Origin: Bordetella genomosp. 4
GTDB taxonomy: Bacteria > Pseudomonadota > Gammaproteobacteria > Burkholderiales > Burkholderiaceae_B
Assembly: GCF_002261185.1 (NCBI RefSeq)
Contig: NZ_NEVQ01000003.1
Location: forward strand, 62,001-126,000
DNA: 64,000 bases
Direction of reading: 5' to 3'
In this document: positions 1 through 64,000 of the stretch, in pieces
Layout: each line of letters opens with the position of its first letter
Numbering within the stretch: the stretch's first letter is position 1
The notes under the pieces: model-generated
What the model was told of the DNA's origin: nothing
Database searches by the model: none
Seen by the model: the letters and a program-made list of their open reading frames with translations, nothing else
Position numbers and translations under genes: made by a program

Positions 1-35
1 GCATGAAATGCGGCTCCTGTTTTTTTGGCCGAAGA

Positions 36-743
36 CTACCGGCGGATCAGATCGTCGGCCACGCCCAGCTTGGTGAGCAGACGGTGGCGCAGCTGTGTGA
101 AATCGTCTTGGCCGCTGGTGCGGTGCTCGCTGGCAATGCGGCCGTCGCTCATGACGAGGATACGGTCGGCGATGGCAATAGCCTCGTCGACATCGTGAGT
201 CACGATAAGGACGCCGGGGCGGTGGCGGGCCACCAGCTCCCTCACCAGCACGTGCATCTTGATGCGGGTCAGTGCATCGAGCGCGGCGAAAGGTTCGTCC
301 AGGAGCAGCAGGCCGGGCTCTCGGACCAGGGCTCGGGCCAGCGCCACGCGCTGTGCCTGACCGCCCGACAGCTTGCGCGGCCAGTCGTTCTCGCGGCCAG
401 ACAGTCCGACCTCGGCCAGGGCGGCTCGCGCCTGATGCACGGAGTCAGGCGGCCGCCCGAGCATGACGTTATCGAGCACGCTGGCCCAGGGCAGCAGACG
501 GTGCTCCTGGAAGACCACCGCGGCCGAGCCGCGGGCGTGGATGGTGCCGGCATCGGGCGCGTCCAGGCCGGCCAGCGCGCGCAGCAGCGTAGTTTTGCCG
601 CAGCCGCTTTCGCCCAACAGGGCAACAAACTCGCCTTTGCGTATGGTGAGGCCGAGGTCTTCGATGACGGTGCGTTCGCCATAGTCGCGCCGCAGGCCAT
701 GCACTTGGACCGCGAGTTCGGCCGAGGGAATCGGGGTATCCAT
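36..743 (-). CDS. ssuB: ABC transporter ATP-binding protein, SsuB/TauB type
   Basis: This is the cytoplasmic ATPase of an importer for aliphatic sulfonates or a related small anion. The 235-residue protein has a Walker A motif at residues 44-51 (GESGCGKT), the signature LSGGQ at 125-129, a Walker B motif ending in DEP near 150 and the H-loop THD at 182-184. The LLPWASVLDNV stretch is typical of the nitrate/sulfonate/taurine subfamily. The start lies 3 bases past the stop of the permease gene, so the two are an operon. The binding protein and monooxygenase genes are not in the window, so the substrate is inferred from family only. Confidence 0.85.
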   Translation of the reverse strand: MDTPIPSAELAVQVHGLRRDYGERTVIEDLGLTIRKGEFVALLGESGCGKTTLLRALAGLDAPDAGTIHARGSAAVVFQEHRLLPWASVLDNVMLGRPPDSVHQARAALAEVGLSGRENDWPRKLSGGQAQRVALARALVREPGLLLLDEPFAALDALTRIKMHVLVRELVARHRPGVLIVTHDVDEAIAIADRILVMSDGRIASEHRTSGQDDFTQLRHRLLTKLGVADDLIRR

Positions 744-746
744 GGT

Positions 747-1658
747 TCAGCCCTTGTCCGCGAAGTTGGGATGCCAGGACAACAGCCGGCGTTCCAGCAT
801 TCGAGCCAGGCCGTCGGCGACGACGCCGATGAGGGCGTAGATGATGATGGTCAGCACGATGACGTTGGTCTGCAGAAATTCCCTGGCGTCCATCGCCAGG
901 AAGCCTATCCCTGAAGTGGTGGCCAGTGTTTCGGCGATGACCAGGGCCAGCCAGGCCGTGGCCAGCGAGTAGCGCACGCCGGTCAGCACTGAGGGCATGG
1001 CACCGGGCAGGATGATGCGGCGCACGGTGTCCAGCCGCGACAGGCCCGTGACTTTGGAGACTTCCAAAAGCTTGGGATCGATCTGGCGGATGCCGAGGAC
1101 GGTGTTTACGTAGAGAGGAAAAAATACGGCCAGCGAGACCAAGAAGACCTTGCCTATCTCGTCCACCCCGAACCAGACGATGACCAGCGGCAGCAGGGCT
1201 AGAAAAGGGATGGCGCGGATCATCTGGATGGGGCGGTCCAGCAGGGCATGCGCTATGCGGGAGAAGCCTGTCAGCACGCCGAACCCGAATCCGGCTGTGC
1301 CGCCGATGAGAAAGCCTGCGATGGCGCGCAACAGGGAGGCTCCCAGGTGCCGGAACAATTCCCCAGAACGCAGCAGGTCCCATGCGGTGATCAGTACCGA
1401 GCTGGGAGGCGGGAGGACTTGAGATCGGATGAGGCCTGCTCGGGTAGCTGTTTCCCAGACTATGACAAGCAACGCCGGAACCAGCCAAGAGAGCAGAAAG
1501 TAGCTGGCCGGATTGACGAGGCCGGCGTGCGCCGTCGTGCTGAGGGGACGGGTTTGCGCGACGCTGCGCGCCGGAGAGTCAGCACGCGTAGAGGGGGGCG
1601 AGGTGGCAGTACCGAGGGACATGAATCGTGCCCGAAAAACTATTGAGGAACGGGGCAT
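747..1658 (-). CDS. ssuC: ABC transporter permease, SsuC/TauC type
   Basis: This is the inner-membrane permease partner of the adjacent ATPase. The protein is 303 residues with about six hydrophobic segments after a polar N-terminal tail of about 50 residues. The cytoplasmic coupling (EAA-like) loop is visible around EVSKVTGLSRLDTVRRIILPG. The longest ATG start is used (1658); an AAGGGG lies about 9 bases upstream of it. An internal ATG at 1622 would remove 12 residues and is a fair alternative. About 190 bases upstream of it I see no clear promoter before the insertion remnant begins. Confidence 0.8.
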   Translation of the reverse strand: MPRSSIVFRARFMSLGTATSPPSTRADSPARSVAQTRPLSTTAHAGLVNPASYFLLSWLVPALLVIVWETATRAGLIRSQVLPPPSSVLITAWDLLRSGELFRHLGASLLRAIAGFLIGGTAGFGFGVLTGFSRIAHALLDRPIQMIRAIPFLALLPLVIVWFGVDEIGKVFLVSLAVFFPLYVNTVLGIRQIDPKLLEVSKVTGLSRLDTVRRIILPGAMPSVLTGVRYSLATAWLALVIAETLATTSGIGFLAMDAREFLQTNVIVLTIIIYALIGVVADGLARMLERRLLSWHPNFADKG

Positions 1659-1851
1659 TCTAGGTAACCCCTTTTCCGGTGCAAACGATCAATTAGGCAT
1701 TTCTTTACTAGGTATATTCAAATTACGGAGGGTGTGTTCATCCTTCGGGATTATTTGAAGGACTTGTCATTTTTTCGAACGGCGACTGATATCAGCGTTG
1801 AAACGTGAGCGGAGACCGATTGTCTTACCTTCCAGGAAGCATCGCATGCCC

Positions 1852-2275
1852 GGCTCTACATCATTAACGGGGGACATCGACATTCATTAGACTTGTTTAG
1901 GGTTGCGGGTTGATGGTGTTGCACCTGAGTGTGCCCAAGTACCACTGCACTGACTGCCATCGCTATTTCCGGCATCGATTCTCTGGGATTCGCCCTCGGC
2001 TTCGGGCCACCGAGGCCTATCGGCTGGAGGTGTTTGAGGCCCACGAGGGCGGCGTTAGTCAACGCAAGCTGACGGTCACACACCGGATCGGCAGCGCGAC
2101 GGTCGAGCGCTGGTATCAATCGTTTGTGAGGCAGCGCGTCTCAGAGCTCTCGCGCCGGGCGTTTGGGTTCAGAAATTTTGAGAATTACCGCATGAGAGTC
2201 TTGGCTCAGTGCGGTTGGAACGGTGTGATTAACCGGGTCTGATGAATGCCCATCCCCCGTTTATGGGGTAGAGCC
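1852..2275. mobile_element. ISL3-type miniature (internally deleted) insertion element
   Basis: The two ends are imperfect inverted repeats of about 39 bases: 1852-1892 and the complement of 2237-2275. Both begin GGCTCTAC and share AACGGGGGA and CATTCAT-AGAC in the same order. Between them is a fused fragment of an ISL3-family transposase. The 424-bp total is far below the roughly 1.3 kb usual for the family, so the element cannot make its own transposase but could in principle be moved by a full-length relative. It sits about 45 bp left of the prophage attachment site. Confidence 0.65.
1913..2242 (+). pseudogene. ISL3 family transposase remnant, N- and C-terminal parts fused
   Basis: The first 70 or so residues match the front of ISL3 transposases: a CxxC pair (YHCTDCHRYF), then a helix-turn-helix-like region (RIGSATVERWYQ). 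From about residue 85 the reading frame continues directly into the family's C-terminal end (SRRAFGFRNFENYRMRVLAQ). The DDE catalytic core is therefore missing. A stop codon upstream at 1898 in the same frame also shows that the normal N-terminal zinc-binding start is absent. It is non-functional as a transposase. Confidence 0.65.
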
Positions 2276-2276
2276 C

Positions 2277-2311
2277 ACAAAAGAAAATGCCCAGCTTTTA
2301 GGGCTGGGCAT
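2277..2311 (-). terminator. orphaned intrinsic terminator of the original tRNA-Phe gene
   Basis: On the minus strand a 9-bp perfect stem (ATGCCCAGC/GCTGGGCAT, 2287-2295 with 2303-2311) is followed by a T-rich tract. It lies directly beyond the 3' end of the tRNA-Phe fragment at attL. That is where the terminator of the uninterrupted tRNA gene would be, so it is now about 40 kb from the gene it served. Confidence 0.65.
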
Positions 2312-2319
2312 CGAATTCG

Positions 2320-2368
2320 TGGTGGCCTGGGGCGGAATCGAACCACCGACACGCGGATTTTCAATCCG
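2320..2368. other. attL: 49-bp copy of the tRNA-Phe 3' end
   Basis: The 49 bases are identical to 42183-42231, which is the 3' part of the intact tRNA-Phe gene including the CCA end. Beyond 2368 the sequence departs from the tRNA. This is the displaced chromosomal 3' half left by site-specific integration. Confidence 0.92.
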
Positions 2369-2484
2369 ACCCCAGAATCGCCCGGAAAGCCGTGCCAAGT
2401 AACGATGTAGCGGACGGAAACGTCACATTGATTCCATCCGCTCTGCACACCTTTTCCCCTTGATCAGTCCGCCAAAACCACTGT

Positions 2485-3564
2485 TTATGCGACATGCTTT
2501 TTGCCTGGCTCGATAGCGTTCGGGGCCACCGTTTCGCGCCATCGAGCTTTGACGTATGTCTCTGTCGTGGCTTTCTGTTGGTGGCCGCATAGCATTTGGA
2601 TACGTTCTATCCTTTCGCCAGATAGCCACATGTCCGTTGCGCCTTTGCCCTTCAAGTCCCTGAACCCAAAAGATGGCATGTTCTCCATCCCCTGGCGCTT
2701 ACGAGCCTTTGCTTGGGCGCGGGTGAGCATGGACGTTATGCCACTATAGGTGTAGGCATTACCGTCAGCGGTGTGCACGATGGGTTGATGCAACACGGGG
2801 TTAGGGCCGATGGCCTGCTCGATCAGCTCCAAAAGCCTGCCAGTGAGTTCGATCTCCAAGACCTGGCCCGTCTTGTTCTGAGTTACCCGCAACACCCTTT
2901 GCTCACCTCGCCGCCGGACGTTTGCGGCTGTCCAGCCAGTCATGTCGCTTTCGGGGCGTTGCAGCGTGCGGTACACCAGCTCCATCATCAGACGAACAGG
3001 GGCGGGGGCGCAGTCATAGACGGTCAAGTACTCTTCGTCGGTGACGTATCTATCTCTGGGTCTTTCCGTATTACGCTGAATGCCGCTTGCCCGCATGCAG
3101 GGGTTGACCTTGAGGGTAGTCTTGCCCTTTCGGATGAGCCAGGAGATGCATGCGGAAAGGCAGGCCCGCTCCCTGTTGGCCCGTACGGCGCGCTGGGCTC
3201 GCTTGCCTTCGTCTAGGTATAGCTGCACCAGCTCAGGCGTAACAGCCTCCGGCGTCCGTTGGCCGAAAAAAACCTTGAGTTCGACAACGTTCTTCCAGTA
3301 GTCGTTCCGAGTGCGTTCGGCCAAATCCTTCGACGCCACTCGGGCGTCACAGTCCAACAAAAACTCATCCAGCCAATAGGCCATCGTGCCATAGTCTTTG
3401 CGGTCGCCGTTGTATATAGCGGCTTTTCGCTTGGCCTCGGTTACGTCAGTGCCTACCTTCTCCCATCGTCCGTCGCGATGTCTGTACCAGAATTTATTCC
3501 GTCGCCATGCTAACCGAGTGCCTGCGAGATTTAGCGGGTCATCGCCCGCGCGCCGCCGCCCCAT
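2485..3564 (-). CDS. int: prophage tyrosine recombinase (integrase)
   Basis: This enzyme catalyses integration and excision at the tRNA-Phe att sites. The 359-residue protein has an N-terminal arm-binding and core-binding part and a C-terminal catalytic domain with Arg203, Lys231, His328 and nucleophile Tyr337 (GHQQKATTETY). The usual HxxR box reads R302-D-L-K305, so both the His and the second Arg are substituted; a leading Arg is known in related phage integrases, and the Lys is conservative. The gene ends 116 bp from attL and its start overlaps the upstream DUF4224 gene by 26 bp. Confidence 0.93.
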   Translation of the reverse strand: MGRRRAGDDPLNLAGTRLAWRRNKFWYRHRDGRWEKVGTDVTEAKRKAAIYNGDRKDYGTMAYWLDEFLLDCDARVASKDLAERTRNDYWKNVVELKVFFGQRTPEAVTPELVQLYLDEGKRAQRAVRANRERACLSACISWLIRKGKTTLKVNPCMRASGIQRNTERPRDRYVTDEEYLTVYDCAPAPVRLMMELVYRTLQRPESDMTGWTAANVRRRGEQRVLRVTQNKTGQVLEIELTGRLLELIEQAIGPNPVLHQPIVHTADGNAYTYSGITSMLTRAQAKARKRQGMENMPSFGFRDLKGKGATDMWLSGERIERIQMLCGHQQKATTETYVKARWRETVAPNAIEPGKKHVA

Positions 3565-3832
3565 GTCCGTTTCTCCTGTTTTGCCAATGATGCCGCAGGG
3601 CTATCACGTCGGCGGCTGGTGTGGATATTGGCACCTCGACGAGCCTAGGTGCCGGTTGTTCTGATGTCATTACGCGGTCGAAATCGGCACGAGCTACCAG
3701 CGGACGACCGTTGGGTTTTGCTCGTGCGTTCAGGCCGAGCCGCTTGAGGTGCCTCATCTGAGCCGCTGGCTGCGTGAGTGGTGTGCAGATATTGGCGATT
3801 TCCTCGTCGGTGAGGTATGGAGGGGTAATCAT
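3539..3832 (-). CDS. DUF4224 protein, possible excisionase
   Basis: The 97-residue protein begins with the DUF4224 pattern: LTDEEIANIC, then QMRHLKRLGLNARAKPNGRPLVAR, a small winged-helix-like DNA-binding module. Members commonly sit directly upstream of phage integrase genes, as here, where the two overlap by 26 bp. A role as excisionase or recombination directionality factor is inferred from position. The long C-terminal tail (about residues 60-97) has no recognised motif. Confidence 0.65.
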   Translation of the reverse strand: MITPPYLTDEEIANICTPLTQPAAQMRHLKRLGLNARAKPNGRPLVARADFDRVMTSEQPAPRLVEVPISTPAADVIALRHHWQNRRNGHGAAARGR

Positions 3833-3977
3833 GCGATCTCCAAAACAATGCCCGCGTTATGCGGGCATCCAAGATTTTCTAGTTGTGTCGAGCAAGCGCT
3901 CGATGATGTCTGTGGTCATGCGGTATTCTGGAATGAATGGACTACGATGGTCTCAACATCAGCTTCGAGTGACTACC

Positions 3978-4193
3978 ATGAAAATATGCGAACTTTGCCG
4001 GGAGTTGGACGGTAAGCCTGCCGCAGCCAAACCGCACTCTTCCCTTCTTCTCCATCACGGCACTGCTGCTGACGTTAGGGGTGAGAGTCCGCTTAAGCGT
4101 TGGAATTATCATTGTTCTGATTGTGATACGGAGATGTGGAGAAGCGTTGACGGTGGCGATTTCGTCGGAAATTGGAGGGCGGTTAATAACTAA
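3978..4193 (+). CDS. small zinc-ribbon-like phage protein
   Basis: The 71-residue protein has two CxxC pairs (CELC near the N-terminus and CSDCD near residue 48), which suggests a single zinc-ribbon fold. The start chosen is the ATG immediately before KICELC; the open frame extends further left but without a coding look. It points against its neighbours and overlaps the end of the next minus-strand gene by 4 bases. Its function is not recognised. Confidence 0.55.
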   Translation: MKICELCRELDGKPAAAKPHSSLLLHHGTAADVRGESPLKRWNYHCSDCDTEMWRSVDGGDFVGNWRAVNN

Positions 4194-4417
4194 GCGCTGT
4201 GCGTCTGTTGTTTCCCAGTCTCTTGCAGGGTTAGGGCGGCGTCAACAGCGCGGATATGTCGCTGCTGTTCCCGCTTACAGATTTTGATGATCTGTTGGGC
4301 GGCCTCGTTTGACAAAGGTTCGTAGAGGCATCCGCCTTCGAGAATTGCTATAACGGCTCCGAATACGGTTAGGTCGGTATGCGCGTGCATGGCCTTCTTG
4401 ATTGCAGGCATATTCAT
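4190..4417 (-). CDS. hypothetical phage protein, 75 aa
   Basis: This small soluble protein is translationally coupled to the gene before it: its ATG overlaps that gene's stop as ATGA, with a purine-rich GGGAAAAG just upstream. The central helix region (EAAQQIIKICKREQQRHIRAV) is amphipathic. I recognise no family. It is the last gene of the DUF550 mini-operon. Confidence 0.6.
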   Translation of the reverse strand: MNMPAIKKAMHAHTDLTVFGAVIAILEGGCLYEPLSNEAAQQIIKICKREQQRHIRAVDAALTLQETGKQQTHSA

Positions 4418-5328
4418 TCTTTTCCCGGTTTCTGCGCCGCCAGCGCGCTGTACCTCTTCACTTCCGCCTTCGCCGCCTCAAATGCAGCTCGCTCATTTTT
4501 TCCCAACAGGTCATACAGTGTCGGGTTTAAGAAACTCACCACTGACCGAAGCGCACTGAGGTAATCCGCGCTGTCCGCAAAATAGATCGCGGCGACCGCT
4601 GAATGGCAGGCTTCTGCACGGTCCAGGTCCGGCAAATCGTCCGCACCCTTTGCGGAATCCTCACCATCCTCCCAATTCAGACATCCGCCGGTAAGATACT
4701 CACCGACCACGCGGGTTTTGCCGTCGTTGGGGGGGGCGTCTTGCGTACGGTCGTGTTCAATTGCCTTGTTCGGATCCATCGTGCGCCAGTCAGGCCATGC
4801 GCGGCCCTCATTCTTGGTCTGTTTGGCAACAATGGCGTCGATGATCTCCTGCGGCGTAGCACCGCTGCGCCATGCGCCATCAAGCGCCAGAATGATCACG
4901 TCCACCCATTCGCGTAAGTCGCCGGGGTCGGATTCGATTTCTCTTAGCTCCTTCCGAATGTGGTCGACGACCCCTTTGGCGCGGGAGCCGGGGCCGAATG
5001 TGCGCCCAGACCATTCTCGTTGCCGGTCAAGGTGGGCACAAAAATCGAATGCATCAGCGCTTGCCTGGGGTTTGCCGCTAATCAACGTGAGGAATTCTTC
5101 ATCAGACCACAGGCCAGCTATTGCATCTTCAATAAGCAGCCGCTCAAACTCAGTGGGGGTGTGATCGCCCTCATCGGCGCGCAGTTCGTACATGTCTAGG
5201 TACTCGTCCACAGCGGCGTCTATAGCTCGCCAATCACGTTTTGTGGGCTCAGCTGCCTCGGGCTTTCCAACTGAATACGTGCCGTCAGGGTTAAAGTGCG
5301 CTGTTGTGTCGCTTTTATTGAAGGTCAT
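4414..5328 (-). CDS. DUF550 (dATP/dGTP pyrophosphohydrolase-like, MazG-related) protein
   Basis: The protein is 304 residues. The middle (from about residue 90) has the DUF550 pattern FDFCAHLDRQREWS..TFGPG followed by HIRKELREIE and DLREWVDVIILALDGAWR. This is the acidic four-helix arrangement of MazG-type nucleotide pyrophosphatases that bind metal through E/D residues. Such proteins may adjust deoxynucleotide pools during replication. The ATG at 5328 is chosen over a longer start because AGGAGTG lies just upstream. A C-terminal extension of about 100 residues is not assigned. Confidence 0.7.
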   Translation of the reverse strand: MTFNKSDTTAHFNPDGTYSVGKPEAAEPTKRDWRAIDAAVDEYLDMYELRADEGDHTPTEFERLLIEDAIAGLWSDEEFLTLISGKPQASADAFDFCAHLDRQREWSGRTFGPGSRAKGVVDHIRKELREIESDPGDLREWVDVIILALDGAWRSGATPQEIIDAIVAKQTKNEGRAWPDWRTMDPNKAIEHDRTQDAPPNDGKTRVVGEYLTGGCLNWEDGEDSAKGADDLPDLDRAEACHSAVAAIYFADSADYLSALRSVVSFLNPTLYDLLGKNERAAFEAAKAEVKRYSALAAQKPGKE

Positions 5329-5335
5329 GCTGACA

Positions 5336-5382
5336 CTCCTGTTAGGGTGGGGTACGATCAATCTCCTAATTGGGAGACAGGT
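5336..5382. promoter_or_regulatory. divergent intergenic region with short inverted repeat
   Basis: The 54 bp between the two divergent starts contain an inverted repeat, TCTCC-TAATT-GGGAGA, around 5363-5378. The right arm doubles as the ribosome-binding site of the plus-strand gene. A regulator or RNA structure could act here; no clear promoter hexamers are seen. Confidence 0.3.
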
Positions 5383-6336
5383 ATGAACGGAAGCAATGAG
5401 GCTGTGCACGGAGAGTCTGGGCAGCAAAGCGCTGAGTTTGCCGCCGACACCCAAGCGGTACAGTTGATCAAAATGAAGGATCTTCGGAGCGCGGAGCTAA
5501 ATGCAGAACTGTTAACTCAAATCGCTGAGGGCCTACGTTCCATCCAGCCGCAGATGAACGAGTTCCTTGATAATTTTTCTAAGGCTGTACAAGGGGCTCG
5601 GCAATGGTGGCGCTCGAATGGCCCACAAATTAAGGCAGCTATTGAGTGGCTTATATCGATTGATTGGCCTGCCGTTCTTAGCGCTATCCCTGAAACGTTC
5701 AGAAGGGCAATGGTTCGGGCGGCTGCACACGGATGGTTTGTGGGGTGGAACGACACGGCCCAAGAAGTATTCGACCTTACAGCAAAAATAAACTCGGCCG
5801 CAGATGCCGATATAGACGAAGTCCTTGCGACTCATTACCGGGCTCGGGTGCATGCCTATGGCGCGGAACTGTGTGCTGCATATCCCCACCGTGCCAAGCC
5901 AATTAATGCCGCCGTTTCCGTCCATCGGAGCCCCGACAGCGACGGCTTCTTCCTTTCAGTGCCCGTTTTTCTTGCCCAAGCGGATGGGGTTCTTCATGAA
6001 ATTACTGGCTGTGAATCACCTATGTCAAAGGTAGGAAAGGCCGGCGCCAAGAGGATTAAAGCCGCGCCATTTTTGGAGTCTAATGCTGATGACTCCATGA
6101 TTGCTTTTGGGGCACTAGAGCCAATCTTGGACATTATTCATTCACGGCTTTTGATGTCGAGTAGCGAACGAAGTGAAACGCAACGAATGACGGGAACGTC
6201 GTTTAGCTTCCTAAATCGTCACCAGGTAATGCATGGAGAGTCTAGCGACTACGGGAGCGAGGTTAATAGTCTCAAAGCGTTTACGCTCCTGACCTTTATT
6301 GGATTGCATTTGCCACTGGCGATGAAGCATAAGTAG
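5383..6336 (+). CDS. hypothetical phage protein, 317 aa
   Basis: The protein is of unknown function and runs opposite to its neighbours. The ATG at 5383 follows GGGAGACAGGT, a plausible ribosome-binding site. The N-terminal half is helical (LIKMKDLRSAELNAELLTQI and QPQMNEFLDNFSKAVQGARQ). The C-terminal part carries a histidine-rich ending (EPILDIIHSRLL). It has no signal peptide or clear membrane segment. The opposite orientation inside a leftward early block suggests a separately expressed cargo gene. Its 3' end overlaps the next minus-strand gene by about 126 bp. Confidence 0.6.
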   Translation: MNGSNEAVHGESGQQSAEFAADTQAVQLIKMKDLRSAELNAELLTQIAEGLRSIQPQMNEFLDNFSKAVQGARQWWRSNGPQIKAAIEWLISIDWPAVLSAIPETFRRAMVRAAAHGWFVGWNDTAQEVFDLTAKINSAADADIDEVLATHYRARVHAYGAELCAAYPHRAKPINAAVSVHRSPDSDGFFLSVPVFLAQADGVLHEITGCESPMSKVGKAGAKRIKAAPFLESNADDSMIAFGALEPILDIIHSRLLMSSSERSETQRMTGTSFSFLNRHQVMHGESSDYGSEVNSLKAFTLLTFIGLHLPLAMKHK

Positions 6337-6429
6337 AAATTGCCCTTGCGATACACCAACGCAGACGCCTCCCGGGTCCGGCACCACTTCGATGTGAATC
6401 GGTTCTTGTTTGGGGGGGGCGGTGTTCAT
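6211..6429 (-). CDS. hypothetical phage protein, 72 aa
   Basis: The ATG overlaps the stop of the ParB-like gene as ATGA, which supports translation as part of that operon. The second half lies antisense to the 3' end of the 317-residue plus-strand gene, which is unusual and lowers confidence. The first 40 residues (VVPDPGGVCVGVSQGQFLLM) look protein-like. No family is recognised. Confidence 0.45.
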   Translation of the reverse strand: MNTAPPKQEPIHIEVVPDPGGVCVGVSQGQFLLMLHRQWQMQSNKGQERKRFETINLAPVVARLSMHYLVTI

Positions 6430-7388
6430 GCTTCTGTCTCCTCGGGAGAGTTGATCGTCTGTTGAGGTGAGGGCTGCTTGGCTTCAGCGCGTTTGCGGTC
6501 GCGTTCAGCCTGTCGGGTGCGGGCAGTTTCTACGGCTCCATGGGCTGACAGCAGCGCTAAGAGTTGGTCCGTGTCCACTTGGATCGATTCGGGCGCTACG
6601 CGACCTTCCTGTCGATCGAGCAACGCCGCTTTCTGATTGGGTGTTAGCCCGCTAATAAAGGCATCGACCTGAAACACAAGCGGAACGACGACCTTTTTCG
6701 GCAGCGCCCGTCCATGGATGGTGCTAGAGGTGACTTTCGTTTTTCCTGCGGCTTTGGCCTGCGAGACCTTACCGCGAAGGAACTCGCCAGCTTGGGTCCC
6801 CATCTTGCGTACGGCTTCGATGGCAACCTCGGCGGCAACCTGCCCCAACCTCACCAACTCTTGGACATCCGGCTCCGCATCCGCGAGGACCAGATAGTTC
6901 TCGACGTGGGTACGGCTGCAATGGACCAGGGTCGCGATCTCATCACTATCCAGTCCCATCCCTCGGAACCGCTTAAAGCCCTTGGCCGCTTCAAGGGGGC
7001 GCAATTGAGCGTTCTTGTTGCTGGTGAAGATGCGCGCCTGCCGGTCCAGCTCGTTGCCACTGAATCCGACTATCGACACCCATTCAATCGGAGCACCTGC
7101 GGCAATGGCACGTCCGATGGCATCGTATCGGCGGTGGCCATCTACGATCTCGACGCCAGACCCATCGGGCAGCGGCACGACTTCCAAGGCAGGTAGCGTG
7201 CCGCCAGCCAGGATATAAGCAGTCAGGTCCTGAATTCCGGCTTCGTACTCGTCGTCAAGGTCGCGAAGGTTGAAACCGGCTTTTATGCGAATGTCGCTGT
7301 ATCGGGCTTTCATCGCATCGGCGCGCTTGATCGTCTTGCTGTCGATCATTGACCGGAACGATGCGGGCGGGGTCGGATGGCTGCTCAT
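6426..7388 (-). CDS. ParB/Srx-domain nuclease-like protein
   Basis: The 320-residue protein has a ParB N-terminal domain with the hallmark IVDGHRRYDAIGRA near residue 85. It is followed by a helical DNA-binding region with a helix-turn-helix around DSDEIATLVHCSRTHVENYL (about 150-170). There is a charged C-terminal tail. In phages such proteins act in DNA binding or nicking around replication rather than partition. It is coupled by overlap to the sliding-clamp-like gene upstream (stop at 7385-7388), so the two may work together at the fork. Confidence 0.75.
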   Translation of the reverse strand: MSSHPTPPASFRSMIDSKTIKRADAMKARYSDIRIKAGFNLRDLDDEYEAGIQDLTAYILAGGTLPALEVVPLPDGSGVEIVDGHRRYDAIGRAIAAGAPIEWVSIVGFSGNELDRQARIFTSNKNAQLRPLEAAKGFKRFRGMGLDSDEIATLVHCSRTHVENYLVLADAEPDVQELVRLGQVAAEVAIEAVRKMGTQAGEFLRGKVSQAKAAGKTKVTSSTIHGRALPKKVVVPLVFQVDAFISGLTPNQKAALLDRQEGRVAPESIQVDTDQLLALLSAHGAVETARTRQAERDRKRAEAKQPSPQQTINSPEETEA

Positions 7389-8080
7389 GCTGTGGCCTCC
7401 TCGGTGGGCGCAACGGGTTCGGGCAGCTTGTCGTCCGTGAAAGTCGCTTTACTTTCGTCATGCTGTGCCCAAGCGGGCTTCGTACGCGTGGCCTTTTCGC
7501 TCTTGAACGGCATCACGATGCCAATGAAGCTTTCGTCCTTCATGTAAGGGAACACCAAAGCCGCGCCGTCGCCGTTCTGGGCGATCTCAACGCTGGGGAA
7601 TCGATGCCCAGAGCCCAGTCCAAAGAACACACGCGCAGCCGATTGAAAGTCTTGCAAGTACTTGGGATTGAGGTCAGCGGCCACCCCTGATACGGAATCG
7701 GGGATAACTTTGCGCCAGACCGGATAATTGGCCGGAACAGGGGTGAAACTGATTTCGACTGCCCACTTGAACAGCGGAATCGACCACTTTCCATTTTCCT
7801 GAAAGGTCGCGGGGATGGCCCTCTGATTCCGTACAGAGCCGTCGATGATGCGTTGCAAGGCATCTTCAGGGATGATGAGGTTGATATCGTCCTCAATCTC
7901 ATTGATGGCCGAAGAGCGCAGCGCGATCAGTCGATGTCCGTCAGTTGCGACGACAATCGTTTGCTCTTTGGTTGCCTCGACATAAACGCCGTTGAGGTAG
8001 TAGCGGATATCACTCTTGGCTTTGATTAAGCTTGCTGCTTTCAATGCAAGGTGATCGATAAGGATGGTCGGTTGGGTCAT
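7385..8080 (-). CDS. phage beta-sliding-clamp (DnaN)-like protein
   Basis: The 231-residue protein carries the clamp signature VVATDGHRLIALRS near residues 40-55 and a clamp-like C-terminal strand (SFIGIVMPF). Bacterial DnaN is about 366 residues with three domains; this is about two domains long, so it would have to assemble with a different subunit number or act as a decoy. The ATG at 8080 overlaps the stop of the upstream gene (ATGA); a TTG-started extension to 8131 is rejected. Role in phage replication or polymerase recruitment is inferred. Confidence 0.7.
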   Translation of the reverse strand: MTQPTILIDHLALKAASLIKAKSDIRYYLNGVYVEATKEQTIVVATDGHRLIALRSSAINEIEDDINLIIPEDALQRIIDGSVRNQRAIPATFQENGKWSIPLFKWAVEISFTPVPANYPVWRKVIPDSVSGVAADLNPKYLQDFQSAARVFFGLGSGHRFPSVEIAQNGDGAALVFPYMKDESFIGIVMPFKSEKATRTKPAWAQHDESKATFTDDKLPEPVAPTEEATA

Positions 8081-8355
8081 TTCGATCCTTGGGGGCGAAG
8101 GAATCTGCCTGCGCCTGGGTGGCCTTTCCAAATCTTGCAGACGATGGTGATGCTCACGTCGAATTGCTCAGCGAGCACTCGGGAAGGCAGAACACCGCGC
8201 ATTGCGGTGATGTAGTCGATGTGTTCGTCTTGGAGTGGTGCGCCCTTGGGCGGAGGCTCCGGTATGGCGAACTCGGGATGAATGATTGGCGTCGGGGGCG
8301 GTATCGGTGGAGTCCATCCCAGCATGTCCCGAACGATGAATCCGATTCCGTTCAT
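8077..8355 (-). CDS. hypothetical phage protein, 92 aa, possible helix-turn-helix
   Basis: The protein has a proline-rich N-terminal half (WTPPIPPPTP, IPEPPPKGAP). A C-terminal region (YITAMRGVLPSRVLAEQFDVSITIVCKIWKGH) reads like a short helix-turn-helix of the kind found in sigma-70 region 4 or resolvase tails. It overlaps the clamp-like gene by 4 bases and begins 2 bases past the end of the membrane gene before it. Its role is unknown; DNA binding is inferred. Confidence 0.6.
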   Translation of the reverse strand: MNGIGFIVRDMLGWTPPIPPPTPIIHPEFAIPEPPPKGAPLQDEHIDYITAMRGVLPSRVLAEQFDVSITIVCKIWKGHPGAGRFLRPQGSK

Positions 8356-8357
8356 GG

Positions 8358-8585
8358 TCAGAAGCCTGCCCCGCGTCCAAGCCAGGGCAGCACCACGAGA
8401 TAGAGGACGACGAACAGCAGTGCCCCGAGCCATGCGCCGAGCGGTATGCGGTCGTTGTTGTCCCAATTGCCTCGCCCTGCATGGTCTTTGGGCGCGATGA
8501 AATCCACCAGCCTATCTACTACCTTGGCGGGCGAGATTCGCTTTCGATTCGCGTACGGGGGCGCGATAGCGGTGAGTGTTTTCAT
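8358..8585 (-). CDS. small single-pass membrane protein, 75 aa
   Basis: A basic N-terminal region is followed by one strong hydrophobic segment near the C-terminus (GALLFVVLYLVVLPWLG). The ATG at 8585 lies inside the stop codon region of the upstream microprotein gene (ATATGA), with GGAAACCG just before it. Its function is unknown; position in the leftward early operon suggests a role in host takeover or exclusion. Confidence 0.55.
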   Translation of the reverse strand: MKTLTAIAPPYANRKRISPAKVVDRLVDFIAPKDHAGRGNWDNNDRIPLGAWLGALLFVVLYLVVLPWLGRGAGF

Positions 8586-8710
8586 ATCGGTTTCCAAGGA
8601 TCATTCGCCGCGTGGCGGCGGGTGAAGTAGTCTCCGAGGGGAGCCAGGACCAGCAGCACGAGGGCGAGCAGGGCCAGTCCCCAGCAGATAGCGGGGATGG
8701 ATAAGGTCAT
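8582..8710 (-). CDS. membrane microprotein, 42 aa
   Basis: The reading frame starts at ATG 8710 and codes for a very hydrophobic helix (LALLALVLLVLAPLG) followed by a short basic tail ending DPWKPI. Its stop codon overlaps the ATG of the next gene, a coupling typical of this operon. The ribosome-binding site is weak, so it could be translated at low level. It is the first gene of the leftward block. Confidence 0.5.
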   Translation of the reverse strand: MTLSIPAICWGLALLALVLLVLAPLGDYFTRRHAANDPWKPI

Positions 8711-8833
8711 GGGAAACGGCGCGGGGTGCGCGAGGGAGGGTGTAGATTGAGCGCTTTAAGCTAGTAACAAAATGCTATAAAGGCCTGTGGTCCTTCGTCC
8801 TAGTTGGTGCCAACTCAATTAAGAGAGTGATAA

Positions 8834-9178
8834 ATGAGAACCGTATTGGTAGGTGTTGCCGTAGCGTTGGTGGCAGTTGTCCAGTCGTCCCATGCAGCTG
8901 AAGTCAGGATTCCTCGGAGCATGCAGGGAGACAAAGGGAAGTACTATCTTTTGGAGCGGTCAACGAAGGGCGGGATCATCACCGCGGTGTCGAGGCGCGA
9001 CGGTGTTGATAGTGTTGTCTTTACTCGCACCGAGACCAACTGCAAAACCAAGAAAATGCGGGTCTTGGGAGAAAGCGAGACGTCGGTCCGCGACATCAAC
9101 AATAATTCCACCAAGTGGTTTGATCTAGTCCCTGGTTCGAGCAAAAGCGATTTGTTCAACTATCTATGCAAGAAGTGA
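8834..9178 (+). CDS. secreted hypothetical protein, 114 aa
   Basis: An N-terminal signal peptide (RTVLVGVAVALVAVVQSSHA-A, cleavage expected after SHA) predicts export to the periplasm. The mature part has two cysteines (TNC and YLC near the end) that could form a disulfide. The gene is on the plus strand, opposed to the leftward early genes, with its own upstream region. It looks like a lysogenic-conversion gene expressed in the lysogen. No family is recognised. Confidence 0.6.
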   Translation: MRTVLVGVAVALVAVVQSSHAAEVRIPRSMQGDKGKYYLLERSTKGGIITAVSRRDGVDSVVFTRTETNCKTKKMRVLGESETSVRDINNNSTKWFDLVPGSSKSDLFNYLCKK

Positions 9179-9229
9179 GTGGGGCGCCGGATCAATGATC
9201 AACGTAGCCTGATTCTACGAGGTGTCTAG

Positions 9230-9565
9230 ATGGATGAATTCTGGGCAGTATTAAAGACTCACGGTATGTCTACGTTAGCGGAATTTCGTGTTCTTTGGGT
9301 GGAGGCTCAGCGGGGTAATGCTGATGCAGTAGCGAAGGTTTTCCGGATCAGCAGGGATTCGGCGTTTGCGGCAAATCGCATTGCCGAATGGGGCCAGCAA
9401 CGCCGAGAATTTCTTCAGAAGAAAGGTGCATCGACAAAGAAGCGACCTGCCAAAGCTACTAACAACAAGAGTGTTTGGGAAAGACATCGCGAAAAGGCAC
9501 AGGAGTCAAAGTGGACCCCCGTGTATCCCGGCGGTCTTCCGTCACTGGGGAAGAGGTCTAAGTAG
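9230..9565 (+). CDS. hypothetical protein, 111 aa
   Basis: This soluble basic protein starts 51 bp downstream of the secreted-protein gene, probably in the same transcript. The N-terminal 60 residues are helical (FWAVLKTHGMSTLAEFRVLW and DAVAKVFRISRDSAFAANRI). The C-terminal half is rich in Lys/Arg/Ser and looks disordered or nucleic-acid binding. No family is recognised. Confidence 0.5.
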   Translation: MDEFWAVLKTHGMSTLAEFRVLWVEAQRGNADAVAKVFRISRDSAFAANRIAEWGQQRREFLQKKGASTKKRPAKATNNKSVWERHREKAQESKWTPVYPGGLPSLGKRSK

Positions 9566-9599
9566 CACTTCAGGCAGACTTCTTTCATGTGCTTCACAT

Positions 9600-9865
9600 A
9601 ATTGTTTCAGTGAACATCGACACGCGACGCTGGCCGAAACCCACTTTTCAGTGGTTCGGAGCCGTGCATGCCTGACAACACCCGTTCATCACGGCTCCAG
9701 GACTTGCACTGCTCATCAATCGCCGCAGGGTGCAGCCGTAGTGCTTGCCGCCCCTGGGTCGTTGAAATCCTCTGGTCTTGAGCAAACTTCGCTTCCGGGG
9801 TAGAGGGTTGCGCCCGGTGCCTAGAGACGCTTGTGCGCCATCGGCCTGTTCTATCGCTTGGCTGG
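9600..9865. other. non-coding stretch with several stem-loops, leader of the leftward early transcript
   Basis: No supportable gene is seen. A hairpin CCCACT-tttc-AGTGG with flanking complementarity lies at about 9634-9659. A 9-bp perfect inverted repeat, GGAGCCGTG/CACGGCTCC, spans 9658-9698. A further GCAC-rich pairing lies around 9705-9735. The region is just downstream (leftward) of the proposed PL promoter and boxA, so the structures may be antitermination, terminator or small-RNA elements. Confidence 0.4.
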
Positions 9866-9878
9866 TTGTTAAAGAGCG
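9866..9878 (-). promoter_or_regulatory. boxA antitermination element (nutL-like)
   Basis: On the minus strand this reads CGCTCTTTAACAA. It matches the lambda boxA core and 12 of 13 bases of the E. coli rRNA boxA. It lies 22 bp downstream of the proposed -10 of the leftward promoter, where a phage nut site would be expected. Confidence 0.55.
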
Positions 9879-9899
9879 GTTTGTGCTGCTGCGGAACAA

Positions 9900-9928
9900 A
9901 TAGTAGCAATAGCTACGCATATCATCAA
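9900..9928 (-). promoter_or_regulatory. leftward early promoter PL
   Basis: On the minus strand a -35 TTGATG (9923-9928) and a -10 TACTAT (9900-9905) are separated by 17 bp. One operator palindrome overlaps the spacer and -10 end, and the second abuts the -35, so a bound repressor would block polymerase. The rightward promoter at 12950-12978 has the same layout. Confidence 0.55.
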
Positions 9929-9941
9929 TAGCAAATGCTAC
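9903..9941. promoter_or_regulatory. operator OL: two CI-type palindromes
   Basis: GTAGCAATAGCTAC (9903-9916) and ATAGCAAATGCTAC (9928-9941) match the GTAGCAATTGCTAC palindrome upstream of the repressor gene 3 kb away. Their centres are 25 bp apart. They imply that the same repressor binds at both ends of the immunity region, as lambda CI does at OL and OR. Confidence 0.6.
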
Positions 9942-10014
9942 GCTTTTTTTGTAACAAGCGAACTCCGATGTTTGTTGTACGATTCGGAATGATTTTGTTA
10001 CGGAAGGGGTAGAG

Positions 10015-10422
10015 ATGAGGTTTTGGGCTAGCGTGTGCGCATTGGTACTGATTGCCGGATGCGTATCGACCGGCGTACAGGTCAAAGATGAGCAGCTATC
10101 GTCATTCGTACCGGGGCAGACGACGAGGCAAGAGGTGATTGCGGCCTTGGGTCAGCCGACGACTCAAATGCGCAATGCGGATGGCACGAGCATGCTGATA
10201 TACACGCACGTAGAGGCCCAAGCACGCGCCGCCAGCTTTATCCCTATCGTTGGCGCGTTTGTCGGGGGCGCTGATTCCCGGTCGAATCAGGTGACGTTGA
10301 ATTTTGACTCTGACGGCAAACTCCTTGGGCACAGCAGCACAGAGAGCGCGTACGGCACAGGCTATGGCCTATCCGCAGGCCAGGTCGAATCTGTTACAGA
10401 TCAGCCCCGAAAGGCTCCCTGA
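10015..10422 (+). CDS. outer-membrane lipoprotein, SmpA/OmlA-like, in the immunity region
   Basis: A 15-residue signal ends in a lipobox (LIAGC, Cys16), predicting a lipoprotein. The mature part contains PGQTTRQEVIAALGQPT, the motif that opens SmpA/OmlA (BamE-like) domains. There is then a glycine-rich hydrophobic stretch (SFIPIVGAFVGGADS). It is expressed on the plus strand between the two operator sets, away from lytic genes. Its job may be superinfection exclusion or surface change in the lysogen; that is inferred from place and lipoprotein nature. Confidence 0.65.
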   Translation: MRFWASVCALVLIAGCVSTGVQVKDEQLSSFVPGQTTRQEVIAALGQPTTQMRNADGTSMLIYTHVEAQARAASFIPIVGAFVGGADSRSNQVTLNFDSDGKLLGHSSTESAYGTGYGLSAGQVESVTDQPRKAP

Positions 10423-10786
10423 CGAGAGAAAGTAGGTTTCAGCGAGGGAGCTTCCGAAGCTCCTGTCAAATTTAATTAAGACGAAGTTACGGAACCGAAC
10501 TCGGTAATTTGGTACTCAGATAAATTAGACACTAGCGGCAGTTCGTAAATTGTTAGATTTGTGAAAAACACAACGTAATCGCTTGACGAACACAATGTGA
10601 ACCTTTAAGCGAACTTTATGTCTATAATTCGTACGCCTTACTGATCGAATAATCAGTAAAGTTGCAGAAAGATCCCGAATGTGGTAGCCGATTAGGCCAG
10701 ATTGCCGTCGCAAGACCTCACGCTCACCGAACCGATGGTGTGCCGCCTGTACGAAATGATTTGGCGTAGGGAGGCTCAGAAAGGAA
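10423..10786. promoter_or_regulatory. 364-bp intergenic region with promoter and operator-like repeat for the Panacea operon
   Basis: A perfect -10 hexamer TATAAT is at 10623-10628 with only a weak -35 (AACCTT) 17 bp upstream. Ten bases downstream is an 8-bp perfect inverted repeat, TTACTGAT-cgaata-ATCAGTAA (10638-10659), well placed to be an operator over the transcript start. The leader to the ATG at 10787 is about 150 bp; AGGAGG-like GGGAGG lies at about 10769. The first 200 bp are AT-rich with no gene. Confidence 0.45.
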
Positions 10787-11371
10787 ATGGATAAGTTCAG
10801 CAGAAACCGTCTTATTAACGCGATTGTGTATTTCGCGCGTAATACGAAGTCTTCCGGCAAGATTAAGATCTTTAAGCTGCTGTATCTGCTCGACTTTGAA
10901 CATTTCAGACAAACGGGCAAGAGTGTCACGGGCTTCGAGTATCAAGCATGGAAGTTTGGCCCTGTGCCGGTGGCTCTTATGGAAGAATGGGAGCAGCCAA
11001 AACCGGATATGGCGGAAGCTCTTCATATCGAGGCGGTGCGGGTGATTGACTATTGCCGTTATGAGGTCAAGGTCAATGATGGTGTTGAGTTTGATGATGA
11101 AGACTTTACGCCTCGTCAACTTCGAATCATGGAAGAGCTCTGCGCTCGTTTTGGCGGAGCGCTGTCCGAGAAAATGATTGACGTAACGCACGAGCAAAAC
11201 GAAGCGTGGGACCGAGTTTGGCAGAAAGGCCAGGGTGCCTTCCACACGATCCCTTACGAACTCTCCATCCGTGAGGATGACGAGCATCGTGACGCTCTTT
11301 TGCAGATTGCCGCTGAGCAGCGGATGTACGAGCATGCCCTAGCAGGCGCGAGAAGCGTTAGCGTCCACTGA
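10787..11371 (+). CDS. Panacea-domain (SocA-like, DUF4065) putative antitoxin
   Basis: The first 70 residues show the Panacea/SocA pattern: IFKLLYLLDFEHFRQTGKSV followed by TGFEYQAWKFGPVP. This domain serves as a neutralising antitoxin in PanAT toxin-antitoxin pairs, and in SocA as a ClpXP adaptor. The remaining residues are acidic and helical with no second domain recognised. The next gene starts inside this stop codon (one-base overlap), the usual coupling of antitoxin and toxin. It sits between the CI-type operators, where lambda carries rexAB. Confidence 0.75.
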   Translation: MDKFSRNRLINAIVYFARNTKSSGKIKIFKLLYLLDFEHFRQTGKSVTGFEYQAWKFGPVPVALMEEWEQPKPDMAEALHIEAVRVIDYCRYEVKVNDGVEFDDEDFTPRQLRIMEELCARFGGALSEKMIDVTHEQNEAWDRVWQKGQGAFHTIPYELSIREDDEHRDALLQIAAEQRMYEHALAGARSVSVH

Positions 11372-11814
11372 TGAATAAGCCGAGATACGCGCCAGGTCAA
11401 ATCTGGCGAGATGAATGCTATTACCTGGATGCCGTAACGCAAAGTTGCAAACCCAAGTATTTTGCGATACTCGCGCTAAGTGGCGATCAAACCGATTTTC
11501 TCACAGCAGTCCTGACATCGAAGCCCAATGGCTTGACCGAGCATCCCGCATGTTGTCTGGGACCTCCTCGCGCTGGTTTCTACCTCGGTGTTCTGGGTGG
11601 GCCTCTGCAGAAGCCCACCTGGATAGATTTCAGCAGTCTCCGGACGATGGAAGATCGAGACTTGAATCTACTTATTCAGCAGAAACGAACGACGATTGTC
11701 GAAGTGTCCCTTGAAACACGGCAACTGCGCTCCGCACTTGAATGCTTAAGGCAATCTGACGATATAAGTGGACGACAAGCCCGATGGATTGCTGATACGC
11801 TTGCCGGACTATAG
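11371..11814 (+). CDS. Panacea partner protein, candidate toxin, 147 aa
   Basis: I do not recognise the family. The start (ATG within TGATGA) is coupled to the Panacea gene, and an intrinsic terminator follows at once, so the two genes form a complete transcription unit. The N-terminus (APGQIWRDECYYL, KPKYFAILAL, LTAVLTSKPNGL, then PTWIDF) loosely recalls the small beta-barrel of MazF/PemK-type toxins, but the match is by eye only. The C-terminal 50 residues are helical. Toxin or defence effector is inferred from the neighbour. Confidence 0.6.
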   Translation: MNKPRYAPGQIWRDECYYLDAVTQSCKPKYFAILALSGDQTDFLTAVLTSKPNGLTEHPACCLGPPRAGFYLGVLGGPLQKPTWIDFSSLRTMEDRDLNLLIQQKRTTIVEVSLETRQLRSALECLRQSDDISGRQARWIADTLAGL

Positions 11815-11816
11815 TT

Positions 11817-11841
11817 AAAGGCCACCATTCGGTGGCCTTTT
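11817..11841. terminator. bidirectional intrinsic terminator between Panacea operon and repressor
   Basis: A 10-bp stem AAAGGCCACC/GGTGGCCTTT with loop ATTC and T-rich flanks lies between the convergent ends of the Panacea operon (stop 11814) and the CI gene (stop 11862). It can serve both. Confidence 0.75.
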
Positions 11842-11861
11842 GCCTATCGTGCAGGAGTGGC

Positions 11862-12911
11862 CTACTTCGATAGCAGCCTTTCATCCACTCCATTTCTAAG
11901 GTCATAGGGTGACCAAAGAATTCTTCCAATGATGCGCACTTCGCGCCCGTCTTCTTTCTGTAGCGGGAAGGGCTTGTAGTCGAGGTTTATCGACTTAGCG
12001 AGCCATCTGCCATCTCGCTCGCGCTTGATGCATTTCACGATCATCTTTCCGCCGTGGTTGATGGCGTAGACGATACGCGGGTCGATCTGGCGCGGGTCGG
12101 TGATTTCTTCCTGATAGAAAAGCATGGGGCTGCGGTGCCTGATGATCGGCACCATGCTGTCCCCGTCTGCGTAGACGATTGTCATGCGGTCAATTGGCAA
12201 GCCGAAAGACTCTAAGAACGAACGGCGCAGCAGAATTTCCCCGATTTGCGTCTCGTGGTAGTTCTCAATGCCAAGGCTACCGGCGGCGAGCCGGACATCC
12301 AGCTCCGGGACGGGCAGGAACTCATGGTCATTCGCTGAGTACCCTGAATCCACGACGCGTCCCACATCTGGAGCGCGACTTATCCGCAGGGGCTGCTCGC
12401 GCTCCATTTGCTTGGTAGTGACGCCTCCTGGCTCCCATGGTGCCGGTGGGAGGCCATCGATTCTCATTGGGAACTCGTCAGCAGCGGAATCGAGATCGGC
12501 TAGGCCACCATGGCTAGGCGGAGCTGGTTGAGTCGGGGGCGCAACCTTGATGCCCAGCTTTAGTTGAGCAATCGCCAGGGCCATTGCGCCTTGTAGGGCG
12601 TTCAGCTTGTCGGGGGAGAGGTCGCGCACGTCCTTCTCAGGGATGGCGGGGAAGGGCCAGGACTCTATTGTTTGAGTGATGGCAGCTTTGCTCCCGTCCG
12701 GGTCAAACCAGCCTTTCATTCCCGGCATTGCTTCTACTGCCCTTACCGTCTTCTCGGAAATTGGCCGTCCGCCAGAAACCATTTGGCGAACAAAAGCCCC
12801 GTCTTTGTAGCCAAGGCGGCGACCAAAGTCGGTTTTGTTTCCGTGAGAAATCCGGTCCACAGCAGCCGCTAAGCGGGAAATGCGGAACTCGTTCAGTTGC
12901 ACCTCGTTCAT
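11862..12911 (-). CDS. cI: CI-type prophage repressor (HTH plus S24 peptidase)
   Basis: The protein is 349 residues. The N-terminal helix-turn-helix is around residues 20-55 (TDFGRRLGYKDGAFVRQMVSG). A linker follows, then a LexA-like S24 domain from about 200 with catalytic Ser252 (GDSMVP) and Lys293 (MIVKCIK). An Ala210-Gly211 pair is the likely autocleavage site, so the prophage should be SOS-inducible. The ATG at 12911 is preferred to the longer frame because the operators begin 10 bp upstream. It represses PL and PR through the 14-bp palindromes. Confidence 0.9.
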   Translation of the reverse strand: MNEVQLNEFRISRLAAAVDRISHGNKTDFGRRLGYKDGAFVRQMVSGGRPISEKTVRAVEAMPGMKGWFDPDGSKAAITQTIESWPFPAIPEKDVRDLSPDKLNALQGAMALAIAQLKLGIKVAPPTQPAPPSHGGLADLDSAADEFPMRIDGLPPAPWEPGGVTTKQMEREQPLRISRAPDVGRVVDSGYSANDHEFLPVPELDVRLAAGSLGIENYHETQIGEILLRRSFLESFGLPIDRMTIVYADGDSMVPIIRHRSPMLFYQEEITDPRQIDPRIVYAINHGGKMIVKCIKRERDGRWLAKSINLDYKPFPLQKEDGREVRIIGRILWSPYDLRNGVDERLLSK

Positions 12912-12920
12912 GCCAGAAAA

Positions 12921-12972
12921 GTAGCATACGCTACGGGTGCAATTGCTACTTGATATACGTAGCAATTGCTAC
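12921..12972. promoter_or_regulatory. operator OR: three CI/Cro palindromes
   Basis: Three sites lie between the divergent cI and cro-like genes: GTAGCATACGCTAC (12921-12934), GGTGCAATTGCTAC (12936-12949) and the perfect palindrome GTAGCAATTGCTAC (12959-12972). Centre spacings are 15 and 23 bp. The third overlaps the proposed rightward promoter spacer, so it controls that promoter. Confidence 0.7.
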
Positions 12973-12978
12973 TACCAT
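12950..12978 (+). promoter_or_regulatory. rightward early promoter PR
   Basis: A -35 TTGATA (12950-12955) and a -10 TACCAT (12973-12978) are separated by 17 bp, the spacer being almost exactly an operator palindrome. The expected start of transcription is at about 12985, which is the first ATG of the cro-like gene. Confidence 0.55.
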
Positions 12979-12984
12979 GTCGCC

Positions 12985-13272
12985 ATGGACGTGAACACAT
13001 ACCTATCTTCTCCCGGAGCCATGACCGTGTCGCAACTGCGTACGCGGATGATCGCTCTTGGATACCCCGTAAAAAGCGACGCACAAATTCGACAGTGGCG
13101 GACTCGCCACGAGGGGCGGGTTCCATCCCCTGAAAACTGTGTCGGTCTCGAACTAGCCACTTGTGGCGCCATCCGTCGCCAAGACCTGCGCCAGGACTGG
13201 ATGAGGGTATGGCCGGAATTGGCTGGGGATAAGCAGACACGTTTACAGAACTCTCTGGAGGCGGAGTCATGA
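12985..13272 (+). CDS. Cro/YdaS-like transcriptional regulator
   Basis: The 95-residue protein has a Cro/YdaS-type helix-turn-helix. The pattern SPENCVGLELATCGAIRRQDLR followed by WMRVWPEL is the usual YdaS C-terminal signature. It is divergent from cI across the operators and so plays the Cro role. With the proposed PR promoter the ATG at 12985 would be leaderless; the alternative ATG at 13021 has GGAG only 2-3 bases upstream. It overlaps the next gene (ATGA). Confidence 0.75.
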   Translation: MDVNTYLSSPGAMTVSQLRTRMIALGYPVKSDAQIRQWRTRHEGRVPSPENCVGLELATCGAIRRQDLRQDWMRVWPELAGDKQTRLQNSLEAES

Positions 13273-13568
13273 AATGGCCGCTTTACCTGTTGGTTTTAGG
13301 TGCTGGCGTTGTTGCCGTTCTTGTTTGGCGTCACACGACTGGAGATAGTCCAGCTGACTCATTCGTCGGAATTCTGTTTGTGTTTCTTTTGCAGTTCTTG
13401 GCCCTGACTCTCGCCTCGTTGTTTTCGAATTGCCGAGACCATCAAAAAGATAGCGGCAGCGTAGACGCTCAGTCCCACGAAGACGGCAAAGATGGCGAAG
13501 GTGGTGGCCGGTCTCGTGTCGCTGATATAGCGGCCGCAGATATATCCCGCAATTGCCAGGAGGAGTAG
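13269..13568 (+). CDS. small membrane protein, 99 aa, partly antisense to a convergent gene
   Basis: The start is well supported: GGAGGCGGAGTC precedes the ATG, which overlaps the cro-like stop. The first 52 residues form two hydrophobic segments (YLLVLGAGVVAVLVW and GILFVFLLQFLALTLASLF). The rest is low-complexity, charged, and lies antisense to a minus-strand membrane gene that ends at 13359. The C-terminal tail may be a non-native fusion from a recombination junction. Confidence 0.45.
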   Translation: MKWPLYLLVLGAGVVAVLVWRHTTGDSPADSFVGILFVFLLQFLALTLASLFSNCRDHQKDSGSVDAQSHEDGKDGEGGGRSRVADIAAADISRNCQEE

Positions 13569-13736
13569 TGACATGAAGTACTCCCATCTCCTCCCTAAAA
13601 GCCGTGCCAATTTTGATGCTCCGCATTTGGCGACGCGGGCAAGCCTGGGAGCCATGATCCCGATCCCCAAGGGGACGAGCATCAACACTGCGTCCTTCAA
13701 TGTGATCCCGAAAAACAATATTTTGTCCGGCTCCAC
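13359..13736 (-). CDS. three-segment membrane protein, 125 aa, on the minus strand in the early right region
   Basis: The protein has three clear hydrophobic segments (AVLMLVPLGIGIM, YFMSLLLLAIAGYICG and FAIFAVFVGLSVYAAAIFLM) and a Lys/Gln-rich tail. It starts at GTG 13736 with AAGGA about 7 bases upstream. It runs against the rightward early transcript and overlaps the 99-residue plus-strand gene by 210 bp. It may be a cargo gene expressed in the lysogen. No family is recognised. Confidence 0.5.
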   Translation of the reverse strand: MEPDKILFFGITLKDAVLMLVPLGIGIMAPRLARVAKCGASKLARLLGRRWEYFMSLLLLAIAGYICGRYISDTRPATTFAIFAVFVGLSVYAAAIFLMVSAIRKQRGESQGQELQKKHKQNSDE

Positions 13737-13819
13737 GAGTAGTCCTTGTCTCTGTCTTTGGGTTAGGACTCTCGATCATATCCGGATGGGGTCGATTTTC
13801 AATTCTCTGGAGGTGGCGC

Positions 13820-14005
13820 ATGCCTGATTCCTGCCAGCTGATCACGTCACACCCTATCTCAGTTGCAGAAATCTGCCGCTGGTTCCAAGTGGACCCGACA
13901 GACATCTTTCCGGTGGGTTGGGTCATAGACGCGCATATCCCTGGCGACACAACAACGCCGCCGCCATCCAACGCGATCCAAATCGGACCAACAGACATTT
14001 CCTGA
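13820..14005 (+). CDS. hypothetical small protein, 61 aa
   Basis: A good ribosome-binding site (GGAGGT) precedes the ATG by 6 bases. The peptide SVAEICRWFQV is close to SVEEICRWFRV in the portal protein encoded 8.5 kb away, which may be chance or a fragment exchange. There is no membrane segment. The function is unknown. Confidence 0.45.
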   Translation: MPDSCQLITSHPISVAEICRWFQVDPTDIFPVGWVIDAHIPGDTTTPPPSNAIQIGPTDIS

Positions 14006-14083
14006 TTCGTTTGCATGTTGCTCATCTTAAAGACAGCGCCGTGTACCCGAAACCCTGATATCCGCAGTTTCCAAGGTAAGCCT

Positions 14084-14599
14084 ATGACCATCCGCCTGCA
14101 TTCTCATCACTGGCTTGATGTCCTTTACAACGATGTCCGCAATGCGCCTGGGGGCGTGAAGGACGCAGCACGGTTTCTGAGTGAACGCCGTGGCAAGTCC
14201 ATTCATTACGAATCTCTGCGCGCCAAGCTCAACGGCCAGGAAGGCGAGGCGATGACGTTCGAAATGGCCGACCTATTGACGGAGTGGCTGTCGCAAAAAG
14301 CTGGTGGCGCAGAAGTGGCACATCGTTGGGCGCAAACCTACGCGATGGTCGAACACGGCCTTACCTGCTTGGATGTGCCTGCACCTCCTGAGGGCGGCTG
14401 GGCCGATGAGCTCAAGGCCATTCACGAAAAGGTTCTCAAGGTAGGCATGACCGTTGGGAGCTTGAATGCTTCGACGCTGAGCGCGATGGCAGACGGCCAG
14501 ATTGACGCTGACGAACGTAGCGCTCTTTACACGTTGTTTATGGACTTGGCTGTTTTGGCATTCCGTGGTGCCCGCAATGTGTCGAGGGTGCAATGCTGA
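14084..14599 (+). CDS. phage regulatory CII-like protein
   Basis: The 171-residue protein matches the phage CII family in outline. It has an N-terminal helix-turn-helix (DVLYNDVRNAPGGVKDAARFL, then IHYESLRAKLNG) and a C-terminal region DGQIDADERSALYTLFMDLA, the typical ending. The ATG at 14084 follows AAGG at an 8-base distance; a longer upstream frame is rejected. It lies after the cro-like gene, as cII does in lambda, and may favour lysogeny by activating repressor synthesis. A boxA-like CGCTCTTTA falls inside its 3' end at 14521. Confidence 0.7.
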   Translation: MTIRLHSHHWLDVLYNDVRNAPGGVKDAARFLSERRGKSIHYESLRAKLNGQEGEAMTFEMADLLTEWLSQKAGGAEVAHRWAQTYAMVEHGLTCLDVPAPPEGGWADELKAIHEKVLKVGMTVGSLNASTLSAMADGQIDADERSALYTLFMDLAVLAFRGARNVSRVQC

Positions 14600-14898
14600 G
14601 TCGTTCGAGTTCAGGTAGCCCCGTAAGAGCGCGTGTAGCGCCTGGGGTGGGCAAGGGGGCGGTGCTGGCGCGAGTGGCGGGCCAGCTGTGCGCGAACAAG
14701 CGCTTTCAAGAGTGGGTCATTGCCCGCGCTGGCGCCGTCCCTCATGGTGTAGCAACGAGTGAGTACGCAGCCGACTACATACGTCGTGCTTGCGGCATTT
14801 CGAGCCGGAGCGAGCTGGGCCATAACGCTCAGGCGGCAGCACTGTTCCATGAGCGCATTCGTAAGCCGTTTCTCAAGTGGAGCGGTACGTATGCCTAG
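14593..14898 (+). CDS. hypothetical phage protein, 101 aa
   Basis: It starts inside the end of the CII-like gene (ATGCTGA). The central part (CANKRFQEWVIARAG, ATSEYAADYIRRACGI and RSELGHNAQAAALFHERIRKPF) is helical and resembles small proteins conserved in the replication blocks of beta-proteobacterial phages. A DNA-related role is only a guess. The N-terminus is basic. Confidence 0.65.
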   Translation: MLSRSSSGSPVRARVAPGVGKGAVLARVAGQLCANKRFQEWVIARAGAVPHGVATSEYAADYIRRACGISSRSELGHNAQAAALFHERIRKPFLKWSGTYA

Positions 14899-15187
14899 CT
14901 TGCATGTATTCCGTGGCTACCGCGTTCCTCTGGAGGTCATCACTCAGGTTCGTCAGATGATCCTCGACACTGAGCGTACCGTTGACGTTGACGCTCTGGT
15001 CTCTGTGATCAAGCCCAAGCTTATTGCGGTTGACCCCTGGTTCAGCACCACACGTGAAATGGCTGCGCGCCTTGCAGTGGATTCCCTGTTGGTCGATTAC
15101 GCCCGGGCAGGAATGCTGACGCGTCATCCTCGCCGGTTGAGTTCGCCAGTATGGCGACGTGCGCAGACGGCAAAGGCCAAGCCATGA
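14891..15187 (+). CDS. hypothetical phage protein, 98 aa
   Basis: The ATG at 14891 overlaps the previous stop, and the gene's own TGA overlaps the next ATG, so it is embedded in a tightly coupled series. The protein has a helical core (LEVITQVRQMILDTERTVDVDALVSVIK) and a basic C-terminus (RHPRRLSSPVWRRAQTAKAK). No family is recognised. Confidence 0.6.
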   Translation: MPSLHVFRGYRVPLEVITQVRQMILDTERTVDVDALVSVIKPKLIAVDPWFSTTREMAARLAVDSLLVDYARAGMLTRHPRRLSSPVWRRAQTAKAKP

Positions 15188-15678
15188 CGTTGACCCGCAA
15201 AACCGGACTGAAGCAGCGCACGCCGCTCAAACGCGGCAAGCCGCTGACAACCAAGGCCCCGATGATGCGCGCTACGGCTGTTAAGCCGCCTCGTGCCGCG
15301 ATGAAGGCACGTAGGAAAGGGAAGAGGGCGACCAAGACCGTTTATCGCAATCCCGAGCTGCTGGCTCTTGCTAACGGCGAAGAGTGCTTGCTGCGCGTGC
15401 CTGTGTACTGCTGGGGTGGAACAGATACCACCGTGGCTTGCCATTCGAACCGTACGCGTGACGGCAAGGGCAAGGGCATCAAGGCGCATGACTGGGCTAT
15501 CGCGTTCGGCTGTGGTGGCTGTCACTGGTTCATAGACCAATCCCCGGCTTCCCGGGAAATCAAGTTGAGTTATTTCGTGCCTGCTCTGCGTCTGACGCGG
15601 CTGCGGATCATCGCTTTGGGCAAATGGCCTGAGCAAGCTGAGAGCGGGTATCAATCTTTGTATGGAGAGTCGGCATGA
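15184..15678 (+). CDS. YbcO-like (DUF1364) putative nuclease
   Basis: A very basic 50-residue N-terminus is followed by a domain with cysteines and histidines in the order found in DUF1364/YbcO proteins: RNPELLALANGEECLLRVP, then CHSNRTRDGKG, then FGCGGCHWFIDQ. YbcO-type proteins are small HNH-like nucleases carried in the recombination/nin region of lambdoid phages. The start overlaps the upstream stop (ATGA). Confidence 0.7.
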   Translation: MTLTRKTGLKQRTPLKRGKPLTTKAPMMRATAVKPPRAAMKARRKGKRATKTVYRNPELLALANGEECLLRVPVYCWGGTDTTVACHSNRTRDGKGKGIKAHDWAIAFGCGGCHWFIDQSPASREIKLSYFVPALRLTRLRIIALGKWPEQAESGYQSLYGESA

Positions 15679-16526
15679 GCGTTGAAGTCATGACGATGGT
15701 GTTTAAGCGCTATCCCAACGGGGGCGGCGAGATGTTGCTTGCGCTGGCACTCGCTGACCATTCGAATGATGTAGGGACGGGGATATACCCCTCTATTGCG
15801 TCTCTGTCGGATAAGACTAGGCAGTCCGTGCGTGCTGTGCAGTATCAGCTGCGTGCCATGGAAAAGGCTGGCTGGTTGATCTTGGTCAATTCTGGGAATG
15901 GAGGGCGCAATCAGCGTCGTGAATACCGTATTTCCGAGGCTTGGATAAAGGGTGCAGATTTTGCATCCCTCGCCCCAGCCGACTCAGATCAAGAAAACGG
16001 TGCAAATTCTGCACCCATTAATTCAGCGGAAAAGGGTGCAATCCACGACATAAAGGGTGCAACTGATGACGCAAAGGGTGCAAATGACGACATAAAAGGG
16101 TGCAACGGGTTGCACCCGCATATAACCGTCATAGAACCATCAGAACCATCAAGAACCGTCAAAGGCGCACGTAAGCGTTCGCCTCATGGGTTCGACCCGA
16201 TGAGCTTGGAATTGCCGGACTGGCTGGATGCAGACCTGTGGGGGCGTTGGGTACGTCACCGTGTGGAACTCCGCAAGCCGTTGACCGAAGAGGCCGCAAA
16301 GCAGCAGCTGAAGGACCTGGCTGCATACCGACTCCAAGGGCACACACCGACGGATGTGATCGAGAACGCCATCGGCAAGAGCTGGCAAGGCCTGTTTGCT
16401 CCGAAGGGGGCGGGCCTCGTTGGTGGCGCAAGCCAGCCGGGCAAGTTCAACCCAACGCAGTACGTCAATCGCAATCGCAACCACGGAGGCAACGGCCATG
16501 ACGACGGTCGCACAATCGACATCTAA
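15675..16526 (+). CDS. O-like replication initiator with N-terminal winged helix
   Basis: The 283-residue protein opens with a helix-turn-helix_36-type domain (LALADHSNDVGTGIYPSIASLSDKTRQSVRAVQYQL...). A low-complexity middle repeats KGA-xx-D, and a C-terminal part follows (DADLWGRWVRHRVELRKPLTEEAAKQQLKDL). It is followed by a P-like gene as lambda O is followed by P. The middle of the gene contains iterons that are probably the replication origin. It binds DNA and recruits the helicase loader, by analogy. Confidence 0.7.
   Translation: MSVEVMTMVFKRYPNGGGEMLLALALADHSNDVGTGIYPSIASLSDKTRQSVRAVQYQLRAMEKAGWLILVNSGNGGRNQRREYRISEAWIKGADFASLAPADSDQENGANSAPINSAEKGAIHDIKGATDDAKGANDDIKGCNGLHPHITVIEPSEPSRTVKGARKRSPHGFDPMSLELPDWLDADLWGRWVRHRVELRKPLTEEAAKQQLKDLAAYRLQGHTPTDVIENAIGKSWQGLFAPKGAGLVGGASQPGKFNPTQYVNRNRNHGGNGHDDGRTIDI
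15947..16117. other. candidate replication origin: iterons inside the O-like gene
   Basis: AAAGGGTGCA occurs at 16031, 16052, 16073 and 16095 (starts), 21, 21 and 22 bp apart, or two helical turns. There is another exact copy at 15947 and a one-mismatch copy at 15995. Inverted copies of the TGCACCC core lie at about 16010-16016 and 16110-16117. An A/T-richer stretch with GAACCATCA repeats follows. This is the arrangement of lambda's ori within gene O. Confidence 0.6.
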
Positions 16527-17253
16527 GCAGGCTGGCTGGTCTGTACCGCTGGCGAAGCTTGAGGGCATTTCCCTGATCGATCATCTGTGGAACAGGCTTT
16601 CGGGCACGTACGGGGGGCGGTGGCTTAAGGATTTCCCCGACATGCAGAGCATCGAGAACTGGAAGGGGGCATGGGCCGAAGCATTCGACGAAGAGGGCTT
16701 GACGCCTCACGAGGTTGCCGAAGGCTTGCGTGCTTGCCGTCGTATGTACGACTGGCCCCCGTCTGTCAGCGAGTTCATCAAGGCATGTCGGCCTGGCCTG
16801 ATCCCGGAGAACGCGTTTCACGATGCCGTTGCGGGCATGACGGCACGCCAGCGTGGCGAGGTCGGCAGCTGGAGCCATCCGGCGGTGTACTGGGCAGCGG
16901 TTCGGGTCGGGCGCCACGACTTGCTCAACTGCGGATATGCAGTGATGCAGACACGTTGGGAGCGAGCATTGTCGGAAGAGCTGGCGCGATCCTCGTGGGA
17001 ACCGATCCCGGCACCGGCGAAGGCGTTGCCGCCTCCTGCGGTCGATGAGCGGGCGAACGCCAAGGCTGCGGAGGCGATCAAGGAAATCAGCAGTCGAGCA
17101 GTGAGGCCTGATTGCGCTCGCGATCCAATCCGAGGAGCGCGGCGAGTGTTGGCTGAGCAGGCGCGCAAAGGTGGTCGGCGGTACTCGCCCGCAGTGGTGA
17201 AGCTTGCGCAAGCTGCCGTCGATGCCATGCAAAGCCAGGGGGCGCAGGTATGA
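16498..17253 (+). CDS. P-like replication protein (helicase loader)
   Basis: The 251-residue protein resembles lambda P-type proteins. The early part has LIDHLWNRLSGTYGGRWLKDF and then WKGAWAEAFDEEGLTPHEVAEGL. A middle segment reads HPAVYWAAVRVGRHDLLNCGYAVMQTRWE, conserved in the family. It overlaps the O-like gene by 29 bp; the internal ATG at 16498 is the first with a coding-like N-terminus. It is expected to bring host DnaB to the origin. Confidence 0.7.
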   Translation: MTTVAQSTSKQAGWSVPLAKLEGISLIDHLWNRLSGTYGGRWLKDFPDMQSIENWKGAWAEAFDEEGLTPHEVAEGLRACRRMYDWPPSVSEFIKACRPGLIPENAFHDAVAGMTARQRGEVGSWSHPAVYWAAVRVGRHDLLNCGYAVMQTRWERALSEELARSSWEPIPAPAKALPPPAVDERANAKAAEAIKEISSRAVRPDCARDPIRGARRVLAEQARKGGRRYSPAVVKLAQAAVDAMQSQGAQV

Positions 17254-17672
17254 GCGCGATGCAGCGGAACAAAGGGGCAGCATTCGAACGCAAAGTTGCC
17301 AACTTGCTTACCGAATCGACCGGCACTATCTGGCGCAGACGTGTTCGCAATGCGCTGGGTGACAGTGATGTCGTCGCAGATGACGCCGCTTTCGCCCTCA
17401 TATCTGTCGAATGCAAGCATGCCAACACGCTTTGCCTGCCCGCGTGGTGGAGACAGGCACAAGCGCAGGCGGGCGATCAAGGGATACCCGTCCTCATCTA
17501 CCGGCAAACGGGAGCGCGAGGCGAGTCCGTGATGCTGGATGCTTATCACGTTAATTCTCGGCATTGGCCGGTGCGGGGGCGTCACACCGTCACTCTCGAC
17601 TGGGATGCCGCAATGCAATGGATGCGGGAAATGCTCCCGCTCAACACTACCTACAGCCCGGACATTATCTGA
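17250..17672 (+). CDS. phage Holliday-junction-resolvase-like PDDEXK nuclease
   Basis: The 140-residue protein starts KGAAFERKVANLL (the N-terminal acidic residue of the fold). It continues with LGDSDVVAD and then ISVECKHA, giving the D...ExK active-site pattern of PD-(D/E)XK nucleases. Its place after O and P genes and before the late regulator fits a resolvase that processes branched replication intermediates. It overlaps both neighbours by 1-4 bases. Confidence 0.7.
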   Translation: MSAMQRNKGAAFERKVANLLTESTGTIWRRRVRNALGDSDVVADDAAFALISVECKHANTLCLPAWWRQAQAQAGDQGIPVLIYRQTGARGESVMLDAYHVNSRHWPVRGRHTVTLDWDAAMQWMREMLPLNTTYSPDII

Positions 17673-18337
17673 TGAATACCACGACTATCTCTCGCGTGCC
17701 GAGTGTTGCGGCAGCAAAGCAAGAAGCAGAGCCCCTCTTTCGTAGCGCACACGCTGCGCTGACCTTTGCGTTGAATTATTCAATGCAGCAATATGACCGG
17801 CCCCTAATGAATCGGGCCATGGCAGGCCGATCTTCCCATGAAGGGAAGGGCCTTTTCGGAACGGACGGTGCTGGACAAGCAGGAATGATCCGAGCGGAGC
17901 TTGACCAACTGTTGCCTATCCACAAAGCTGTGTTGATCGCTTCGGTCGGGCCGTGGCAAGTCCCGTGCAGTTGCAAGGTTAGCTGCTGCTCTGGATGGAA
18001 ACCTAACGCCGAGTGGGAGGCAGCAATGAGCCAGTTGACCACCTTGGCTGCTGGCGCTGCGTTGTCCGGTTGTGTGTCTAATGGGCGCGTCCGTTCGGCG
18101 TTGATACAGCGCTTGCTTGGGGCAAAGGTGACGCTGGCTGAGATAGCAGAGCGGTTTGATGTTTGCGAGCGCACGGTGACGGCTCACAGCCTGAAGATCA
18201 AGCGCTGGCTGTTTGGAAGTCAAGGGAAGAGCGAAGAGGACTCGAAGCTTGGACTGCATCAGGAGGCATACGCAGCAATCACCAGGCGGCTTCAGAATGG
18301 CGGCTTGGTGGGCGAAACCAACGAATCAAATAAATGA
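17672..18337 (+). CDS. putative late-gene regulator (Q-like antiterminator)
   Basis: The 221-residue protein has a cysteine cluster (PCSCKVSCCSGWKPNAEW near residue 100) and a C-terminal helix-turn-helix (VTLAEIAERFDVCERTVTAHSLKIKRW near 155-180). It ends the rightward early operon. Directly after it come a candidate promoter, a terminator, a tRNA and the packaging genes, as Q does in lambdoid phages. Direct homology to a Q family is not certain; the assignment rests on position, zinc-like cysteines and the helix-turn-helix. Confidence 0.5.
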   Translation: MNTTTISRVPSVAAAKQEAEPLFRSAHAALTFALNYSMQQYDRPLMNRAMAGRSSHEGKGLFGTDGAGQAGMIRAELDQLLPIHKAVLIASVGPWQVPCSCKVSCCSGWKPNAEWEAAMSQLTTLAAGAALSGCVSNGRVRSALIQRLLGAKVTLAEIAERFDVCERTVTAHSLKIKRWLFGSQGKSEEDSKLGLHQEAYAAITRRLQNGGLVGETNESNK

Positions 18338-18339
18338 TG

Positions 18340-18368
18340 TTGACGGTTGCAGTTTTTTCCTGCAATAT
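18340..18368 (+). promoter_or_regulatory. candidate late promoter (PR'-like)
   Basis: A -35 TTGACG (18340-18345) and a -10 CAATAT (18363-18368) are separated by 17 bp, directly after the Q-like gene. A 6-bp inverted repeat (ATCCGT/ACGGAT) overlaps the start region and a terminator follows at 18407. This is the order promoter, pause or qut region, terminator seen in lambda. Confidence 0.4.
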
Positions 18369-18406
18369 CCGTCCTTAACGGATAAGGTGTATTAGTCCGT
18401 CTACAG

Positions 18407-18440
18407 AAACCCGCCCTCAAAAAAGGCGGGTTTTTCTTTT
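18407..18440 (+). terminator. intrinsic terminator between late regulator and late genes (tR'-like)
   Basis: A stem AAACCCGCC/GGCGGGTTT with loop CTCAAAAAA is followed by TTTTTCTTTT. Transcripts from the candidate late promoter would stop here unless antiterminated. Confidence 0.75.
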
Positions 18441-18491
18441 GCAGAATCCCATTGGCCCTGACTGGATAACCGGTCGGGGCCTTTTCATTTT

Positions 18492-18566
18492 CGCGGCGTA
18501 GCGCAGTGGGAGCGCGCCGGGCTCATGCCCCGGAGGTCACAGGTTCGAACCCTGTCGCCGCAACCA
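18492..18566 (+). tRNA. tRNA-Met (CAT) with initiator-tRNA features
   Basis: The 75-base cloverleaf has CCA encoded. The anticodon CAT is at 18524-18526. The first base C cannot pair with the A opposite it (C1xA72), and the anticodon stem ends in three G-C pairs (GGG at 18519-18521 with CCC at 18529-18531). Both are hallmarks of bacterial initiator tRNA. The D stem has C11-G24, which is the elongator form, and the anticodon loop reads CTCATGC. It is located just before the packaging genes. Confidence 0.85.
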
Positions 18567-18682
18567 ATCTCCCTTTGCTACCGAGGGCCGCACGTTGTGG
18601 ATGGCGTGCGGGGGTTCGGGCGTCGCCGCCGGGCGGCGTGCAGTTGGTGGCACCCGGCACGATCACTTGAGGACTCTCAGCT

Positions 18683-18892
18683 ATGACCTGCCTTGGATGC
18701 GCACGTAGGCGCGAGACTCTACGACGATGGACGGACCTTGCATATGAGCGAGCACGAAGCCTCTTTAACCCAACAGCTCCTAGCAGCACTGCTGGAGAAC
18801 ACGCAGGCCCAGAACAGACTGGCGCAAGCGATAGTGAGCCAAGCGGACGCGATAGCCGACCTAGCCGACGCCGTCGCAGGTCAGCTGAATGA
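18683..18892 (+). CDS. small CxxC protein, 69 aa (uncertain)
   Basis: The N-terminal third (MTCLGCARRRETLRRWTDLA) has a CxxC pair and arginine-rich helix like some short phage proteins near packaging genes. GAGGACTC lies upstream of the ATG. The last 40 residues overlap the better-supported next gene in another frame and look non-native, so the true protein may be shorter or absent. Confidence 0.35.
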   Translation: MTCLGCARRRETLRRWTDLAYERARSLFNPTAPSSTAGEHAGPEQTGASDSEPSGRDSRPSRRRRRSAE

Positions 18893-18941
18893 TGACGACC
18901 AAGGTTCGGGTACTACGTATCTGAGCGGCGCTCCACGCTGA
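18744..18941 (+). CDS. hypothetical phage protein, 65 aa, coiled-coil-like
   Basis: The protein is mostly one long helix rich in Ala, Leu and Gln (EASLTQQLLAALLENTQAQN and then QADAIADLADAVAGQL), which suggests a small coiled-coil oligomer. Its stop overlaps the HNH gene start by one base. It is placed at the left of the packaging module. The function is unknown. Confidence 0.6.
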   Translation: MSEHEASLTQQLLAALLENTQAQNRLAQAIVSQADAIADLADAVAGQLNDDDQGSGTTYLSGAPR

Positions 18942-19279
18942 TGCCGACCAAGCCGAAGACGCACAAGGTTCGGCACGGCACGCCACGTCATGAGCCCATT
19001 GCCCCATCGTATGGACAAGGGCGAGGCGGCAGACCATGGCGCAGGCTCCGACTGATGATCCTGAATAGAGATGGCTGGCTATGCCAATGCGACGAATGCA
19101 AACGGCTTGGCCGTGTGCTCGTTGCACATGAAGTGGATCACCACATCCCGCTGTCTCGTGGTGGTACGGACGACCCTAGCAACCTGCGGGCTATCAACAG
19201 GGACTGCCACAAAGCAAAGACGCAACGTGAAGGCGGCAGGCGGTATCCAAAGCGGTCGCGCAACGCGGTTGGCACGTGA
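18941..19279 (+). CDS. HNH endonuclease of the packaging module
   Basis: The 112-residue protein contains the HNH motif: CQCDECKRLG, then AHEVDHHIPLSRGGTDDPSNLRAINRDCHKAK, with two CxxC-type metal-structure positions and the catalytic His of EVDHH. Phage HNH proteins directly upstream of P27-type small terminases are needed for cos cleavage in HK97-like phages. The position here is the same. Confidence 0.88.
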   Translation: MPTKPKTHKVRHGTPRHEPIAPSYGQGRGGRPWRRLRLMILNRDGWLCQCDECKRLGRVLVAHEVDHHIPLSRGGTDDPSNLRAINRDCHKAKTQREGGRRYPKRSRNAVGT

Positions 19280-19398
19280 CCCCGCCGCCCGACCCTGAAG
19301 CGGGGAGGGGTGGGTTCAAACTCTAGAGCCCTCTTGCCGGACACCGCGCCTCCAGCTTTTTTTTTACGCGTGCAATTCAAAAAAACGGTTTTTTCAAC
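19280..19398. other. non-coding gap between HNH and small terminase, candidate cos region
   Basis: The 119 bp hold no gene. They contain a G-rich run (GCGGGGAGGGGTGGG) and long T and A tracts close to the terminase start. In HK97-like cos phages with an adjacent HNH gene the cohesive-end site lies in this interval; the exact cut cannot be read from sequence alone. Confidence 0.35.
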
Positions 19399-19827
19399 AT
19401 GCCAAGACCCCGCAAACCTGACCACCTTAAGGTCGTTTCGGGCACGGACCAGCCTTGCAGGATGGACGGCCCGAACGCCGTCGAACTGCCATTGGTGGAT
19501 GACATTCCGCCTGCGCCTGAATGGCTGATCAATCCGGCAGCAGTTGAAGAATGGAATCGCTTAGCGCGAATTCTGTACGCAAACAAACTTTTAACCGAGG
19601 CAAGCCTGACTTCGTTGGCGCACATGTGTGCGCTGCATGGAAAGATTCGTCAGCTGTATGCAGCTGGTGAAGCTCCAACAGCCAGCATGATCGGTGCTCT
19701 TCGCGCATATCAGAACGACTTTGGCCTAACGCCGGTCGCCCAGGGAAAGGTTAAGCCCTCTGGTGAAGTGCCAGCGGCAAACGAGTTCGCTAAAAATGGC
19801 CGCCCAGGTAAACGACAAGCCGCGTGA
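19399..19827 (+). CDS. terS: terminase small subunit, P27 family
   Basis: The 142-residue protein begins MPRPRKPDHLKVVSGT, a typical P27-family opening. It continues with PPAPEWLINPAAVEEWNRLARIL, a helical DNA-recognition region and oligomerisation core. It recognises the packaging site and directs the large subunit. The gene overlaps the large terminase gene by 32 bp. Confidence 0.88.
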   Translation: MPRPRKPDHLKVVSGTDQPCRMDGPNAVELPLVDDIPPAPEWLINPAAVEEWNRLARILYANKLLTEASLTSLAHMCALHGKIRQLYAAGEAPTASMIGALRAYQNDFGLTPVAQGKVKPSGEVPAANEFAKNGRPGKRQAA

Positions 19828-21577
19828 TTATGTGGCAATCGCCATTGACTATGCGAAGGCAGCGGTAGCAGACAAAAAAAGGAAGAAATTTGGCAAGTGG
19901 ATACGGCTCGCTGCAAAACGCTTTCTTGACGACCTAAAGCGAGCGAAACGTAAGAACTCTCCATTCATCTTCGATGAGTGGCATGCCAATGACCCTTGCG
20001 ACTTTCTTGAAAAACTGCCCCACGTAGAAGGGAAGTGGGTGAATCCAGATGGTACGCCGCAGCCAAACCTTGTTTTGCACCCGTCTCACATCTTTTTCGT
20101 GGTGCAGTTGTTTGGATTTCGCAAACGCGATGGCACCGAAATACCTGACTACGGTTACTTCAGGCCGAGGCGATTCACGTCTGCGCTGTTCGCCGTAGCG
20201 CGTAAGAACGCGAAGAGCACGCTATCCGCCGGAATTCTGCTCTATTGCCAGTGCTGTGAGCCTGAAGAGGGCGCGCAGATCATGAGCGCCGCTACTACCT
20301 ACAGCCAGGCCGCGATCATCTTCAAGGTCGCCAAGCGCATGGTCGAGCTGAAGACGGCTCTTCGCGAGGCCTTTGGCTTGCAGGTATGGGCGAAGGCAGT
20401 AACCCGCTTTGAAACTGGCGGCAGCTTCAAGGCGATCCACGCTAAAGCGAGTACGCAGGATGGTTTAAACCCGTCTCACACGGGGCTTGATGAGATTCAT
20501 GCGCACAAGAACTCGGACTTGCTGAACGTTCTTACATCGGCAGCTGGTGCCCGGTCTAATCCGCTATGGCTATTCACCACAACGGAGGGATACGCAAACC
20601 CAGGCCCTTGGTCGGAAATTCGGCAGTTTGCAAGAAATCTGCTGCTCGGAGTGGTGGAGGCTGATCACTACTTGGCCTTGATATATGCGCTCGACGATGA
20701 GGATAAATCCGCTGGCTATAAAGAGGATGATGAGTTTGACGAAAGCAAATGGGTGAAGGCTAATCCACTGCTCGACATCAACCCGCACTTGATGGCGGCT
20801 GTTCGCAAAGAGGCGATTGAAGCCAAGCAAATGCCGTCGAAGCTGGCCGAGTTTCGAATCAAACGTCTGAATCGCCCTGCGTCAACAGCCAGCGGCTGGG
20901 TAGATCTGAACAAGTGGGCGAAGTGCAACGGAAAGGTTGATCTCGACTGGCTTTCTGACTATCCGTGCTGGGGAGGGCTTGACCTTGCGAGCACGACGGA
21001 CATTGCCGCGTTCAGACTGGTTTGGGTTGTTGAGGGCGTTATCTATACCCATGGTTGGCGCTGGGTGCCAGCCGATGCTGTGACTCAACGCACGGAGCGC
21101 GGCACCGTCCCGTACGCGGGGTGGGTAGAAGACAAGCACTTAATCCAGACCGAAGGCGACGTAACCGACTATGCGGTAATCGAACGCGATGTCCTGGCCG
21201 CTGTCGAGCGATTTCAGATTGAGGCGATTGCCTACGACAACTGGAATGCTGCGGACTTGGTTAATAGGTTGGTTTCCGCGCAGGTCCCCATGGTTCAGTT
21301 TGTCCAGGGGACGAAGAGCTACCACCCCGCTATGCAGGCGTTGGAGCGCGCCTATGTTGGTCGAAAGCTGGCGCATGGTGGAGACCCGATTCTGTATTGG
21401 TGCGCATCGAATCTTGTTGCCAGACGAGATGTGAATTTGAGCATGGCTCCAGACAGAAAGCGCTCGGCAGACAAGATCGACGATATGGCCGCTTTGTTAA
21501 TGGCTGTCGGGCTGGCGACAGCCAGCGAGGATGGAGAAGACCTCTCCGAATTTTTCAATAAAGCGGTGATTGGATGA
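19796..21577 (+). CDS. terL: terminase large subunit
   Basis: The 593-residue packaging motor has an N-terminal ATPase. The Walker A-like segment is FAVARKNAKSTLSAG near residue 135 and the acidic Walker B follows in the SHTGLDEIHAH stretch. The C-terminal RNase H-like nuclease is marked by the acidic GGLDLASTTDIAAF and VIERDVLAAVERF...IAYDNWNA regions. The start at 19796 is the first in-frame ATG giving a family-like N-terminus. It cuts concatemers and pumps DNA into the prohead through the portal. Confidence 0.93.
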   Translation: MAAQVNDKPRDYVAIAIDYAKAAVADKKRKKFGKWIRLAAKRFLDDLKRAKRKNSPFIFDEWHANDPCDFLEKLPHVEGKWVNPDGTPQPNLVLHPSHIFFVVQLFGFRKRDGTEIPDYGYFRPRRFTSALFAVARKNAKSTLSAGILLYCQCCEPEEGAQIMSAATTYSQAAIIFKVAKRMVELKTALREAFGLQVWAKAVTRFETGGSFKAIHAKASTQDGLNPSHTGLDEIHAHKNSDLLNVLTSAAGARSNPLWLFTTTEGYANPGPWSEIRQFARNLLLGVVEADHYLALIYALDDEDKSAGYKEDDEFDESKWVKANPLLDINPHLMAAVRKEAIEAKQMPSKLAEFRIKRLNRPASTASGWVDLNKWAKCNGKVDLDWLSDYPCWGGLDLASTTDIAAFRLVWVVEGVIYTHGWRWVPADAVTQRTERGTVPYAGWVEDKHLIQTEGDVTDYAVIERDVLAAVERFQIEAIAYDNWNAADLVNRLVSAQVPMVQFVQGTKSYHPAMQALERAYVGRKLAHGGDPILYWCASNLVARRDVNLSMAPDRKRSADKIDDMAALLMAVGLATASEDGEDLSEFFNKAVIG

Positions 21578-22872
21578 AACACAAAGCGCAGAAAATCGGT
21601 CGTCTCCGCGCAGCGGTGCTCGGCTGGCTGGGCGCGCCGTTTGGCCTCACCGATACTGAGGCCTGGGCGCGACTTGGCAGAAGTAGCTCAGCTGGCGTCA
21701 ACGTCAATGATCACAACGTTCTCCAGTTGTCTGCTGTATGGGCATGTGTCCGATTGATATCGGAGACATTGGGCACCCTGCCGCTCGGCATGAACGAGAA
21801 AACGACGACTGGAAAGCGTCCGGCACCTCAGCATTGGCTCCACTCCATTATTGGTACACAGCCGAACAGTGACTCGATAGCCTCCGTATTTTGGGAATCG
21901 GTAGTGGCTACGATGCTTTTGCGGGGCAATGCGCACTGCGAAAAGCTGATGATTGGCGAAAAGACGGTGGGGTTGCAGTTCCTCTACCCTCATCGCCTGA
22001 GCATTTCGCGATTGGGTGCGGGTACAAAAGAGTATCGATATACAGACGATGACGGTCGCCAGCGAATAATTCCGGAATCACGGATTTGGACTATCCCAGG
22101 ATGGTCTTTGAACGGGAAGACAGGCGTTTCCGTCATTCGCTACGGCGCAGAGGTCTTTGGCGCCGCGCTGGCTACCGACGAAGCCGCGTCCGGCGTGTTC
22201 AAACGGGGGCTGATGCCAACGACATGGTTTAAGTACCCGAAGGTCCTCAAGGACAACCAGCGTGAAGAGGCAAGGCTGTTTATCGAGGACCGCCTGTCAG
22301 GCGCTGTAAACGCGGGTAGACCGGCCATTCTGGAAGCCGACATGGAGGTCGGCACCATTGGGATCAATCCCGCCGACGCGCAGTTACTTCAGTCTCGTGG
22401 CTATTCAGTCGAAGAGATTTGCCGTTGGTTCCGTGTCCCCCCTTGGATGGTGGGCCATACTGAGAAAAGCACCAGCTGGGGGACAGGCATCGAACAACAG
22501 ATGATTGGCTTCCTCGTGTTCACGCTTGGCCCCTGGTTAAAGAGGATTGAGCAAAGCATCTCAAAGGACCTTTTGAGTCCCATCGAACGCATGCGCTATT
22601 ACCCGAAATTTTCCGTCGAGGGATTGCTGCGAGCGGACAGCGCTGCACGCGCTTCGTTCTATAGCGTGATGGTGAATAACGGAATCCTGACACGTGACGA
22701 AGTGCGTGAACTAGAGGATAGGGCACCGATGGGCGGCAACGCCGCCGTGCTGACGGTGCAAACAGCATTGGCACCTCTAGATAGCCTAGGCAGCAACACA
22801 GTTGATCAGCAAGCCCGCGCCGCATTGGCGAATTGGCTGAAGGACATGATGGCCTCCACGGCCGACACCTGA
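21574..22872 (+). CDS. portal protein, HK97 type
   Basis: The 432-residue protein matches HK97-type portals: early VLQLSAVWACVRLISETLGTLPL, then LLRGNAHCEK, then SVEEICRWFRVPPWMVG and STSWGTGIEQQ. It forms the dodecameric ring at one capsid vertex. It overlaps terL by 4 bases (ATGA). Confidence 0.95.
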   Translation: MKHKAQKIGRLRAAVLGWLGAPFGLTDTEAWARLGRSSSAGVNVNDHNVLQLSAVWACVRLISETLGTLPLGMNEKTTTGKRPAPQHWLHSIIGTQPNSDSIASVFWESVVATMLLRGNAHCEKLMIGEKTVGLQFLYPHRLSISRLGAGTKEYRYTDDDGRQRIIPESRIWTIPGWSLNGKTGVSVIRYGAEVFGAALATDEAASGVFKRGLMPTTWFKYPKVLKDNQREEARLFIEDRLSGAVNAGRPAILEADMEVGTIGINPADAQLLQSRGYSVEEICRWFRVPPWMVGHTEKSTSWGTGIEQQMIGFLVFTLGPWLKRIEQSISKDLLSPIERMRYYPKFSVEGLLRADSAARASFYSVMVNNGILTRDEVRELEDRAPMGGNAAVLTVQTALAPLDSLGSNTVDQQARAALANWLKDMMASTADT

Positions 22873-22882
22873 AGGAAACCCC

Positions 22883-23758
22883 ATGAGCATTAAGAACCTG
22901 CCGGTCGCACCGGCTGGGCGGCCTTGTTCGGCCGTCAATTCCTATCTGTCGCCGCGTGCCTTGGAGCGCTGGGACGCAGGTGTTCGGGCGGCTACTGAAT
23001 CAGAAGAGGATCGTTCTATCAGTGTCTATGACGTAATTGGTTATGACTGGTGGACCGGAGAAGGGGTAACCGCGAAACGTATCGCTGGTGCCTTGCGAAG
23101 CTTGGGAGCAGGCCCTGTCACGGTGAACGTGAACAGCCCCGGCGGCGATATGTTCGAAGGGTTGGCGATTTACAACCTGCTGCGCGAACACCAAGGCGAA
23201 GTGACGATAAAGGTGCTTGGCCTGGCAGCTTCGGCGGCATCGGTCATTGCTATGGCTGGCGACAAAGTGCAGATCGCCCGCGCCGGTTTCTTGATGATTC
23301 ACAACTGCTGGGTTGTAGCGCAAGGAAACCGGCACGACCTACGAGAGTTCGCGAACACCATGGAGCCCTTTGATGCGGCGATGGCGGACATCTACGCAGC
23401 CCGCACTGGCCAAGAAATGGCGACCGTCCAGCAGCAGATGGACGGAGAGACATGGATTGGCGGTAGTCAGGCGATTGATCAAGGCTACGCCGACGAACTT
23501 CTTCCGTCTGATCAAGTTGGCAAAACGGACTCAAAAGCTTCGGCTAGTGCAGTGCGTCGTATCGAAGCGGCAATTCGTGCTGCTGGCCTACCCAGAAGCG
23601 AGGCCCAGCGCCTTATTCACGATTTCAAGTCCAGCCTGAGCGATTCGGCTGGCGGCGGTGAGCGCGATGCCACCGGACGCGACCCGAGTGATTCGGTCGC
23701 CCTCAGCACTACGGCCCAACTGGCCGCATCCCTCACCAATATATTCACGAAGAGGTAA
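22883..23758 (+). CDS. head maturation protease, ClpP-like
   Basis: The 291-residue serine protease has the ClpP-like fold. Its motifs are VNVNSPGGDMFEG (oxyanion region), the nucleophile in LGLAASAASVIAMAG, His in MIHNCWVVAQG and the later acidic residue in the AARTG/MDGETWIGG part. It cleaves the delta domain of the capsid protein during head maturation. It sits between portal and capsid genes as in HK97-like phages. Confidence 0.93.
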   Translation: MSIKNLPVAPAGRPCSAVNSYLSPRALERWDAGVRAATESEEDRSISVYDVIGYDWWTGEGVTAKRIAGALRSLGAGPVTVNVNSPGGDMFEGLAIYNLLREHQGEVTIKVLGLAASAASVIAMAGDKVQIARAGFLMIHNCWVVAQGNRHDLREFANTMEPFDAAMADIYAARTGQEMATVQQQMDGETWIGGSQAIDQGYADELLPSDQVGKTDSKASASAVRRIEAAIRAAGLPRSEAQRLIHDFKSSLSDSAGGGERDATGRDPSDSVALSTTAQLAASLTNIFTKR

Positions 23759-23760
23759 AC

Positions 23761-24954
23761 ATGTCGCAAATCGACAATGACATCAAGGCGATCAATGCCA
23801 GCCTGAAAGAGGTCAATGATCAGCTGAAGACGCACGCGGAGGAAGCAGACAAGCAAATCCGTGCCCACCAGCAGCTTTCCCAAGAAGCAAAATCTCAGGT
23901 GGACGATCTGCTGGTCAAACAAGGCGAACTGCAGGCGGACTTGCGTGCCGCCATGCAAGTGATCGCGAAGCTGGAGCAAGGCGGCGGATCGCCTGCAAAG
24001 GCCAAGTCCATCGGACAGGTGGTGGCCGAGTCCGACGAACTGAAGAAGTTCAACCCCAGCATGCAGGGCAGCTTTACCATCAAGGCTGCTATCACTCGTG
24101 AAGATGATTCCGCTGGCCCGCTGATTCAGCCCACGCGTGTTCCGGGAATTGTGGCTACGCCTAATCAACGGCTTTTTATCCGCGACTTGCTCACCTGGGG
24201 ACCGACGGACTCTAGCGACGTTGAGTATGTGCGGGAGACGCTGTTCACCAACAACGCGAACGTCGTCGCAGAGAACCCCGTTGACCCGAAGCCCGAATCG
24301 GACATCAAGTTCGAACTGGATTCGGAGAAAGTGGCGACCATCGCTCACTGGATTCGCGCATCCAAGCAGGTGCTGCGCAATGCACGACAGCTGCAAACCT
24401 ACATCAACGGTCGGTTGATGTACGGCTTGGACTTGAAGGAAGAGCTTCAGATTCTGAAGGGTTCGGGCGTCGGCTTGAACATGAACGGCATCCTGACACA
24501 GGCGATTGCGTACGCAAACCCTGGCGTGGTGGTTCAAAATGAAACGCGCCTGGATCGTCTCCGTATCGCCATGCTGCAAGTCACATTGGCCGAATACGAG
24601 GCTGATGGCATTGTCCTGAACCCGATTGATTGGACCAGTATCGAACTGACCAAAACGGAGGACAAGCAGTACTTATTTGCCACGCCTCGCGGTTTATCTG
24701 TGCCAGGCCTCTGGGCGCGTCCGGTTGTGGCTACGCAGGCAATGGACCTCAATCAATTCCTGACCGGCGCGTTCAAGCTCGGCGCGCAGGGTTGGGATGG
24801 TGAAGAGGCCAACATCACGGTATCGAATCAGGACCGAGACAACTTCGTCAAGAACATGGTCACGATTCTGTGTGAGAAGCAATCCACGGTTACCGTATTC
24901 CGCCCGCAGGCGTTCGTGAAAGGCGACTTTACCGGCTTGGATGTAGCCCCCTAA
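23761..24954 (+). CDS. major capsid protein, HK97 fold
   Basis: The protein is 397 residues. The first 100 are a charged coiled-coil scaffold-like delta domain (INASLKEVNDQLKTHAEEADK). The capsid fold follows, with the recognisable LIQPTRVPGIVATPNQRLFIRDLL and DIKFELDSEKVATIAHWIRASKQVL. The clean RBS (AAGAGGTAAAC) suits high expression. Confidence 0.95.
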   Translation: MSQIDNDIKAINASLKEVNDQLKTHAEEADKQIRAHQQLSQEAKSQVDDLLVKQGELQADLRAAMQVIAKLEQGGGSPAKAKSIGQVVAESDELKKFNPSMQGSFTIKAAITREDDSAGPLIQPTRVPGIVATPNQRLFIRDLLTWGPTDSSDVEYVRETLFTNNANVVAENPVDPKPESDIKFELDSEKVATIAHWIRASKQVLRNARQLQTYINGRLMYGLDLKEELQILKGSGVGLNMNGILTQAIAYANPGVVVQNETRLDRLRIAMLQVTLAEYEADGIVLNPIDWTSIELTKTEDKQYLFATPRGLSVPGLWARPVVATQAMDLNQFLTGAFKLGAQGWDGEEANITVSNQDRDNFVKNMVTILCEKQSTVTVFRPQAFVKGDFTGLDVAP

Positions 24955-25015
24955 GGCGAGTTCATAGCCCGTCCGGCGACGGCGCAAAGCCGTCGCTGGA
25001 TTACTGGAGAGTGAT

Positions 25016-25246
25016 ATGCCACAAGTGATTGCGATCAGGTCATTCGATCATGATGGCCTGCGCCGAGTGGGTGACCAGTTCGATGTGTCGGAAAAGGTAG
25101 CCGAGCAGCTGGAAGGCAAGGGCCTTGTCAAGATTGAGCAAGGCGATGGCAGCGTACCTGAGAGTGCGAAATCGCCAGAGTCGGCTAGTGCTACAGAAGG
25201 CGATCAGAAACCCAAACGGGCGCGCCGAAGAGCTTCGACGGAGTAA
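25016..25246 (+). CDS. hypothetical head-region protein, 76 aa
   Basis: The first 45 residues (VIAIRSFDHDGLRRVGDQFDVSEKVAEQLEGKGLVKI) look like the small SH3-like or head-tail joining accessory proteins found after capsid genes. The last 30 residues are Ser/Glu/Lys rich and disordered. The RBS is GGAGAGTGAT. Its function is not established. Confidence 0.65.
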   Translation: MPQVIAIRSFDHDGLRRVGDQFDVSEKVAEQLEGKGLVKIEQGDGSVPESAKSPESASATEGDQKPKRARRRASTE

Positions 25247-25249
25247 TCC

Positions 25250-25570
25250 ATGTCTGTTATCCCTCTTGCGACTGCAAAGCAGTTCTTGGACGTGATCCAC
25301 GGGGCCGATGACGGCAAGTTGCAGATGCTGTTAGACGGCGCAGAGGAAGAGGCCGTTCAGTACATGAATCGGGCCAATTTTGAGGGGCCGTGGACGGGAT
25401 TCGAGCCTAAGCCTGATGCTACTGGCGCGGAGACACTGCCTCCATCCGTGGTGGTGGGAATACTCCTGCTGCTTCAGGGGGTCTATCAAGCCTCACCAGA
25501 AGACGCTGAGAAGCTGCGTATGGCTGGTGAAATCAAGCTTCATCCTCAGCGCGTTTGTTTGGGGGCGTAA
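25250..25570 (+). CDS. head-tail connector, gp6-like
   Basis: The 106-residue, mostly helical protein has the gp6/gp15-like adaptor pattern: LATAKQFLDVIHGADDGKLQMLLDGAEEEAVQYMNR at the start and PSVVVGILLLLQGVYQASPE in the second half. It would form the ring below the portal. Its stop shares a base with the next start (TAATG). Confidence 0.82.
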   Translation: MSVIPLATAKQFLDVIHGADDGKLQMLLDGAEEEAVQYMNRANFEGPWTGFEPKPDATGAETLPPSVVVGILLLLQGVYQASPEDAEKLRMAGEIKLHPQRVCLGA

Positions 25571-25932
25571 TGCTCAGTTATCGACTTCGGCATCGAATCA
25601 CATTCGAGCGCCCCGTTCATATAAAGAACGAAGAGTCCGGTTCTGTTCGCACGGTTTGGGAGGTGGTCATCGTCGGGGGGGTGCAGATGGTAGATGTGCC
25701 TGCTGAGGTCCTGACAGGTGCTGGACGCGAGCTCATTGCGGCAGACGCGCGTCAAGCACAAACCACTGCGCGCATCAATTTGCGATGGTTTCCTGTTGAC
25801 CGGCTGGAGCTAGCCAAGTGGCGCATCCTTTGGGATGACCGCCAGCTTGGCATCGTCTCTGCGGAGACTGATATCACCGCTCGGCGCGAATGGCGTCTTC
25901 GTTGTGAGGATGGGGTGCGCGATAAAACTTGA
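25570..25932 (+). CDS. head closure/stopper protein
   Basis: The 120-residue beta-rich protein has the phage head-tail joining pattern (LRHRITFERPVHIKN at the start, then DRQLGIVSAETDITARREWRLRCEDG at the end). It closes the connector after DNA filling. The start is coupled to the upstream stop (TAATG). Confidence 0.82.
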   Translation: MLSYRLRHRITFERPVHIKNEESGSVRTVWEVVIVGGVQMVDVPAEVLTGAGRELIAADARQAQTTARINLRWFPVDRLELAKWRILWDDRQLGIVSAETDITARREWRLRCEDGVRDKT

Positions 25933-25941
25933 GGGGGCGTA

Positions 25942-26409
25942 ATGGCCGAAAACCGCTTTTCAGGCTTAGACCAAGCCTTGAAGAACATGAAGGACTTGCC
26001 CGTCAAGATTCGGCGCTCAGCAGCCCGCAAGGCTGTTGGCAAGGGAGCTGCGATATTGCGCCGCAGAGCAAAAGAGAACGCTTTGCGCATTGACGATAAG
26101 GACACAGGGCGAAGAATCGCCGACAACGTCGGCCAGCGCTATCGCAGCAAAGAATCCCGGCGTACTGGAGACGTGATCATCAGTGTTGGTGTTCTCACTA
26201 AGAGGGGCCGCATCCCCCGGGGCAATCCTGATGAGGGGCCGAAGGGAAATACGCCCCACTGGCATCTTAAGGAACTTGGAACGAGCAAGGTTCGTGCTGA
26301 GCCATTCATTCGCCCTGCTGGCGAGGGCAGTGTTGACGAGGTGCTTAATGCCGTCGCCGCCGAGCTGGACAAGCAAGTCACCAACGAAGTTAAGAAATTG
26401 GGGGTGTGA
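25942..26409 (+). CDS. tail completion protein, HK97 gp10-like
   Basis: The 155-residue protein is basic with a helical N-terminal half (KNMKDLPVKIRRSAARKAVGKGAAIL) and a beta-rich C-terminal half ending in the HWHLKELGTSKVRAEPFIRPA signature of the HK97 gp10 family. It joins head and tail. Its stop overlaps the next start (GTGATG). Confidence 0.88.
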   Translation: MAENRFSGLDQALKNMKDLPVKIRRSAARKAVGKGAAILRRRAKENALRIDDKDTGRRIADNVGQRYRSKESRRTGDVIISVGVLTKRGRIPRGNPDEGPKGNTPHWHLKELGTSKVRAEPFIRPAGEGSVDEVLNAVAAELDKQVTNEVKKLGV

Positions 26410-26774
26410 TGTATCCGCCCATATACGCAACAGTAAAGACCTCTCCCGCTGTCCAGGCCGTGCTAGGCGAGGACGTACGCCTCTTTCCTTTCGGAAGGGT
26501 CCCGCAAGGCACGCCGACGCCTTATGGAGTCTGGCAACTGGTTCCTGGCGGTAGCCCTGAAAACTACCTTGGGAATCTTCCCGACATTGACAGCATGCTG
26601 GTGCAGGTCGATGTCTACGCGACCGACGATGTTGACGCACGCGAGGCAGCAAAGGCCTTACGAGATGCTATAGAGCCGCACGCACACATTGTCTCTTGGC
26701 GTGGAGAGGACACAGACACCGAAACCGACTTGGCCTTCGTGAGCTTTGACGTGAGGTGGTGGGTACCTCGATAG
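26409..26774 (+). CDS. tail terminator-like protein (DUF3168)
   Basis: The 121-residue protein opens [21 protein letters not shown] and continues [19 protein letters not shown] and [22 protein letters not shown], the DUF3168 tail-terminator layout. The family caps the growing tail tube. The ATG at 26409 is preferred to the GTG at 26406. An intrinsic terminator follows before the tail tube gene. Confidence 0.82.
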
Positions 26775-26798
26775 CTAACCCAACTTTATTTCACCTAT

Positions 26799-26824
26799 GC
26801 CCCGCACCTCGCGGGGCTTTTTTT
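26799..26824 (+). terminator. intrinsic terminator inside the late operon, before the tail tube gene
   Basis: A perfect 7-bp stem GCCCCGC/GCGGGGC with a 5-base loop (ACCTC) is followed by seven Ts. The tail tube start codon lies only 34 bp downstream. Confidence 0.75.
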
Positions 26825-26857
26825 GCCCGTGAATCGGGTTCCTTTGGAGTTGAAACC

Positions 26858-27580
26858 ATGTCCATCTTGACCCAGGGCACACAAATCTATGTATTGGCGC
26901 CCACTGTTGAGGACCCGACTACGTTCGAGGCCTTGGAAATTGAATGTGCAACAGCGTTCTCGCCAGGCGGAAACCCCGCTGATCAGATCGAAACCACGTG
27001 CCTAAGTGACAAGATTCGCAGCTATTTGCGTGGCTTGCGTACGCCGGGGCAGGCCACGCTGAACATTAATGCTGACCCGCGCAACGTGTCGCATATCCGC
27101 CTGCATCAGTTATCTGAGGATGACAACGTTGAGGATCTGGCCTGGGCTGTGGGCTGGTCTGATGGCAAGGCGCCGCCGACTGTAATGGCGACTGGCATCG
27201 TCTCAGGCATCACCGTGACGAACGGGGGTAGCGGTTATACCACCGCGCCTACGGTGACGCTCTCGGGCGGGGGTGGCACCGGCGCGACAGCGACCGCTAC
27301 CGTGTCGGGCGGTGTGGTCACCGCAATCACCGTAACTAACCCTGGCTCTGGGTACACGTCGGCCCCGACTGTCGCTATTGATGGCGACGGAACTGGCGCA
27401 GCAGCGACGGCGACTCTTGGCGCAGGTGACGATTTCAATCTGCCTTCGACTCGCACTTGGTTTGTTTTCCGCGCTTACGTGTCTGACTTCCCGTTCGACT
27501 TCGCGGCAAACACTGTTGTGGCGACGGCTGCAACCCTTCAACGCACGGGCGGCTCCGCCTGGATTCGTAAGGTGGCCTAA
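26858..27580 (+). CDS. major tail tube protein with glycine-rich repeat insert
   Basis: The 240-residue protein has a lambda V-like tail tube N-terminal domain ([15 protein letters not shown], then [16 protein letters not shown]). The middle carries two tandem repeats of about 39 residues starting GSGYTTAP and GSGYTSAP, near residues 123 and 162, each with Gly/Thr/Ala-rich beta-strands. These are surface-decorating insertions of the kind seen in some phage tube proteins. The ATG at 26858 follows TTGGAGTTG. It starts just after an in-operon terminator. Confidence 0.88.
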
Positions 27581-27582
27581 GC

Positions 27583-27963
27583 ATGTTGATGACCAAAGAG
27601 AGTTTGGCGACAGCGGGCGCTTTCACAGGCAAGCCCGTTGAGAAAGAGGTTAAGTGGAAGAAAGACGGTAAAGAGCTGGTCTTTACTGTCTACGTCCGGC
27701 CTCTGGGTTATAGCGCCGCAGTATCCGACCTGCTGGCGATGTCCGGAAAGGTGGATGCGGTTGCGGGCCGTATTGCTGCCAGCATTTGCGATGCAGATGG
27801 AAAGCCTGTTTTTACCGTCGGGGACATTACTGGCGAAGCTGATTCAGATCGTGGTCCATTGGACGGCGAGCTGACTACTTCGCTTCTTGCTGTGATTGGC
27901 GAGGTGAACGGCTTGGGAAAGTCGAAGACCTCACCGAAGAGGATGAAATCTGGTGCGAGCTAG
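27583..27963 (+). CDS. tail assembly chaperone (gpG-like, zero-frame product)
   Basis: The 126-residue protein begins TKESLATAGAFTGKPVEKEVKWKK, a tail-chaperone opening, and has the gpG-like overall size. Near its 3' end the sequence GGGAAAG (27915-27921) allows ribosomes to slip to the -1 frame and make a longer GT-type product. The protein binds and organises the tape measure. It starts two bases after the tail tube stop. Confidence 0.88.
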   Translation: MLMTKESLATAGAFTGKPVEKEVKWKKDGKELVFTVYVRPLGYSAAVSDLLAMSGKVDAVAGRIAASICDADGKPVFTVGDITGEADSDRGPLDGELTTSLLAVIGEVNGLGKSKTSPKRMKSGAS

Positions 27964-28223
27964 TAATGAACGGCGTTGGCGGTTGCACTATCGCCGAAGC
28001 GAAGGAGCGTCTTAGCTACCGAGAGTTCGTTACGTGGAGGCAGTACCGGACGAAGCGGGGAAGCCTGAATCTAGGCATGCGTGTAGAGCGTGCAGCTGCA
28101 ACGCTTGCGGCGCTTTACGCCAACTCCCACAGCAAGAACGGTGGATACACCATCTACGACTTCATGCCTCATGAGAGTGCGCCAGCGATTTCGCTGGAAC
28201 AGGCCATGAAGGAATGGGCATAA
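27583..28223 (+). CDS. tail assembly chaperone GT fusion by -1 programmed frameshift
   Basis: Reading 27583-27921 in the first frame and then 27921-28223 after a one-base backward slip gives 213 residues. The sequence across the joint (GLGK then VEDLTEEDEIWCELVMNG) and the continuing part (GGCTIAEAKERLSYREF) are both coding-like. The slippery heptamer GGGAAAG is the one used by lambda G/T. An ATG at 27966 could also start the second part alone, but the frameshift explains the coding look upstream of it. Confidence 0.85.
27915..27921 (+). promoter_or_regulatory. programmed -1 frameshift slippery site
   Basis: G GGA AAG in the zero frame is the X XXY YYZ heptamer of lambda gene G. The -1 frame is open from here for 100 codons. 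No strong downstream pseudoknot is obvious by eye. Confidence 0.8.
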
Positions 28224-28229
28224 GCATTA

Positions 28230-28253
28230 CCCCGCTTCGGCGGGGATTTTTTT
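28230..28253 (+). terminator. intrinsic terminator before the tape measure gene
   Basis: CCCCGC-TTCG-GCGGGG (six pairs with a stable TTCG loop, 28230-28245) is followed by seven Ts. The tape measure ATG lies 12 bp beyond the T tract. Confidence 0.72.
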
Positions 28254-28264
28254 GGGCGTTGAAA

Positions 28265-31200
28265 ATGTCGAACTCTCGAAGTCTGGGCACTCTGACGCTT
28301 GATTTGATTGCGAAGCTAGGAGGGTTCGAATCCGGAATGGATCGGGCTGGCCGCATCTCCAAGGCCAAGAGCGACCAAATCGGAAAGGATGCTGAATCAG
28401 CCGCAGCACGGACCAAAGCAGCGTATGCGACTATCGCCGCCGTCGCGGCGGGGACTATTGCAGGAATATCGCTGGGTACGATTTTCGGGTCGGTTATCCA
28501 GGAGACAAAGCAGGCGGAGCGCGAGCAGGCTCAGTTGGCGGCGGTCTTGAAATCGACCGGTGAAGCTGCTGGCTTCAGTCGAGATCAGTTGAATGCGATG
28601 GCAGCGGAGCTTGAAGGCAAGAGCATATTTAGCGCCGGAGACATCAATCAAGCGCAAACAGCCTTTCTTGCCTTCAACAATATCGTCGGAAACGAATTTG
28701 TTAGGGCTCAGCAGGCCGCTGCGGACATGGCCACCCGCACAGGCATGTCGATACAGTCGGCTGCTGAGACGATAGGTCGAGCGCTGGATATTCCATCTGA
28801 AGGAATGGCGTCGCTGACTCGGCAGGGATTTAAATTCGGGGAGCAGGAACGAGAACTCGTCGCCGCGTTGGAGTCGGTCGGAAAGGTGGGCGAGGCGCAG
28901 GCGATTGTTTTGCAAGCGCTCGAATCGAGTTATGGTGGCGCAGCCGAGGCTGCTCGGAATACGTTCGGTGGCGCATTGGATGGCCTTCGAAACACCATCA
29001 GCGGCCTGCTGACAGCCGATGATGGGAGCCTGGAAGGTGCGCGCCTAGCCGTCGAGGATTTCAATAAGCAATTATCGAGTCCCGAGGCAGTCGCGGCCTT
29101 TAGTGCACTTGTCACGACGATTGCGGAAGGCGCTGGCTTGCTTGTTCGGGCGCTAACGTCTGTCCCTTGGGAAAAGACTCTTACGGTAGCGGGGGCGATT
29201 GCTGTTGTCCTGGGCGCGCGCCTTGCTGCGGCAGCGACGGCGTCAGCGGTAAGCTTCGCAGCTGCGACGGCAGAGTCTGTGCGCTATCAAATGGCCCTGG
29301 CGTCAATGGCTGGGCTCACAACGAGAGCGGCGGCGGGGATCACAGCCATGGGTGTTGCTGCCCGCGTAGCTTCCGGGGCTATGGCACTTCTGGGTGGTCC
29401 TGTTGGCGCGGCAATCACCGCTGGTGCCGCGCTGGTCTACTTTGCCACGTCAGCAGGAGAGTCCAAGAGTAAAGCAGAAGACCTGGGCCAGCAGGTTGAT
29501 TACCTGAGCGCCTCATTCGATGGGTTTACAAAAAGCAATGCTCAAGCTGCGCTGATTGATATCCGGAATCAATTGGCGCAGGCGCAGCTTAAGTCACTTG
29601 ATGCCAGTGATGCGGTTAATACGCTGTCTGCGAAACTGGCCGGTATACCGAATACGGACCCGAGATTTCAGAGCCTCAACGACCAGCTAATAAAGGCAAG
29701 AAGTGAGTTTGACAATGCCAGTGGGGCAGCGTCCCGGCTGAATGACCGCATAGTCGAGCTGAGCGCCATTATTGCGGGCTTTGACGCTTCAGCAGCCGGG
29801 GGGGCGGTCACTGCATCCAAGACGTTCACAGAGCTGTCTGACAAGATTAATGAGCAGATATTGCTCACTGGGAAACGGACTGAGGCCGACAAGTTAGCGG
29901 CTCGTATTGGCGCAGGACTCGTTAAGGGATTAAAGGAGGGCGAAGGCGAGAAACTTATCGCTCTCCAACGCACCGCGGATCAGAAAGCTGAGGAGGACAA
30001 GAAAGAGAGGGAGCGTGAAGCCAAGGCCAAGGCCGCAGCTCAGTCCGCGCAGAGTGCCGCTGCAAGTGCGGCAAAGGCTCGTGAACAACGAGCTGCTGAA
30101 GCAATCAAGGACTATGAACGTCAGATTGAATTAATCAATACGACGGGAAATCGTCAGCAGGACGCTAGCGAGGCGTCAAAACTAGCCTTTGAGCTGGAGT
30201 CCGGCAAGCTGACAGGCATCAGCGAGCAGCAGAAAGCGCGTTTGAAGCAGCTAGCGCAAGAGCTAGACATTAAATTGCAGCTCAAGCGTGAGAACGAAAA
30301 CGCGATCAAGCTGGCGTCCTACGCGGCTACGCTCGATGAGCGGAACCAGACGGCTAGTGATGGCTTTGAGCTGGAACTCGCTGGCGCGGGGATGGGGGAC
30401 AAGTACAAAGAGCGGTTGAGAGAAATTCTTACCATACGGCAAGAGTTCAATCGTGAAATGAGCGACCTCCAGGCTCAGTTGAATAAAGGTGATATTGATC
30501 AGGGGCTCTACGACGCTGAGACTGAAATCCTTCGAAAGGCCCTAGAAGATCGGCTTGCTCTTCAGCGGGATTTCTATGAGCAGCAGGACGAGGCGCAGGC
30601 GAACTGGCTGGATGGTGTTTCCTCTGCTTGGGAAAACTACCGCGATACGGCTGTCAACTATCAGCAACAGGCAGCGGACTTTATTTCGGGAACGCTCGAT
30701 GACACAACCGTCGCTATTGGCAACAACCTCGCTGCGATGGCGCTGGAAAGCGAAAATCTTGGGGATGCCGTTGTAAACGTCGCTGCAACGATGGCGCGGA
30801 GCATTATCAATGCTCTGGCACAAATGGCAGCGCAATGGCTCGTGTATCAGGCAGTTCAATTGGTGGCGGGTAAGACGGCCCAGGCTAGCGCCGCCACGAC
30901 ATTGGCCGCCAACGCAACTGCTACATCGTTGCAGGCTGGGCTAGCTGCATTTGCAAGTACCGCAGCAATTCCAATCGTAGGTCCGTTCTTGGCTCCTGCC
31001 GCAATGGCAACGGCTTTGGCTGCTACTGCTCCAGTCGCGGCAGCAGTCAGCGCGGCAGCATTTACCGGGATGGCACACGACGGTATTGACGCAGTGCCGG
31101 AAACCGGCACATGGCTTTTGAAAAAAGGCGAGCGCGTTACCACGGCTGAAACGAGCGCAAAGCTCGATTCGGTGCTCAGCCGCATTGATTCGAATGTGGA

Positions 31201-31384
31201 TCGGTCGGGGCGCGGCTTAACGGTCGTCCTCAACGAAGACCGCGAGCGGGCCGGAACAGTTGATCAGTCTACGGGGCTGGATGGCGAGGATGTCATCCGC
31301 ATCTTTGTTGCCAACATCCGCAACGGCGGAGATGCCGCTGATGCGATTCAGAGCAGCTATGGATTAAGAAGGGTTGGGCGATGA
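28265..31384 (+). CDS. tail tape measure protein
   Basis: The 1039-residue protein is helical. It has an N-terminal TMP domain (LIAKLGGFESGMDRAGR), hydrophobic segments near residue 300-380, a charged coiled coil (RERE/KAKAAAQSAQSAAASAAKAREQR) around 580-610 and a hydrophobic, Ala-rich C-terminal part near 880-960. Length sets the tail, roughly 150 nm at 1.5 angstrom per residue by family rule. The ATG at 28265 is preferred; the frame extends upstream across the terminator hairpin. Confidence 0.92.
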   Translation: MSNSRSLGTLTLDLIAKLGGFESGMDRAGRISKAKSDQIGKDAESAAARTKAAYATIAAVAAGTIAGISLGTIFGSVIQETKQAEREQAQLAAVLKSTGEAAGFSRDQLNAMAAELEGKSIFSAGDINQAQTAFLAFNNIVGNEFVRAQQAAADMATRTGMSIQSAAETIGRALDIPSEGMASLTRQGFKFGEQERELVAALESVGKVGEAQAIVLQALESSYGGAAEAARNTFGGALDGLRNTISGLLTADDGSLEGARLAVEDFNKQLSSPEAVAAFSALVTTIAEGAGLLVRALTSVPWEKTLTVAGAIAVVLGARLAAAATASAVSFAAATAESVRYQMALASMAGLTTRAAAGITAMGVAARVASGAMALLGGPVGAAITAGAALVYFATSAGESKSKAEDLGQQVDYLSASFDGFTKSNAQAALIDIRNQLAQAQLKSLDASDAVNTLSAKLAGIPNTDPRFQSLNDQLIKARSEFDNASGAASRLNDRIVELSAIIAGFDASAAGGAVTASKTFTELSDKINEQILLTGKRTEADKLAARIGAGLVKGLKEGEGEKLIALQRTADQKAEEDKKEREREAKAKAAAQSAQSAAASAAKAREQRAAEAIKDYERQIELINTTGNRQQDASEASKLAFELESGKLTGISEQQKARLKQLAQELDIKLQLKRENENAIKLASYAATLDERNQTASDGFELELAGAGMGDKYKERLREILTIRQEFNREMSDLQAQLNKGDIDQGLYDAETEILRKALEDRLALQRDFYEQQDEAQANWLDGVSSAWENYRDTAVNYQQQAADFISGTLDDTTVAIGNNLAAMALESENLGDAVVNVAATMARSIINALAQMAAQWLVYQAVQLVAGKTAQASAATTLAANATATSLQAGLAAFASTAAIPIVGPFLAPAAMATALAATAPVAAAVSAAAFTGMAHDGIDAVPETGTWLLKKGERVTTAETSAKLDSVLSRIDSNVDRSGRGLTVVLNEDRERAGTVDQSTGLDGEDVIRIFVANIRNGGDAADAIQSSYGLRRVGR

Positions 31385-31842
31385 TTTCAACGGACATTGA
31401 TTTCCCGGCTGGCTTGCCCCTCCCATTGCGCGAGGGGTATGGGTTCAAGCATGCCCAAACATTCAAGCGGACGGAGATGCAGTCGGGTAGGCCTCGCTAT
31501 AGGCGCATCCCGTCCGGGCCTAGCGTAGTGCCGGTGTACTGGATATTTCGACAGAACCAAGCAGCCGCATTTGAGGCTTGGTATCGAGACTCCATCAATG
31601 ACGGTGCGGCCTGGTTCAACTTCAAGCTGTTGACTCCCGTAGGGATGCTGACTGCTGTCTGTCATTTCAAGCAGATGTATGAGGGGCCGGAGCTCGTCGG
31701 CCTTTCATCGTGGCGTGTCTCGGCTGAATTGGAAGTTTGGAGCCGTCCTTTGTTGCCGCCAGGCTGGGGGAACTTCCCCGAGTTCGTGACTGGGGCAAGC
31801 ATCTTTGATATTGCAATGAACCAAAAGTGGCCTAGAGCATGA
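31381..31842 (+). CDS. distal tail/minor tail protein, 153 aa
   Basis: The protein begins MISTDIDFPAGLPLPLREGYGFKH and continues VPVYWIFRQNQAAAFEAWYRDSINDGAAWFN. This pattern is found directly after tape measure genes in siphophages (minor tail M-like). It overlaps the tape measure stop by 4 bases and the next gene by 4. It probably sits at the tail tip; the exact role is not known. Confidence 0.75.
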   Translation: MISTDIDFPAGLPLPLREGYGFKHAQTFKRTEMQSGRPRYRRIPSGPSVVPVYWIFRQNQAAAFEAWYRDSINDGAAWFNFKLLTPVGMLTAVCHFKQMYEGPELVGLSSWRVSAELEVWSRPLLPPGWGNFPEFVTGASIFDIAMNQKWPRA

Positions 31843-32318
31843 CAATCCTATCTGTCGTCTACGCCTCCGCGCCAACGGACGAACTCATCATCCCGACGCT
31901 TGAGATACAGCTGCCAGAGCGATGGATTCGTATCTGCGCCAGTTTTGAAGATCAGCTGCTTGGCGTTAACGGTGAAATGGTTTGGTTCGAGGCAGGCTCA
32001 TTGAGCATCACTCTGCCATCCAAGAACTCCACGAGCGTGCAGACGCTGACTTTCGGAGTTCCTGCGATAGATGGAGCCATTCAGCGTTATGTAGATCAGG
32101 CGCTTGAGGCTGATCAGGAAGTCAAGCTTATATATCGGGAGTACCTGGAGAGCGATAAATCAGCGCCGTCCCGTGCCCCGACAGTTATGGCCATACGAGG
32201 TGGCATTTTTGAGGATGTCGAGGCCCAATTTGAAGCGGGGTATTACGACATTTTGAACACGGCGTGGCCGCGCCCTAGATACACGGCGGAAACTGCGCCG
32301 GGGATTAGGTTCACATGA
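31839..32318 (+). CDS. DUF1833 tail protein (lambda L-like position)
   Basis: The 159-residue protein has the DUF1833 arrangement: VYASAPTDELIIPTLEIQLP at the start, then FEAGSLSITLPSKN and VKLIYREYL, with DILNTAWPRPRY at the end. DUF1833 proteins are coded between the minor tail protein and the NlpC/P60-like gene and belong to the tail tip. Overlaps by 4 bases on both sides indicate coupling. Confidence 0.82.
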   Translation: MTILSVVYASAPTDELIIPTLEIQLPERWIRICASFEDQLLGVNGEMVWFEAGSLSITLPSKNSTSVQTLTFGVPAIDGAIQRYVDQALEADQEVKLIYREYLESDKSAPSRAPTVMAIRGGIFEDVEAQFEAGYYDILNTAWPRPRYTAETAPGIRFT

Positions 32319-32704
32319 TCAATCGGTATCTGTTGACGCGCTACGTGGCGGGTGGACGTGGCCCGCATGAGTATGACTGTTGGGGCATGGCGCGGGATGC
32401 GCGTGCTGAGCTGTTTAACAAGCCGCTTTTGCCATCGTGTCCGGCGGCTAAACCAGGGGCCTTACAGGAAATCACGTTGGCATGTGGAGAGGTCGCAGGT
32501 GCTTACGGACTTAGGCCTGCACCAAGAATTCCTGGCGCCATCGCTACCGCCTGGCGGGCAGGATTGTGCGTGCATGTGGGGCTAGTTGTGGAGGCGGACA
32601 ACATGCAATGGATTCTGGAGACCGACATCGGAACCGGGCCGTGTTTGACTCGCCCGAGCAAGTTCGAAGAGCGCTATACAAAGGTTGTCTACTATGCGGA
32701 TTGA
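32315..32704 (+). CDS. NlpC/P60-like tail tip protein (K-like)
   Basis: The 129-residue protein has YDCWGMARDAR (the cysteine nucleophile region, DCxG) and CVHVGLVVEADNMQWILET (histidine region), matching the C40 peptidase core. It is smaller than free enzymes and belongs to tail tips that open peptidoglycan or help assembly. It overlaps the tail-tip gene by 11 bp. Confidence 0.78.
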   Translation: MINRYLLTRYVAGGRGPHEYDCWGMARDARAELFNKPLLPSCPAAKPGALQEITLACGEVAGAYGLRPAPRIPGAIATAWRAGLCVHVGLVVEADNMQWILETDIGTGPCLTRPSKFEERYTKVVYYAD

Positions 32705-35396
32705 GGTGTACTCCACATTCCTGCCTGAGGTCGTGCTCGAAACGAACGAGTGGAAGGGTGATACGTTCGCAGGCTTCTTGGATTCCAACAAGATCGAATG
32801 GCGAGGCATTGCCTCGCAGCCCATCGTTGTCAAAATCGACGATGCAGAGATTCCTTCGACCTTGTGGGAAAAGGTACTTTCGCCGGAAACGGTCGTGCGC
32901 GTCTACGCGTTACCGCGTGGTGGCGTATTCAAGAGCATCGGCAGCATTATCGGCAAGATTTTTAATGCCGTTTTTGGATGGCTTACTCCAAAGACGAACG
33001 TGTCAAGTTCCAATTCTGCGGAACAGAGCAAACGCCTTGAGACCGTGGACGCCAAAGCGAACCAAGCCAAGCTTGGTCAAGTGGTTCCTGAAATAGCGGG
33101 TAGGCATCAGCGCTATCCCGACTATCTAGTGCCGCCGCATCGCTTCTTTGAAGATCAGCGTACGCAGCGAGTGCAGTTTCTGGTATGTATTGGACCGGGT
33201 CTTTATAGCGTCAATGGACAGGAAGTCAAATTAGGTGACACGCCGTTCGAAACGCTGGGCGACGATGCAACCTATCAGATATATCCGCCAGGTGTTGAAT
33301 TGTCTGGCGACTATGCGTCGGAGCACTGGCACCAGACTGAAGAAGTCGGCGGGACCTCTTCAGGAACGCCAGGGCTTGTTCTTTCGACCAACGTCGCGAA
33401 TCGGGATAACGTTGACCCGGCTGCTTACCTGTTTGACTGGGACACCATCCGTCGCACAGAGGGCGAGTGGCCGAGTGGCTGGGGGCCAGGGTCGAACGTT
33501 CAAGTGGAGTTCCCTGTTCCCTATGGTGTTGTAACCATCTCAGTGCCGCCTACGGAATCAGCGCCGGGATATCAAATTAGCGAAATCACAGGGTGGTTCC
33601 ATCATCTGCCGAATAGCTTGCTTGCCCCAAATGCGATCATCGGATTAGGCCCGATAGATAGCGTGGAGGTCTACCGCATTCGGTCGATAGAGCCGGGCGC
33701 TACGCTGGGCATCTACACGGTTCGATTGGAACAGGTCGGTACGGGCAATCCGATTGTTTTTCCCCCAGGGTCGTCCGTGGTCTTGCGCTTTGGGAGCGAC
33801 TTATCCCGGAATATCTATGCAGCGGTAGGGGAGGATGCTTTTCAAGTCGCGCCGGGGCGCTTTCAGACAGAAGGCGATCCGATGTCCGTCTCTGGGGCTA
33901 AGGTTCGCTATCGTGATGGTGCGGCGTACGGGGAATGGACCGGCGAGTTTGTAGCTACGCCGGGCGAAGAGAAGACATCAACCATTGAGTATGACGTTTT
34001 CTATCAGAACGGTCTCGCCTACATAGAGGATGACGCGGAGACTTCTCCGCGCAGTGTGAGCGTCCAGTTTCAATATCGAGACATTGAAACGGATGTTCGG
34101 ACAACCATTACCAAGACCTATACAGAGGCTACGCTTGACCAAATCGGTTTTACGGAGCGGGTTGACCTGCCATATCCGATGCGTCCGTCCTGCCGCATGC
34201 GCCGCATTACCGCCAATGCTATCGATAACCAGGTGCGAGATGAGTGCACGTGGTACGGCCTGAAGGTTCGGATACCGACTCGGACTGTTTATCCCGATTG
34301 GACGACGATGTCAGTGTCATTGCGCTCTGGAGGGCGGATAGCTGCTCAGTCTGAAAATCAGGTCAACTTGGTTGTGGAGCGCCTGCTGCCGCAACTTAAT
34401 CCGGATAACACGTGGACAGAGCCACAGGCCACACGGCAGATTTCTGCGTTCTTTCGGTACATCTTGACGACCATCGGCTATACCGACGAGCAAATCGATA
34501 TGGAGGCGCTGCAACAGCTGCATTCAGTTTGGTATTCGAGAGGCGAAACACTGGACTACGTCTTTGACGAGACGACAGTGAAGGAGGCGCTTCAGCTGGC
34601 GGTAGAGGCGGGGATGGGCGAGTTCACGATTTCTGACGGGAAAGTGAGGCCCATTCGCGAGGGAATTCGGACGGTGTTCGAACAAGCCTATTCGCCGCAG
34701 AATATGACCAGCCCGTTGAGGCGGCAGTTCGCGTTTCGATTGCCGGACGATTCTGATGGTGTCGAGGTGGAATTTATCAACGCGAAGACCTGGGCAAAGG
34801 ATGTAGTGCGGTGCGGTCTGCCGGGAGACAACTTCTTCAAGGTGGAGAAACTTACCATCAAGGGGGTGACTGATCGCACGATTGCGTGGCGTATCGGAAT
34901 GCGCTATCGAAGGCGGTTGCGTTACCGGCGCGGGTCATACAGCTTTTCCACGGAACTCGATGCACTGAACAGTGAATACAAGAGCTACGTGCCCCTGTTT
35001 GCTGATATCCCAGGCTTCGGACAGTCGTCGCGGATTGTGCGCATCAGTGCCGCGCCTGACGGTTCCGCAAGAATAGGCCTAAATGACGCAGTCACCTGGG
35101 AGGACGGCAAGACGCATGTCTTCGGATACCGCCGCCCAGACGGTACGTTTGTAGGGCCTTATCCGGCGGAGCGTGGTGACAACGATTTTGAAGTCATCGT
35201 TCCGCTGCCTCAGCCCTGGCCCACAGTCACGCTCAAGATGGAACTGCCGCATGCCTTTTTCGGAGTGTCGGAGAGATTCTGCTTTCCCGCTTGGATCACC
35301 GACATCTCCCCAAAGGGAAATGACTCTGTATCTGTCAAAGCCGAGAACTACGACGAAAGGGAGTACGCGTCCGACGACGCGTTCCCACCTGATTAA
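32694..35396 (+). CDS. tail tip/host specificity protein (J/TipJ-like)
   Basis: This 900-residue protein begins with a small domain and a hydrophobic stretch (GGVFKSIGSIIGKIFNAVFGWL near 80-100). TipJ-type sections follow (IAGRHQRYPDYLVPPHRFF, then LVCIGPGLYSVN). It has no collagen-like repeat, so the fibre is encoded separately downstream. It forms the tail hub and contacts the outer membrane receptor. The ATG at 32694 overlaps the preceding gene. Confidence 0.85.
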   Translation: MRIEVYSTFLPEVVLETNEWKGDTFAGFLDSNKIEWRGIASQPIVVKIDDAEIPSTLWEKVLSPETVVRVYALPRGGVFKSIGSIIGKIFNAVFGWLTPKTNVSSSNSAEQSKRLETVDAKANQAKLGQVVPEIAGRHQRYPDYLVPPHRFFEDQRTQRVQFLVCIGPGLYSVNGQEVKLGDTPFETLGDDATYQIYPPGVELSGDYASEHWHQTEEVGGTSSGTPGLVLSTNVANRDNVDPAAYLFDWDTIRRTEGEWPSGWGPGSNVQVEFPVPYGVVTISVPPTESAPGYQISEITGWFHHLPNSLLAPNAIIGLGPIDSVEVYRIRSIEPGATLGIYTVRLEQVGTGNPIVFPPGSSVVLRFGSDLSRNIYAAVGEDAFQVAPGRFQTEGDPMSVSGAKVRYRDGAAYGEWTGEFVATPGEEKTSTIEYDVFYQNGLAYIEDDAETSPRSVSVQFQYRDIETDVRTTITKTYTEATLDQIGFTERVDLPYPMRPSCRMRRITANAIDNQVRDECTWYGLKVRIPTRTVYPDWTTMSVSLRSGGRIAAQSENQVNLVVERLLPQLNPDNTWTEPQATRQISAFFRYILTTIGYTDEQIDMEALQQLHSVWYSRGETLDYVFDETTVKEALQLAVEAGMGEFTISDGKVRPIREGIRTVFEQAYSPQNMTSPLRRQFAFRLPDDSDGVEVEFINAKTWAKDVVRCGLPGDNFFKVEKLTIKGVTDRTIAWRIGMRYRRRLRYRRGSYSFSTELDALNSEYKSYVPLFADIPGFGQSSRIVRISAAPDGSARIGLNDAVTWEDGKTHVFGYRRPDGTFVGPYPAERGDNDFEVIVPLPQPWPTVTLKMELPHAFFGVSERFCFPAWITDISPKGNDSVSVKAENYDEREYASDDAFPPD

Positions 35397-35417
35397 TTAG
35401 ATAACTTGCATCAACAC

Positions 35418-35443
35418 AAGCCCCTTTTCGAGGGGCTTTTTTT
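35418..35443 (+). terminator. intrinsic terminator before the tail fibre gene
   Basis: An 8-bp stem AAGCCCCT/AGGGGCTT with a 5-base loop is followed by seven Ts. The first ATG of the next frame directly follows the T tract; the likelier start is 13 bp on. Confidence 0.75.
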
Positions 35444-35455
35444 ATGGGCGACGGT

Positions 35456-37432
35456 ATGACGACCTATAACACTGGGAATCCAGTTCCTAGCACCGACCCG
35501 CGAGACCTGCGCGACAACGCGGAGAACTACGACACCGCAATGAACGACCGGGACAGTCCGAGTTGGATTGATCGGCTAGGGCGCCCGCGTAAAACTTTCG
35601 CTGAAATTGAGCGCCTCGCTGACCCTGGAACAGTGCTGGCAGCTGTAGAGACCGCCGAAGAGGCGGCGAGAACTGCGGTTGCTGCCAATCGAACAATCTT
35701 TCGCGCAACTAAAGCCGAGCTCTTGGCTGCGATGCAAGGCCCTCCAGCGCAGTTGGATGAAACTCCAGGAAAAGTTACGAACGATCCCGGCCACACCGTT
35801 GAGAACCCTGTAAACGGTGATTATGTATGGAGGAATGGGCAGCTGGTCTATTCCGCCGCACAGCCCGCAACGCGAGAGGAAGTGGATTATGCCCTGGAGA
35901 CCTATAGCGCTCTAGTGGGGGAGCCAGTTGAGCAGTATGAATTCTTTAACGAGTACCCAGTACCGGAGTTCTTTACAGACAAAGCATACGTGGGTACAGA
36001 TTCGGCCGATTTCGTGATCGAGTCCAAAACCACGTCCGGCGAGTTTGTGTTCAACGGCTCCGCTTCTAGCGGCGACGAGACTCAATATGAATTTCATAAT
36101 GCCCCCGATACAGAGGGTATGGGGTCTGTGTTTGTTGATCGCAACGAGTACATTTTTGCGAACTTCAGCCAGGTCGGCGACTGGTCGGGTGAGGCCACAC
36201 CTGCAAACTCTGAGGCGAACCTCAAATTCCCTCTCAATCCCTTGACTCAAATGTTGGGTCAGATCTTATATGGGCAATCCTTATACATGGGGTGCCGAGG
36301 GATTCCTCCGCTATCTACGGATCAGCCATATTCCAATTGGACGTTTGGCCAAGGTCCTCGCTCAACTCGACCAGGCGGAACGGGTGGTGGAACAGGTACG
36401 CAGTCGGCTATTCCGCTGATTGAAAACACGTCAAACATCGCTGGGAACGGATCTCCAGATCCTGGCGAGACTCCATGTTCGGGCGCGGCGAACTTTTTTA
36501 GCGTCCAAATCAAAGATTGGGGTATCGACCCTAATGCATTGCCGGTTTTCTCATCAACGGCGGGTCATGGCGGTTATAGCATTACGCAGCTAAATGAGAA
36601 CTCATCGTGGATCGCTGTTTGGCGCGATCACGTGACACAGCAAAAGGCGCGTGCGGAAGAGATGGGGAAAGAGTACATCGTTCCCGTCCTGCATTACGGA
36701 CAAGGCGAATCTGATGGCGGGATGGATGAGATCGTATGGCGTAACTATTTTCTCGCTCTGTACGCTTATCAAGTGTCCTTCGTCAAGTCTGTTACTGGTC
36801 AGAAGTGGACGCCGCCGATGCATACTTATCAAAACTGGGCCACCGGCAACGCGAGTAACCCTGCTAAGGCTTATTTGTGGCTGGCCCGAAATTATCCTAA
36901 CACCTTCAGGTTGGTTACTCCGCTGTATCACTTGCCGCGTGCCGACTATGCCAGCGATGGCACTCATCTGAGCAATATCGGTTCCAAGCATCTGGGTTGC
37001 TATCTAGGTCGCGCCTCGGCTGACGTAGTTCTAAGCCGCCCGATGACCAACTTCATCATGCCAGGCAAGCCTGTGTATGAGTCTGATACTCGCATTCGCA
37101 TTCCGCATGCCAGTGGATTTCCTCTGCAGCTGACTGAGACCACCGCGCAGAGCGGATACAAGGTGTTGACTGGGGGAGAGGACGCTGGCGTTCCTGTCGT
37201 TACGTTGGATGAGTACAAGAACGTAATTTTGACCCTGCCCCAAAGCGTAAGTCCCGAGGATTTGGTTGTCCGCTATGCGCGAGATTACAAGCCTGAGGGC
37301 ATTGTATTGAACGGTGGTGCGGGTGATCTGTGTGATACCGACCCGAGTACTGTGATCATCTCGGATGAGCTTCGGAGCCTTCGTAGCTATTGCCCGTCGT
37401 TCGTAGAAACCGTCACTCTGTCTCGCGTTTGA
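35456..37432 (+). CDS. tail fibre/spike with SGNH (sialate O-acetylesterase-like) domain
   Basis: The 658-residue protein begins MTTYNTGNPVPSTDPRDLRD, the common N-terminal attachment domain of fibres. The second half has an SGNH hydrolase: block I near YGQSLYMG, the characteristic YGQGESDGG, and the DxxH motif in SDGTHLSNIG. This suggests removal of acetyl groups from surface polysaccharide during adsorption. The ATG at 35456 is chosen over that at 35444, which abuts a terminator. Substrate is not known. Confidence 0.85.
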   Translation: MTTYNTGNPVPSTDPRDLRDNAENYDTAMNDRDSPSWIDRLGRPRKTFAEIERLADPGTVLAAVETAEEAARTAVAANRTIFRATKAELLAAMQGPPAQLDETPGKVTNDPGHTVENPVNGDYVWRNGQLVYSAAQPATREEVDYALETYSALVGEPVEQYEFFNEYPVPEFFTDKAYVGTDSADFVIESKTTSGEFVFNGSASSGDETQYEFHNAPDTEGMGSVFVDRNEYIFANFSQVGDWSGEATPANSEANLKFPLNPLTQMLGQILYGQSLYMGCRGIPPLSTDQPYSNWTFGQGPRSTRPGGTGGGTGTQSAIPLIENTSNIAGNGSPDPGETPCSGAANFFSVQIKDWGIDPNALPVFSSTAGHGGYSITQLNENSSWIAVWRDHVTQQKARAEEMGKEYIVPVLHYGQGESDGGMDEIVWRNYFLALYAYQVSFVKSVTGQKWTPPMHTYQNWATGNASNPAKAYLWLARNYPNTFRLVTPLYHLPRADYASDGTHLSNIGSKHLGCYLGRASADVVLSRPMTNFIMPGKPVYESDTRIRIPHASGFPLQLTETTAQSGYKVLTGGEDAGVPVVTLDEYKNVILTLPQSVSPEDLVVRYARDYKPEGIVLNGGAGDLCDTDPSTVIISDELRSLRSYCPSFVETVTLSRV

Positions 37433-37453
37433 ATTTAAGAAGGTAAACCAATC

Positions 37454-38230
37454 ATGATGCAAGTCCAACAATATCCGAGCGTGGTCACTGACAACCCAGA
37501 TCTGCCAAAACTGGTCAGATCAGCGGACGCGCAGGCAATCGCAAAATTCCCTGATTTCGGAATAGTCATTGACCCCAGCTATATTTTTAATGATGGGAAG
37601 TCGCCCATCAATCGAGCCACAGGCCAACTCATGCCAACTGCGCTCGTGGATAACCCGCTTGTGATTGGGACGTTCCCTAATGGGGCGCCGTGTTTTGATA
37701 TCTTGGCATCAGCCAACAATCTGCCGAGTGGCGTGAATGTGTTGCGTCTAGGTGATGTGAGTGCATCGCCGTTTCCCGCCACTGAATTCTCGATGGCTTT
37801 TGTGATGATGCGCGTTGGTGCGGCAGCGTCAACACTCGGTTTTTTAACGTCGGCGAACGGCACTGCCGGCAACCCCCGCATACTTGTGAACACTGCCGGT
37901 CGGCTGGTGATTGCCAACGGTACAGCATTCCCGGTCTCTGACACTGTTACGTCAAACCCTTTACCTACGCGCTATGTAATCACTTATTCCAACGATCTCG
38001 GCGGGAAATTATTTCGAGACGAAGCTTTGATTTCTTCGAGTCCAACCGCGTTTGCAGATCCTGGTTCGGTGTTAAACCGCATGTACGAATTCAATAAGTT
38101 GAACTTAGGAACTTTGGAGAGTTTCCTGCTTTCGGTCGGCTATCACACCACGATTGATCTTTCTCGACCGCAGAACGCCGGACATCTGGCGCGTATCAAC
38201 AAACACATGAGGTCAATGTTCATCGACTAG
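37454..38230 (+). CDS. tail fibre-associated or virion protein, 258 aa, unknown
   Basis: The beta-rich protein follows the fibre gene by 21 bp with AGAAGG upstream. Segments such as FSMAFVMMRVGAAASTLGFL, RILVNTAGRLVIANG and RYVITYSNDLGGKLFRDEAL are the kind of repeated strands found in lectin-like (concanavalin/LamG) sandwich folds. A receptor-binding or fibre accessory role is inferred from position; no family match is claimed. Confidence 0.6.
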   Translation: MMQVQQYPSVVTDNPDLPKLVRSADAQAIAKFPDFGIVIDPSYIFNDGKSPINRATGQLMPTALVDNPLVIGTFPNGAPCFDILASANNLPSGVNVLRLGDVSASPFPATEFSMAFVMMRVGAAASTLGFLTSANGTAGNPRILVNTAGRLVIANGTAFPVSDTVTSNPLPTRYVITYSNDLGGKLFRDEALISSSPTAFADPGSVLNRMYEFNKLNLGTLESFLLSVGYHTTIDLSRPQNAGHLARINKHMRSMFID

Positions 38231-38254
38231 TTTGAATTTTCAAAAAAACATCAT

Positions 38255-38276
38255 GCCCACGTTTGTGGGCTTTTTT
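38255..38276 (+). terminator. intrinsic terminator before the lysis genes
   Basis: GCCCAC-GTTT-GTGGGC (six pairs) is followed by six Ts. The holin-like ATG is 13 bp downstream, the same arrangement as before the tail tube, tape measure and fibre genes. Confidence 0.72.
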
Positions 38277-38288
38277 AATGGGATTCGG

Positions 38289-38675
38289 ATGAATAACTTA
38301 GACCCGGTCAACGTTGCTGTAGCCGTCGCGTCGGTGCTGTTTGGTCCAACGTTGGCGGCGATCATCGGCCCGTATGCCGTCATAGTCATTGCTTCAACAG
38401 TGGGGGCTGCGTGGTCGTTGGGGCGGCGCGACCCTACGGCCAGGCTCGGGGCCGTTTGGTACTTCCTACGTCTCAACGCTACGGCAGTACTTATCACCGC
38501 AGGTTTGGCTGACATTGTTGGGCGTTGGATTGGCGGGAGCGATACGTCATGGTTGTTGGCACCCATTGCTTTGTTGGTTGGGGGCGTGGGCGACGACTGG
38601 CCTCGCATAGGCCGTTGGATCATTGCCCGCGTAGGCAGCGTGTTTGAGCGCCGGATCGGCGGGGGGCCGCAATGA
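38289..38675 (+). CDS. putative holin, 128 aa
   Basis: The protein has three or four hydrophobic segments (VNVAVAVASVLFGPTLAAII, VIVIASTVGAAWSL, TAVLITAGLADIVG and WLLAPIALLVGGVG) and a basic C-terminal end, fitting a class I holin. It opens the inner membrane at lysis time so the lysozyme can exit. The ATG at 38289 overlaps no gene but follows a terminator; the next gene overlaps its stop. Confidence 0.7.
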   Translation: MNNLDPVNVAVAVASVLFGPTLAAIIGPYAVIVIASTVGAAWSLGRRDPTARLGAVWYFLRLNATAVLITAGLADIVGRWIGGSDTSWLLAPIALLVGGVGDDWPRIGRWIIARVGSVFERRIGGGPQ

Positions 38676-38938
38676 CCTGGGAAACACATCAAATCACAGC
38701 CATCGTCAATCTAGCGATCTGCATCGCTATTTGTGGCTCATGCATTTGCCGACTGACTCATGTCGGCAAGCACGACCTTGCGCGCAGGGCGCGGTATGCG
38801 TTGATGGTGGGCGGTTCAGTTACGTGCGGCTTGCAGCCTGTCTTGTTCGGTCAGTGGCCGAGCGTAGCGACGACGGTGTTTGCGGGCTGCATCCTGCTCA
38901 ACATGATGATTAATGCGTCACGGTGGAGACGATCATGA
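38672..38938 (+). CDS. small membrane protein, second holin or antiholin
   Basis: The 88-residue protein has three hydrophobic segments (ITAIVNLAICIAICGSCIC, RYALMVGGSVTCGLQPVLFG and VATTVFAGCILLNMMINA) and a basic end. It is sandwiched between the holin-like and lysozyme genes with overlaps at both ends. Two adjacent membrane genes here are often a holin and its antagonist; which is which cannot be told. Confidence 0.65.
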   Translation: MTWETHQITAIVNLAICIAICGSCICRLTHVGKHDLARRARYALMVGGSVTCGLQPVLFGQWPSVATTVFAGCILLNMMINASRWRRS

Positions 38939-39366
38939 CACTACAGGACCAGCTCACAACTCAGCTGCGTCGTGACGAGGGCGAAGTACTGCACGCCTAT
39001 CAGGATCACCTTGGCTACTGGACCTTGGGGATAGGCCGTTTGATTGATAAACGGAAAGGGGGCGGGATAACGCCTGATGAAGCAGCATATCTGCTCGCCA
39101 ATGACATCAATCGTGTGTCAACCGAAGTCAGCGAGCGATTGCCCTGGTTTGAATCCCTGGACGAAGCACGGAAGGGTGTTCTGTTGAACATGGCGTTTCA
39201 AATGGGCGTGAATGGCCTGTTGGGCTTTAAAAACACTCTTGCGATGGTTGCACGCCATGACTATGCAAAGGCCGCAGACGGCATGCTCAACAGTCTGTGG
39301 GCGCGTCAGACTCCAGACAGGGCGCTGCGCCTATCAAAGCAGATGCGTACGGGGGAGTGGCAATGA
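38935..39366 (+). CDS. endolysin, T4-type lysozyme (muramidase)
   Basis: The 143-residue enzyme has the catalytic triad in T4 lysozyme spacing: Glu15, Asp24 and Thr30 (E to D 9, D to T 6, as Glu11/Asp20/Thr26 in T4). LGIGRLID follows. It cuts the N-acetylmuramate linkage after holin opening. No signal peptide or SAR segment is present, so it depends on the holin. It overlaps the upstream membrane gene by 4 bases. Confidence 0.92.
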   Translation: MTLQDQLTTQLRRDEGEVLHAYQDHLGYWTLGIGRLIDKRKGGGITPDEAAYLLANDINRVSTEVSERLPWFESLDEARKGVLLNMAFQMGVNGLLGFKNTLAMVARHDYAKAADGMLNSLWARQTPDRALRLSKQMRTGEWQ

Positions 39367-39632
39367 TAGCCATCCTTGATCGATTCAAGGGCTACCTGAT
39401 AGCCCTTGGCGCAGCCATCCTGACGCTGATCGCTGTTTATGTTCGAGGGCGGAGCACTGGCCGAGCCACCGAACGGCAGGAACGAGAGGCCCAAATCAAT
39501 AAACAGGCGGACGAAGCCCGCCTAATTGTTCAAGAGGTGCGCAATGAATCGGCTTCTAAGTCTGATGACGCTATTCTTGCTGAGCTTGAGCGTGACTGGG
39601 TGCGCAACAACTCAGACACGAATCGGCGTTGA
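39363..39632 (+). CDS. i-spanin (Rz-like)
   Basis: The 89-residue protein has one N-terminal inner-membrane segment (YLIALGAAILTLIAVYV) and a charged periplasmic coiled coil (RATERQEREAQINKQADEAR). The o-spanin gene is nested in another frame inside its 3' half. It overlaps the lysozyme stop by 4 bases. It acts with the o-spanin to fuse the inner and outer membranes in the last step of lysis. Confidence 0.82.
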   Translation: MIAILDRFKGYLIALGAAILTLIAVYVRGRSTGRATERQEREAQINKQADEARLIVQEVRNESASKSDDAILAELERDWVRNNSDTNRR

Positions 39633-39759
39633 ATATTGCGATCACGCTTTCCCAATTCGGTTTGACACAGCGGAGGATGTGCGCTCGACGCCGCCCACGG
39701 TGAGGCGACAAATCCATGAGACCAATGCGACCTGGGCAAAGCTTTGCGGCAGGCGATGA
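39544..39759 (+). CDS. o-spanin lipoprotein (Rz1-like), nested in the i-spanin gene
   Basis: The 71-residue lipoprotein has a signal (LLSLMTLFLLSLSVTGC) with lipobox LSVTGC, Cys19. It starts within the i-spanin gene in another frame and extends 127 bp past it, a usual Rz/Rz1 overlap. Unlike many o-spanins it is not proline-rich. Confidence 0.82.
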   Translation: MNRLLSLMTLFLLSLSVTGCATTQTRIGVEYCDHAFPIRFDTAEDVRSTPPTVRRQIHETNATWAKLCGRR

Positions 39760-39819
39760 AATTGGCAATAAAGTAGTGATTTGTCCCCGAGTACTTCTTT
39801 GTTTCTATTGGTTGGACTT

Positions 39820-40104
39820 TTAACGCAATAGATTGGAGCTTTTAACAGGCTCCTGAAGCCACTTCAGTGCAATCCCGTCAGTGCCCACGAGCCCGACGCC
39901 GACAGGCCCCAGCGCGTGCAGTTCACGCAACTCTAATGGATCGCTGTGCAACCATTCAGTGATTGGCTGCGCCTCAAGTGCGATATGGGGCGCTATATCT
40001 GAGATATAGCGCAGCGCCACGACGCGGCCGCCCAGGAGGGCACCAATGGCCCACTCGTCGCCGTCGTGGGAGTCTTGGAGGGATTCGGGGATGGGATAGA
40101 TCAT
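39820..40104 (-). CDS. hypothetical protein, 94 aa, right-end cargo
   Basis: A soluble, acidic protein on the strand opposite to the late genes. It shares direction with the next gene, 23 bp away. The sequence has PESLQDSHDGDEWAIGALLGGRVVALRYIS and ends in a DG-rich part (VGLVGTDGIALKWLQ). No family is recognised. It is probably a lysogenically expressed cargo gene. Confidence 0.5.
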   Translation of the reverse strand: MIYPIPESLQDSHDGDEWAIGALLGGRVVALRYISDIAPHIALEAQPITEWLHSDPLELRELHALGPVGVGLVGTDGIALKWLQEPVKSSNLLR

Positions 40105-40127
40105 GGTGATCGTATGTTACTTCCAGT

Positions 40128-40493
40128 CTACCGCTTGCGGCTCTTTCTGCGTGGTGTGGCAATCGGCTGGACGGGGCCAACGAATTCCCTGAAAGGCGCA
40201 TAGTGGGCGAACAGATTCCCACGCTCTGCTGATTTTCTTCTTATTTCTTCGTCTTTGAGTCGCCACCATCGCACCCCCGGCTCTTGTTCAAGCAGAACGA
40301 CACAATGGCTTTTTGCGACGCCGACGAAATAGCTTAAGTCGGGATCTAGTCCTCGCAGATGCAGGTCCAAACTAATCAGCACTTCGTGTAGGCGGTGAAT
40401 CTCCCAAAGCAAACGACGGGCGGCCGGATTGCTCTTATTAGCTTCCTGGATCGCTTGGAGTTCGCGAATTGTGAGGGCTGGATATCTTGGCAT
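40128..40493 (-). CDS. hypothetical protein, 121 aa, right-end cargo
   Basis: The first part is helical (LTIRELQAIQEANKSNPAARRLLWEIHRLHEV), the second beta-like (DPDLSYFVGVAKSHCVVLLEQEPGVRWWRL), and the C-terminus is strongly basic (PRRKSRKR). The start is set at ATG 40493 because the frame upstream is poor. It lies first in a two-gene minus-strand unit. The basic end may bind nucleic acid; no family is recognised. Confidence 0.55.
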   Translation of the reverse strand: MPRYPALTIRELQAIQEANKSNPAARRLLWEIHRLHEVLISLDLHLRGLDPDLSYFVGVAKSHCVVLLEQEPGVRWWRLKDEEIRRKSAERGNLFAHYAPFREFVGPVQPIATPRRKSRKR

Positions 40494-40577
40494 GGCTATA
40501 TACTGGTTGAATATCCAGTATATGCGACATAAAATCGGTGCCACAGTGGCAATCTGTCACGAAATATCGAGGCACCC

Positions 40578-40757
40578 ATGAGCGCAACCGATTGGCAGCA
40601 GGTCGATGAGTATTATTGGTCGGGTCCTGGTGGCTGGACCATATGCCGGGTCTTCGTGAATGGCGGGTGGATATTTGAGCTTTGGAGTGGCGGTGAGTGC
40701 CGCGGCTCTAGGGCTTCACTCGAAGGCGCAGTCGCCCTTCATCAGCAAATCACTTAA
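40578..40757 (+). CDS. hypothetical small protein, 59 aa
   Basis: A short plus-strand frame starting MSATDWQQVDEYYWSGPGGW, with continuing protein-like sequence (VFVNGGWIFELWSGGECRG). GAGGCACCC precedes the ATG. It converges on the SRAP gene with an 8-bp overlap at the stops. Aromatic-rich composition suggests a small folded beta protein. Its function is unknown. Confidence 0.5.
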   Translation: MSATDWQQVDEYYWSGPGGWTICRVFVNGGWIFELWSGGECRGSRASLEGAVALHQQIT

Positions 40758-41418
40758 TTGGTTCGGGCGTGGCTACCAGAGCGTCCGCCGGGTAGGGCAG
40801 CAGGAAATCCCGCGTTTCGCCTGGGGCTGCGGCCAGCCAGTCACCATATGCGCCATCGGGCAGGATCACCACCATGCGTTTTTCTTTGTTTGGCTGGTGA
40901 TAATGTTTGAATAGCGGGTGAGCGTCGGCGTTGATGGTCAGCATGGTGTAGCTGAGCCGCCAATTGCCGTCCACGTCTTTATATCGGTCCCACAGCCCCG
41001 CGATGCCCATGGGCGCGCCATCGGCTCTAGTAAAGCGAGTCGGCACCGATTTACCTGATCGCCAGTCTGGTTCGTAGATCGCCTCGGCCGGAACGATGCA
41101 GTGTTGACCGCGCTGCCAGGCGCTGCGGAACGTCCATAGCTTATCGGCGGTTTCGGAGCGAGCGTTGAACGTGCTTTTCTTGCCCGCTTCATCCAGTTTG
41201 TCCGGCTTCGTGCCTGGTGGGATCATGCCCCAACGCCCGACCTCTATCTCACGCTCTGGAACTGCTTCATCGCCCGAATCCCACTCGGGAGGGCGGCGGA
41301 TGAATTCGCCTGTGTACTTCGGCCACATGTCCCAGTCCGCAGGCAAGGGGATTCCATGAGCGCGGAAATACTTTTCCATCTGCTCTCGTTTTTTTATGCC
41401 TTGGTAGTGGCTGCACAT
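40750..41418 (-). CDS. SRAP domain protein (HMCES/YedK-like)
   Basis: The 222-residue protein has the catalytic Cys2 after Met removal (MCSHY), FNARSETA (Asn85), VPAEAIYEPDW (Glu112) and a later His in the ADAHPLFKHYH region. These form the DNA-protein crosslink site of SRAP proteins, which attach to abasic sites in single-stranded DNA. In a prophage it may protect phage or host DNA during SOS induction. It shares direction with the next upstream gene, which ends 2 bases before it begins. Confidence 0.9.
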   Translation of the reverse strand: MCSHYQGIKKREQMEKYFRAHGIPLPADWDMWPKYTGEFIRRPPEWDSGDEAVPEREIEVGRWGMIPPGTKPDKLDEAGKKSTFNARSETADKLWTFRSAWQRGQHCIVPAEAIYEPDWRSGKSVPTRFTRADGAPMGIAGLWDRYKDVDGNWRLSYTMLTINADAHPLFKHYHQPNKEKRMVVILPDGAYGDWLAAAPGETRDFLLPYPADALVATPEPIK

Positions 41419-41419
41419 A

Positions 41420-42013
41420 CTAGGCCTGCCGTTCGTTCTCGGCGTTCTTCGCAGCCAAATATTGCCGTTCGAATGCCGGGAAACGGAATACGAAGGATTC
41501 CCGCTCGGCTACGATCTGTTCGATGGGGAATTCGTTCAGCGGGTCCTTTACGGAATCTGGCCATTGTGAAAAAGCTATCACGACAGCAGCCGACTTGGGG
41601 ACGATGGTTCGCTGAAGGTCTGAGTCGCCCTCGGGAGGGTCGAAATAGCCGTATCGCTTTTCAAGCGGCTCCAAAATGAGATAAAAGCGAAGACGCCATG
41701 CTTCCTCTCTCTCATTGCAAATCAACTGTTGGGTGCCCTGTAAGTGGGATTTAAGCTTTCGGTAGCGGAGAAGGTGGCGAGCGCTCGTCAACCAGTTCAG
41801 GCGCGATTGTGCAGGTGCTCCATTCTCTAGATCCTTAGTTAGGGATTCATAGGCCACTTCCAATGCGGTCGAAGCTTGCGCCAATAATGCATCCCCGCGT
41901 TTCTCTGCATCCGCCCTAGTCTGCAACTCTTGGCTGAGTCGTAACCCACGCAGGGCGGCGCCCGCAGCCACGCAGGCGCTCAAGGCGGAAACCAAATTCA
42001 CAAAATCGACCAT
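41420..42013 (-). CDS. hypothetical membrane-anchored protein, 197 aa
   Basis: An N-terminal hydrophobic segment (VDFVNLVSALSACVAAGAAL) is followed by a charged helical region (ADAEKRGDALLAQASTALEVAYESL) and a mixed C-terminal domain. The ATG at 42013 is chosen over a longer frame. The gene directly precedes the SRAP gene (2-bp gap), so they may be co-transcribed. It is the last gene before attR. No family is recognised. Confidence 0.6.
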   Translation of the reverse strand: MVDFVNLVSALSACVAAGAALRGLRLSQELQTRADAEKRGDALLAQASTALEVAYESLTKDLENGAPAQSRLNWLTSARHLLRYRKLKSHLQGTQQLICNEREEAWRLRFYLILEPLEKRYGYFDPPEGDSDLQRTIVPKSAAVVIAFSQWPDSVKDPLNEFPIEQIVAERESFVFRFPAFERQYLAAKNAENERQA

Positions 42014-42140
42014 TGGAGCGACACGCACTTGACTGGAATGCGGCCACGATAGCTCAAAAGTCAGGCCGAGCGGCAAGAAATGCGGGAGACTGCGACTACT
42101 GGATATGCGACAGGTGTCTCATATCCGTGTCTCAAATGAA

Positions 42141-42174
42141 AATAAAAAAGGGCTACGCAATCGCGTAACCCTTT
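42141..42174 (-). terminator. phage-supplied terminator for the restored tRNA-Phe
   Basis: On the minus strand, GGG and TACGC stems pair across a 4-base loop (GGGttacgc with gcgtagCCC, one mismatch), followed by a T-rich tract. It lies 9 bp beyond the tRNA-Phe 3' end, inside the prophage, and replaces the host terminator now at 2277-2311. Confidence 0.7.
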
Positions 42175-42182
42175 GAATTCGT

Positions 42183-42231
42183 TGGTGGCCTGGGGCGGAA
42201 TCGAACCACCGACACGCGGATTTTCAATCCG
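42183..42231. other. attR core repeat
   Basis: The 49-bp right copy of the attachment repeat is identical to 2320-2368 and lies wholly inside tRNA-Phe. Confidence 0.92.
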
Positions 42232-42258
42232 CTGCTCTACCAACTGAGCTACCAGGCC
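42183..42258 (-). tRNA. tRNA-Phe (GAA), attR, 3' half supplied by the phage
   Basis: The complete 76-base cloverleaf has encoded CCA and anticodon GAA. Its 3' 49 bases (42183-42231) are the direct repeat shared with attL, so the gene was rebuilt by integration, with a chromosomal 5' part and a phage 3' part. Confidence 0.95.
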
Positions 42259-42377
42259 AACGAAGTCCGCAACTATACACAATTTTTTGACCTTGTGCAG
42301 GCGAATCCCGAAAAAAAGTGCCAGACCGGCAAAAAAACATGTGTAAATCAGCTTTACTAAGGGATAACCCTTGGCTG

Positions 42378-42383
42378 TATAAT
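42378..42383 (+). promoter_or_regulatory. possible hemA promoter -10
   Basis: TATAAT is 64 bp before the hemA start with a TTTACT 19 bp further upstream. Spacing is longer than ideal, so this is only a candidate. Confidence 0.3.
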
Positions 42384-42446
42384 TTTGATCTACCACATGT
42401 TACAAATGCGTCGTGCTCCGCCTGACGGCGCTTATTTCTGTATCCC

Positions 42447-43721
42447 ATGTTCGTAGCTGTTCTTGCGTTCGGTCTGAATCACACGTCTGCGCCCGTATCG
42501 GTGCGCGAACGGGTGTCTATGCCCGTCGATTTGGTGCGACCGGCGTTAGAGGGCTTGCGTTCTGCATTTGGCGGGGCGGTGCGCGAGGCGGCGATTCTGT
42601 CTACCTGTAATCGCACTGAGGTCTACTGTGCGGCGGATGCGCACGTGGCCGAGCACTTGCCCGTGTGGCTGGCTGATCATAACCGCCTGGAGGCGGGGGC
42701 GCTCAGTCCGCACCTGTATCGCCACCAGCAGGACGACGCCGTGCGCCATGCATTCCGCGTGGCCAGCGGGCTCGATTCGATGGTGCTGGGCGAGCCGCAA
42801 ATCCTGGGCCAGATGAAAGACGCGGTGCGTGCCGCCGGCGAGGCCGGTTCGTTGGGCACGTTGCTGCACCAGCTGTTCCAGCGGACGTTTTCTGTTGCCA
42901 AAGAGGTCCGGTCACAGACCGAGATCGGCGCGCATTCAGTATCGATGGCAGCGGCGGCGGTGCGCTTGGCCGAACGTGTCTTCGGCAATCTGGATCAGGC
43001 GCGCACGCTGTTCATCGGCGCGGGCGAGATGATCGACCTGTGTGCGACGCACTTTGCGGCGCAGCGTCCGCGCAGCATGATGGTGGCCAATCGTACGGCA
43101 GAGCGCGCCGAGGCCTTGGCCGGAAAATTCTCGGCCAGCACGATGAAGCTCGCCGATCTGCCCGACCGCCTGGCGGAATTCGACGTCATTGTTTCCTGTA
43201 CGGCCAGTTCCCTGCCCATATTGGGTCTGGGGTTGGTCGAACGTGCGACGCGCCAGCGCCGTCACCGGCCGATGGTGATGATCGATCTGGCGGTGCCGCG
43301 CGATATCGAGCCCGAAGTCGGCCGGCTCGATGATGTGTATCTGTATTCTGTTGATGACCTGGGCCGCCTGGTGCAAAGCGGCACCGATGCGCGCCGCGCT
43401 GCGGTGGTACAGGCCGAGGCCATCATCGAGACGCGTGTCCAGGGCTTTATGCACTGGATGCAGTCGCGCGAAGTCGTGCCCGTGATCCGCGACCTGCATC
43501 AGGCCGCCGAGGACGTGCGCGCCGCAGAGCTCGACCGCGCCCGCCGCATGCTGGCGCGTGGCGAGTCGCCCGAGGCCGTGCTGGAGCAATTGGCACACGG
43601 CCTCACTCAGAAATACTTGCACGGCCCGCTGGCGGCACTGAACCGCAGCGAGGGCGACGAGCGCAAGCAATTGCTCGCCTGGATGCCGCGCCTGTTCCCG
43701 GGTCGTGATACGCGCCGTTAG
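42447..43721 (+). CDS. hemA: glutamyl-tRNA reductase
   Basis: This enzyme makes glutamate-1-semialdehyde from glutamyl-tRNA, the first committed step of haem synthesis by the C5 route. The 424-residue protein has the active-site cysteine in STCNRTEVY near residue 50, the NADPH-binding GAGEMIDL near 190, and an extended C-terminal dimerisation helix region. Length is normal for the family. It lies upstream of prfA, as in many beta- and gamma-proteobacteria. Confidence 0.96.
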
Positions 43722-43813
43722 CGCTGCTGCCGCAATGCCCGCCTCTTGGCGGGCGTTCGCATTTCGGGCGCCCGCGTTTCGCTAATCCCCTTTTGTCTCT
43801 TTGGTATCCATAT

Positions 43814-44896
43814 ATGAAATCTTCCATGCGCAGCCGGCTGGAACAGTTGTCTCACCGCCTCATCGAGGTAGACGCGCTGTTGGCCGAACCCGAAACCGCT
43901 GCCGATATGGAACGCTTTCGCAAACTATCGCGCGAGCGGGCAGAGCTCGAGCCTGTCGCATCGGCGTTCGGACATTTCGCGCGGACGGAAGACGATCTGG
44001 CGACCGCGCAGGAAATGCTGAGCGATCCCGACCTGAAGTCCATGGCCGAGGAAGAAATCAAAACGGCCAAGGATCGCCTGGAAGTCCTGGAAAGCGAACT
44101 GCAGTTGTTGCTGTTGCCGCGCGATCCCAACGACGGCCGCAGCTTGTTCCTGGAAATCCGGGCGGGCACGGGCGGCGACGAGAGCGCACTGTTTTCCGGC
44201 GATCTGCTGCGTATGTATTCACGCTATGCCGAACAACGCGGCTGGCGCGTCGAACTGATGTCGGAAAGTCCCTCGGAGCTGGGCGGCTACAAGGAAGTGA
44301 TCGCGCGCATCGACGGCGATGGCGCCTACGGACGGCTGAAATTCGAGTCGGGAGCGCATCGTGTGCAACGCGTGCCCGCCACCGAGGCCCAAGGCCGCAT
44401 CCATACCTCGGCGTGCACCGTGGCCGTGATGCCCGAGGCCGACGAGATGGGCGAAATCGTCATCAATCCGTCAGATCTGCGTATCGACACGTTCCGCGCC
44501 AGCGGCGCGGGCGGCCAGCACATCAACAAGACCGATTCCGCCGTGCGCATCACGCACTTGCCGACGGGACTGGTGGTGGAATGCCAGGACGACCGTTCGC
44601 AGCACCGCAACAAAGACAAGGCCATGCAGGTGCTGGCCGCGCGCCTGAAAGACCGCGAACTGCGCGAGCGCCAAAGCAAAGAGGCCGCAGAGCGCAAGAG
44701 CCTGGTGGGCTCGGGAGACCGTTCCGAGCGCATTCGCACGTACAATTTCCCACAAGGTCGTGTGACCGATCACCGCATCAACCTGACGTTGTACAAGCTG
44801 CAGCAAATCATGGAAGGCGATTTGGAAGAACTGACCGGCGCACTCATCGCCGAACACCAGGCCGAGCTATTGGCGGCGCTGGGAGACGAGGTCTAG
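43814..44896 (+). CDS. prfA: peptide chain release factor 1
   Basis: The protein reads UAA and UAG and releases the finished peptide. At 360 residues it has the usual RF1 length. The codon-recognition PxT appears as [14 protein letters not shown], and the GGQ catalytic loop as [17 protein letters not shown]. Start at ATG 43814. It is followed by prmC, whose product methylates the GGQ glutamine, 2 bp downstream. Confidence 0.97.
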
Positions 44897-44897
44897 C

Positions 44898-45716
44898 GTG
44901 AGCCGCCCCATCCTGCAAACCTTGTTGCGGGACGCGCGCTTGCCGCGGCTGGAGGTGCGTATGCTGCTCGAGCACGTGTTGAACAAACCGCGCGCGTGGA
45001 TGCTGGCGCATGACACCGATCCGATCGAATCCTGGCAGGCTCAGCAATACCAGGCCCTGGTCACGCGCCGGCTCGCTGGCGAGCCTATGGCCTATCTTGT
45101 GGGACATCGCGAGTTCATGGGCCACGATTTCGCGGTGACGCCTGATGTGTTGATTCCGCGGCCGGAAACGGAATTACTGGTTGAGACGGCTTTGGCCTGG
45201 CTCGCCGATCGCCCCGAGTCCGCCGTGCTGGATTTAGGCACTGGCAGCGGCGTGATTGCTGTGTCCATCGCGCTGGGAGCACCGCAAGCCACAGTGACGG
45301 CCACGGACATCAGCGCGACCGCGTTGCAGATGGCCGTGCGCAATGCGGCACGTCTGAACGCGCGCGTGGATTTTGCGCAAGGCAGTTGGTATGAAGCCTT
45401 GCCGCCCCGCGCGCGTTATGACCTGATCGTATCCAACCCGCCTTATATTTCTCGTGATGACGAGCATCTGGGACAAGGCGACCTGCGGTTCGAGCCTCGG
45501 GGCGCATTGACTGACGGCGCCAACGGGTTGCGCGATTTGACCACCATTGTGAATGGCGCCGTCGACCGTTTACGTCCGGGCGGCACACTGTGGGTCGAAC
45601 ATGGCTGGGATCAGGCCGCAGCTGTTCGGCGATTGCTGACAAATGCCGGCTTCAAGAATGTTTCCAGTTTGCGCGATCTCCCGGGAATCGAGCGAATTTC
45701 TGGCGGGTCTCTATAA
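44898..45716 (+). CDS. prmC: release factor glutamine methyltransferase
   Basis: This SAM-dependent enzyme methylates the GGQ Gln of RF1 and RF2. The 272-residue protein starts at GTG with an N-terminal helical domain, then the SAM site VLDLGTGSGVIAVSIAL and the diagnostic NPPYIS. Its position directly after prfA is the standard arrangement. Confidence 0.95.
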   Translation: MSRPILQTLLRDARLPRLEVRMLLEHVLNKPRAWMLAHDTDPIESWQAQQYQALVTRRLAGEPMAYLVGHREFMGHDFAVTPDVLIPRPETELLVETALAWLADRPESAVLDLGTGSGVIAVSIALGAPQATVTATDISATALQMAVRNAARLNARVDFAQGSWYEALPPRARYDLIVSNPPYISRDDEHLGQGDLRFEPRGALTDGANGLRDLTTIVNGAVDRLRPGGTLWVEHGWDQAAAVRRLLTNAGFKNVSSLRDLPGIERISGGSL

Positions 45717-45884
45717 TGGATTTATCCGAATTTTCGAGAACCCCCGCGCTGGCATCAGGGGCTGCGATGAGGTACCACTTCTTTCCTGTCATCCCCTGAG
45801 GCTAAAGCCCACGCCACATCGTTTTGCGGCACATTATTCAGGACCTGGGGCAATCCATCCGTTTTACATGTTTGTGAGATCACC

Positions 45885-46211
45885 ATGAGCGACGTACAAG
45901 AATTCATCCGCGACACCGTGACCCAGCACCCCGTGGTGTTGTTCATGAAGGGCACGGCCCAATTTCCCCAGTGTGGCTTTTCCGGCCGCGCCATTCAGAT
46001 TCTGAAAGGCTGTGGCGTCAAAAAGCTGATCACCGTCAACGTGCTCGAGGACGACGAAGTCCGCCAGGGCATCAAGGAATACTCCAACTGGCCCACCATC
46101 CCGCAGCTGTACGTCAGCGGCGAATTCATTGGCGGTTCGGACATCATGACCGAGATGAACGAAAGCGGCGAGCTGAAGACGCTGTTGGATCAATCCGGCG
46201 CGACAGCATAA
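45885..46211 (+). CDS. grxD: monothiol glutaredoxin, Grx4 type
   Basis: The 108-residue protein has the CGFS active site (FPQCGFSGRAIQIL), the glutathione-binding region WPTIPQLYVSGEFIGGSDI and the usual length. It works in iron-sulfur cluster delivery and iron sensing. The start follows GATCACC at a 3-base distance; the RBS is weak. A gap of 168 bp separates it from prmC and holds no gene. Confidence 0.95.
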   Translation: MSDVQEFIRDTVTQHPVVLFMKGTAQFPQCGFSGRAIQILKGCGVKKLITVNVLEDDEVRQGIKEYSNWPTIPQLYVSGEFIGGSDIMTEMNESGELKTLLDQSGATA

Positions 46212-46279
46212 ATCGTAGAGCGCGGTAACCACCCGCAATCAAGCGAGACGCGGAATGGCGAACAACATTCCGCGATAGT

Positions 46280-46311
46280 GATTTTGGTCGCGCCCGTAGG
46301 CGACCAAAATC
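46280..46311. repeat. 12-bp stem inverted repeat after grxD
   Basis: GATTTTGGTCGC (46280-46291) is perfectly repeated as the complement at 46300-46311 with an 8-base loop. There is no T tract after it, so Rho-independent termination is doubtful; an RNA stabiliser or repeated element is as likely. Confidence 0.5.
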
Positions 46312-46407
46312 GCAGCCCTGCAAGATCTTCCGTTCCGCAAAAACGGCAACCCACGAAGCCCAAGCACGCAGCCCGTCCCAGCGATCGTACGATTTGATTT
46401 GCTGCGA

Positions 46408-46559
46408 GTTGATGCGGGGCAGTGGCCGTGTTGGGGCGCCTCGGCGTCGAGCGAGGGAAACCGAAGGAGCGCAGCGACGAGGTTGACGAAGCGGTGTCGG
46501 CCGCGCAGGCGGCCGACCGACGCCGCGAAGCCCCAACGCGGCCACTGCCTCGCATCAAC
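46408..46559. repeat. 152-bp palindromic intergenic repeat
   Basis: Outer arms of 30 bp (46408-46437 and 46530-46559, two mismatches) enclose a smaller perfect 9-bp palindrome GTCGGCCGC/GCGGCCGAC (46496-46517). The whole could fold as one long cruciform. From memory, similar GC-rich elements recur between genes in Bordetella and Achromobacter; copy number was not checked here. The 497-bp gap 46212-46708 otherwise holds no gene. Confidence 0.55.
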
Positions 46560-46708
46560 GTCCAGAAGAACTCAACCGCTCGACTGGAACCAGCACCTGC
46601 CGCATTCAGAAGAAACTCAACTCCTCGCCGGAATCAATCCTGCTGCGTCTGAATCCTGCCAACCGTCACAGCAGACATGAGTCACCGCGGAACGAAAGGA
46701 ATTCGAAT

Positions 46709-47287
46709 TCAAGCAGCCAACAATTCCGGCGGCTTCGGATAGGTCTTCTGGTAATGCACCGTAAACGTCCTGAACGCAGCCAGCGCCTTCTCAGGATCGT
46801 GCCCAGGCTTCACCAAGAAGCTATCAAACCCCACCCGCGCCTGATAGTGAATCGTATCGATCATCACATCTCCGATCGCACGCAATTCACCCTGCCATCC
46901 ATGACGCGTACGCAGCAACTGCGCCAGCGAATAACCTCGCCCGTCCGTATAGATTGGAAAGTCAATCGCAATAAATGCGAGACCCGCATCATCAACACGG
47001 CCGTCTTCGCCAATCAGATCCTGCAACTTAGAGTCAGGCGACAGCAGCACCGCAACCGGATGCTGCCGTTGACGCAGCGTATCGCGATGCGTCGTCCAGA
47101 GCGCCAACGGAACAATCCATCCCGGCTCATCCACAGGTAACGCAGGAGCCGCATCAGCAGCGACCTGGGCGTCCTCACCAGTGGCCTCTTCAGCGGCCGG
47201 CGCAAAAACACGCCCATCGTTAACCTGCAATTGGCCGTGGCGAATCAGGCGCGCAACATTGTCATCCGCAGAAATAAGATCAGACAT
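46709..47287 (-). CDS. DUF934 protein linked to sulfite reductase
   Basis: The 192-residue protein has the DUF934 pattern in its second half: AFIAIDFPIYTDGRGYSLAQLLR, then GELRAIGDVMIDTIHYQARVGFDSF. The family is encoded beside single-subunit nitrite/sulfite reductases in proteobacteria. It may help that reductase or electron supply. The ATG at 47287 overlaps the reductase stop by 8 bp; a longer frame inside the reductase gene is rejected. Confidence 0.82.
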   Translation of the reverse strand: MSDLISADDNVARLIRHGQLQVNDGRVFAPAAEEATGEDAQVAADAAPALPVDEPGWIVPLALWTTHRDTLRQRQHPVAVLLSPDSKLQDLIGEDGRVDDAGLAFIAIDFPIYTDGRGYSLAQLLRTRHGWQGELRAIGDVMIDTIHYQARVGFDSFLVKPGHDPEKALAAFRTFTVHYQKTYPKPPELLAA

Positions 47288-49025
47288 GAGCCACCTCACG
47301 AGCTGCCGGCGCGGCCTTGGCCACGGCGGGATCGGAATACACGTCTTCCTTGAATGGGGCGATACCCACGCGGTCGACGACATCAATAAAACGCTCCGCG
47401 TCGCTGTCACGCAACCGCAGATAAGTCTGGATCAAACGCTCGACGACATCGGGCACCTGCTCGCGAGCAAATGATGGCCCGATGATGCGGCCAATCGCTG
47501 CCCCGCCGCCTCGTGTGGATTGCAGATCCGGCAGCGGTTTCGCTGCGCCATTTTGGCGCCCGCCCAGCGTGACCTGATACCACTCTTCGCCGTTCTTATC
47601 GACGCCCAGAATGCCGATATGGCCGACGTGGTGATGGCCACAGGCGTTGATACAGCCCGAGATATTCAGATCGAGTTCGCCGATTTCGAACAGATAATCC
47701 AGATCGTCAAAACGCGCCTGGATGGCCTCGGCGACCGGAATGGACACGGCATTGGCCAAGGCGCAGAAATCACCGCCAGGGCAAGAAATGATGTTGGTCA
47801 GCAATCCGATGTTAGGCGTGGCCATGTTCAGCGCGCGCAGTTCTTCCCAGAGAGAGAACAGTTGAGAACGGCGCACGTCGGCCAGTACCAGGTTTTGCTC
47901 GTGCGAGACGCGAACCTCGCCATAGCCGTAACGCTCGGAGAGATCGGCGACGGCATCCATCTGGTCGGCCGTGATATCGCCGGGAGGCACGCCCGTGGGC
48001 TTCAGCGACAACGTTACGCTCGCGTAGCCTGGGATCTTGTGGTCGCGTACGTTCTTTTGCAGCCAGCGGGCAAAGGCAGGATGTGCGGCCGCATGCATTT
48101 CAGTCGGGTCGGGCTCGCCTGCAGCAGAGGCGTCATAGTCGGGCCACGTAAAGCGCTGTGCAATGGTGTCGACGTATTCCTGGGTCAGCGTGTCGGGGCC
48201 GCCCTTGATGAGTTGCCATTGTTCATCGACCTGCTCGGCATAGACCTCGGGTGTGAGTTCCTTGACCAGGATTTTGATACGCGCTTTGTATTTGTTGTCG
48301 CGTCGGCCATGCAGGTTGTAGACACGTAATGCCGCTTGCAAATACGTCAGCAGATGCTGCCATTCGACAAACGGATTGATCAGATGGCCCACCATGGGGG
48401 TACGGCCCAGGCCGCCACCGACCCAGACACGGAAACCGAGTACGCCATCGCGCTCGACAGCCTGCAGGCCGATGTCGTGGACGCCGACCGCGGCGCGGTC
48501 TTCTTCGGCGCCGCTGACGGCGATCTTGAATTTACGCGGCAGAAATGCGAATTCCGGATGCAACGTCGACCATTGGCGAATGATCTCGCACCACACGAGC
48601 GGATTGACCAGCTCGTCGGGGGCAACGCCTGCAAAATGGTCGGAGGTGGTGTTGCGTATGCAATTGCCGCTGGTCTGGATCGAGTGCATTTGGACCTTGG
48701 CCAATTCTGCCAGAATCGTCGGCACGTCTTCCAGCTTGGGCCAGTTGAATTGCATATTCTGGCGTGTGCTGAAGTGGCCGTAGCCACGATCCCACGTGCG
48801 GGCGATATGGGCCAGGGTGCGCAGTTGGCGCGCGGCCAGCAGGCCGTACGGAATCGCGATGCGCAGCATCGGCGCATGACGCTGAATGTACAGGCCGTTC
48901 TGCAGGCGCAGGGTACGGAAATCGTCTTCGGTTAGCTGACCATCGAGAAAGCGCTGCGTCTGGTCGGTGAACTGCGCGACACGTTGTTCTACAAGCTGTT
49001 GATCGACAGGGTCGTACACATACAT
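47280..49025 (-). CDS. cysI: nitrite/sulfite reductase haemoprotein, sulfite type
   Basis: This enzyme reduces sulfite to sulfide for cysteine synthesis with sirohaem and a 4Fe-4S cluster. The 581-residue protein has cysteine pairs in ISCPGGDFCALANA (about residues 410-417) and NISGCINACGHHHVGHIG (about 455-460), the cluster and sirohaem ligands. It is accompanied by DUF934. It ends 8 bp inside the DUF934 gene. The promoter must lie in the 211 bp before carbonic anhydrase. Confidence 0.92.
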   Translation of the reverse strand: MYVYDPVDQQLVEQRVAQFTDQTQRFLDGQLTEDDFRTLRLQNGLYIQRHAPMLRIAIPYGLLAARQLRTLAHIARTWDRGYGHFSTRQNMQFNWPKLEDVPTILAELAKVQMHSIQTSGNCIRNTTSDHFAGVAPDELVNPLVWCEIIRQWSTLHPEFAFLPRKFKIAVSGAEEDRAAVGVHDIGLQAVERDGVLGFRVWVGGGLGRTPMVGHLINPFVEWQHLLTYLQAALRVYNLHGRRDNKYKARIKILVKELTPEVYAEQVDEQWQLIKGGPDTLTQEYVDTIAQRFTWPDYDASAAGEPDPTEMHAAAHPAFARWLQKNVRDHKIPGYASVTLSLKPTGVPPGDITADQMDAVADLSERYGYGEVRVSHEQNLVLADVRRSQLFSLWEELRALNMATPNIGLLTNIISCPGGDFCALANAVSIPVAEAIQARFDDLDYLFEIGELDLNISGCINACGHHHVGHIGILGVDKNGEEWYQVTLGGRQNGAAKPLPDLQSTRGGGAAIGRIIGPSFAREQVPDVVERLIQTYLRLRDSDAERFIDVVDRVGIAPFKEDVYSDPAVAKAAPAAREVAHV

Positions 49026-49236
49026 GGCAAGTTGCCCTATTGGGGCGCCCGGTGGGGCGTAATGGAACCACTGACAACAAACGACGCTTAAGGCATGACA
49101 ATAAACGTCGCGGACGCAAAAGCGCGCCGCCAGGCGGCGCCGCTACATGCTATGTACATAACCGTAACAGGCGATATCCTCGGCTGTCTAAGTCATTTTC
49201 GTTATAAGAATAGAAGCCGGCCGAGGACTCAAACGG

Positions 49237-49893
49237 TCAATCTGCCGTGCCGGAAGCCTCCGGCTGGCAGGGGGCGAACTTTCCGCTTTCAGGGTCACGC
49301 AGGAACAGCAGGCCGGTGGCCACGCCGAAGTAGGCGCCGTGCAGTTCGATCTGGCCGGCTTCGACACGTCGGCGAATCGACGGGAAGGTCTGCAGGTTGC
49401 GCAAGCTGTGCTCGACCACGGCCCATTCCAGACGCTGGATATCCGTGGTGCGGTCGCCAGTGCGCGGCAGTGCATCGGCGACGGGGGTGATCTGCGACAT
49501 CCATTTGCCGACGAAGTCGATTTTGGTCAACGGTTCGGCGTCGTCGAACACCGCACGCACGCCGCCGCACGAGGCGTGGCCCAGCACGACGATGTGCTTG
49601 ACGTTCAGCGCGTTGACGGCGAATTCGATGGCCGCACTGGTGCCGTGATAGGACGAGGACTCGGCATCGCCCTCATAGGGCGGGACCAGGTTGGCGACGT
49701 TACGGATGACGAACATCTCGCCGGGGCCCGCATCGAAGATGACCTCGGGCGACACCCGGGAATCACAGCAGCCGATCAGCAGGATCTCGGGGTTTTGGCC
49801 CAATTCGCCCAGGGCTTCGTAGCGTTTGCGTTCATTGTGAAAGCGGCCGTCCAGAAAAGCCTGATAGCCGTCAGTAAGTCGTTTGGGGAACAT
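49237..49893 (-). CDS. can: beta-class carbonic anhydrase
   Basis: It interconverts CO2 and bicarbonate. The 218-residue enzyme has the zinc ligands Cys and Asp of CCDSRVSPEV and the His and Cys of VLGHASCGGVRAVF, with FVIRNVANLVPPYE between them. Bicarbonate from it could feed the PEP carboxylase encoded 10 kb away, but that is not shown by genetics here. A transcript would be single-gene. Confidence 0.94.
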   Translation of the reverse strand: MFPKRLTDGYQAFLDGRFHNERKRYEALGELGQNPEILLIGCCDSRVSPEVIFDAGPGEMFVIRNVANLVPPYEGDAESSSYHGTSAAIEFAVNALNVKHIVVLGHASCGGVRAVFDDAEPLTKIDFVGKWMSQITPVADALPRTGDRTTDIQRLEWAVVEHSLRNLQTFPSIRRRVEAGQIELHGAYFGVATGLLFLRDPESGKFAPCQPEASGTAD

Positions 49894-49979
49894 AGAAACT
49901 CCTTGTTGTTATGGCGAACGCACGACGTTATTTTCCCACAGCACGCTTACATCTAGCCTGCAGTTTTCTCTGTCCCCAT

Positions 49980-50315
49980 TTATTGGATCTGGATATCCTT
50001 GGCGCTAAAGCGTGTGAAATTCGTGGTGGTCGGCGTCTGCGAGTGCCAGCTTTCGCCGGGGGCGAGAGGGGTATCCCGGCGGCCTGTGACGCGGCCGATT
50101 TCCTTTCCCTGGGCGTCGTATAACGCGTAGGTGACCGACAGGCCCGTGACTGCAGTATCGCGATGGTTGGAGACGGTGCTGGTAATGATCCAGACGCCGT
50201 CGGCCTGGCGAGTGGCGCCCAGGTCCTGGATCGATACGCCGTGCGGCAGGCTGCTTTGCGCCGAGGCGCCGGCGCTGATCAGGGACAGCAGCAGGGAAGC
50301 GAGATACTTTTTCAT
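49980..50315 (-). CDS. periplasmic FxLYD-type protein, 111 aa
   Basis: A signal peptide (KKYLASLLLSLISAGASA, then QSS) leads a single beta-sandwich domain with TSTVSNHRDTAVTGLSVTYALYD, the FxLYD-like pattern, where the second strand reads YALYD. Such domains occur in exported proteins of unknown binding role. The ATG at 50315 has GAGGAGATTCCC upstream. The stop is 87 bp from the carbonic anhydrase start. Confidence 0.7.
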   Translation of the reverse strand: MKKYLASLLLSLISAGASAQSSLPHGVSIQDLGATRQADGVWIITSTVSNHRDTAVTGLSVTYALYDAQGKEIGRVTGRRDTPLAPGESWHSQTPTTTNFTRFSAKDIQIQ

Positions 50316-50439
50316 GGGAATCTCCTCGCCGCGGGAGCGGCTGGGTGTTTGCCATAAATTAAGGGGGGCTCGCCGATGATGCAATGGCCGATTGTGTTAG
50401 GAGTTTGCTATTTGCAAGGATGCGCCCCTCTGTGCGCTG

Positions 50440-51486
50440 TTATACCGTCGCGACAGGGGTAACTGGCGAGCCGACCGCGTGCGGCAATCGCAACGGAGGC
50501 GCGGTCAGCATGAACCGGTGCCGGCCATTGCTATGCAGCCATTCGGCCAGGTCCTTGAGGTACCACAGCTCTGCCAGGGGCAGGCCCAGTTTGAACAGGC
50601 AGTGATGATGCAGCGGCAGCATCGCGCGCGGACCTTGGCGATCACGGGCGGGATAGGCTTCGACGGCGTAGTTGTCGGCGCAGATGGCCGCGATGCCGCT
50701 GTCCGTGATCCACTGCAGCAACGCCGCATCGGTACCGTCCAGGGCTGCACCGTAGGTGTGCAGCACGTCGGCCTCGGGCTGGCCGGCCATCTCGATGATT
50801 TTTTCTGCGTAGCCGGTGCGCAGGACCAGCATGTCGCCGGATTCGATCGTGATGTTGTCGGCCTGTAAAACTTGCATGAGCTCGGCATGGCCGATCAAGG
50901 TGCGTCCGGTGCCGAAGTGGCGGGCCAGATCGACCAGCACGCCGCGTCCTTGTATGCCTTTCTGAGCGAGGTTTTCGATACCGAGCTTCAGGGCGGCCGA
51001 AGGGCCGCCGCTGTTGCAACCGCAGCCGGCATGGTCGCCGTCGGCCGGCCCGACGATGTCTACGCCGGCGCGGTAGCCGTTGTAGTAGCAGAGTTCGGCA
51101 CGGCCGTCGCCGTCTGCGTCGAACAGGGCGCCGACGTGTGCCAGGGAATCCCACTGGGTGGAGTACTGCATCGATAGCAGCACCTGATCGTCGCTCAAGA
51201 CGTCCACCGCGTCAGGGTTCAGATTGCGCAATGGAAAGTTCAGATAGGGCGTGTCTTGCAATCGCGTGGGGCTCAGCTGCGGCGGGTGGCGGCGCGGATT
51301 CAGGATGTTGCCGCCGGGCAGATCCAGGGGCAGCGACAGGCAGAACGTTTTGCCTGCCTGGATTTCGCGAGCGCCTTTGAGGACTTGAGCCTCGGTCAGC
51401 AGATTGAGCCGGCCCAGTTGATCGTCGGGGCCATAGTCGCCCCAGTTCGAGCCCTCTGGGCGTTGTTTCCAGCGTTGCATAGACAT
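50440..51486 (-). CDS. cyclase family (kynurenine formamidase-like) hydrolase
   Basis: The 348-residue protein has the cyclase-family core: TQWDSLAHVGALFDADGDG. The usual HxGxHxD motif reads H-V-G-A-L-F-D, with the middle His replaced, which is seen in some members. LVDLARHF and DNYAVEAYP follow. It may open a ring or lactone-like amide in aromatic breakdown. Placed beside pcaD and catC, it may act on a related aromatic or amide substrate. Substrate is not assigned. Confidence 0.72.
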   Translation of the reverse strand: MSMQRWKQRPEGSNWGDYGPDDQLGRLNLLTEAQVLKGAREIQAGKTFCLSLPLDLPGGNILNPRRHPPQLSPTRLQDTPYLNFPLRNLNPDAVDVLSDDQVLLSMQYSTQWDSLAHVGALFDADGDGRAELCYYNGYRAGVDIVGPADGDHAGCGCNSGGPSAALKLGIENLAQKGIQGRGVLVDLARHFGTGRTLIGHAELMQVLQADNITIESGDMLVLRTGYAEKIIEMAGQPEADVLHTYGAALDGTDAALLQWITDSGIAAICADNYAVEAYPARDRQGPRAMLPLHHHCLFKLGLPLAELWYLKDLAEWLHSNGRHRFMLTAPPLRLPHAVGSPVTPVATV

Positions 51487-51501
51487 GCCTCCCTGACTGG
51501 T

Positions 51502-52281
51502 TTATGCCGTGAGAAAGTCCACAAGCGCGCGGGTGTAGGCTTGCGGCTGTTCCCAATTGGCGATGTGCGAGGTGTTCAGTTCCAGGTACTGAGCGCCTGC
51601 GATACCGGCCTGGAGTTCGCGGCCGTTTTCCGGTGTGGTCGCGGGGTCCTGAGTGCCGGCGATGACCAGGGTGGGAACTTTGATTTCGGACAGACGTGTC
51701 CGCAGGTCGGCATCACGCAAGGCCGCGCAGTTGGCGCTGTAGCCCTCGTTGGAGGTACGGCGCAGCATGTCGACCAGCACTTGGGTCAGGCCGGGCTGAG
51801 CGGCGCGGAAATCGTCCGTCAACCAGCGTTCAACCAGGCTGGGCGCCATGTTTTCCAGGCCGTTTTGCGCGACGGCTTCGATGCGGCTGGTCCAGCCTTC
51901 GGCGCTGCCAATGCGGGCAGCCGTGTTGGACAACACCAGCTTGCGCACGCGTTGCGGATGATCCAGCGCCAGTTGCAGGCCGGTGGGCCCGCCCATCGAC
52001 AGGCCGCAGAAGCTCGCCTGATCGATATTCAGGTGGTCGAGCAGTTCGGCGACGTCGCCCGCCAGTTGCGAGAACGTGTATTCGCCCGCCGGGACTGACG
52101 ATTTGCCGTGGCCGCGGGTGTCGTAGCGCAGTACGCGGAAGTGTTGCGACAAGGCCGGGATCTGGCGCGCCCACATGTCGGAACTTGTGCCGAGCGAATT
52201 GGAGAGCACCAGCACGGGCGCATCGGCGGGACCGTCGATGACATAGTACAGGCGGGCCTGGCTGAGATCAGCGTAAGACAT
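51502..52281 (-). CDS. pcaD: 3-oxoadipate enol-lactonase
   Basis: This alpha/beta hydrolase opens 3-oxoadipate enol-lactone to 3-oxoadipate. The 259-residue protein has the oxyanion region LSNSLGTSSDMWARQ, the nucleophile elbow FCGLSMGGPTGL, a catalytic Asp in VIAGTQDPATTPE and the His of LNTSHIANWEQP. The ATG at 52281 matches the usual start. It shares an operon with catC and pcaIJ. Confidence 0.88.
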   Translation of the reverse strand: MSYADLSQARLYYVIDGPADAPVLVLSNSLGTSSDMWARQIPALSQHFRVLRYDTRGHGKSSVPAGEYTFSQLAGDVAELLDHLNIDQASFCGLSMGGPTGLQLALDHPQRVRKLVLSNTAARIGSAEGWTSRIEAVAQNGLENMAPSLVERWLTDDFRAAQPGLTQVLVDMLRRTSNEGYSANCAALRDADLRTRLSEIKVPTLVIAGTQDPATTPENGRELQAGIAGAQYLELNTSHIANWEQPQAYTRALVDFLTA

Positions 52282-52337
52282 ATGAAAAATCCTGGGTGCT
52301 GTGGAAAGCTTGTCGGGCAATGGTCGATGGATGCGGA

Positions 52338-52634
52338 CTACAGCATCAATTCGCCGCCGACGTAGGCTTTGCGCCAACGTGTGATGGTGACGCGTTCGAA
52401 CAGGTCGGCCTGGGCAAAGGGATCTGCCGCGATAAAGGCTTCGGTTTCCGCTCGGGTATCCAGATCGACCACATAGAGGCCGCCGCCTGCATCGGAGCCA
52501 TCGTCATTGAGTTTTGCGCCGCAAGCCAATAGCAGCGCTTTGTTGGCCGCCAGGTATTCCAGATGGGCCGGGCGATGCGCCTGGCGCACAGCTTGATGGT
52601 TCGGCTTGTCGAAGGTTTCGATGATGTAAGGCAT
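52338..52634 (-). CDS. YciI-like protein
   Basis: The 98-residue protein has the YciI pattern: RPAHLEYLAANKALLLACG with a conserved His, then DPFAQADLFERVTITRW. YciI proteins form a ferredoxin-like fold and may dehalogenate or isomerise small aromatic products. Its place inside the muconolactone/oxoadipate operon implies a part in that pathway, not proven. Confidence 0.8.
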   Translation of the reverse strand: MPYIIETFDKPNHQAVRQAHRPAHLEYLAANKALLLACGAKLNDDGSDAGGGLYVVDLDTRAETEAFIAADPFAQADLFERVTITRWRKAYVGGELML

Positions 52635-52657
52635 GTGGGGCTCCGTGGTCGATGGGC

Positions 52658-52933
52658 TTAGATAGCCGAGGGGTGACGCGCCAGTGCAGTGACCTGAATA
52701 TCCATGTACGGGAACAGCGGCAGCGACGACAACAGTTGATGCAGTTCATCATTGTTTTCAACGTCGAAAATGCTGACGTTGGCGTAGCGGCCGACGACGC
52801 GCCACAGGCTGACCCATTTTCCATCGCGTTGCAGCTGTTGCGCCAGGGCTTTTTCGTCGGCCTTGAGTTTGTCGGCGCGCTCGGCAGGCATGTCTACGGG
52901 CAGGTTTACTTGCATTTGGACCATGAACAGCAT
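52658..52933 (-). CDS. catC: muconolactone delta-isomerase
   Basis: The 91-residue enzyme converts muconolactone to 3-oxoadipate enol-lactone, the substrate of the neighbouring pcaD product. It has the family pattern VNLPVDMPAERADKLKADEK, then GKWVSLWRVVGRYANVSIFDV and LHQLLSSLPLFPYM. Length is typical. ATG 52933 is preferred to one four codons earlier. Confidence 0.92.
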   Translation of the reverse strand: MLFMVQMQVNLPVDMPAERADKLKADEKALAQQLQRDGKWVSLWRVVGRYANVSIFDVENNDELHQLLSSLPLFPYMDIQVTALARHPSAI

Positions 52934-52966
52934 GGCAGACTCCAATTAAAAAGGTTTGATGCTGAT

Positions 52967-53611
52967 TTATTGAGCGAATTTCAAAGGCAGGCCCGTCAGG
53001 CGCAGCAACTCGTCGGCTGTGATGTCGCCAAACATGTCGATGACTTTGACTTCGCCGTTGCGGATGTCAAAGACTGCCACGTCGGTATAGACACGCGAGA
53101 CGCAGCGCACGCCGGTCAGCGGATAGGTGCATTCGGCAACCAGTTTGCTCTGGCCGTCGCGGGTGAGTAATTCCATCATCACAAAGACGTCTTTTGCGCC
53201 GATGGCCAGGTCCATCGCGCCGCCGACTGCGGGGATGGCATCCGGTGCACCGGTGTGCCAGTTGGCCAGGTCGCCGTGTTGCGAAACCTGAAACGCACCG
53301 AGCACGCAGATGTCCAGATGGCCGCCGCGCATCATGGCAAACGAATCGGCATGATGAAAGAACGAGCAGCCCGGCAACTCCGTGACGGGTTGCTTGCCGG
53401 CATTGATGAGGTCGTAGTCTTCTTCGCCTTTGGCGGGGGCGGGCCCCATGCCCAGCATGCCGTTTTCGGTATGCAGGATGATGTCGCGGTCCGTCGGCAA
53501 ATAGTTGGCGACCAGCGTGGGCAGGCCGATGCCGAGGTTGACGTAGGCGCCTTCGGGGATGTCTTGGGCGACGCGTGCGGCGATCTGGTCGCGGGTCAGT
53601 TTGCTGCTCAT
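52967..53611 (-). CDS. pcaJ: 3-oxoadipate CoA-transferase, beta subunit
   Basis: With the alpha subunit this enzyme moves CoA from succinyl-CoA to 3-oxoadipate. The 214-residue subunit has the nucleophilic Glu region ILHTENGMLGMGP and GGAMDLAIGAKDV. It overlaps the alpha gene by 4 bases (ATGA). It could also be a general 3-oxoacid CoA-transferase; the neighbouring catC and pcaD favour pcaJ. Confidence 0.87.
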   Translation of the reverse strand: MSSKLTRDQIAARVAQDIPEGAYVNLGIGLPTLVANYLPTDRDIILHTENGMLGMGPAPAKGEEDYDLINAGKQPVTELPGCSFFHHADSFAMMRGGHLDICVLGAFQVSQHGDLANWHTGAPDAIPAVGGAMDLAIGAKDVFVMMELLTRDGQSKLVAECTYPLTGVRCVSRVYTDVAVFDIRNGEVKVIDMFGDITADELLRLTGLPLKFAQ

Positions 53612-54291
53612 TGTTGCTCCTTGGCCGCCGGGGCGATTTGCACGACGCGTTGAACAAAGATGCCGGGGGTGACGACGGTCTCGGGATTGAGTTCACCGAG
53701 TTCTACCGTTTCGCGGACCTGGGCGACGGCGATGCGCGCGGCGCTGGCCATGATGGGACCGAAATTACGTGCGGTCTTGCGATAGACCAGGTTGCCCCAG
53801 CGGTCGCCGCGCTCGGCCTTGATCAGCGCGTAATCGGCGTGCAAGGGGTATTCCAATACATAGTGGCGGCCGTTGATTTCGCGGGTCTCTTTGCCCTCGG
53901 CCAGTGGCGTGCCGTAGCCTGTGGGCGTAAAGAACGCGCCGATACCGGCGCCGGCTGCGCGGATGCGTTCGGCCAGGTTGCCTTGCGGAACCAGTTCGAG
54001 TTCGAGCTTGCCGCTGCGATACAGGCCGTCAAATACTTGCGAGTCCGATTGGCGCGGGAACGAGCAAATGATTTTGCGTACACGGCCAGCAGCAAGCAAT
54101 GCCGCCAGGCCGGTCGTGCCATTGCCTGCGTTGTTGTTGATGATGGTGAGATCTTTGGCGCCCTGTTCCAGCAGGGCATCGATCAGTTCCATGGGCTGGC
54201 CGGCGGTGCCGAAGCCTCCGATCATGACGGTGGCGCCGTCGGGTACGTCCGCTAAGGCGGCCGCCGCATTTGCAACGAGCTTTGAGATCAT
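53608..54291 (-). CDS. pcaI: 3-oxoadipate CoA-transferase, alpha subunit
   Basis: This 227-residue subunit has the CoA-binding VMIGGFGTAGQPMELIDALLEQG and the later GKETREINGRHYVLEYPLHADYALI. ATG 54291 is used. It is the first gene of the pca/cat operon, opposite to the IclR regulator, and is preceded by two 15-bp palindromes at 54329-54362. Confidence 0.87.
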   Translation of the reverse strand: MISKLVANAAAALADVPDGATVMIGGFGTAGQPMELIDALLEQGAKDLTIINNNAGNGTTGLAALLAAGRVRKIICSFPRQSDSQVFDGLYRSGKLELELVPQGNLAERIRAAGAGIGAFFTPTGYGTPLAEGKETREINGRHYVLEYPLHADYALIKAERGDRWGNLVYRKTARNFGPIMASAARIAVAQVRETVELGELNPETVVTPGIFVQRVVQIAPAAKEQQ

Positions 54292-54328
54292 GGGGTGAGT
54301 CCGCAATAAAAAGGGCGTGTCATAATTT

Positions 54329-54362
54329 GTTCTTAATTAGAACTTTCGTTCTTTTGAAGAAC
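54329..54362. promoter_or_regulatory. two 15-bp palindromes between pcaI and the IclR gene
   Basis: GTTCTTAATTAGAAC (54329-54343) and GTTCTTTTGAAGAAC (54348-54362) are perfect or near-perfect palindromes with centres 19 bp apart. They lie in the shared promoter region and are the best candidate sites for the divergent IclR-type regulator. Confidence 0.6.
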
Positions 54363-54453
54363 ATCGTTTCATGGTGACCGGGAGGTGTCAAGGCGGTAGC
54401 GCCAAACGTCTCACGGCGTGGATATCCGGACTTGCGCGGACATGGTTACAGAT

Positions 54454-55230
54454 ATGGAAAATACTCAACAACCCAGTGACAGCTATGTGCAGTCGTTTGC
54501 GCGCGGGCTGTCGGTGATCAGGGCGTTCGGACCGCAGCGGCCGCAGATGACCTTGTCGGAAGTTGCGGCGCAATGCGGGTTGACGCGCGCTGGAGCGCGC
54601 CGCATCCTGTTGACCCTGGAGCACCTGGGCTATGTCGCTGTCGAAGGGCGCCAGTTTTCCTTGACGCCGCGCATCCTGGAGTTGGGCTATTCCTATTTGT
54701 CGGCCACGCCCTTGTGGGATCTGGCCTTGCCCTATATGGAAGAGGTTGCCGAGGCGACGCGCGAATCGTGTTCGGTGTCGGTGCTCGATGGCACGGATAT
54801 CGTGTACATCCTGCGCCTGTCCATGCATAAGGTCATGAGCATCAATCTGGCCGTAGGCAGCCGCTTGCCTGCGTGGGTGACTTCGATGGGCCGTGTGTTG
54901 CTGGCGGGTTTGCCTGCTGCGGAACAAGACCGGGTGCTGGCGGCCAGCGATATTCGGGCGCACACGGCGCATACGGTCACCAGCATGGCCGATTTGAAAC
55001 GCATGCTGGCGCAAGTCCGTGTTGATGGCTATGCCTGCGTGGTGCAAGAGCTGGAGCCCGGTTTGCAATCGGTGGCCGTGCCCATCATGGATCGCACGGG
55101 TCGCGTGATTGGCGCGATGAACGTCAGTGGTCATGCGAACCGATACTCGCGCGACGCCATGCTGGAGGCGTTCCTGCCGCCACTGCGTCACGCTGCGGAT
55201 CAGATCAACCAAGCACTGCGGCGCCGTTGA
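54454..55230 (+). CDS. pcaR: IclR-family regulator, PcaR-like
   Basis: The 258-residue protein has an N-terminal winged helix (FARGLSVIRAFGPQRPQMTLSEVAAQCGLTRAGARRILLTL) and the IclR ligand domain (SVSVLDGTDIVYILRL and LPAWVTSMGRVLLAG). It is divergent from pcaI, with two palindromic operators between. It likely activates or represses the pca/cat operon with a pathway intermediate. Start choice is uncertain: ATG 54454 is used, with ATG 54442 and GTG 54418 upstream in frame. Confidence 0.85.
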   Translation: MENTQQPSDSYVQSFARGLSVIRAFGPQRPQMTLSEVAAQCGLTRAGARRILLTLEHLGYVAVEGRQFSLTPRILELGYSYLSATPLWDLALPYMEEVAEATRESCSVSVLDGTDIVYILRLSMHKVMSINLAVGSRLPAWVTSMGRVLLAGLPAAEQDRVLAASDIRAHTAHTVTSMADLKRMLAQVRVDGYACVVQELEPGLQSVAVPIMDRTGRVIGAMNVSGHANRYSRDAMLEAFLPPLRHAADQINQALRRR

Positions 55231-55368
55231 GGCTCGAGGGGCGGGCATTGAATGCCGGCGCGTCTGCGCGCATGCGACGCTGCGATATCTCTCAGCCGAC
55301 GTAGCCCTGGGAGATATCGTTGCGGAGACGGAATCGCTGCGCATTGTTGCAACCATGAGGCTGATCAA

Positions 55369-56094
55369 TCAGATCGGCGCGACGCCGAGTGTGGTGCCGC
55401 CGCAGACGTACAGCATCTGTCCCGTGACAAAGCCATTGTCGGGCGATAGAAAGAACATCGCAGCCCGCGCAACGTCTTCCGGTGTGCCGAGACGTTTGAC
55501 GACGATGCTGTTGATGATGCGCTCCGTTTGCGGCGCGCCATCGGGATTGCTGTTGCGAAACAGGTCAGTGGCAATCGGGCCGGGGCCGATCGCATTGACA
55601 GTGATGCCGTCGCCGCCCAGCTCCATGGCCAACGTGCGCGTCAGTCCTACCAGGCCAGCCTTGGTGGCCGAGTACACCACGCGATCGGGCTTGCCCAGCG
55701 CAGCGCGCGACGACATGTTGACGATGCGGCCAAAGCCGGCCTCGCGCATGTCGGGCAATACGGCCTGCACCAGAATCATGGCGGTGCGCAGGTGCAGGGC
55801 GACGACATAATCCAGATCCGCCAGCGTGGCCGTATCGGCGGTGCCGGGGCGCGTCGCGCCTGCGTTGTTGACCAGGCCAACGATGGCATGATCACGCGTG
55901 GCCTGTGCGGCGGCGGCTTTGGTTTGTGCTTCGTCGGTCAGATCTGCCTGGATCGACACCAGGCCCTCGGGCGGATTCTCGGGCAGACGATAGTCGATGT
56001 TGACGACGCGGTGTCCGGCATCGAGCAGGGGCCGCACAATAGCGGCTCCGATGCCGGCGCTGCCGCCGGTGACGAGATAAGCCTGGGGTTTCAT
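55369..56094 (-). CDS. SDR-family oxidoreductase (3-oxoacyl-ACP/3-hydroxyacyl reductase type)
   Basis: The 241-residue protein has the NAD(P) site TGGSAGIG, the NNAG motif (VNNAGAT) and active-site Ser-Tyr-Lys in IVNMSSRAALGKPDRVVYSATKAG, followed by NAIGPGPIATDL. The set with an AtoE-like transporter and 3-hydroxyacyl-CoA dehydrogenase points to short-chain hydroxy acid use. Cofactor and substrate are not assigned. Confidence 0.85.
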   Translation of the reverse strand: MKPQAYLVTGGSAGIGAAIVRPLLDAGHRVVNIDYRLPENPPEGLVSIQADLTDEAQTKAAAAQATRDHAIVGLVNNAGATRPGTADTATLADLDYVVALHLRTAMILVQAVLPDMREAGFGRIVNMSSRAALGKPDRVVYSATKAGLVGLTRTLAMELGGDGITVNAIGPGPIATDLFRNSNPDGAPQTERIINSIVVKRLGTPEDVARAAMFFLSPDNGFVTGQMLYVCGGTTLGVAPI

Positions 56095-56113
56095 GATGGA
56101 CTCCTCGGATCGG

Positions 56114-57451
56114 TTAGTGGGTCAGGATGCCCCAGCTCAGCACGGCGATGATTTCAATGATGCCGACCCAGATCATCATGATCACGGTGTAGCTCATCAC
56201 GTCGCGCAGCTTGAGTTTCGAGAGCGCCAAAGCTGGCAGAATCCAGAACGGCTGAACCAGGTCATTCCAGGAGTTGCCCAGCATGACGGCCATCGAGGTC
56301 TGGCTGATCGAGCTGCCGATTTCCTTGGCGGCGTCGATCATGAAGGGGCCTTGGATCATCCAGTGGCCGCCGCCAGAAGGCGCGAAGAAGTTGATGAAGA
56401 ACGAACTGATCAGGCCCCAGAACGGCAGCGTGCCCGGCGTGGCGACGTCAACAAAAACGTGGGAAATGGTATTCACCAGGCCCGAGCCCGCCATGATGGC
56501 CATGATGCCGGCGTAGAAGGGATACTGCAGAATGATGCCGGAGATCGTCTTGATGCCGTCATTCAGCTTGGCCACATAAGCAGCCGGCGTGCCCAGCAGC
56601 AATACGCCCAGAAAGAGGATAAAGAAGTTGATCAGGTTCAGATCCAGCGAGCCGCCGTCCACGAAGTGAAAAACGACATAGGCCATGCCGAGCAAACCGA
56701 TCAACAGGCTCAGGATGCGGCTGTTGTTGAGCTTGGAAGCAATGGTGTTTTGTTCGATCAGGTCGCTGCCTGGCGCAGGCTCGGTCGACTTGTCGATGGC
56801 CGGATCGACTTCGATGACTTTTTCACCGGCACGGGGATGCAGCCAGGCGTTGAGCAAGGGCAGCGTGACGATGATGATCAGGCTCGTGATCAGCATGGGC
56901 GCGGAGAAAATCGTTTCCGACAGCGGCACCGTACCCATCTGATCGACCAGGGGATGGCCTGGCGTTGCGATCAGCACCGGGATGCTGGCAGACAGGCCCA
57001 GGCCGTACATGGTAAAGCCGCTATAGGCTGCGGCGATGATCAATGGGTAGTGCACGCCTTTGACTTTCAAGGCCAGTTTCTTGGCGACGATACCGCCGAT
57101 GACCAGGCCAAAGCCCCAGTTCAGATAGCTGCCGATGCCGCCTACCAGCGTGGCCACGATGATGGCCGTGCGAGGCTGATGCACGTGGCTGACGATGCGG
57201 TTGAGCAGGCGATCCGTGAGCGGCGCGGTGGCCAGCACGTAGCCCATGGCCAGGATCACGGCCATCTGCGTGGTGAACGCCAAGAGGCTCCAGAATCCTT
57301 TGCCCCATTCACGGGTAATCTGGCCCAGGCTCTGCCCCTCGATGCCCATGGCCATCAGCACGGTCAACAGCGTCAGCGCGATGGCGAACACAAAAGGATC
57401 GGGCAGATACTTGCGCATCAGCTCCGTAAAGAAGGACGTTAATTTGTTCAT
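56114..57451 (-). CDS. atoE: short-chain fatty acid transporter, AtoE family
   Basis: The 445-residue inner-membrane protein has about 12 hydrophobic segments and the pattern of the TIGR00366/AtoE family (FFTELMRKYLPDPFVFAIALT at the start, then LNWGFGLVIGGIVAKKLA and MIQGPFMIDAAKEIG). It likely imports butyrate or acetoacetate-type acids. It is 19 bp upstream of the SDR gene. Between it and the dehydrogenase gene is a 121-bp gap with no gene. Confidence 0.87.
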   Translation of the reverse strand: MNKLTSFFTELMRKYLPDPFVFAIALTLLTVLMAMGIEGQSLGQITREWGKGFWSLLAFTTQMAVILAMGYVLATAPLTDRLLNRIVSHVHQPRTAIIVATLVGGIGSYLNWGFGLVIGGIVAKKLALKVKGVHYPLIIAAAYSGFTMYGLGLSASIPVLIATPGHPLVDQMGTVPLSETIFSAPMLITSLIIIVTLPLLNAWLHPRAGEKVIEVDPAIDKSTEPAPGSDLIEQNTIASKLNNSRILSLLIGLLGMAYVVFHFVDGGSLDLNLINFFILFLGVLLLGTPAAYVAKLNDGIKTISGIILQYPFYAGIMAIMAGSGLVNTISHVFVDVATPGTLPFWGLISSFFINFFAPSGGGHWMIQGPFMIDAAKEIGSSISQTSMAVMLGNSWNDLVQPFWILPALALSKLKLRDVMSYTVIMMIWVGIIEIIAVLSWGILTH

Positions 57452-57572
57452 GCTGCCTCCAACTCACTCCGTAAGGCGTACTTAAAGGCAGAGCCGATCA
57501 TCAGGCGCGACAGGGCGTCCTGGATGCAAGGGTCTGCGGGGGATTACATAAATCGATATGAGGGACAAGCCT

Positions 57573-58505
57573 TTACTGGGCTTGTCGTTTGTTCAACCAG
57601 GCCACTAATTCACCCAGGGCTGCGCTTTTGTCGCGCAGTACTTGTTCGCGGCGCTCGGGCGGCCAGGCATAGAAACCCTGGCCGGTCTTGGCGCCGAGTT
57701 GGCCGGTGGCAACTTTCTCAGTGAGCAACGCCGAAGGCGTGGTGCGGTTTTCCAGGTCGGCGTAAAGGTAGCTCGCGATGGCATGATGGACATCGATGCC
57801 GTTCATGTCGCGCTGCTCCAGCGGCCCGGATAGCGCCAGGCGGATACCCAGGCTCCATTTCACGACTTCGTCGATGTCTTCGGCGCTGGCGATGCCTTGT
57901 TCCAGCAGCGAGATGGCCTCGCGGGCGAGGGCGTGTTGAATGCGGTTGGCGATAAAGCCCGGGATATCGCGATTGACCAGCACGGGGCGTTTGCCGCCGA
58001 ATCTCAGCGTTGCCATCACGCGCTCGACGGTTTCGGCCGAGGTGTCGTCATTGCGTACGACCTCGACCAGAGGAATGACATCGGCGGGCGTAAAGAAGTG
58101 CGTGCCCACAAAACGATCGCGGCGTGTCACGGCCTGGGCAATGGCGTTGATCGACAGGCCCGACGTATTCGTCGCGAAGATCGTCTCGGGTTTGCACAGC
58201 GTGTCCAGGCGAGCGAATGTGTCGCGCTTGAGCTCCAGCTTTTCCGGAATGGCTTCGATGACCAGGTCGCAGGCGCAGGCGGCCTCCAGACCAGTATCCA
58301 TGCGAATGCGGCGTCGTGTCTCAGCCACCGCATCGGGGGCGTAGACACCGAGTTGCCGATCAATGACACCGGCCGCGCGTTCGAGCGCGCCGGGTACGGG
58401 GTCGATCAAGACGACCTCAAGTCCTTTTGCTGCAAACAGGGCAGCGATGCCGCTGCCCATGGCGCCTGCGCCGACGACGGCCAGGCTCTGGATAGGAAGA
58501 TCCAT
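57573..58505 (-). CDS. 3-hydroxyacyl-CoA dehydrogenase
   Basis: The 310-residue enzyme has the Rossmann motif VVGAGAMGSGIAALFAAKG and the 3-hydroxyacyl-CoA dehydrogenase regions VIEAIPEKLELKRDTFARLD and GTHFFTPADVIPLVEVV. The catalytic His and Glu are in the last two. It oxidises 3-hydroxyacyl-CoA with NAD. ATG 58505 has GGAG 8-9 bp upstream. A 15-bp palindrome lies 96 bp upstream. Confidence 0.88.
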   Translation of the reverse strand: MDLPIQSLAVVGAGAMGSGIAALFAAKGLEVVLIDPVPGALERAAGVIDRQLGVYAPDAVAETRRRIRMDTGLEAACACDLVIEAIPEKLELKRDTFARLDTLCKPETIFATNTSGLSINAIAQAVTRRDRFVGTHFFTPADVIPLVEVVRNDDTSAETVERVMATLRFGGKRPVLVNRDIPGFIANRIQHALAREAISLLEQGIASAEDIDEVVKWSLGIRLALSGPLEQRDMNGIDVHHAIASYLYADLENRTTPSALLTEKVATGQLGAKTGQGFYAWPPERREQVLRDKSAALGELVAWLNKRQAQ

Positions 58506-58600
58506 GTCGAAAGGCTCCGGGAGGCTCGCGCTCGGTGATGGGCGCGTCGGAGCACGTCTCATCCGAATACTGTTCCAGGCGCGGGCCAGGAATCGTTGTT

Positions 58601-58633
58601 GTTCTATATACGAACATTTGTGCGTATATAGAA
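58601..58633. promoter_or_regulatory. palindromic operator upstream of the 3-hydroxyacyl-CoA dehydrogenase gene
   Basis: TTCTATATACG (58602-58612) recurs as its complement at 58623-58633 across 10 bases. The first arm also forms GTTCTATATACGAAC, which resembles the GTTC...GAAC boxes before pcaI. It is an AT-rich promoter-operator zone. Confidence 0.5.
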
Positions 58634-58756
58634 TTTATTTAGGGATAGTACTAAGAATTTCGGGCGGACGCCAATGGGCCGGGATTGTCATGCGGCACGA
58701 TGATCATCACAACGGCCACGTAGATCGACGGCGCAGGCCAAAAATTTCCTAAGTTA

Positions 58757-58778
58757 GAATTGCTAGTTATTCTCATTT
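58757..58778. promoter_or_regulatory. possible Fur box before the esterase gene
   Basis: On the minus strand it reads AAATGAGAATAACTAGCAATTC, which resembles the GATAATGAGAATAATT-type Fur consensus in most of its first half. It lies about 150 bp before the esterase start. The second half is weaker, so this is tentative. Confidence 0.4.
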
Positions 58779-58926
58779 AGATTGGTGACCCTACGCCCGC
58801 CAGAGGCTGCGGTATCCCACCTCTCTGGTGAAAACCACGGGCGTTGAAAGTGGCTCGCCCATGCGCCGTTCTGTGACGGTCAACCTGAAACGCAATTGCT
58901 GGATGATGTTGAGAAACGATTTGTCT

Positions 58927-59868
58927 ATGAAGTTATCGATGCTGTCTTTGTGCTGCCTGCTGGGCACCACCTACGTTCATGCGCAAACCCCTGCAGCCGG
59001 TCAAATGCCGGGTATGCAATTGGTGGGCGAGACAGTCGTGGATCATCCGTCCGAGTGGTATCAGTTTGAACGGCATCAGATCGACTCGGCCGATGGCAAA
59101 CGGCATTACCGCATCGAGATTTCGATTCCTCGCGCCGCTGCGCCGGCGGCAGGCTATCCCGTGCTGTACATGTTGGATGGCAACGCTGCGATGGCGACGT
59201 TGAAAGACGCGGACTTGGCGGCGCTGGCGCGCAGCGGCCATCCGCCTGTGCTGGTGGCGATCGGTTACGACGTGCCTACACGCAATGATGTCGTGTCGCG
59301 TGCGTTCGACTACACGCCGCCCACATATGAAAACGGCCAGCGTGTGCACCAGGAAGACGATCGGGGACGCGCCGGCGGCGGTGCCGATATTTTTCTGGAA
59401 TACATCAAGTCGTCCATCAAGCCTCTGGTGCAGTCGCGCGTCAAAGTGGATCCGCAAAAGGAATATTTGTGGGGCCATTCCTATGGAGGGCTGTTCACCT
59501 TGCATACCTTGTATACGCAGCCCAATGCCTTTGCGCGCTACATCGTCGGCGACCCTTCGGCGTGGTGGAATGATGGTGTGCTGGTTCAGGAATGGCACGC
59601 GTTCGACGCGAACAAGGCGGCGGGCAAGCGCATCGCGATTCTCGTTGGCACAAAGCCCCGTGATCCTAATCGGCCGATGCCGAATCTGCCGCGTGCAAAG
59701 CCTGGCCGCGCGCCGATTGAAAATCCTCGCGCCGTCATCGGCGATATGGCCGACGGACTGCGCAAGGCTGGTGGCGATGTCAGCTACGAGACCTTCCCGC
59801 AATACGGGCACGGCGACATGATCCGCGTGTCGCTCGAGCGCGCATTAGAGGTCGCTGTGCAACCTTGA
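58927..59868 (+). CDS. exported alpha/beta hydrolase, IroE/Fes-like (siderophore esterase type)
   Basis: The 313-residue protein has a signal peptide (KLSMLSLCCLLGTTYVHA, then QTPA). It has a serine hydrolase fold with GHSYGGLFTL (nucleophile Ser), an Asp region and His in FPQYGHGDMIRVS. The early HYRIEISIPRAAAPAAGYPVLYMLDGNA pattern is typical of the IroE/Fes family that cut ferric siderophore esters. The longer upstream frame from 58828 is possible, but signal-peptide logic favours ATG 58927. Confidence 0.78.
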   Translation: MKLSMLSLCCLLGTTYVHAQTPAAGQMPGMQLVGETVVDHPSEWYQFERHQIDSADGKRHYRIEISIPRAAAPAAGYPVLYMLDGNAAMATLKDADLAALARSGHPPVLVAIGYDVPTRNDVVSRAFDYTPPTYENGQRVHQEDDRGRAGGGADIFLEYIKSSIKPLVQSRVKVDPQKEYLWGHSYGGLFTLHTLYTQPNAFARYIVGDPSAWWNDGVLVQEWHAFDANKAAGKRIAILVGTKPRDPNRPMPNLPRAKPGRAPIENPRAVIGDMADGLRKAGGDVSYETFPQYGHGDMIRVSLERALEVAVQP

Positions 59869-59981
59869 GGCAACGATCGAAGGACAGACGAGTCGGCATG
59901 CGGCATGTCTGTCCTTGAGCGGTTTGCATGTTTGTCTGGATTGATGCGCGCTCGCGCTGACTGATGAGCGGGGGCGCTTCA

Positions 59982-62831
59982 TCAGCCAGAGTTGCGCAGC
60001 CCCGCCGAGATGCCGTTGATGGTCAGGTGAATTGCACTGCGCACGCGTTTGTCGGGCTCTGTCGCGCCATCCTGTTGGGCGGCACGGTAGCGGCGGATCA
60101 GATCGATCTGTAGATAATTCAACGGATCGATGTAGGCAAAGCGTTCGCGCAGCGAGGCCTGCAGGGCAGGGTTGTCCGCCAACAGTTCCCGTTGCGTCAA
60201 TAAACGGAGCATGGCGATGGTACGGCCATGTTCCGCACTGATCTGGTTGAAAATACGTTCACGCAGTGCCCGCGCGGGCAGCAGTTGCGCATAGCGCGCC
60301 GCAATGGCCAGATCGGATTTGGCCAGCACCATCTCCATATTGGAGAGCAGCGTGCGAAACGCGGGCCACTCTCGCGCCATCTCTCGCAACTGGGCGAGCC
60401 GGGCGCGGCGCGAACGGGGCGCGCCTGTCGCACCGGTCTCGAGATAGGATTCGATGGCAGAGCCCACACCGTACCAGCCGGTCAGCATGAGGCGGCACTG
60501 TGCCCATGAGAACCCCCATGGAATGGCCCGCAACTCGTCGATGTGCTGGCCTTGTTTGCGCGAGGCCGGGCGAGAGCCGATGTTCAGCCCGGCGATTTCC
60601 GTAATCGGTGTGGTGGCAAAGAAATACTCTGCAAATCCCGGCGTTTCATAAACGAGGCCGCGATAGCTGCGTTGCGCCGTGTCGGACATGAAGGACATGG
60701 CCGGACCATAATGTGCCATATGGGCGTCTTCGGCACTGGCGGCAGCCGCACGGGGCGCCAGCGACGACTCCAGCGTGGCCGCAACCAGCAGTTCAAGATG
60801 CCAGCGGCCCACTTCGGCATCTTTGTACTTGCTCTGGATGACTTCGCCTTGTTCTGTCAGGCGCAGTTGACCGGCCACGGTGCCCGGCGGCTGTGCCAGG
60901 ATGGCGTCAAAGCTCGAGCCGCCGCCGCGCCCTACTGAACCGCCACGTCCGTGAAAGAGCCGCAGCCGCACACGGCGCGTGCTGAACACATTGACCAGTG
61001 CGCGCTCGGCTTGATAAAGCGACCAGTTCGATGTGAGAAAACCGCCGTCCTTGTTGCTGTCGGAATAGCCCAGCATGACTTCCTGGGTGTCGTTCTGCGC
61101 GTGTTTGACGCGTGCCCGCACCTCGGGCAGATCCAACCACGCCGCCATGATCTCCGGACCGCGCTCCAAGTCAGGAATGGTTTCGAATAACGGGACGACC
61201 ATCAGGCCGTCCTGCGGTTCGATGTCCTGACCGGGAGCCGTGGTCAAGCCGGTTTCTTTTTGCAGCACCAGGACTTCGAGCAGATCGCTCAAGGTTTCCG
61301 TATGCGACACAATCGTCTGCTGCACTGCCTGTTTGCCGTACCGTGCGCGCCCCGCGGCGGCGGCGCGCAAAATGGCCAGCTCGCGAGTGGTTTCTTCGCT
61401 GTAGGTGATCCAGGGCGAGGCCAGAGGCCGGGCCTGGGCCAATTCGGATCGCAGCAACGCCACGCGTGCGTCTTCGTCGAGTTGGCGGTAATCGACCGGT
61501 TTGCCATCGTGCTGCGTGCCGGCACGGGTGAATAGTTCGGTGAGCACGCGTTCGTGCACATCTGAACTCTGACGCAGGTCGACCGTCGCGAGGTGAAAGC
61601 CGAAGACTTCCACAGCCTGCTGCAAGCCGCTCAGATGCAGCCGGGCGATCGGCGCGCCATGGTTGGCAGACAGCGATGAGGCAATGACGGCCAGATCGTT
61701 GGCCAGCTCGCGCGGGGTGTTGTACGGTGGCGCCGGATGCGTGACGCGGCGAGCCAGATCGCGGCCAGTCAGTTGCTGAGCCGTCGCTGCCAGACGGGCA
61801 TAGATGCCCACCAGAGCGCGGCGGTACGGCTCGTCGCGGCGGTGAGCCGAATCGTCGCCGCCTGCATCGGCCAAGGCTCGCAGGTCCGAGTCGGCATCGA
61901 TCAGCAGCGTGGTGATCGATAGTTCTGCGCCGAGCGCATGGACCTCTTGCAGGTAGTATTCGAACAGCACGGTGGCCTGGCGCAACAACGCGAGTTCCAG
62001 CGTGCCTGCGTCTACATTGGGATTGCCGTCGCGGTCACCCCCGATCCAGCTGCCCATGCGCAGAAAGGGTTCCAAGGGCGGCGGGGGGGCTGCAAAGGGT
62101 TTGACCGGGTCGCGGGCCAGCAGGCGGGACAGGTCCGAATACACCCGCGGGATGACGTTCAAAAACGTGCTGCGATAGTACGACAAGGCGTTTTCGATCT
62201 CGTCGGCCACGGTCAGCCGCGTGTAGCGCAGCATCCGCGTTTGCCACAGCGTGGCGATGCGTCCCAGCAGGACGAGGTCCAGGTCGGCGATCTCCTGGGC
62301 TGTCAACGGCCCCTCGCGTTGCAAGAGTGCTGTTGCGATTTCCCGGTGCACGTCCAGGGTGCTCTTGCGCTGCACCTCGGTCGGGTGTGCTGTCAGGACA
62401 GGTACGAGGCAGGCCTCGGAGAGTAAGCGGCGGATTTGGGCGGGGGTGACGCCTTGCGCCTCCAGCGAGCTGACGGCCTCGCGCAGGCTGCCACGTGCTG
62501 GCGTCTCGTTGGCCAAAGCGTGTTCGCGTTGCGCGCGATTCTGGTCGCGATCTTCGGCGATATTCGACAAATGCAGAAAATAACTGAACGCGCGGGCCAC
62601 TGAGTTCGGGTCATTGCCGCGCAGCCGCTTCACGCGTTGTTCCAGCAGCTTGCCGTCGGCCTTGTTGCCCTCGCGGCGAAACCGCACGGCTGTACGGCGC
62701 AGGGTTTCGATCGTATCGAATACCCGCTCGCCCTCACAGGCTTGGATGACTTCGCCTAATAAACGCCCCAGCAGCCGGATATCGTGACGTAAGGGTTCAG
62801 CAGTATCGGACTGCGGGCGGATGGCTTTCAT
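59982..62831 (-). CDS. ppc: phosphoenolpyruvate carboxylase
   Basis: This enzyme adds bicarbonate to phosphoenolpyruvate to make oxaloacetate. The 949-residue protein has the catalytic His of [13 protein letters not shown], the [10 protein letters not shown] and [15 protein letters not shown] loops, [10 protein letters not shown] and the conserved C-terminal RNSG. Length is normal for bacterial Ppc (about 880-960). ATG 62831 is used; an upstream frame is rejected. Confidence 0.97.
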
Positions 62832-63080
62832 AGGCAGGAAATCCGTCGGGCAAAAGGGTGGGTTGAGAATTCGGGCTGATCGCAAAAACAGTGAGGCTAT
62901 GGATGCAAATCATTTTACGCAGCATCCGTGACAAATAACCCTAAATAAAAAAGGGGATATTTGGGCGTGGTGCTGCGCTGATTTTTCTCATTCTGTGGGG
63001 TGGCGTGCGGCGCGGTGCGTCATGGGTTGCGGTACAGTTTCTGCTCGGGCGCTTTGCCTGGCAACGAATCTGAAAGTGTT

Positions 63081-63785
63081 ATGCAAAATCATCAACGACG
63101 CGCACTGGTCCTGTTTTCCGGCGGCCAGGATTCCACGACTTGTCTGGCTTGGGCGTTGGATCGCTATGCTCACGTCGAGACGGTCGCGTTCGACTATGGA
63201 CAACGCCATCGCATCGAGCTGGACGCGCGGCTGCGTGTGTTGAGCGAGTTGCGCGCGCAATTTCCGGATTGGGCGCAGCGGTTGGGCGACGATCATTTAT
63301 TGGATCTACGGGTGCTGGGCCAAGTCGGCGATACGGCGATGACCAGCGATCGCGCCATCGAGATGCAGGAAAACGGTTTGCCCAATACCTTCGTGCCCGG
63401 CCGCAATCTGCTGTTCCTGACGCTGGCTGCTGCGTTGGGCTACCGCCGCCAATTGGATGTGCTGGTAGGCGGGATGTGCGAAACCGATTTTTCGGGCTAT
63501 CCGGATTGCCGGGATGACACCATCAAGGCTCAGCAGGTCGCACTGGGTCTGGGCCTGGGGTCGCGTGTGACGATCGAGACACCATTGATGTGGATCGACA
63601 AGGCGGACACCTGGGATCTGGCGCAGCAACTCGGCGGTCAGGCGTTGGTTGATATCGTGGTCGAGCAGAGCCATACCTGCTACCTGGGTGAGCGTGGCGC
63701 GCGCCATGCTTGGGGCTATGGCTGCGGAACGTGTCCGGCATGCGCGTTGCGCAAAGCCGGGTGGGAACGTTGGCAGGCGCGATAA
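63081..63785 (+). CDS. queC: 7-cyano-7-deazaguanine synthase
   Basis: This ATP-dependent enzyme makes preQ0 for queuosine. The 234-residue protein has the PP-loop [31 protein letters not shown], and the zinc cysteines: QSHTC..., then CGTCPAC near the end. The start follows a GAAAGTG. A longer frame reaching 63000 lacks a coding look and is rejected. Confidence 0.94.
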
Positions 63786-63837
63786 GCGTCAAGCACCCAT
63801 ATCGTGCGATGCGTCCCGCCGCACTGAAAGTCTGAAG

Positions 63838-63859
63838 GCTCGATCTCGTGAGATCGAGC
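63838..63859. repeat. 10-bp arm perfect palindrome downstream of queC
   Basis: GCTCGATCTC and GAGATCGAGC are separated by GT and form a stable stem without a T tract. No gene follows to the window end at 64000. A termination or processing signal is possible, but the evidence is thin. Confidence 0.4.
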
Positions 63860-64000
63860 AGGTCATGCTGCGAAATGAATAGACCGTCTTAGTAAAGACG
63901 CCGATTGCAAACTCCCCTCTGAAACTGATATGTTTAAACCTAAACTATCTTGCTGACGCACCGCTATCGCGGCGGCAAGTGTTCAGGTGGTTCTATCGCT

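Follow-up and report, generated by a model that had tools for sequence, protein, structure and literature searches.

An initiator-like tRNA gene ahead of the packaging genes of a Bordetella prophage and its relatives among phages

Results

Gene neighbourhood of the tRNA

We analysed a stretch of 64,000 nucleotides from Bordetella genomosp. 4 (hereafter the window), which holds a prophage of about 40 kb with an integrase gene and a 49-bp direct repeat found at 2320 and again at 42183. A tRNA gene lies in the interior of this prophage. The features that bear on it are listed below by position, strand where assigned, and description.

2320..2368, left copy of the 49-bp att-like direct repeat (3' part of tRNA-Phe), by repeat comparison
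2485..3564 (-), integrase (phrog_1, E 2.9e-36)
17672..18337 (+), 221-aa protein in the position of antiterminator Q, with a Cys-rich centre and a weak HTH (putative role)
18340..18368 (+), promoter-like TTGACG-17-CAATAT, a putative late promoter, by locus comparison
18407..18439 (+), second, upstream terminator-like hairpin AAACCCGCC/GGCGGGTTT with a T run, found by eye and absent from the output of the script, which allows loops of up to 8
18454..18491 (+), terminator-like hairpin (stem 18454-18481, 12 pairs) with a ten-base T-rich tail, directly before the tRNA
18492..18566 (+), initiator-like tRNA(CAT), 75 nt, CCA encoded (ARAGORN, Rfam, cloverleaf)
18693..18941 (+), small ORF of unknown function (PHROG match, phrog_2612)
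18941..19279 (+), HNH endonuclease (PHROG/Pfam)
19399..19827 (+), terminase small subunit (PHROG/Pfam)
19763..21577 (+), terminase large subunit, TerL (PHROG/Pfam)
42183..42231, right copy of the 49-bp repeat, inside tRNA-Phe 42183-42258 (-), by repeat comparison

Upstream of the tRNA lie O- and P-like replication genes, a RusA-like gene and the gene for the 221-aa protein, which matched no Pfam or PHROG family at 1e-3, gave a weak HTH match below the cut-off, and is 37% identical over 202 aa to a protein in the same place at another locus (L295). Portal and capsid genes follow the terminase subunits downstream, and relatives of the terminase include proteins from Achromobacter and another member of the Alcaligenaceae. 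Situated between the att-like repeats (2320 to 42231) with phage genes on both sides, the tRNA is phage-encoded, as the original prediction had it. The same prediction placed it just ahead of packaging genes, and this is indeed the arrangement, with the HNH gene and then the terminase subunits downstream; the placement recurs in relatives. An origin of the tRNA as an att site was ruled out, as the att-like repeat sits at tRNA-Phe instead.

Initiator features of the tRNA

ARAGORN called a tRNA-Met(cat) with boundaries at exactly 18492-18566, and Rfam RF00005 matched this interval at 65.6 bits (E 4e-13, gathering score 29), in agreement with the tRNA-Met(CAT) first proposed here. Its cloverleaf reads CGCGGCG TA GCGC AGTGGGA GCGC G CCGGG CTCATGC CCCGG AGGTC ACAGG TTCGAAC CCTGT CGCCGCA A CCA. 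Position 1:72 is C1xA72, with no Watson-Crick pair, and the anticodon stem holds G29-C41, G30-C40 and G31-C39 (GGG/CCC), which are the two initiator hallmarks that had been read from the sequence originally. The acceptor stem (CGCGGCG/CGCCGCA) carries G2-C71, C3-G70 and G4-C69, which are determinants of the formyltransferase, and the CAU anticodon is combined with A73, as expected of a MetRS substrate. Two other positions depart from the initiator form, as had also been noticed: 11:24 is C11-G24 (read on the identical tRNA of L199) rather than purine11:pyrimidine24, and the loop is CTCATGC, with G37 and C38, rather than CUCAUAA.

Folding energy was uninformative (z = -0.52 against GC-rich shuffles, 53 of 200 of which fold equally well or better). 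The minimum-energy structure predicted for the tRNA contains a C32-G37 pair that shrinks the anticodon loop (18522-18528 of the window) and bulges C38, which could affect decoding.

Comparison with host tRNAs

Among the 41 distinct host tRNAs, the closest to the prophage tRNA is the host initiator (78% identity), which is encoded by two identical genes (L067 and L068) and is the only one of the 41 without a 1:72 pair and the only one with a GGG/CCC stem. The two tRNAs have in common CAU, C1xA72, the three G-C pairs, G2-C71/C3-G70/G4-C69, A73 and CCA. They differ in that the host initiator has A11-T24 and loop CTCATAA, whereas the prophage tRNA has C11-G24, loop CTCATGC and a D loop two bases shorter. 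Given 78% identity and a location inside a 40-kb prophage, the tRNA is not a host copy, and such an origin was ruled out; the early claim that it is no simple copy of a host gene thus stands, and the comparison with host initiators proposed alongside it found the tRNA identical to no host tRNA or fragment. In a sample of 27 chromosomal initiators of relatives, collected by similarity and including many identical to each other, all 27 have loop CTCATAA and A11-T24, and G37/C38 is absent throughout.

The host also has two non-initiator CAT genes, L028 and L074, presumably elongator Met and Ile2. CAT is the gene anticodon of tRNA-Ile2 as well, and the prophage tRNA might therefore serve as an elongator Met tRNA or, with lysidine, as a tRNA-Ile2 reading AUA, in keeping with its elongator-form C11-G24. 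We consider this very unlikely: no host tRNA is closer to it than the initiator, the five closest include neither L028 nor L074, the non-pairing at 1:72 recurs with varied bases, and, against Ile2, G37 excludes t6A37, which the available text of PMC9976931 describes as a strong determinant for bacterial-type IleRS.

Relatives near related terminase genes

We compiled 96 TerL-related loci (80 of 201 viral loci and 16 genomic), 63 of which hold at least 2.5 kb upstream of TerL. An initiator-like tRNA occurs 0.96-2.0 kb upstream of TerL in 6 of the 63; one of these, L199, is an identical copy of this phage, leaving 5 of 62 other loci. ARAGORN called no initiator-like tRNA within 3 kb of TerL in the other 57, so the tRNA is not essential to such phages. 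Other tRNAs lie upstream of TerL in six loci, L203 and L209 appearing in both lists.

The six TerL-linked initiator-like tRNAs have CA, TT, TA, CA, TA and AA at 1:72, C-G at 11:24 in every case, and C at position 38 in five. The U1-A72 pair in two of them (L206 and L238) counts against a strict mismatch rule. Identity of the prophage tRNA to those of L203, L209, L061 and L238 is 83-92%, against 38-74% for the flanking 75-nt blocks, and a compensatory change separates the window from L209 at 49:65. A U73 discriminator, unusual for a Met acceptor, is present in the initiator-like CAT tRNAs at L203:3006-3080, L061:4022-4096 and L206:4946-5021; this feature, like U1-A72 in L206 and L238, might weaken charging or formylation. 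We also observed tRNA-Gly(TCC) genes upstream of TerL (L203:2929-3002, L205:4545-4617, L207:3588-3661 and L209:3923-3996), the D stem of some being poorly paired in our parse.

Two Bordetella phages, vB_BbrS_PHB09 and vB_BbrM_PHB04, carry 85-87% identical initiator-like tRNAs, and tRNAs are unannotated in their records. In PHB09 (L061) a terminator-like hairpin immediately precedes the tRNA, genes for BrnT, Rha, HNH and terminase follow it, and the tRNA differs from that of the prophage in U1xU72, U73 and loop TTCATAC. The PHB04 tRNA combines C1xA72 with CTCATAA, and in its vicinity are tRNAs for Asn and Pro and a tmRNA call.

Directly behind the PHB09 tRNA, at L061:4100-4631 (-), is the BrnT toxin gene with a small partner ORF. 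At the corresponding place L203 has two ORFs of similar size, and it shares the 80 bases that follow the tRNA.

Promoter-like site and hairpins

A sigma-70 promoter scan of the region found none, and a consensus terminator scan found one site where shuffles average 2.2, no excess, and so is no evidence by itself. Comparison of loci pointed to the promoter-like motif TTGAC[GT]-N17-CAATAT, which was defined post hoc from the loci that carry it and occurs in 3 of 8 loci (the window, L203 and L036), 0 of 172 wider loci and 0 of 3620 shuffles. In L203 it lies upstream of the tRNA-Gly, and a relative of the 221-aa protein is recognizable by eye further upstream. The PHB09 upstream gene was considered as a Q homologue and rejected for lack of similarity.

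By script, a hairpin ends no more than 15 nt before the tRNA in the window, L206, L290 and L061; by eye, L209 has an imperfect hairpin, L238 none, and L203 one before its tRNA-Gly. Among the matches listed in our viral scans (below), such hairpins precede 16 of 179 initiator-like tRNAs, compared with 25 of 959 tRNAs of other kinds and 38 of 3620 randomly chosen places. They are thus enriched, yet 163 of the 179 initiator-like tRNAs have none by script.

Between the hairpin and the prophage tRNA there is hardly any room for a promoter, so transcription would most likely reach the tRNA by reading through the hairpin, that is, by antitermination. Together with the Q-position protein and the promoter-like site, this arrangement makes late, antitermination-dependent expression of the tRNA likely, as we infer from the layout of the locus. 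The original suggestion that the tRNA may help late phage translation to start thereby gains indirect support as regards its late timing.

A form with anticodon CAC

A tRNA of initiator form with C1xA72, GGG/CCC, A73 and anticodon CAC (Val, which would read GUG) lies at L295:4974-5049 (-) and, identical, at L036:1501-1576 (-). L295 has the gene order of the window, namely a Q-position homologue, the promoter-like motif, a hairpin (by eye), the tRNA and TerL, with a TerL of the Terminase_3 type, another family than that of the window. L295 and L036 are identical over the 1400 and 1576 bases compared, so the CAC form amounts to one independent case. It was found at one viral locus only (L295), and in 0 of 399 genomes of the order, a sample that did not contain G023, the genome of L036. 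The available part of a Sinorhizobium prophage list has one tRNA-Val(CAC) among its tRNA-Met/fMet genes (PMC12429752).

A wider class of viral initiator-like tRNAs

Three scans of viral contigs, parsed together, gave at least 286 matches, of which 248 pass stem filters, 222 are unique and 181 have CAT; among the matches listed, 38 of 286 were left out by the parser as stem-filter failures and 26 as duplicates. The GGG/CCC stem belonged to the search pattern, so its presence in the class is no evidence. Such tRNAs are frequent in viral contigs, with one scan alone giving 74 CAT tRNAs among 126 with GGG/CCC stems (among the matches listed).

Of the 181 unique CAT tRNAs among the matches listed, 170 have G-C at 2:71 and 169 have C-G at 3:70, whereas 1:72 is a Watson-Crick pair in 19% and G-C in four. 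Where pairs 2-7 are intact, 1:72 is paired in 34 of 164 initiator-like tRNAs (17 of 66 with an encoded CCA) compared with 393 of 402 viral tRNAs of other kinds that have CCA and come from the same contigs, all among the matches listed (34/164 versus 393/402, p 3e-83, a statistic that ignores relatedness); after clustering of the listed matches at 85%, 16 of 75 representatives are paired. The mismatches are varied (CA, TT, CT, AC, AA, GA, TC and others), and this variety, alongside near-fixed 2:71 and 3:70, suggests selection for initiator function.

These observations bear on a further alternative, in which the tRNA is a processing signal of the late leader, or a decaying cargo gene with no role in translation. 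In its favour, the tRNA immediately follows, within the late leader, a terminator-like hairpin; ARAGORN calls no initiator-like tRNA in 57 of 63 TerL relatives; and the loop departs from the host form. A processing signal would have no need of compensatory changes, an encoded CCA, near-fixed 2:71 and 3:70 pairs or sustained non-pairing at 1:72, and in a relic these would be lost; we judge this explanation unlikely.

Other initiator positions vary more within the class. Among the 181 CAT tRNAs of the listed matches, 11:24 is A-T in 111, C-G in 37 and T-A in 19, the host form thus often being abandoned; G37 occurs in 12 and the exact loop CTCATGC in two. A pyrimidine at 11 is associated with a base other than A at 38 (44 of 95 versus 12 of 86 among the matches listed, p 2e-6), an association that may in part reflect relatedness and the presence of host copies in the flanks of prophages. 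The groups with and without A38 come from separate scans, so their ratio is not a prevalence.

Gene order was assessed at 43 class loci with at most two tRNAs, leaving out 11 canonical-initiator loci; 28 have a downstream ORF of at least 400 aa, and all 28 were scanned. The first such ORF is a terminase or portal protein in 14 of 28, counting two below the Pfam cut-off (L328 and L160), and in 2 of 12 lone-tRNA controls (p = 0.08), a small set in which integration-site tRNAs are mixed with others and which includes CAT tRNAs, one of them C1xA72. This is only suggestive of placement before packaging genes in unrelated phages.

Discussion

We propose that the prophage tRNA is a phage-evolved tRNA that acts as an initiator in late translation, a reading to which we assign a probability of roughly 60%. 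It starts from what the loci contain: the anatomy of the tRNA, its recurrence, the preserved non-pairing at 1:72, the near-fixed 2:71 and 3:70 pairs and the recurrent place. Host MetRS would charge the tRNA through CAU and A73, which should be enough for charging; a CAU anticodon turns tRNA-Val into a good Met acceptor (PMC9976931, in the text available). Host formyltransferase would then formylate it through the unpaired 1:72 and G2-C71, C3-G70 and G4-C69, the three G-C pairs would give it access to the ribosomal P site, and the lack of a pair at 1:72 would bar it from elongation. As the first gene behind the promoter-like site and hairpins that follow the Q-position protein, it is probably made together with packaging and structural genes once antitermination begins, and might thereby add to or replace the host initiator pool at the peak of late translation. 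The G37/C38 loop would have to be tolerated, and may make the tRNA a poor substrate for enzymes that disable the host initiator.

The same source names the 1-72 mismatch and R11:Y24 as recognition elements of the formyltransferase (PMC9976931, as excerpted), and in the absence of R11:Y24 we do not grant the prophage tRNA strict membership of the initiator family. An engineered initiator with the mismatch and the three G-C pairs and without A11:U24 still initiates and does not elongate, according to the accessible part of PMC8576571, which we count in favour of initiator function together with the fact that 1:72 is unpaired while the other stems are kept.

Codon supply, the usual explanation for phage tRNAs, is a poor fit for an initiator, since an initiator serves start codons only. 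In lambdoid Shiga-toxin phages, the Q-controlled tRNAs ileZ-argN-argO lie between antiterminator Q and the late genes; they are elongator tRNAs, thought to supply rare codons. The prophage tRNA likewise lies between a gene in the Q position and the late genes, and differs in being initiator-like rather than an elongator. Prophage tRNA-fMet genes are already in print as annotations: Sinorhizobium phiLM21-like prophages (PMC12429752) and prophage NV1.1.1 (PMC10460002) have a prophage tRNA listed as fMet, in the portions available without structure or function, and we liken them to the present tRNA by listing alone. In the literature searched, which mostly excluded subscription journals, phage initiator tRNAs appear as gene listings, and we found no dedicated study of their structure or role.

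The main benefit could instead lie in nuclease evasion, whereby an initiator survives a host toxin of the VapC type that cuts the tRNA-fMet anticodon stem-loop, and changes at 37 and 38 near the cut confer resistance. In the part of PMC8522696 available, VapC homologues cut tRNA where the anticodon stem meets the loop, tRNA-fMet is a substrate of BoVapC1, growth is partly restored by additional metZWV, and E. coli K-12 without metZWV is cold-sensitive; phage tRNAs often have altered loops that are predicted to stop enzymes of this kind (PMC10264068, in excerpt). The prophage tRNA has such changes near the cut (G37 and C38, for A37 and A38 in the host initiator). A base other than A at 38 occurs in 20 of 59 well-formed viral initiator-like tRNAs (of 74, among the matches listed in a scan that left 34-38 free) and in 0 of the 27 chromosomal initiators, and a scan of the 38-not-A form alone found the initiator pattern in 2 of 399 genomes of the order (this prophage and a tRNA cluster of G311). 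Other viral tRNAs likewise lack A38, in 108 of 402 cases (among the matches listed), as do 11 of 41 host tRNAs of every type; among viral tRNAs the change is therefore not peculiar to initiators, and drift may account for it. PF01850 (PIN), our search for VapC, matched in 9 of 14 genomes searched; these 9 are among the other 13, and this host has no match. Moreover, phages generally avoid tRNA-fMet where VapC-LT2 acts, according to the available text of PMC10264068. On balance we regard evasion as the main benefit as rather doubtful.

More speculatively, these strands might be joined. A phage initiator class may keep 1:72 non-pairing through varied mismatches while often departing from the host at 11:24 and 37/38; in the present phage and others like it, antitermination would switch on the tRNA at the head of the late operon, replacing the host initiator when it is limiting or destroyed, and the CAC form of L295/L036 could start at GUG with valine. 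As a whole we hold this combination to be possible but somewhat improbable.

Because initiator-like tRNAs recur in viruses close to where the late genes begin, two questions become directly testable: whether phages augment or take over the cell's initiation machinery, and whether their tRNAs withstand defence nucleases. Natural variation at 1:72, 11:24, 37 and 38 also supplies a ready test set for which initiator features matter.

Some minor observations accompany this survey. Two viral CAT tRNAs have C1xA72 without the full three G-C pairs, at L469:5648-5722 (-), with GTGGA/TCCAC, and L480:1129-1203 (+), with CCGGA/TCCAG. In PHB04, some 3 kb separate the unannotated Met, Asn and Pro tRNAs and the ARAGORN tmRNA call (L062:4004-5318) from a gene for the RNA ligase RtcB.
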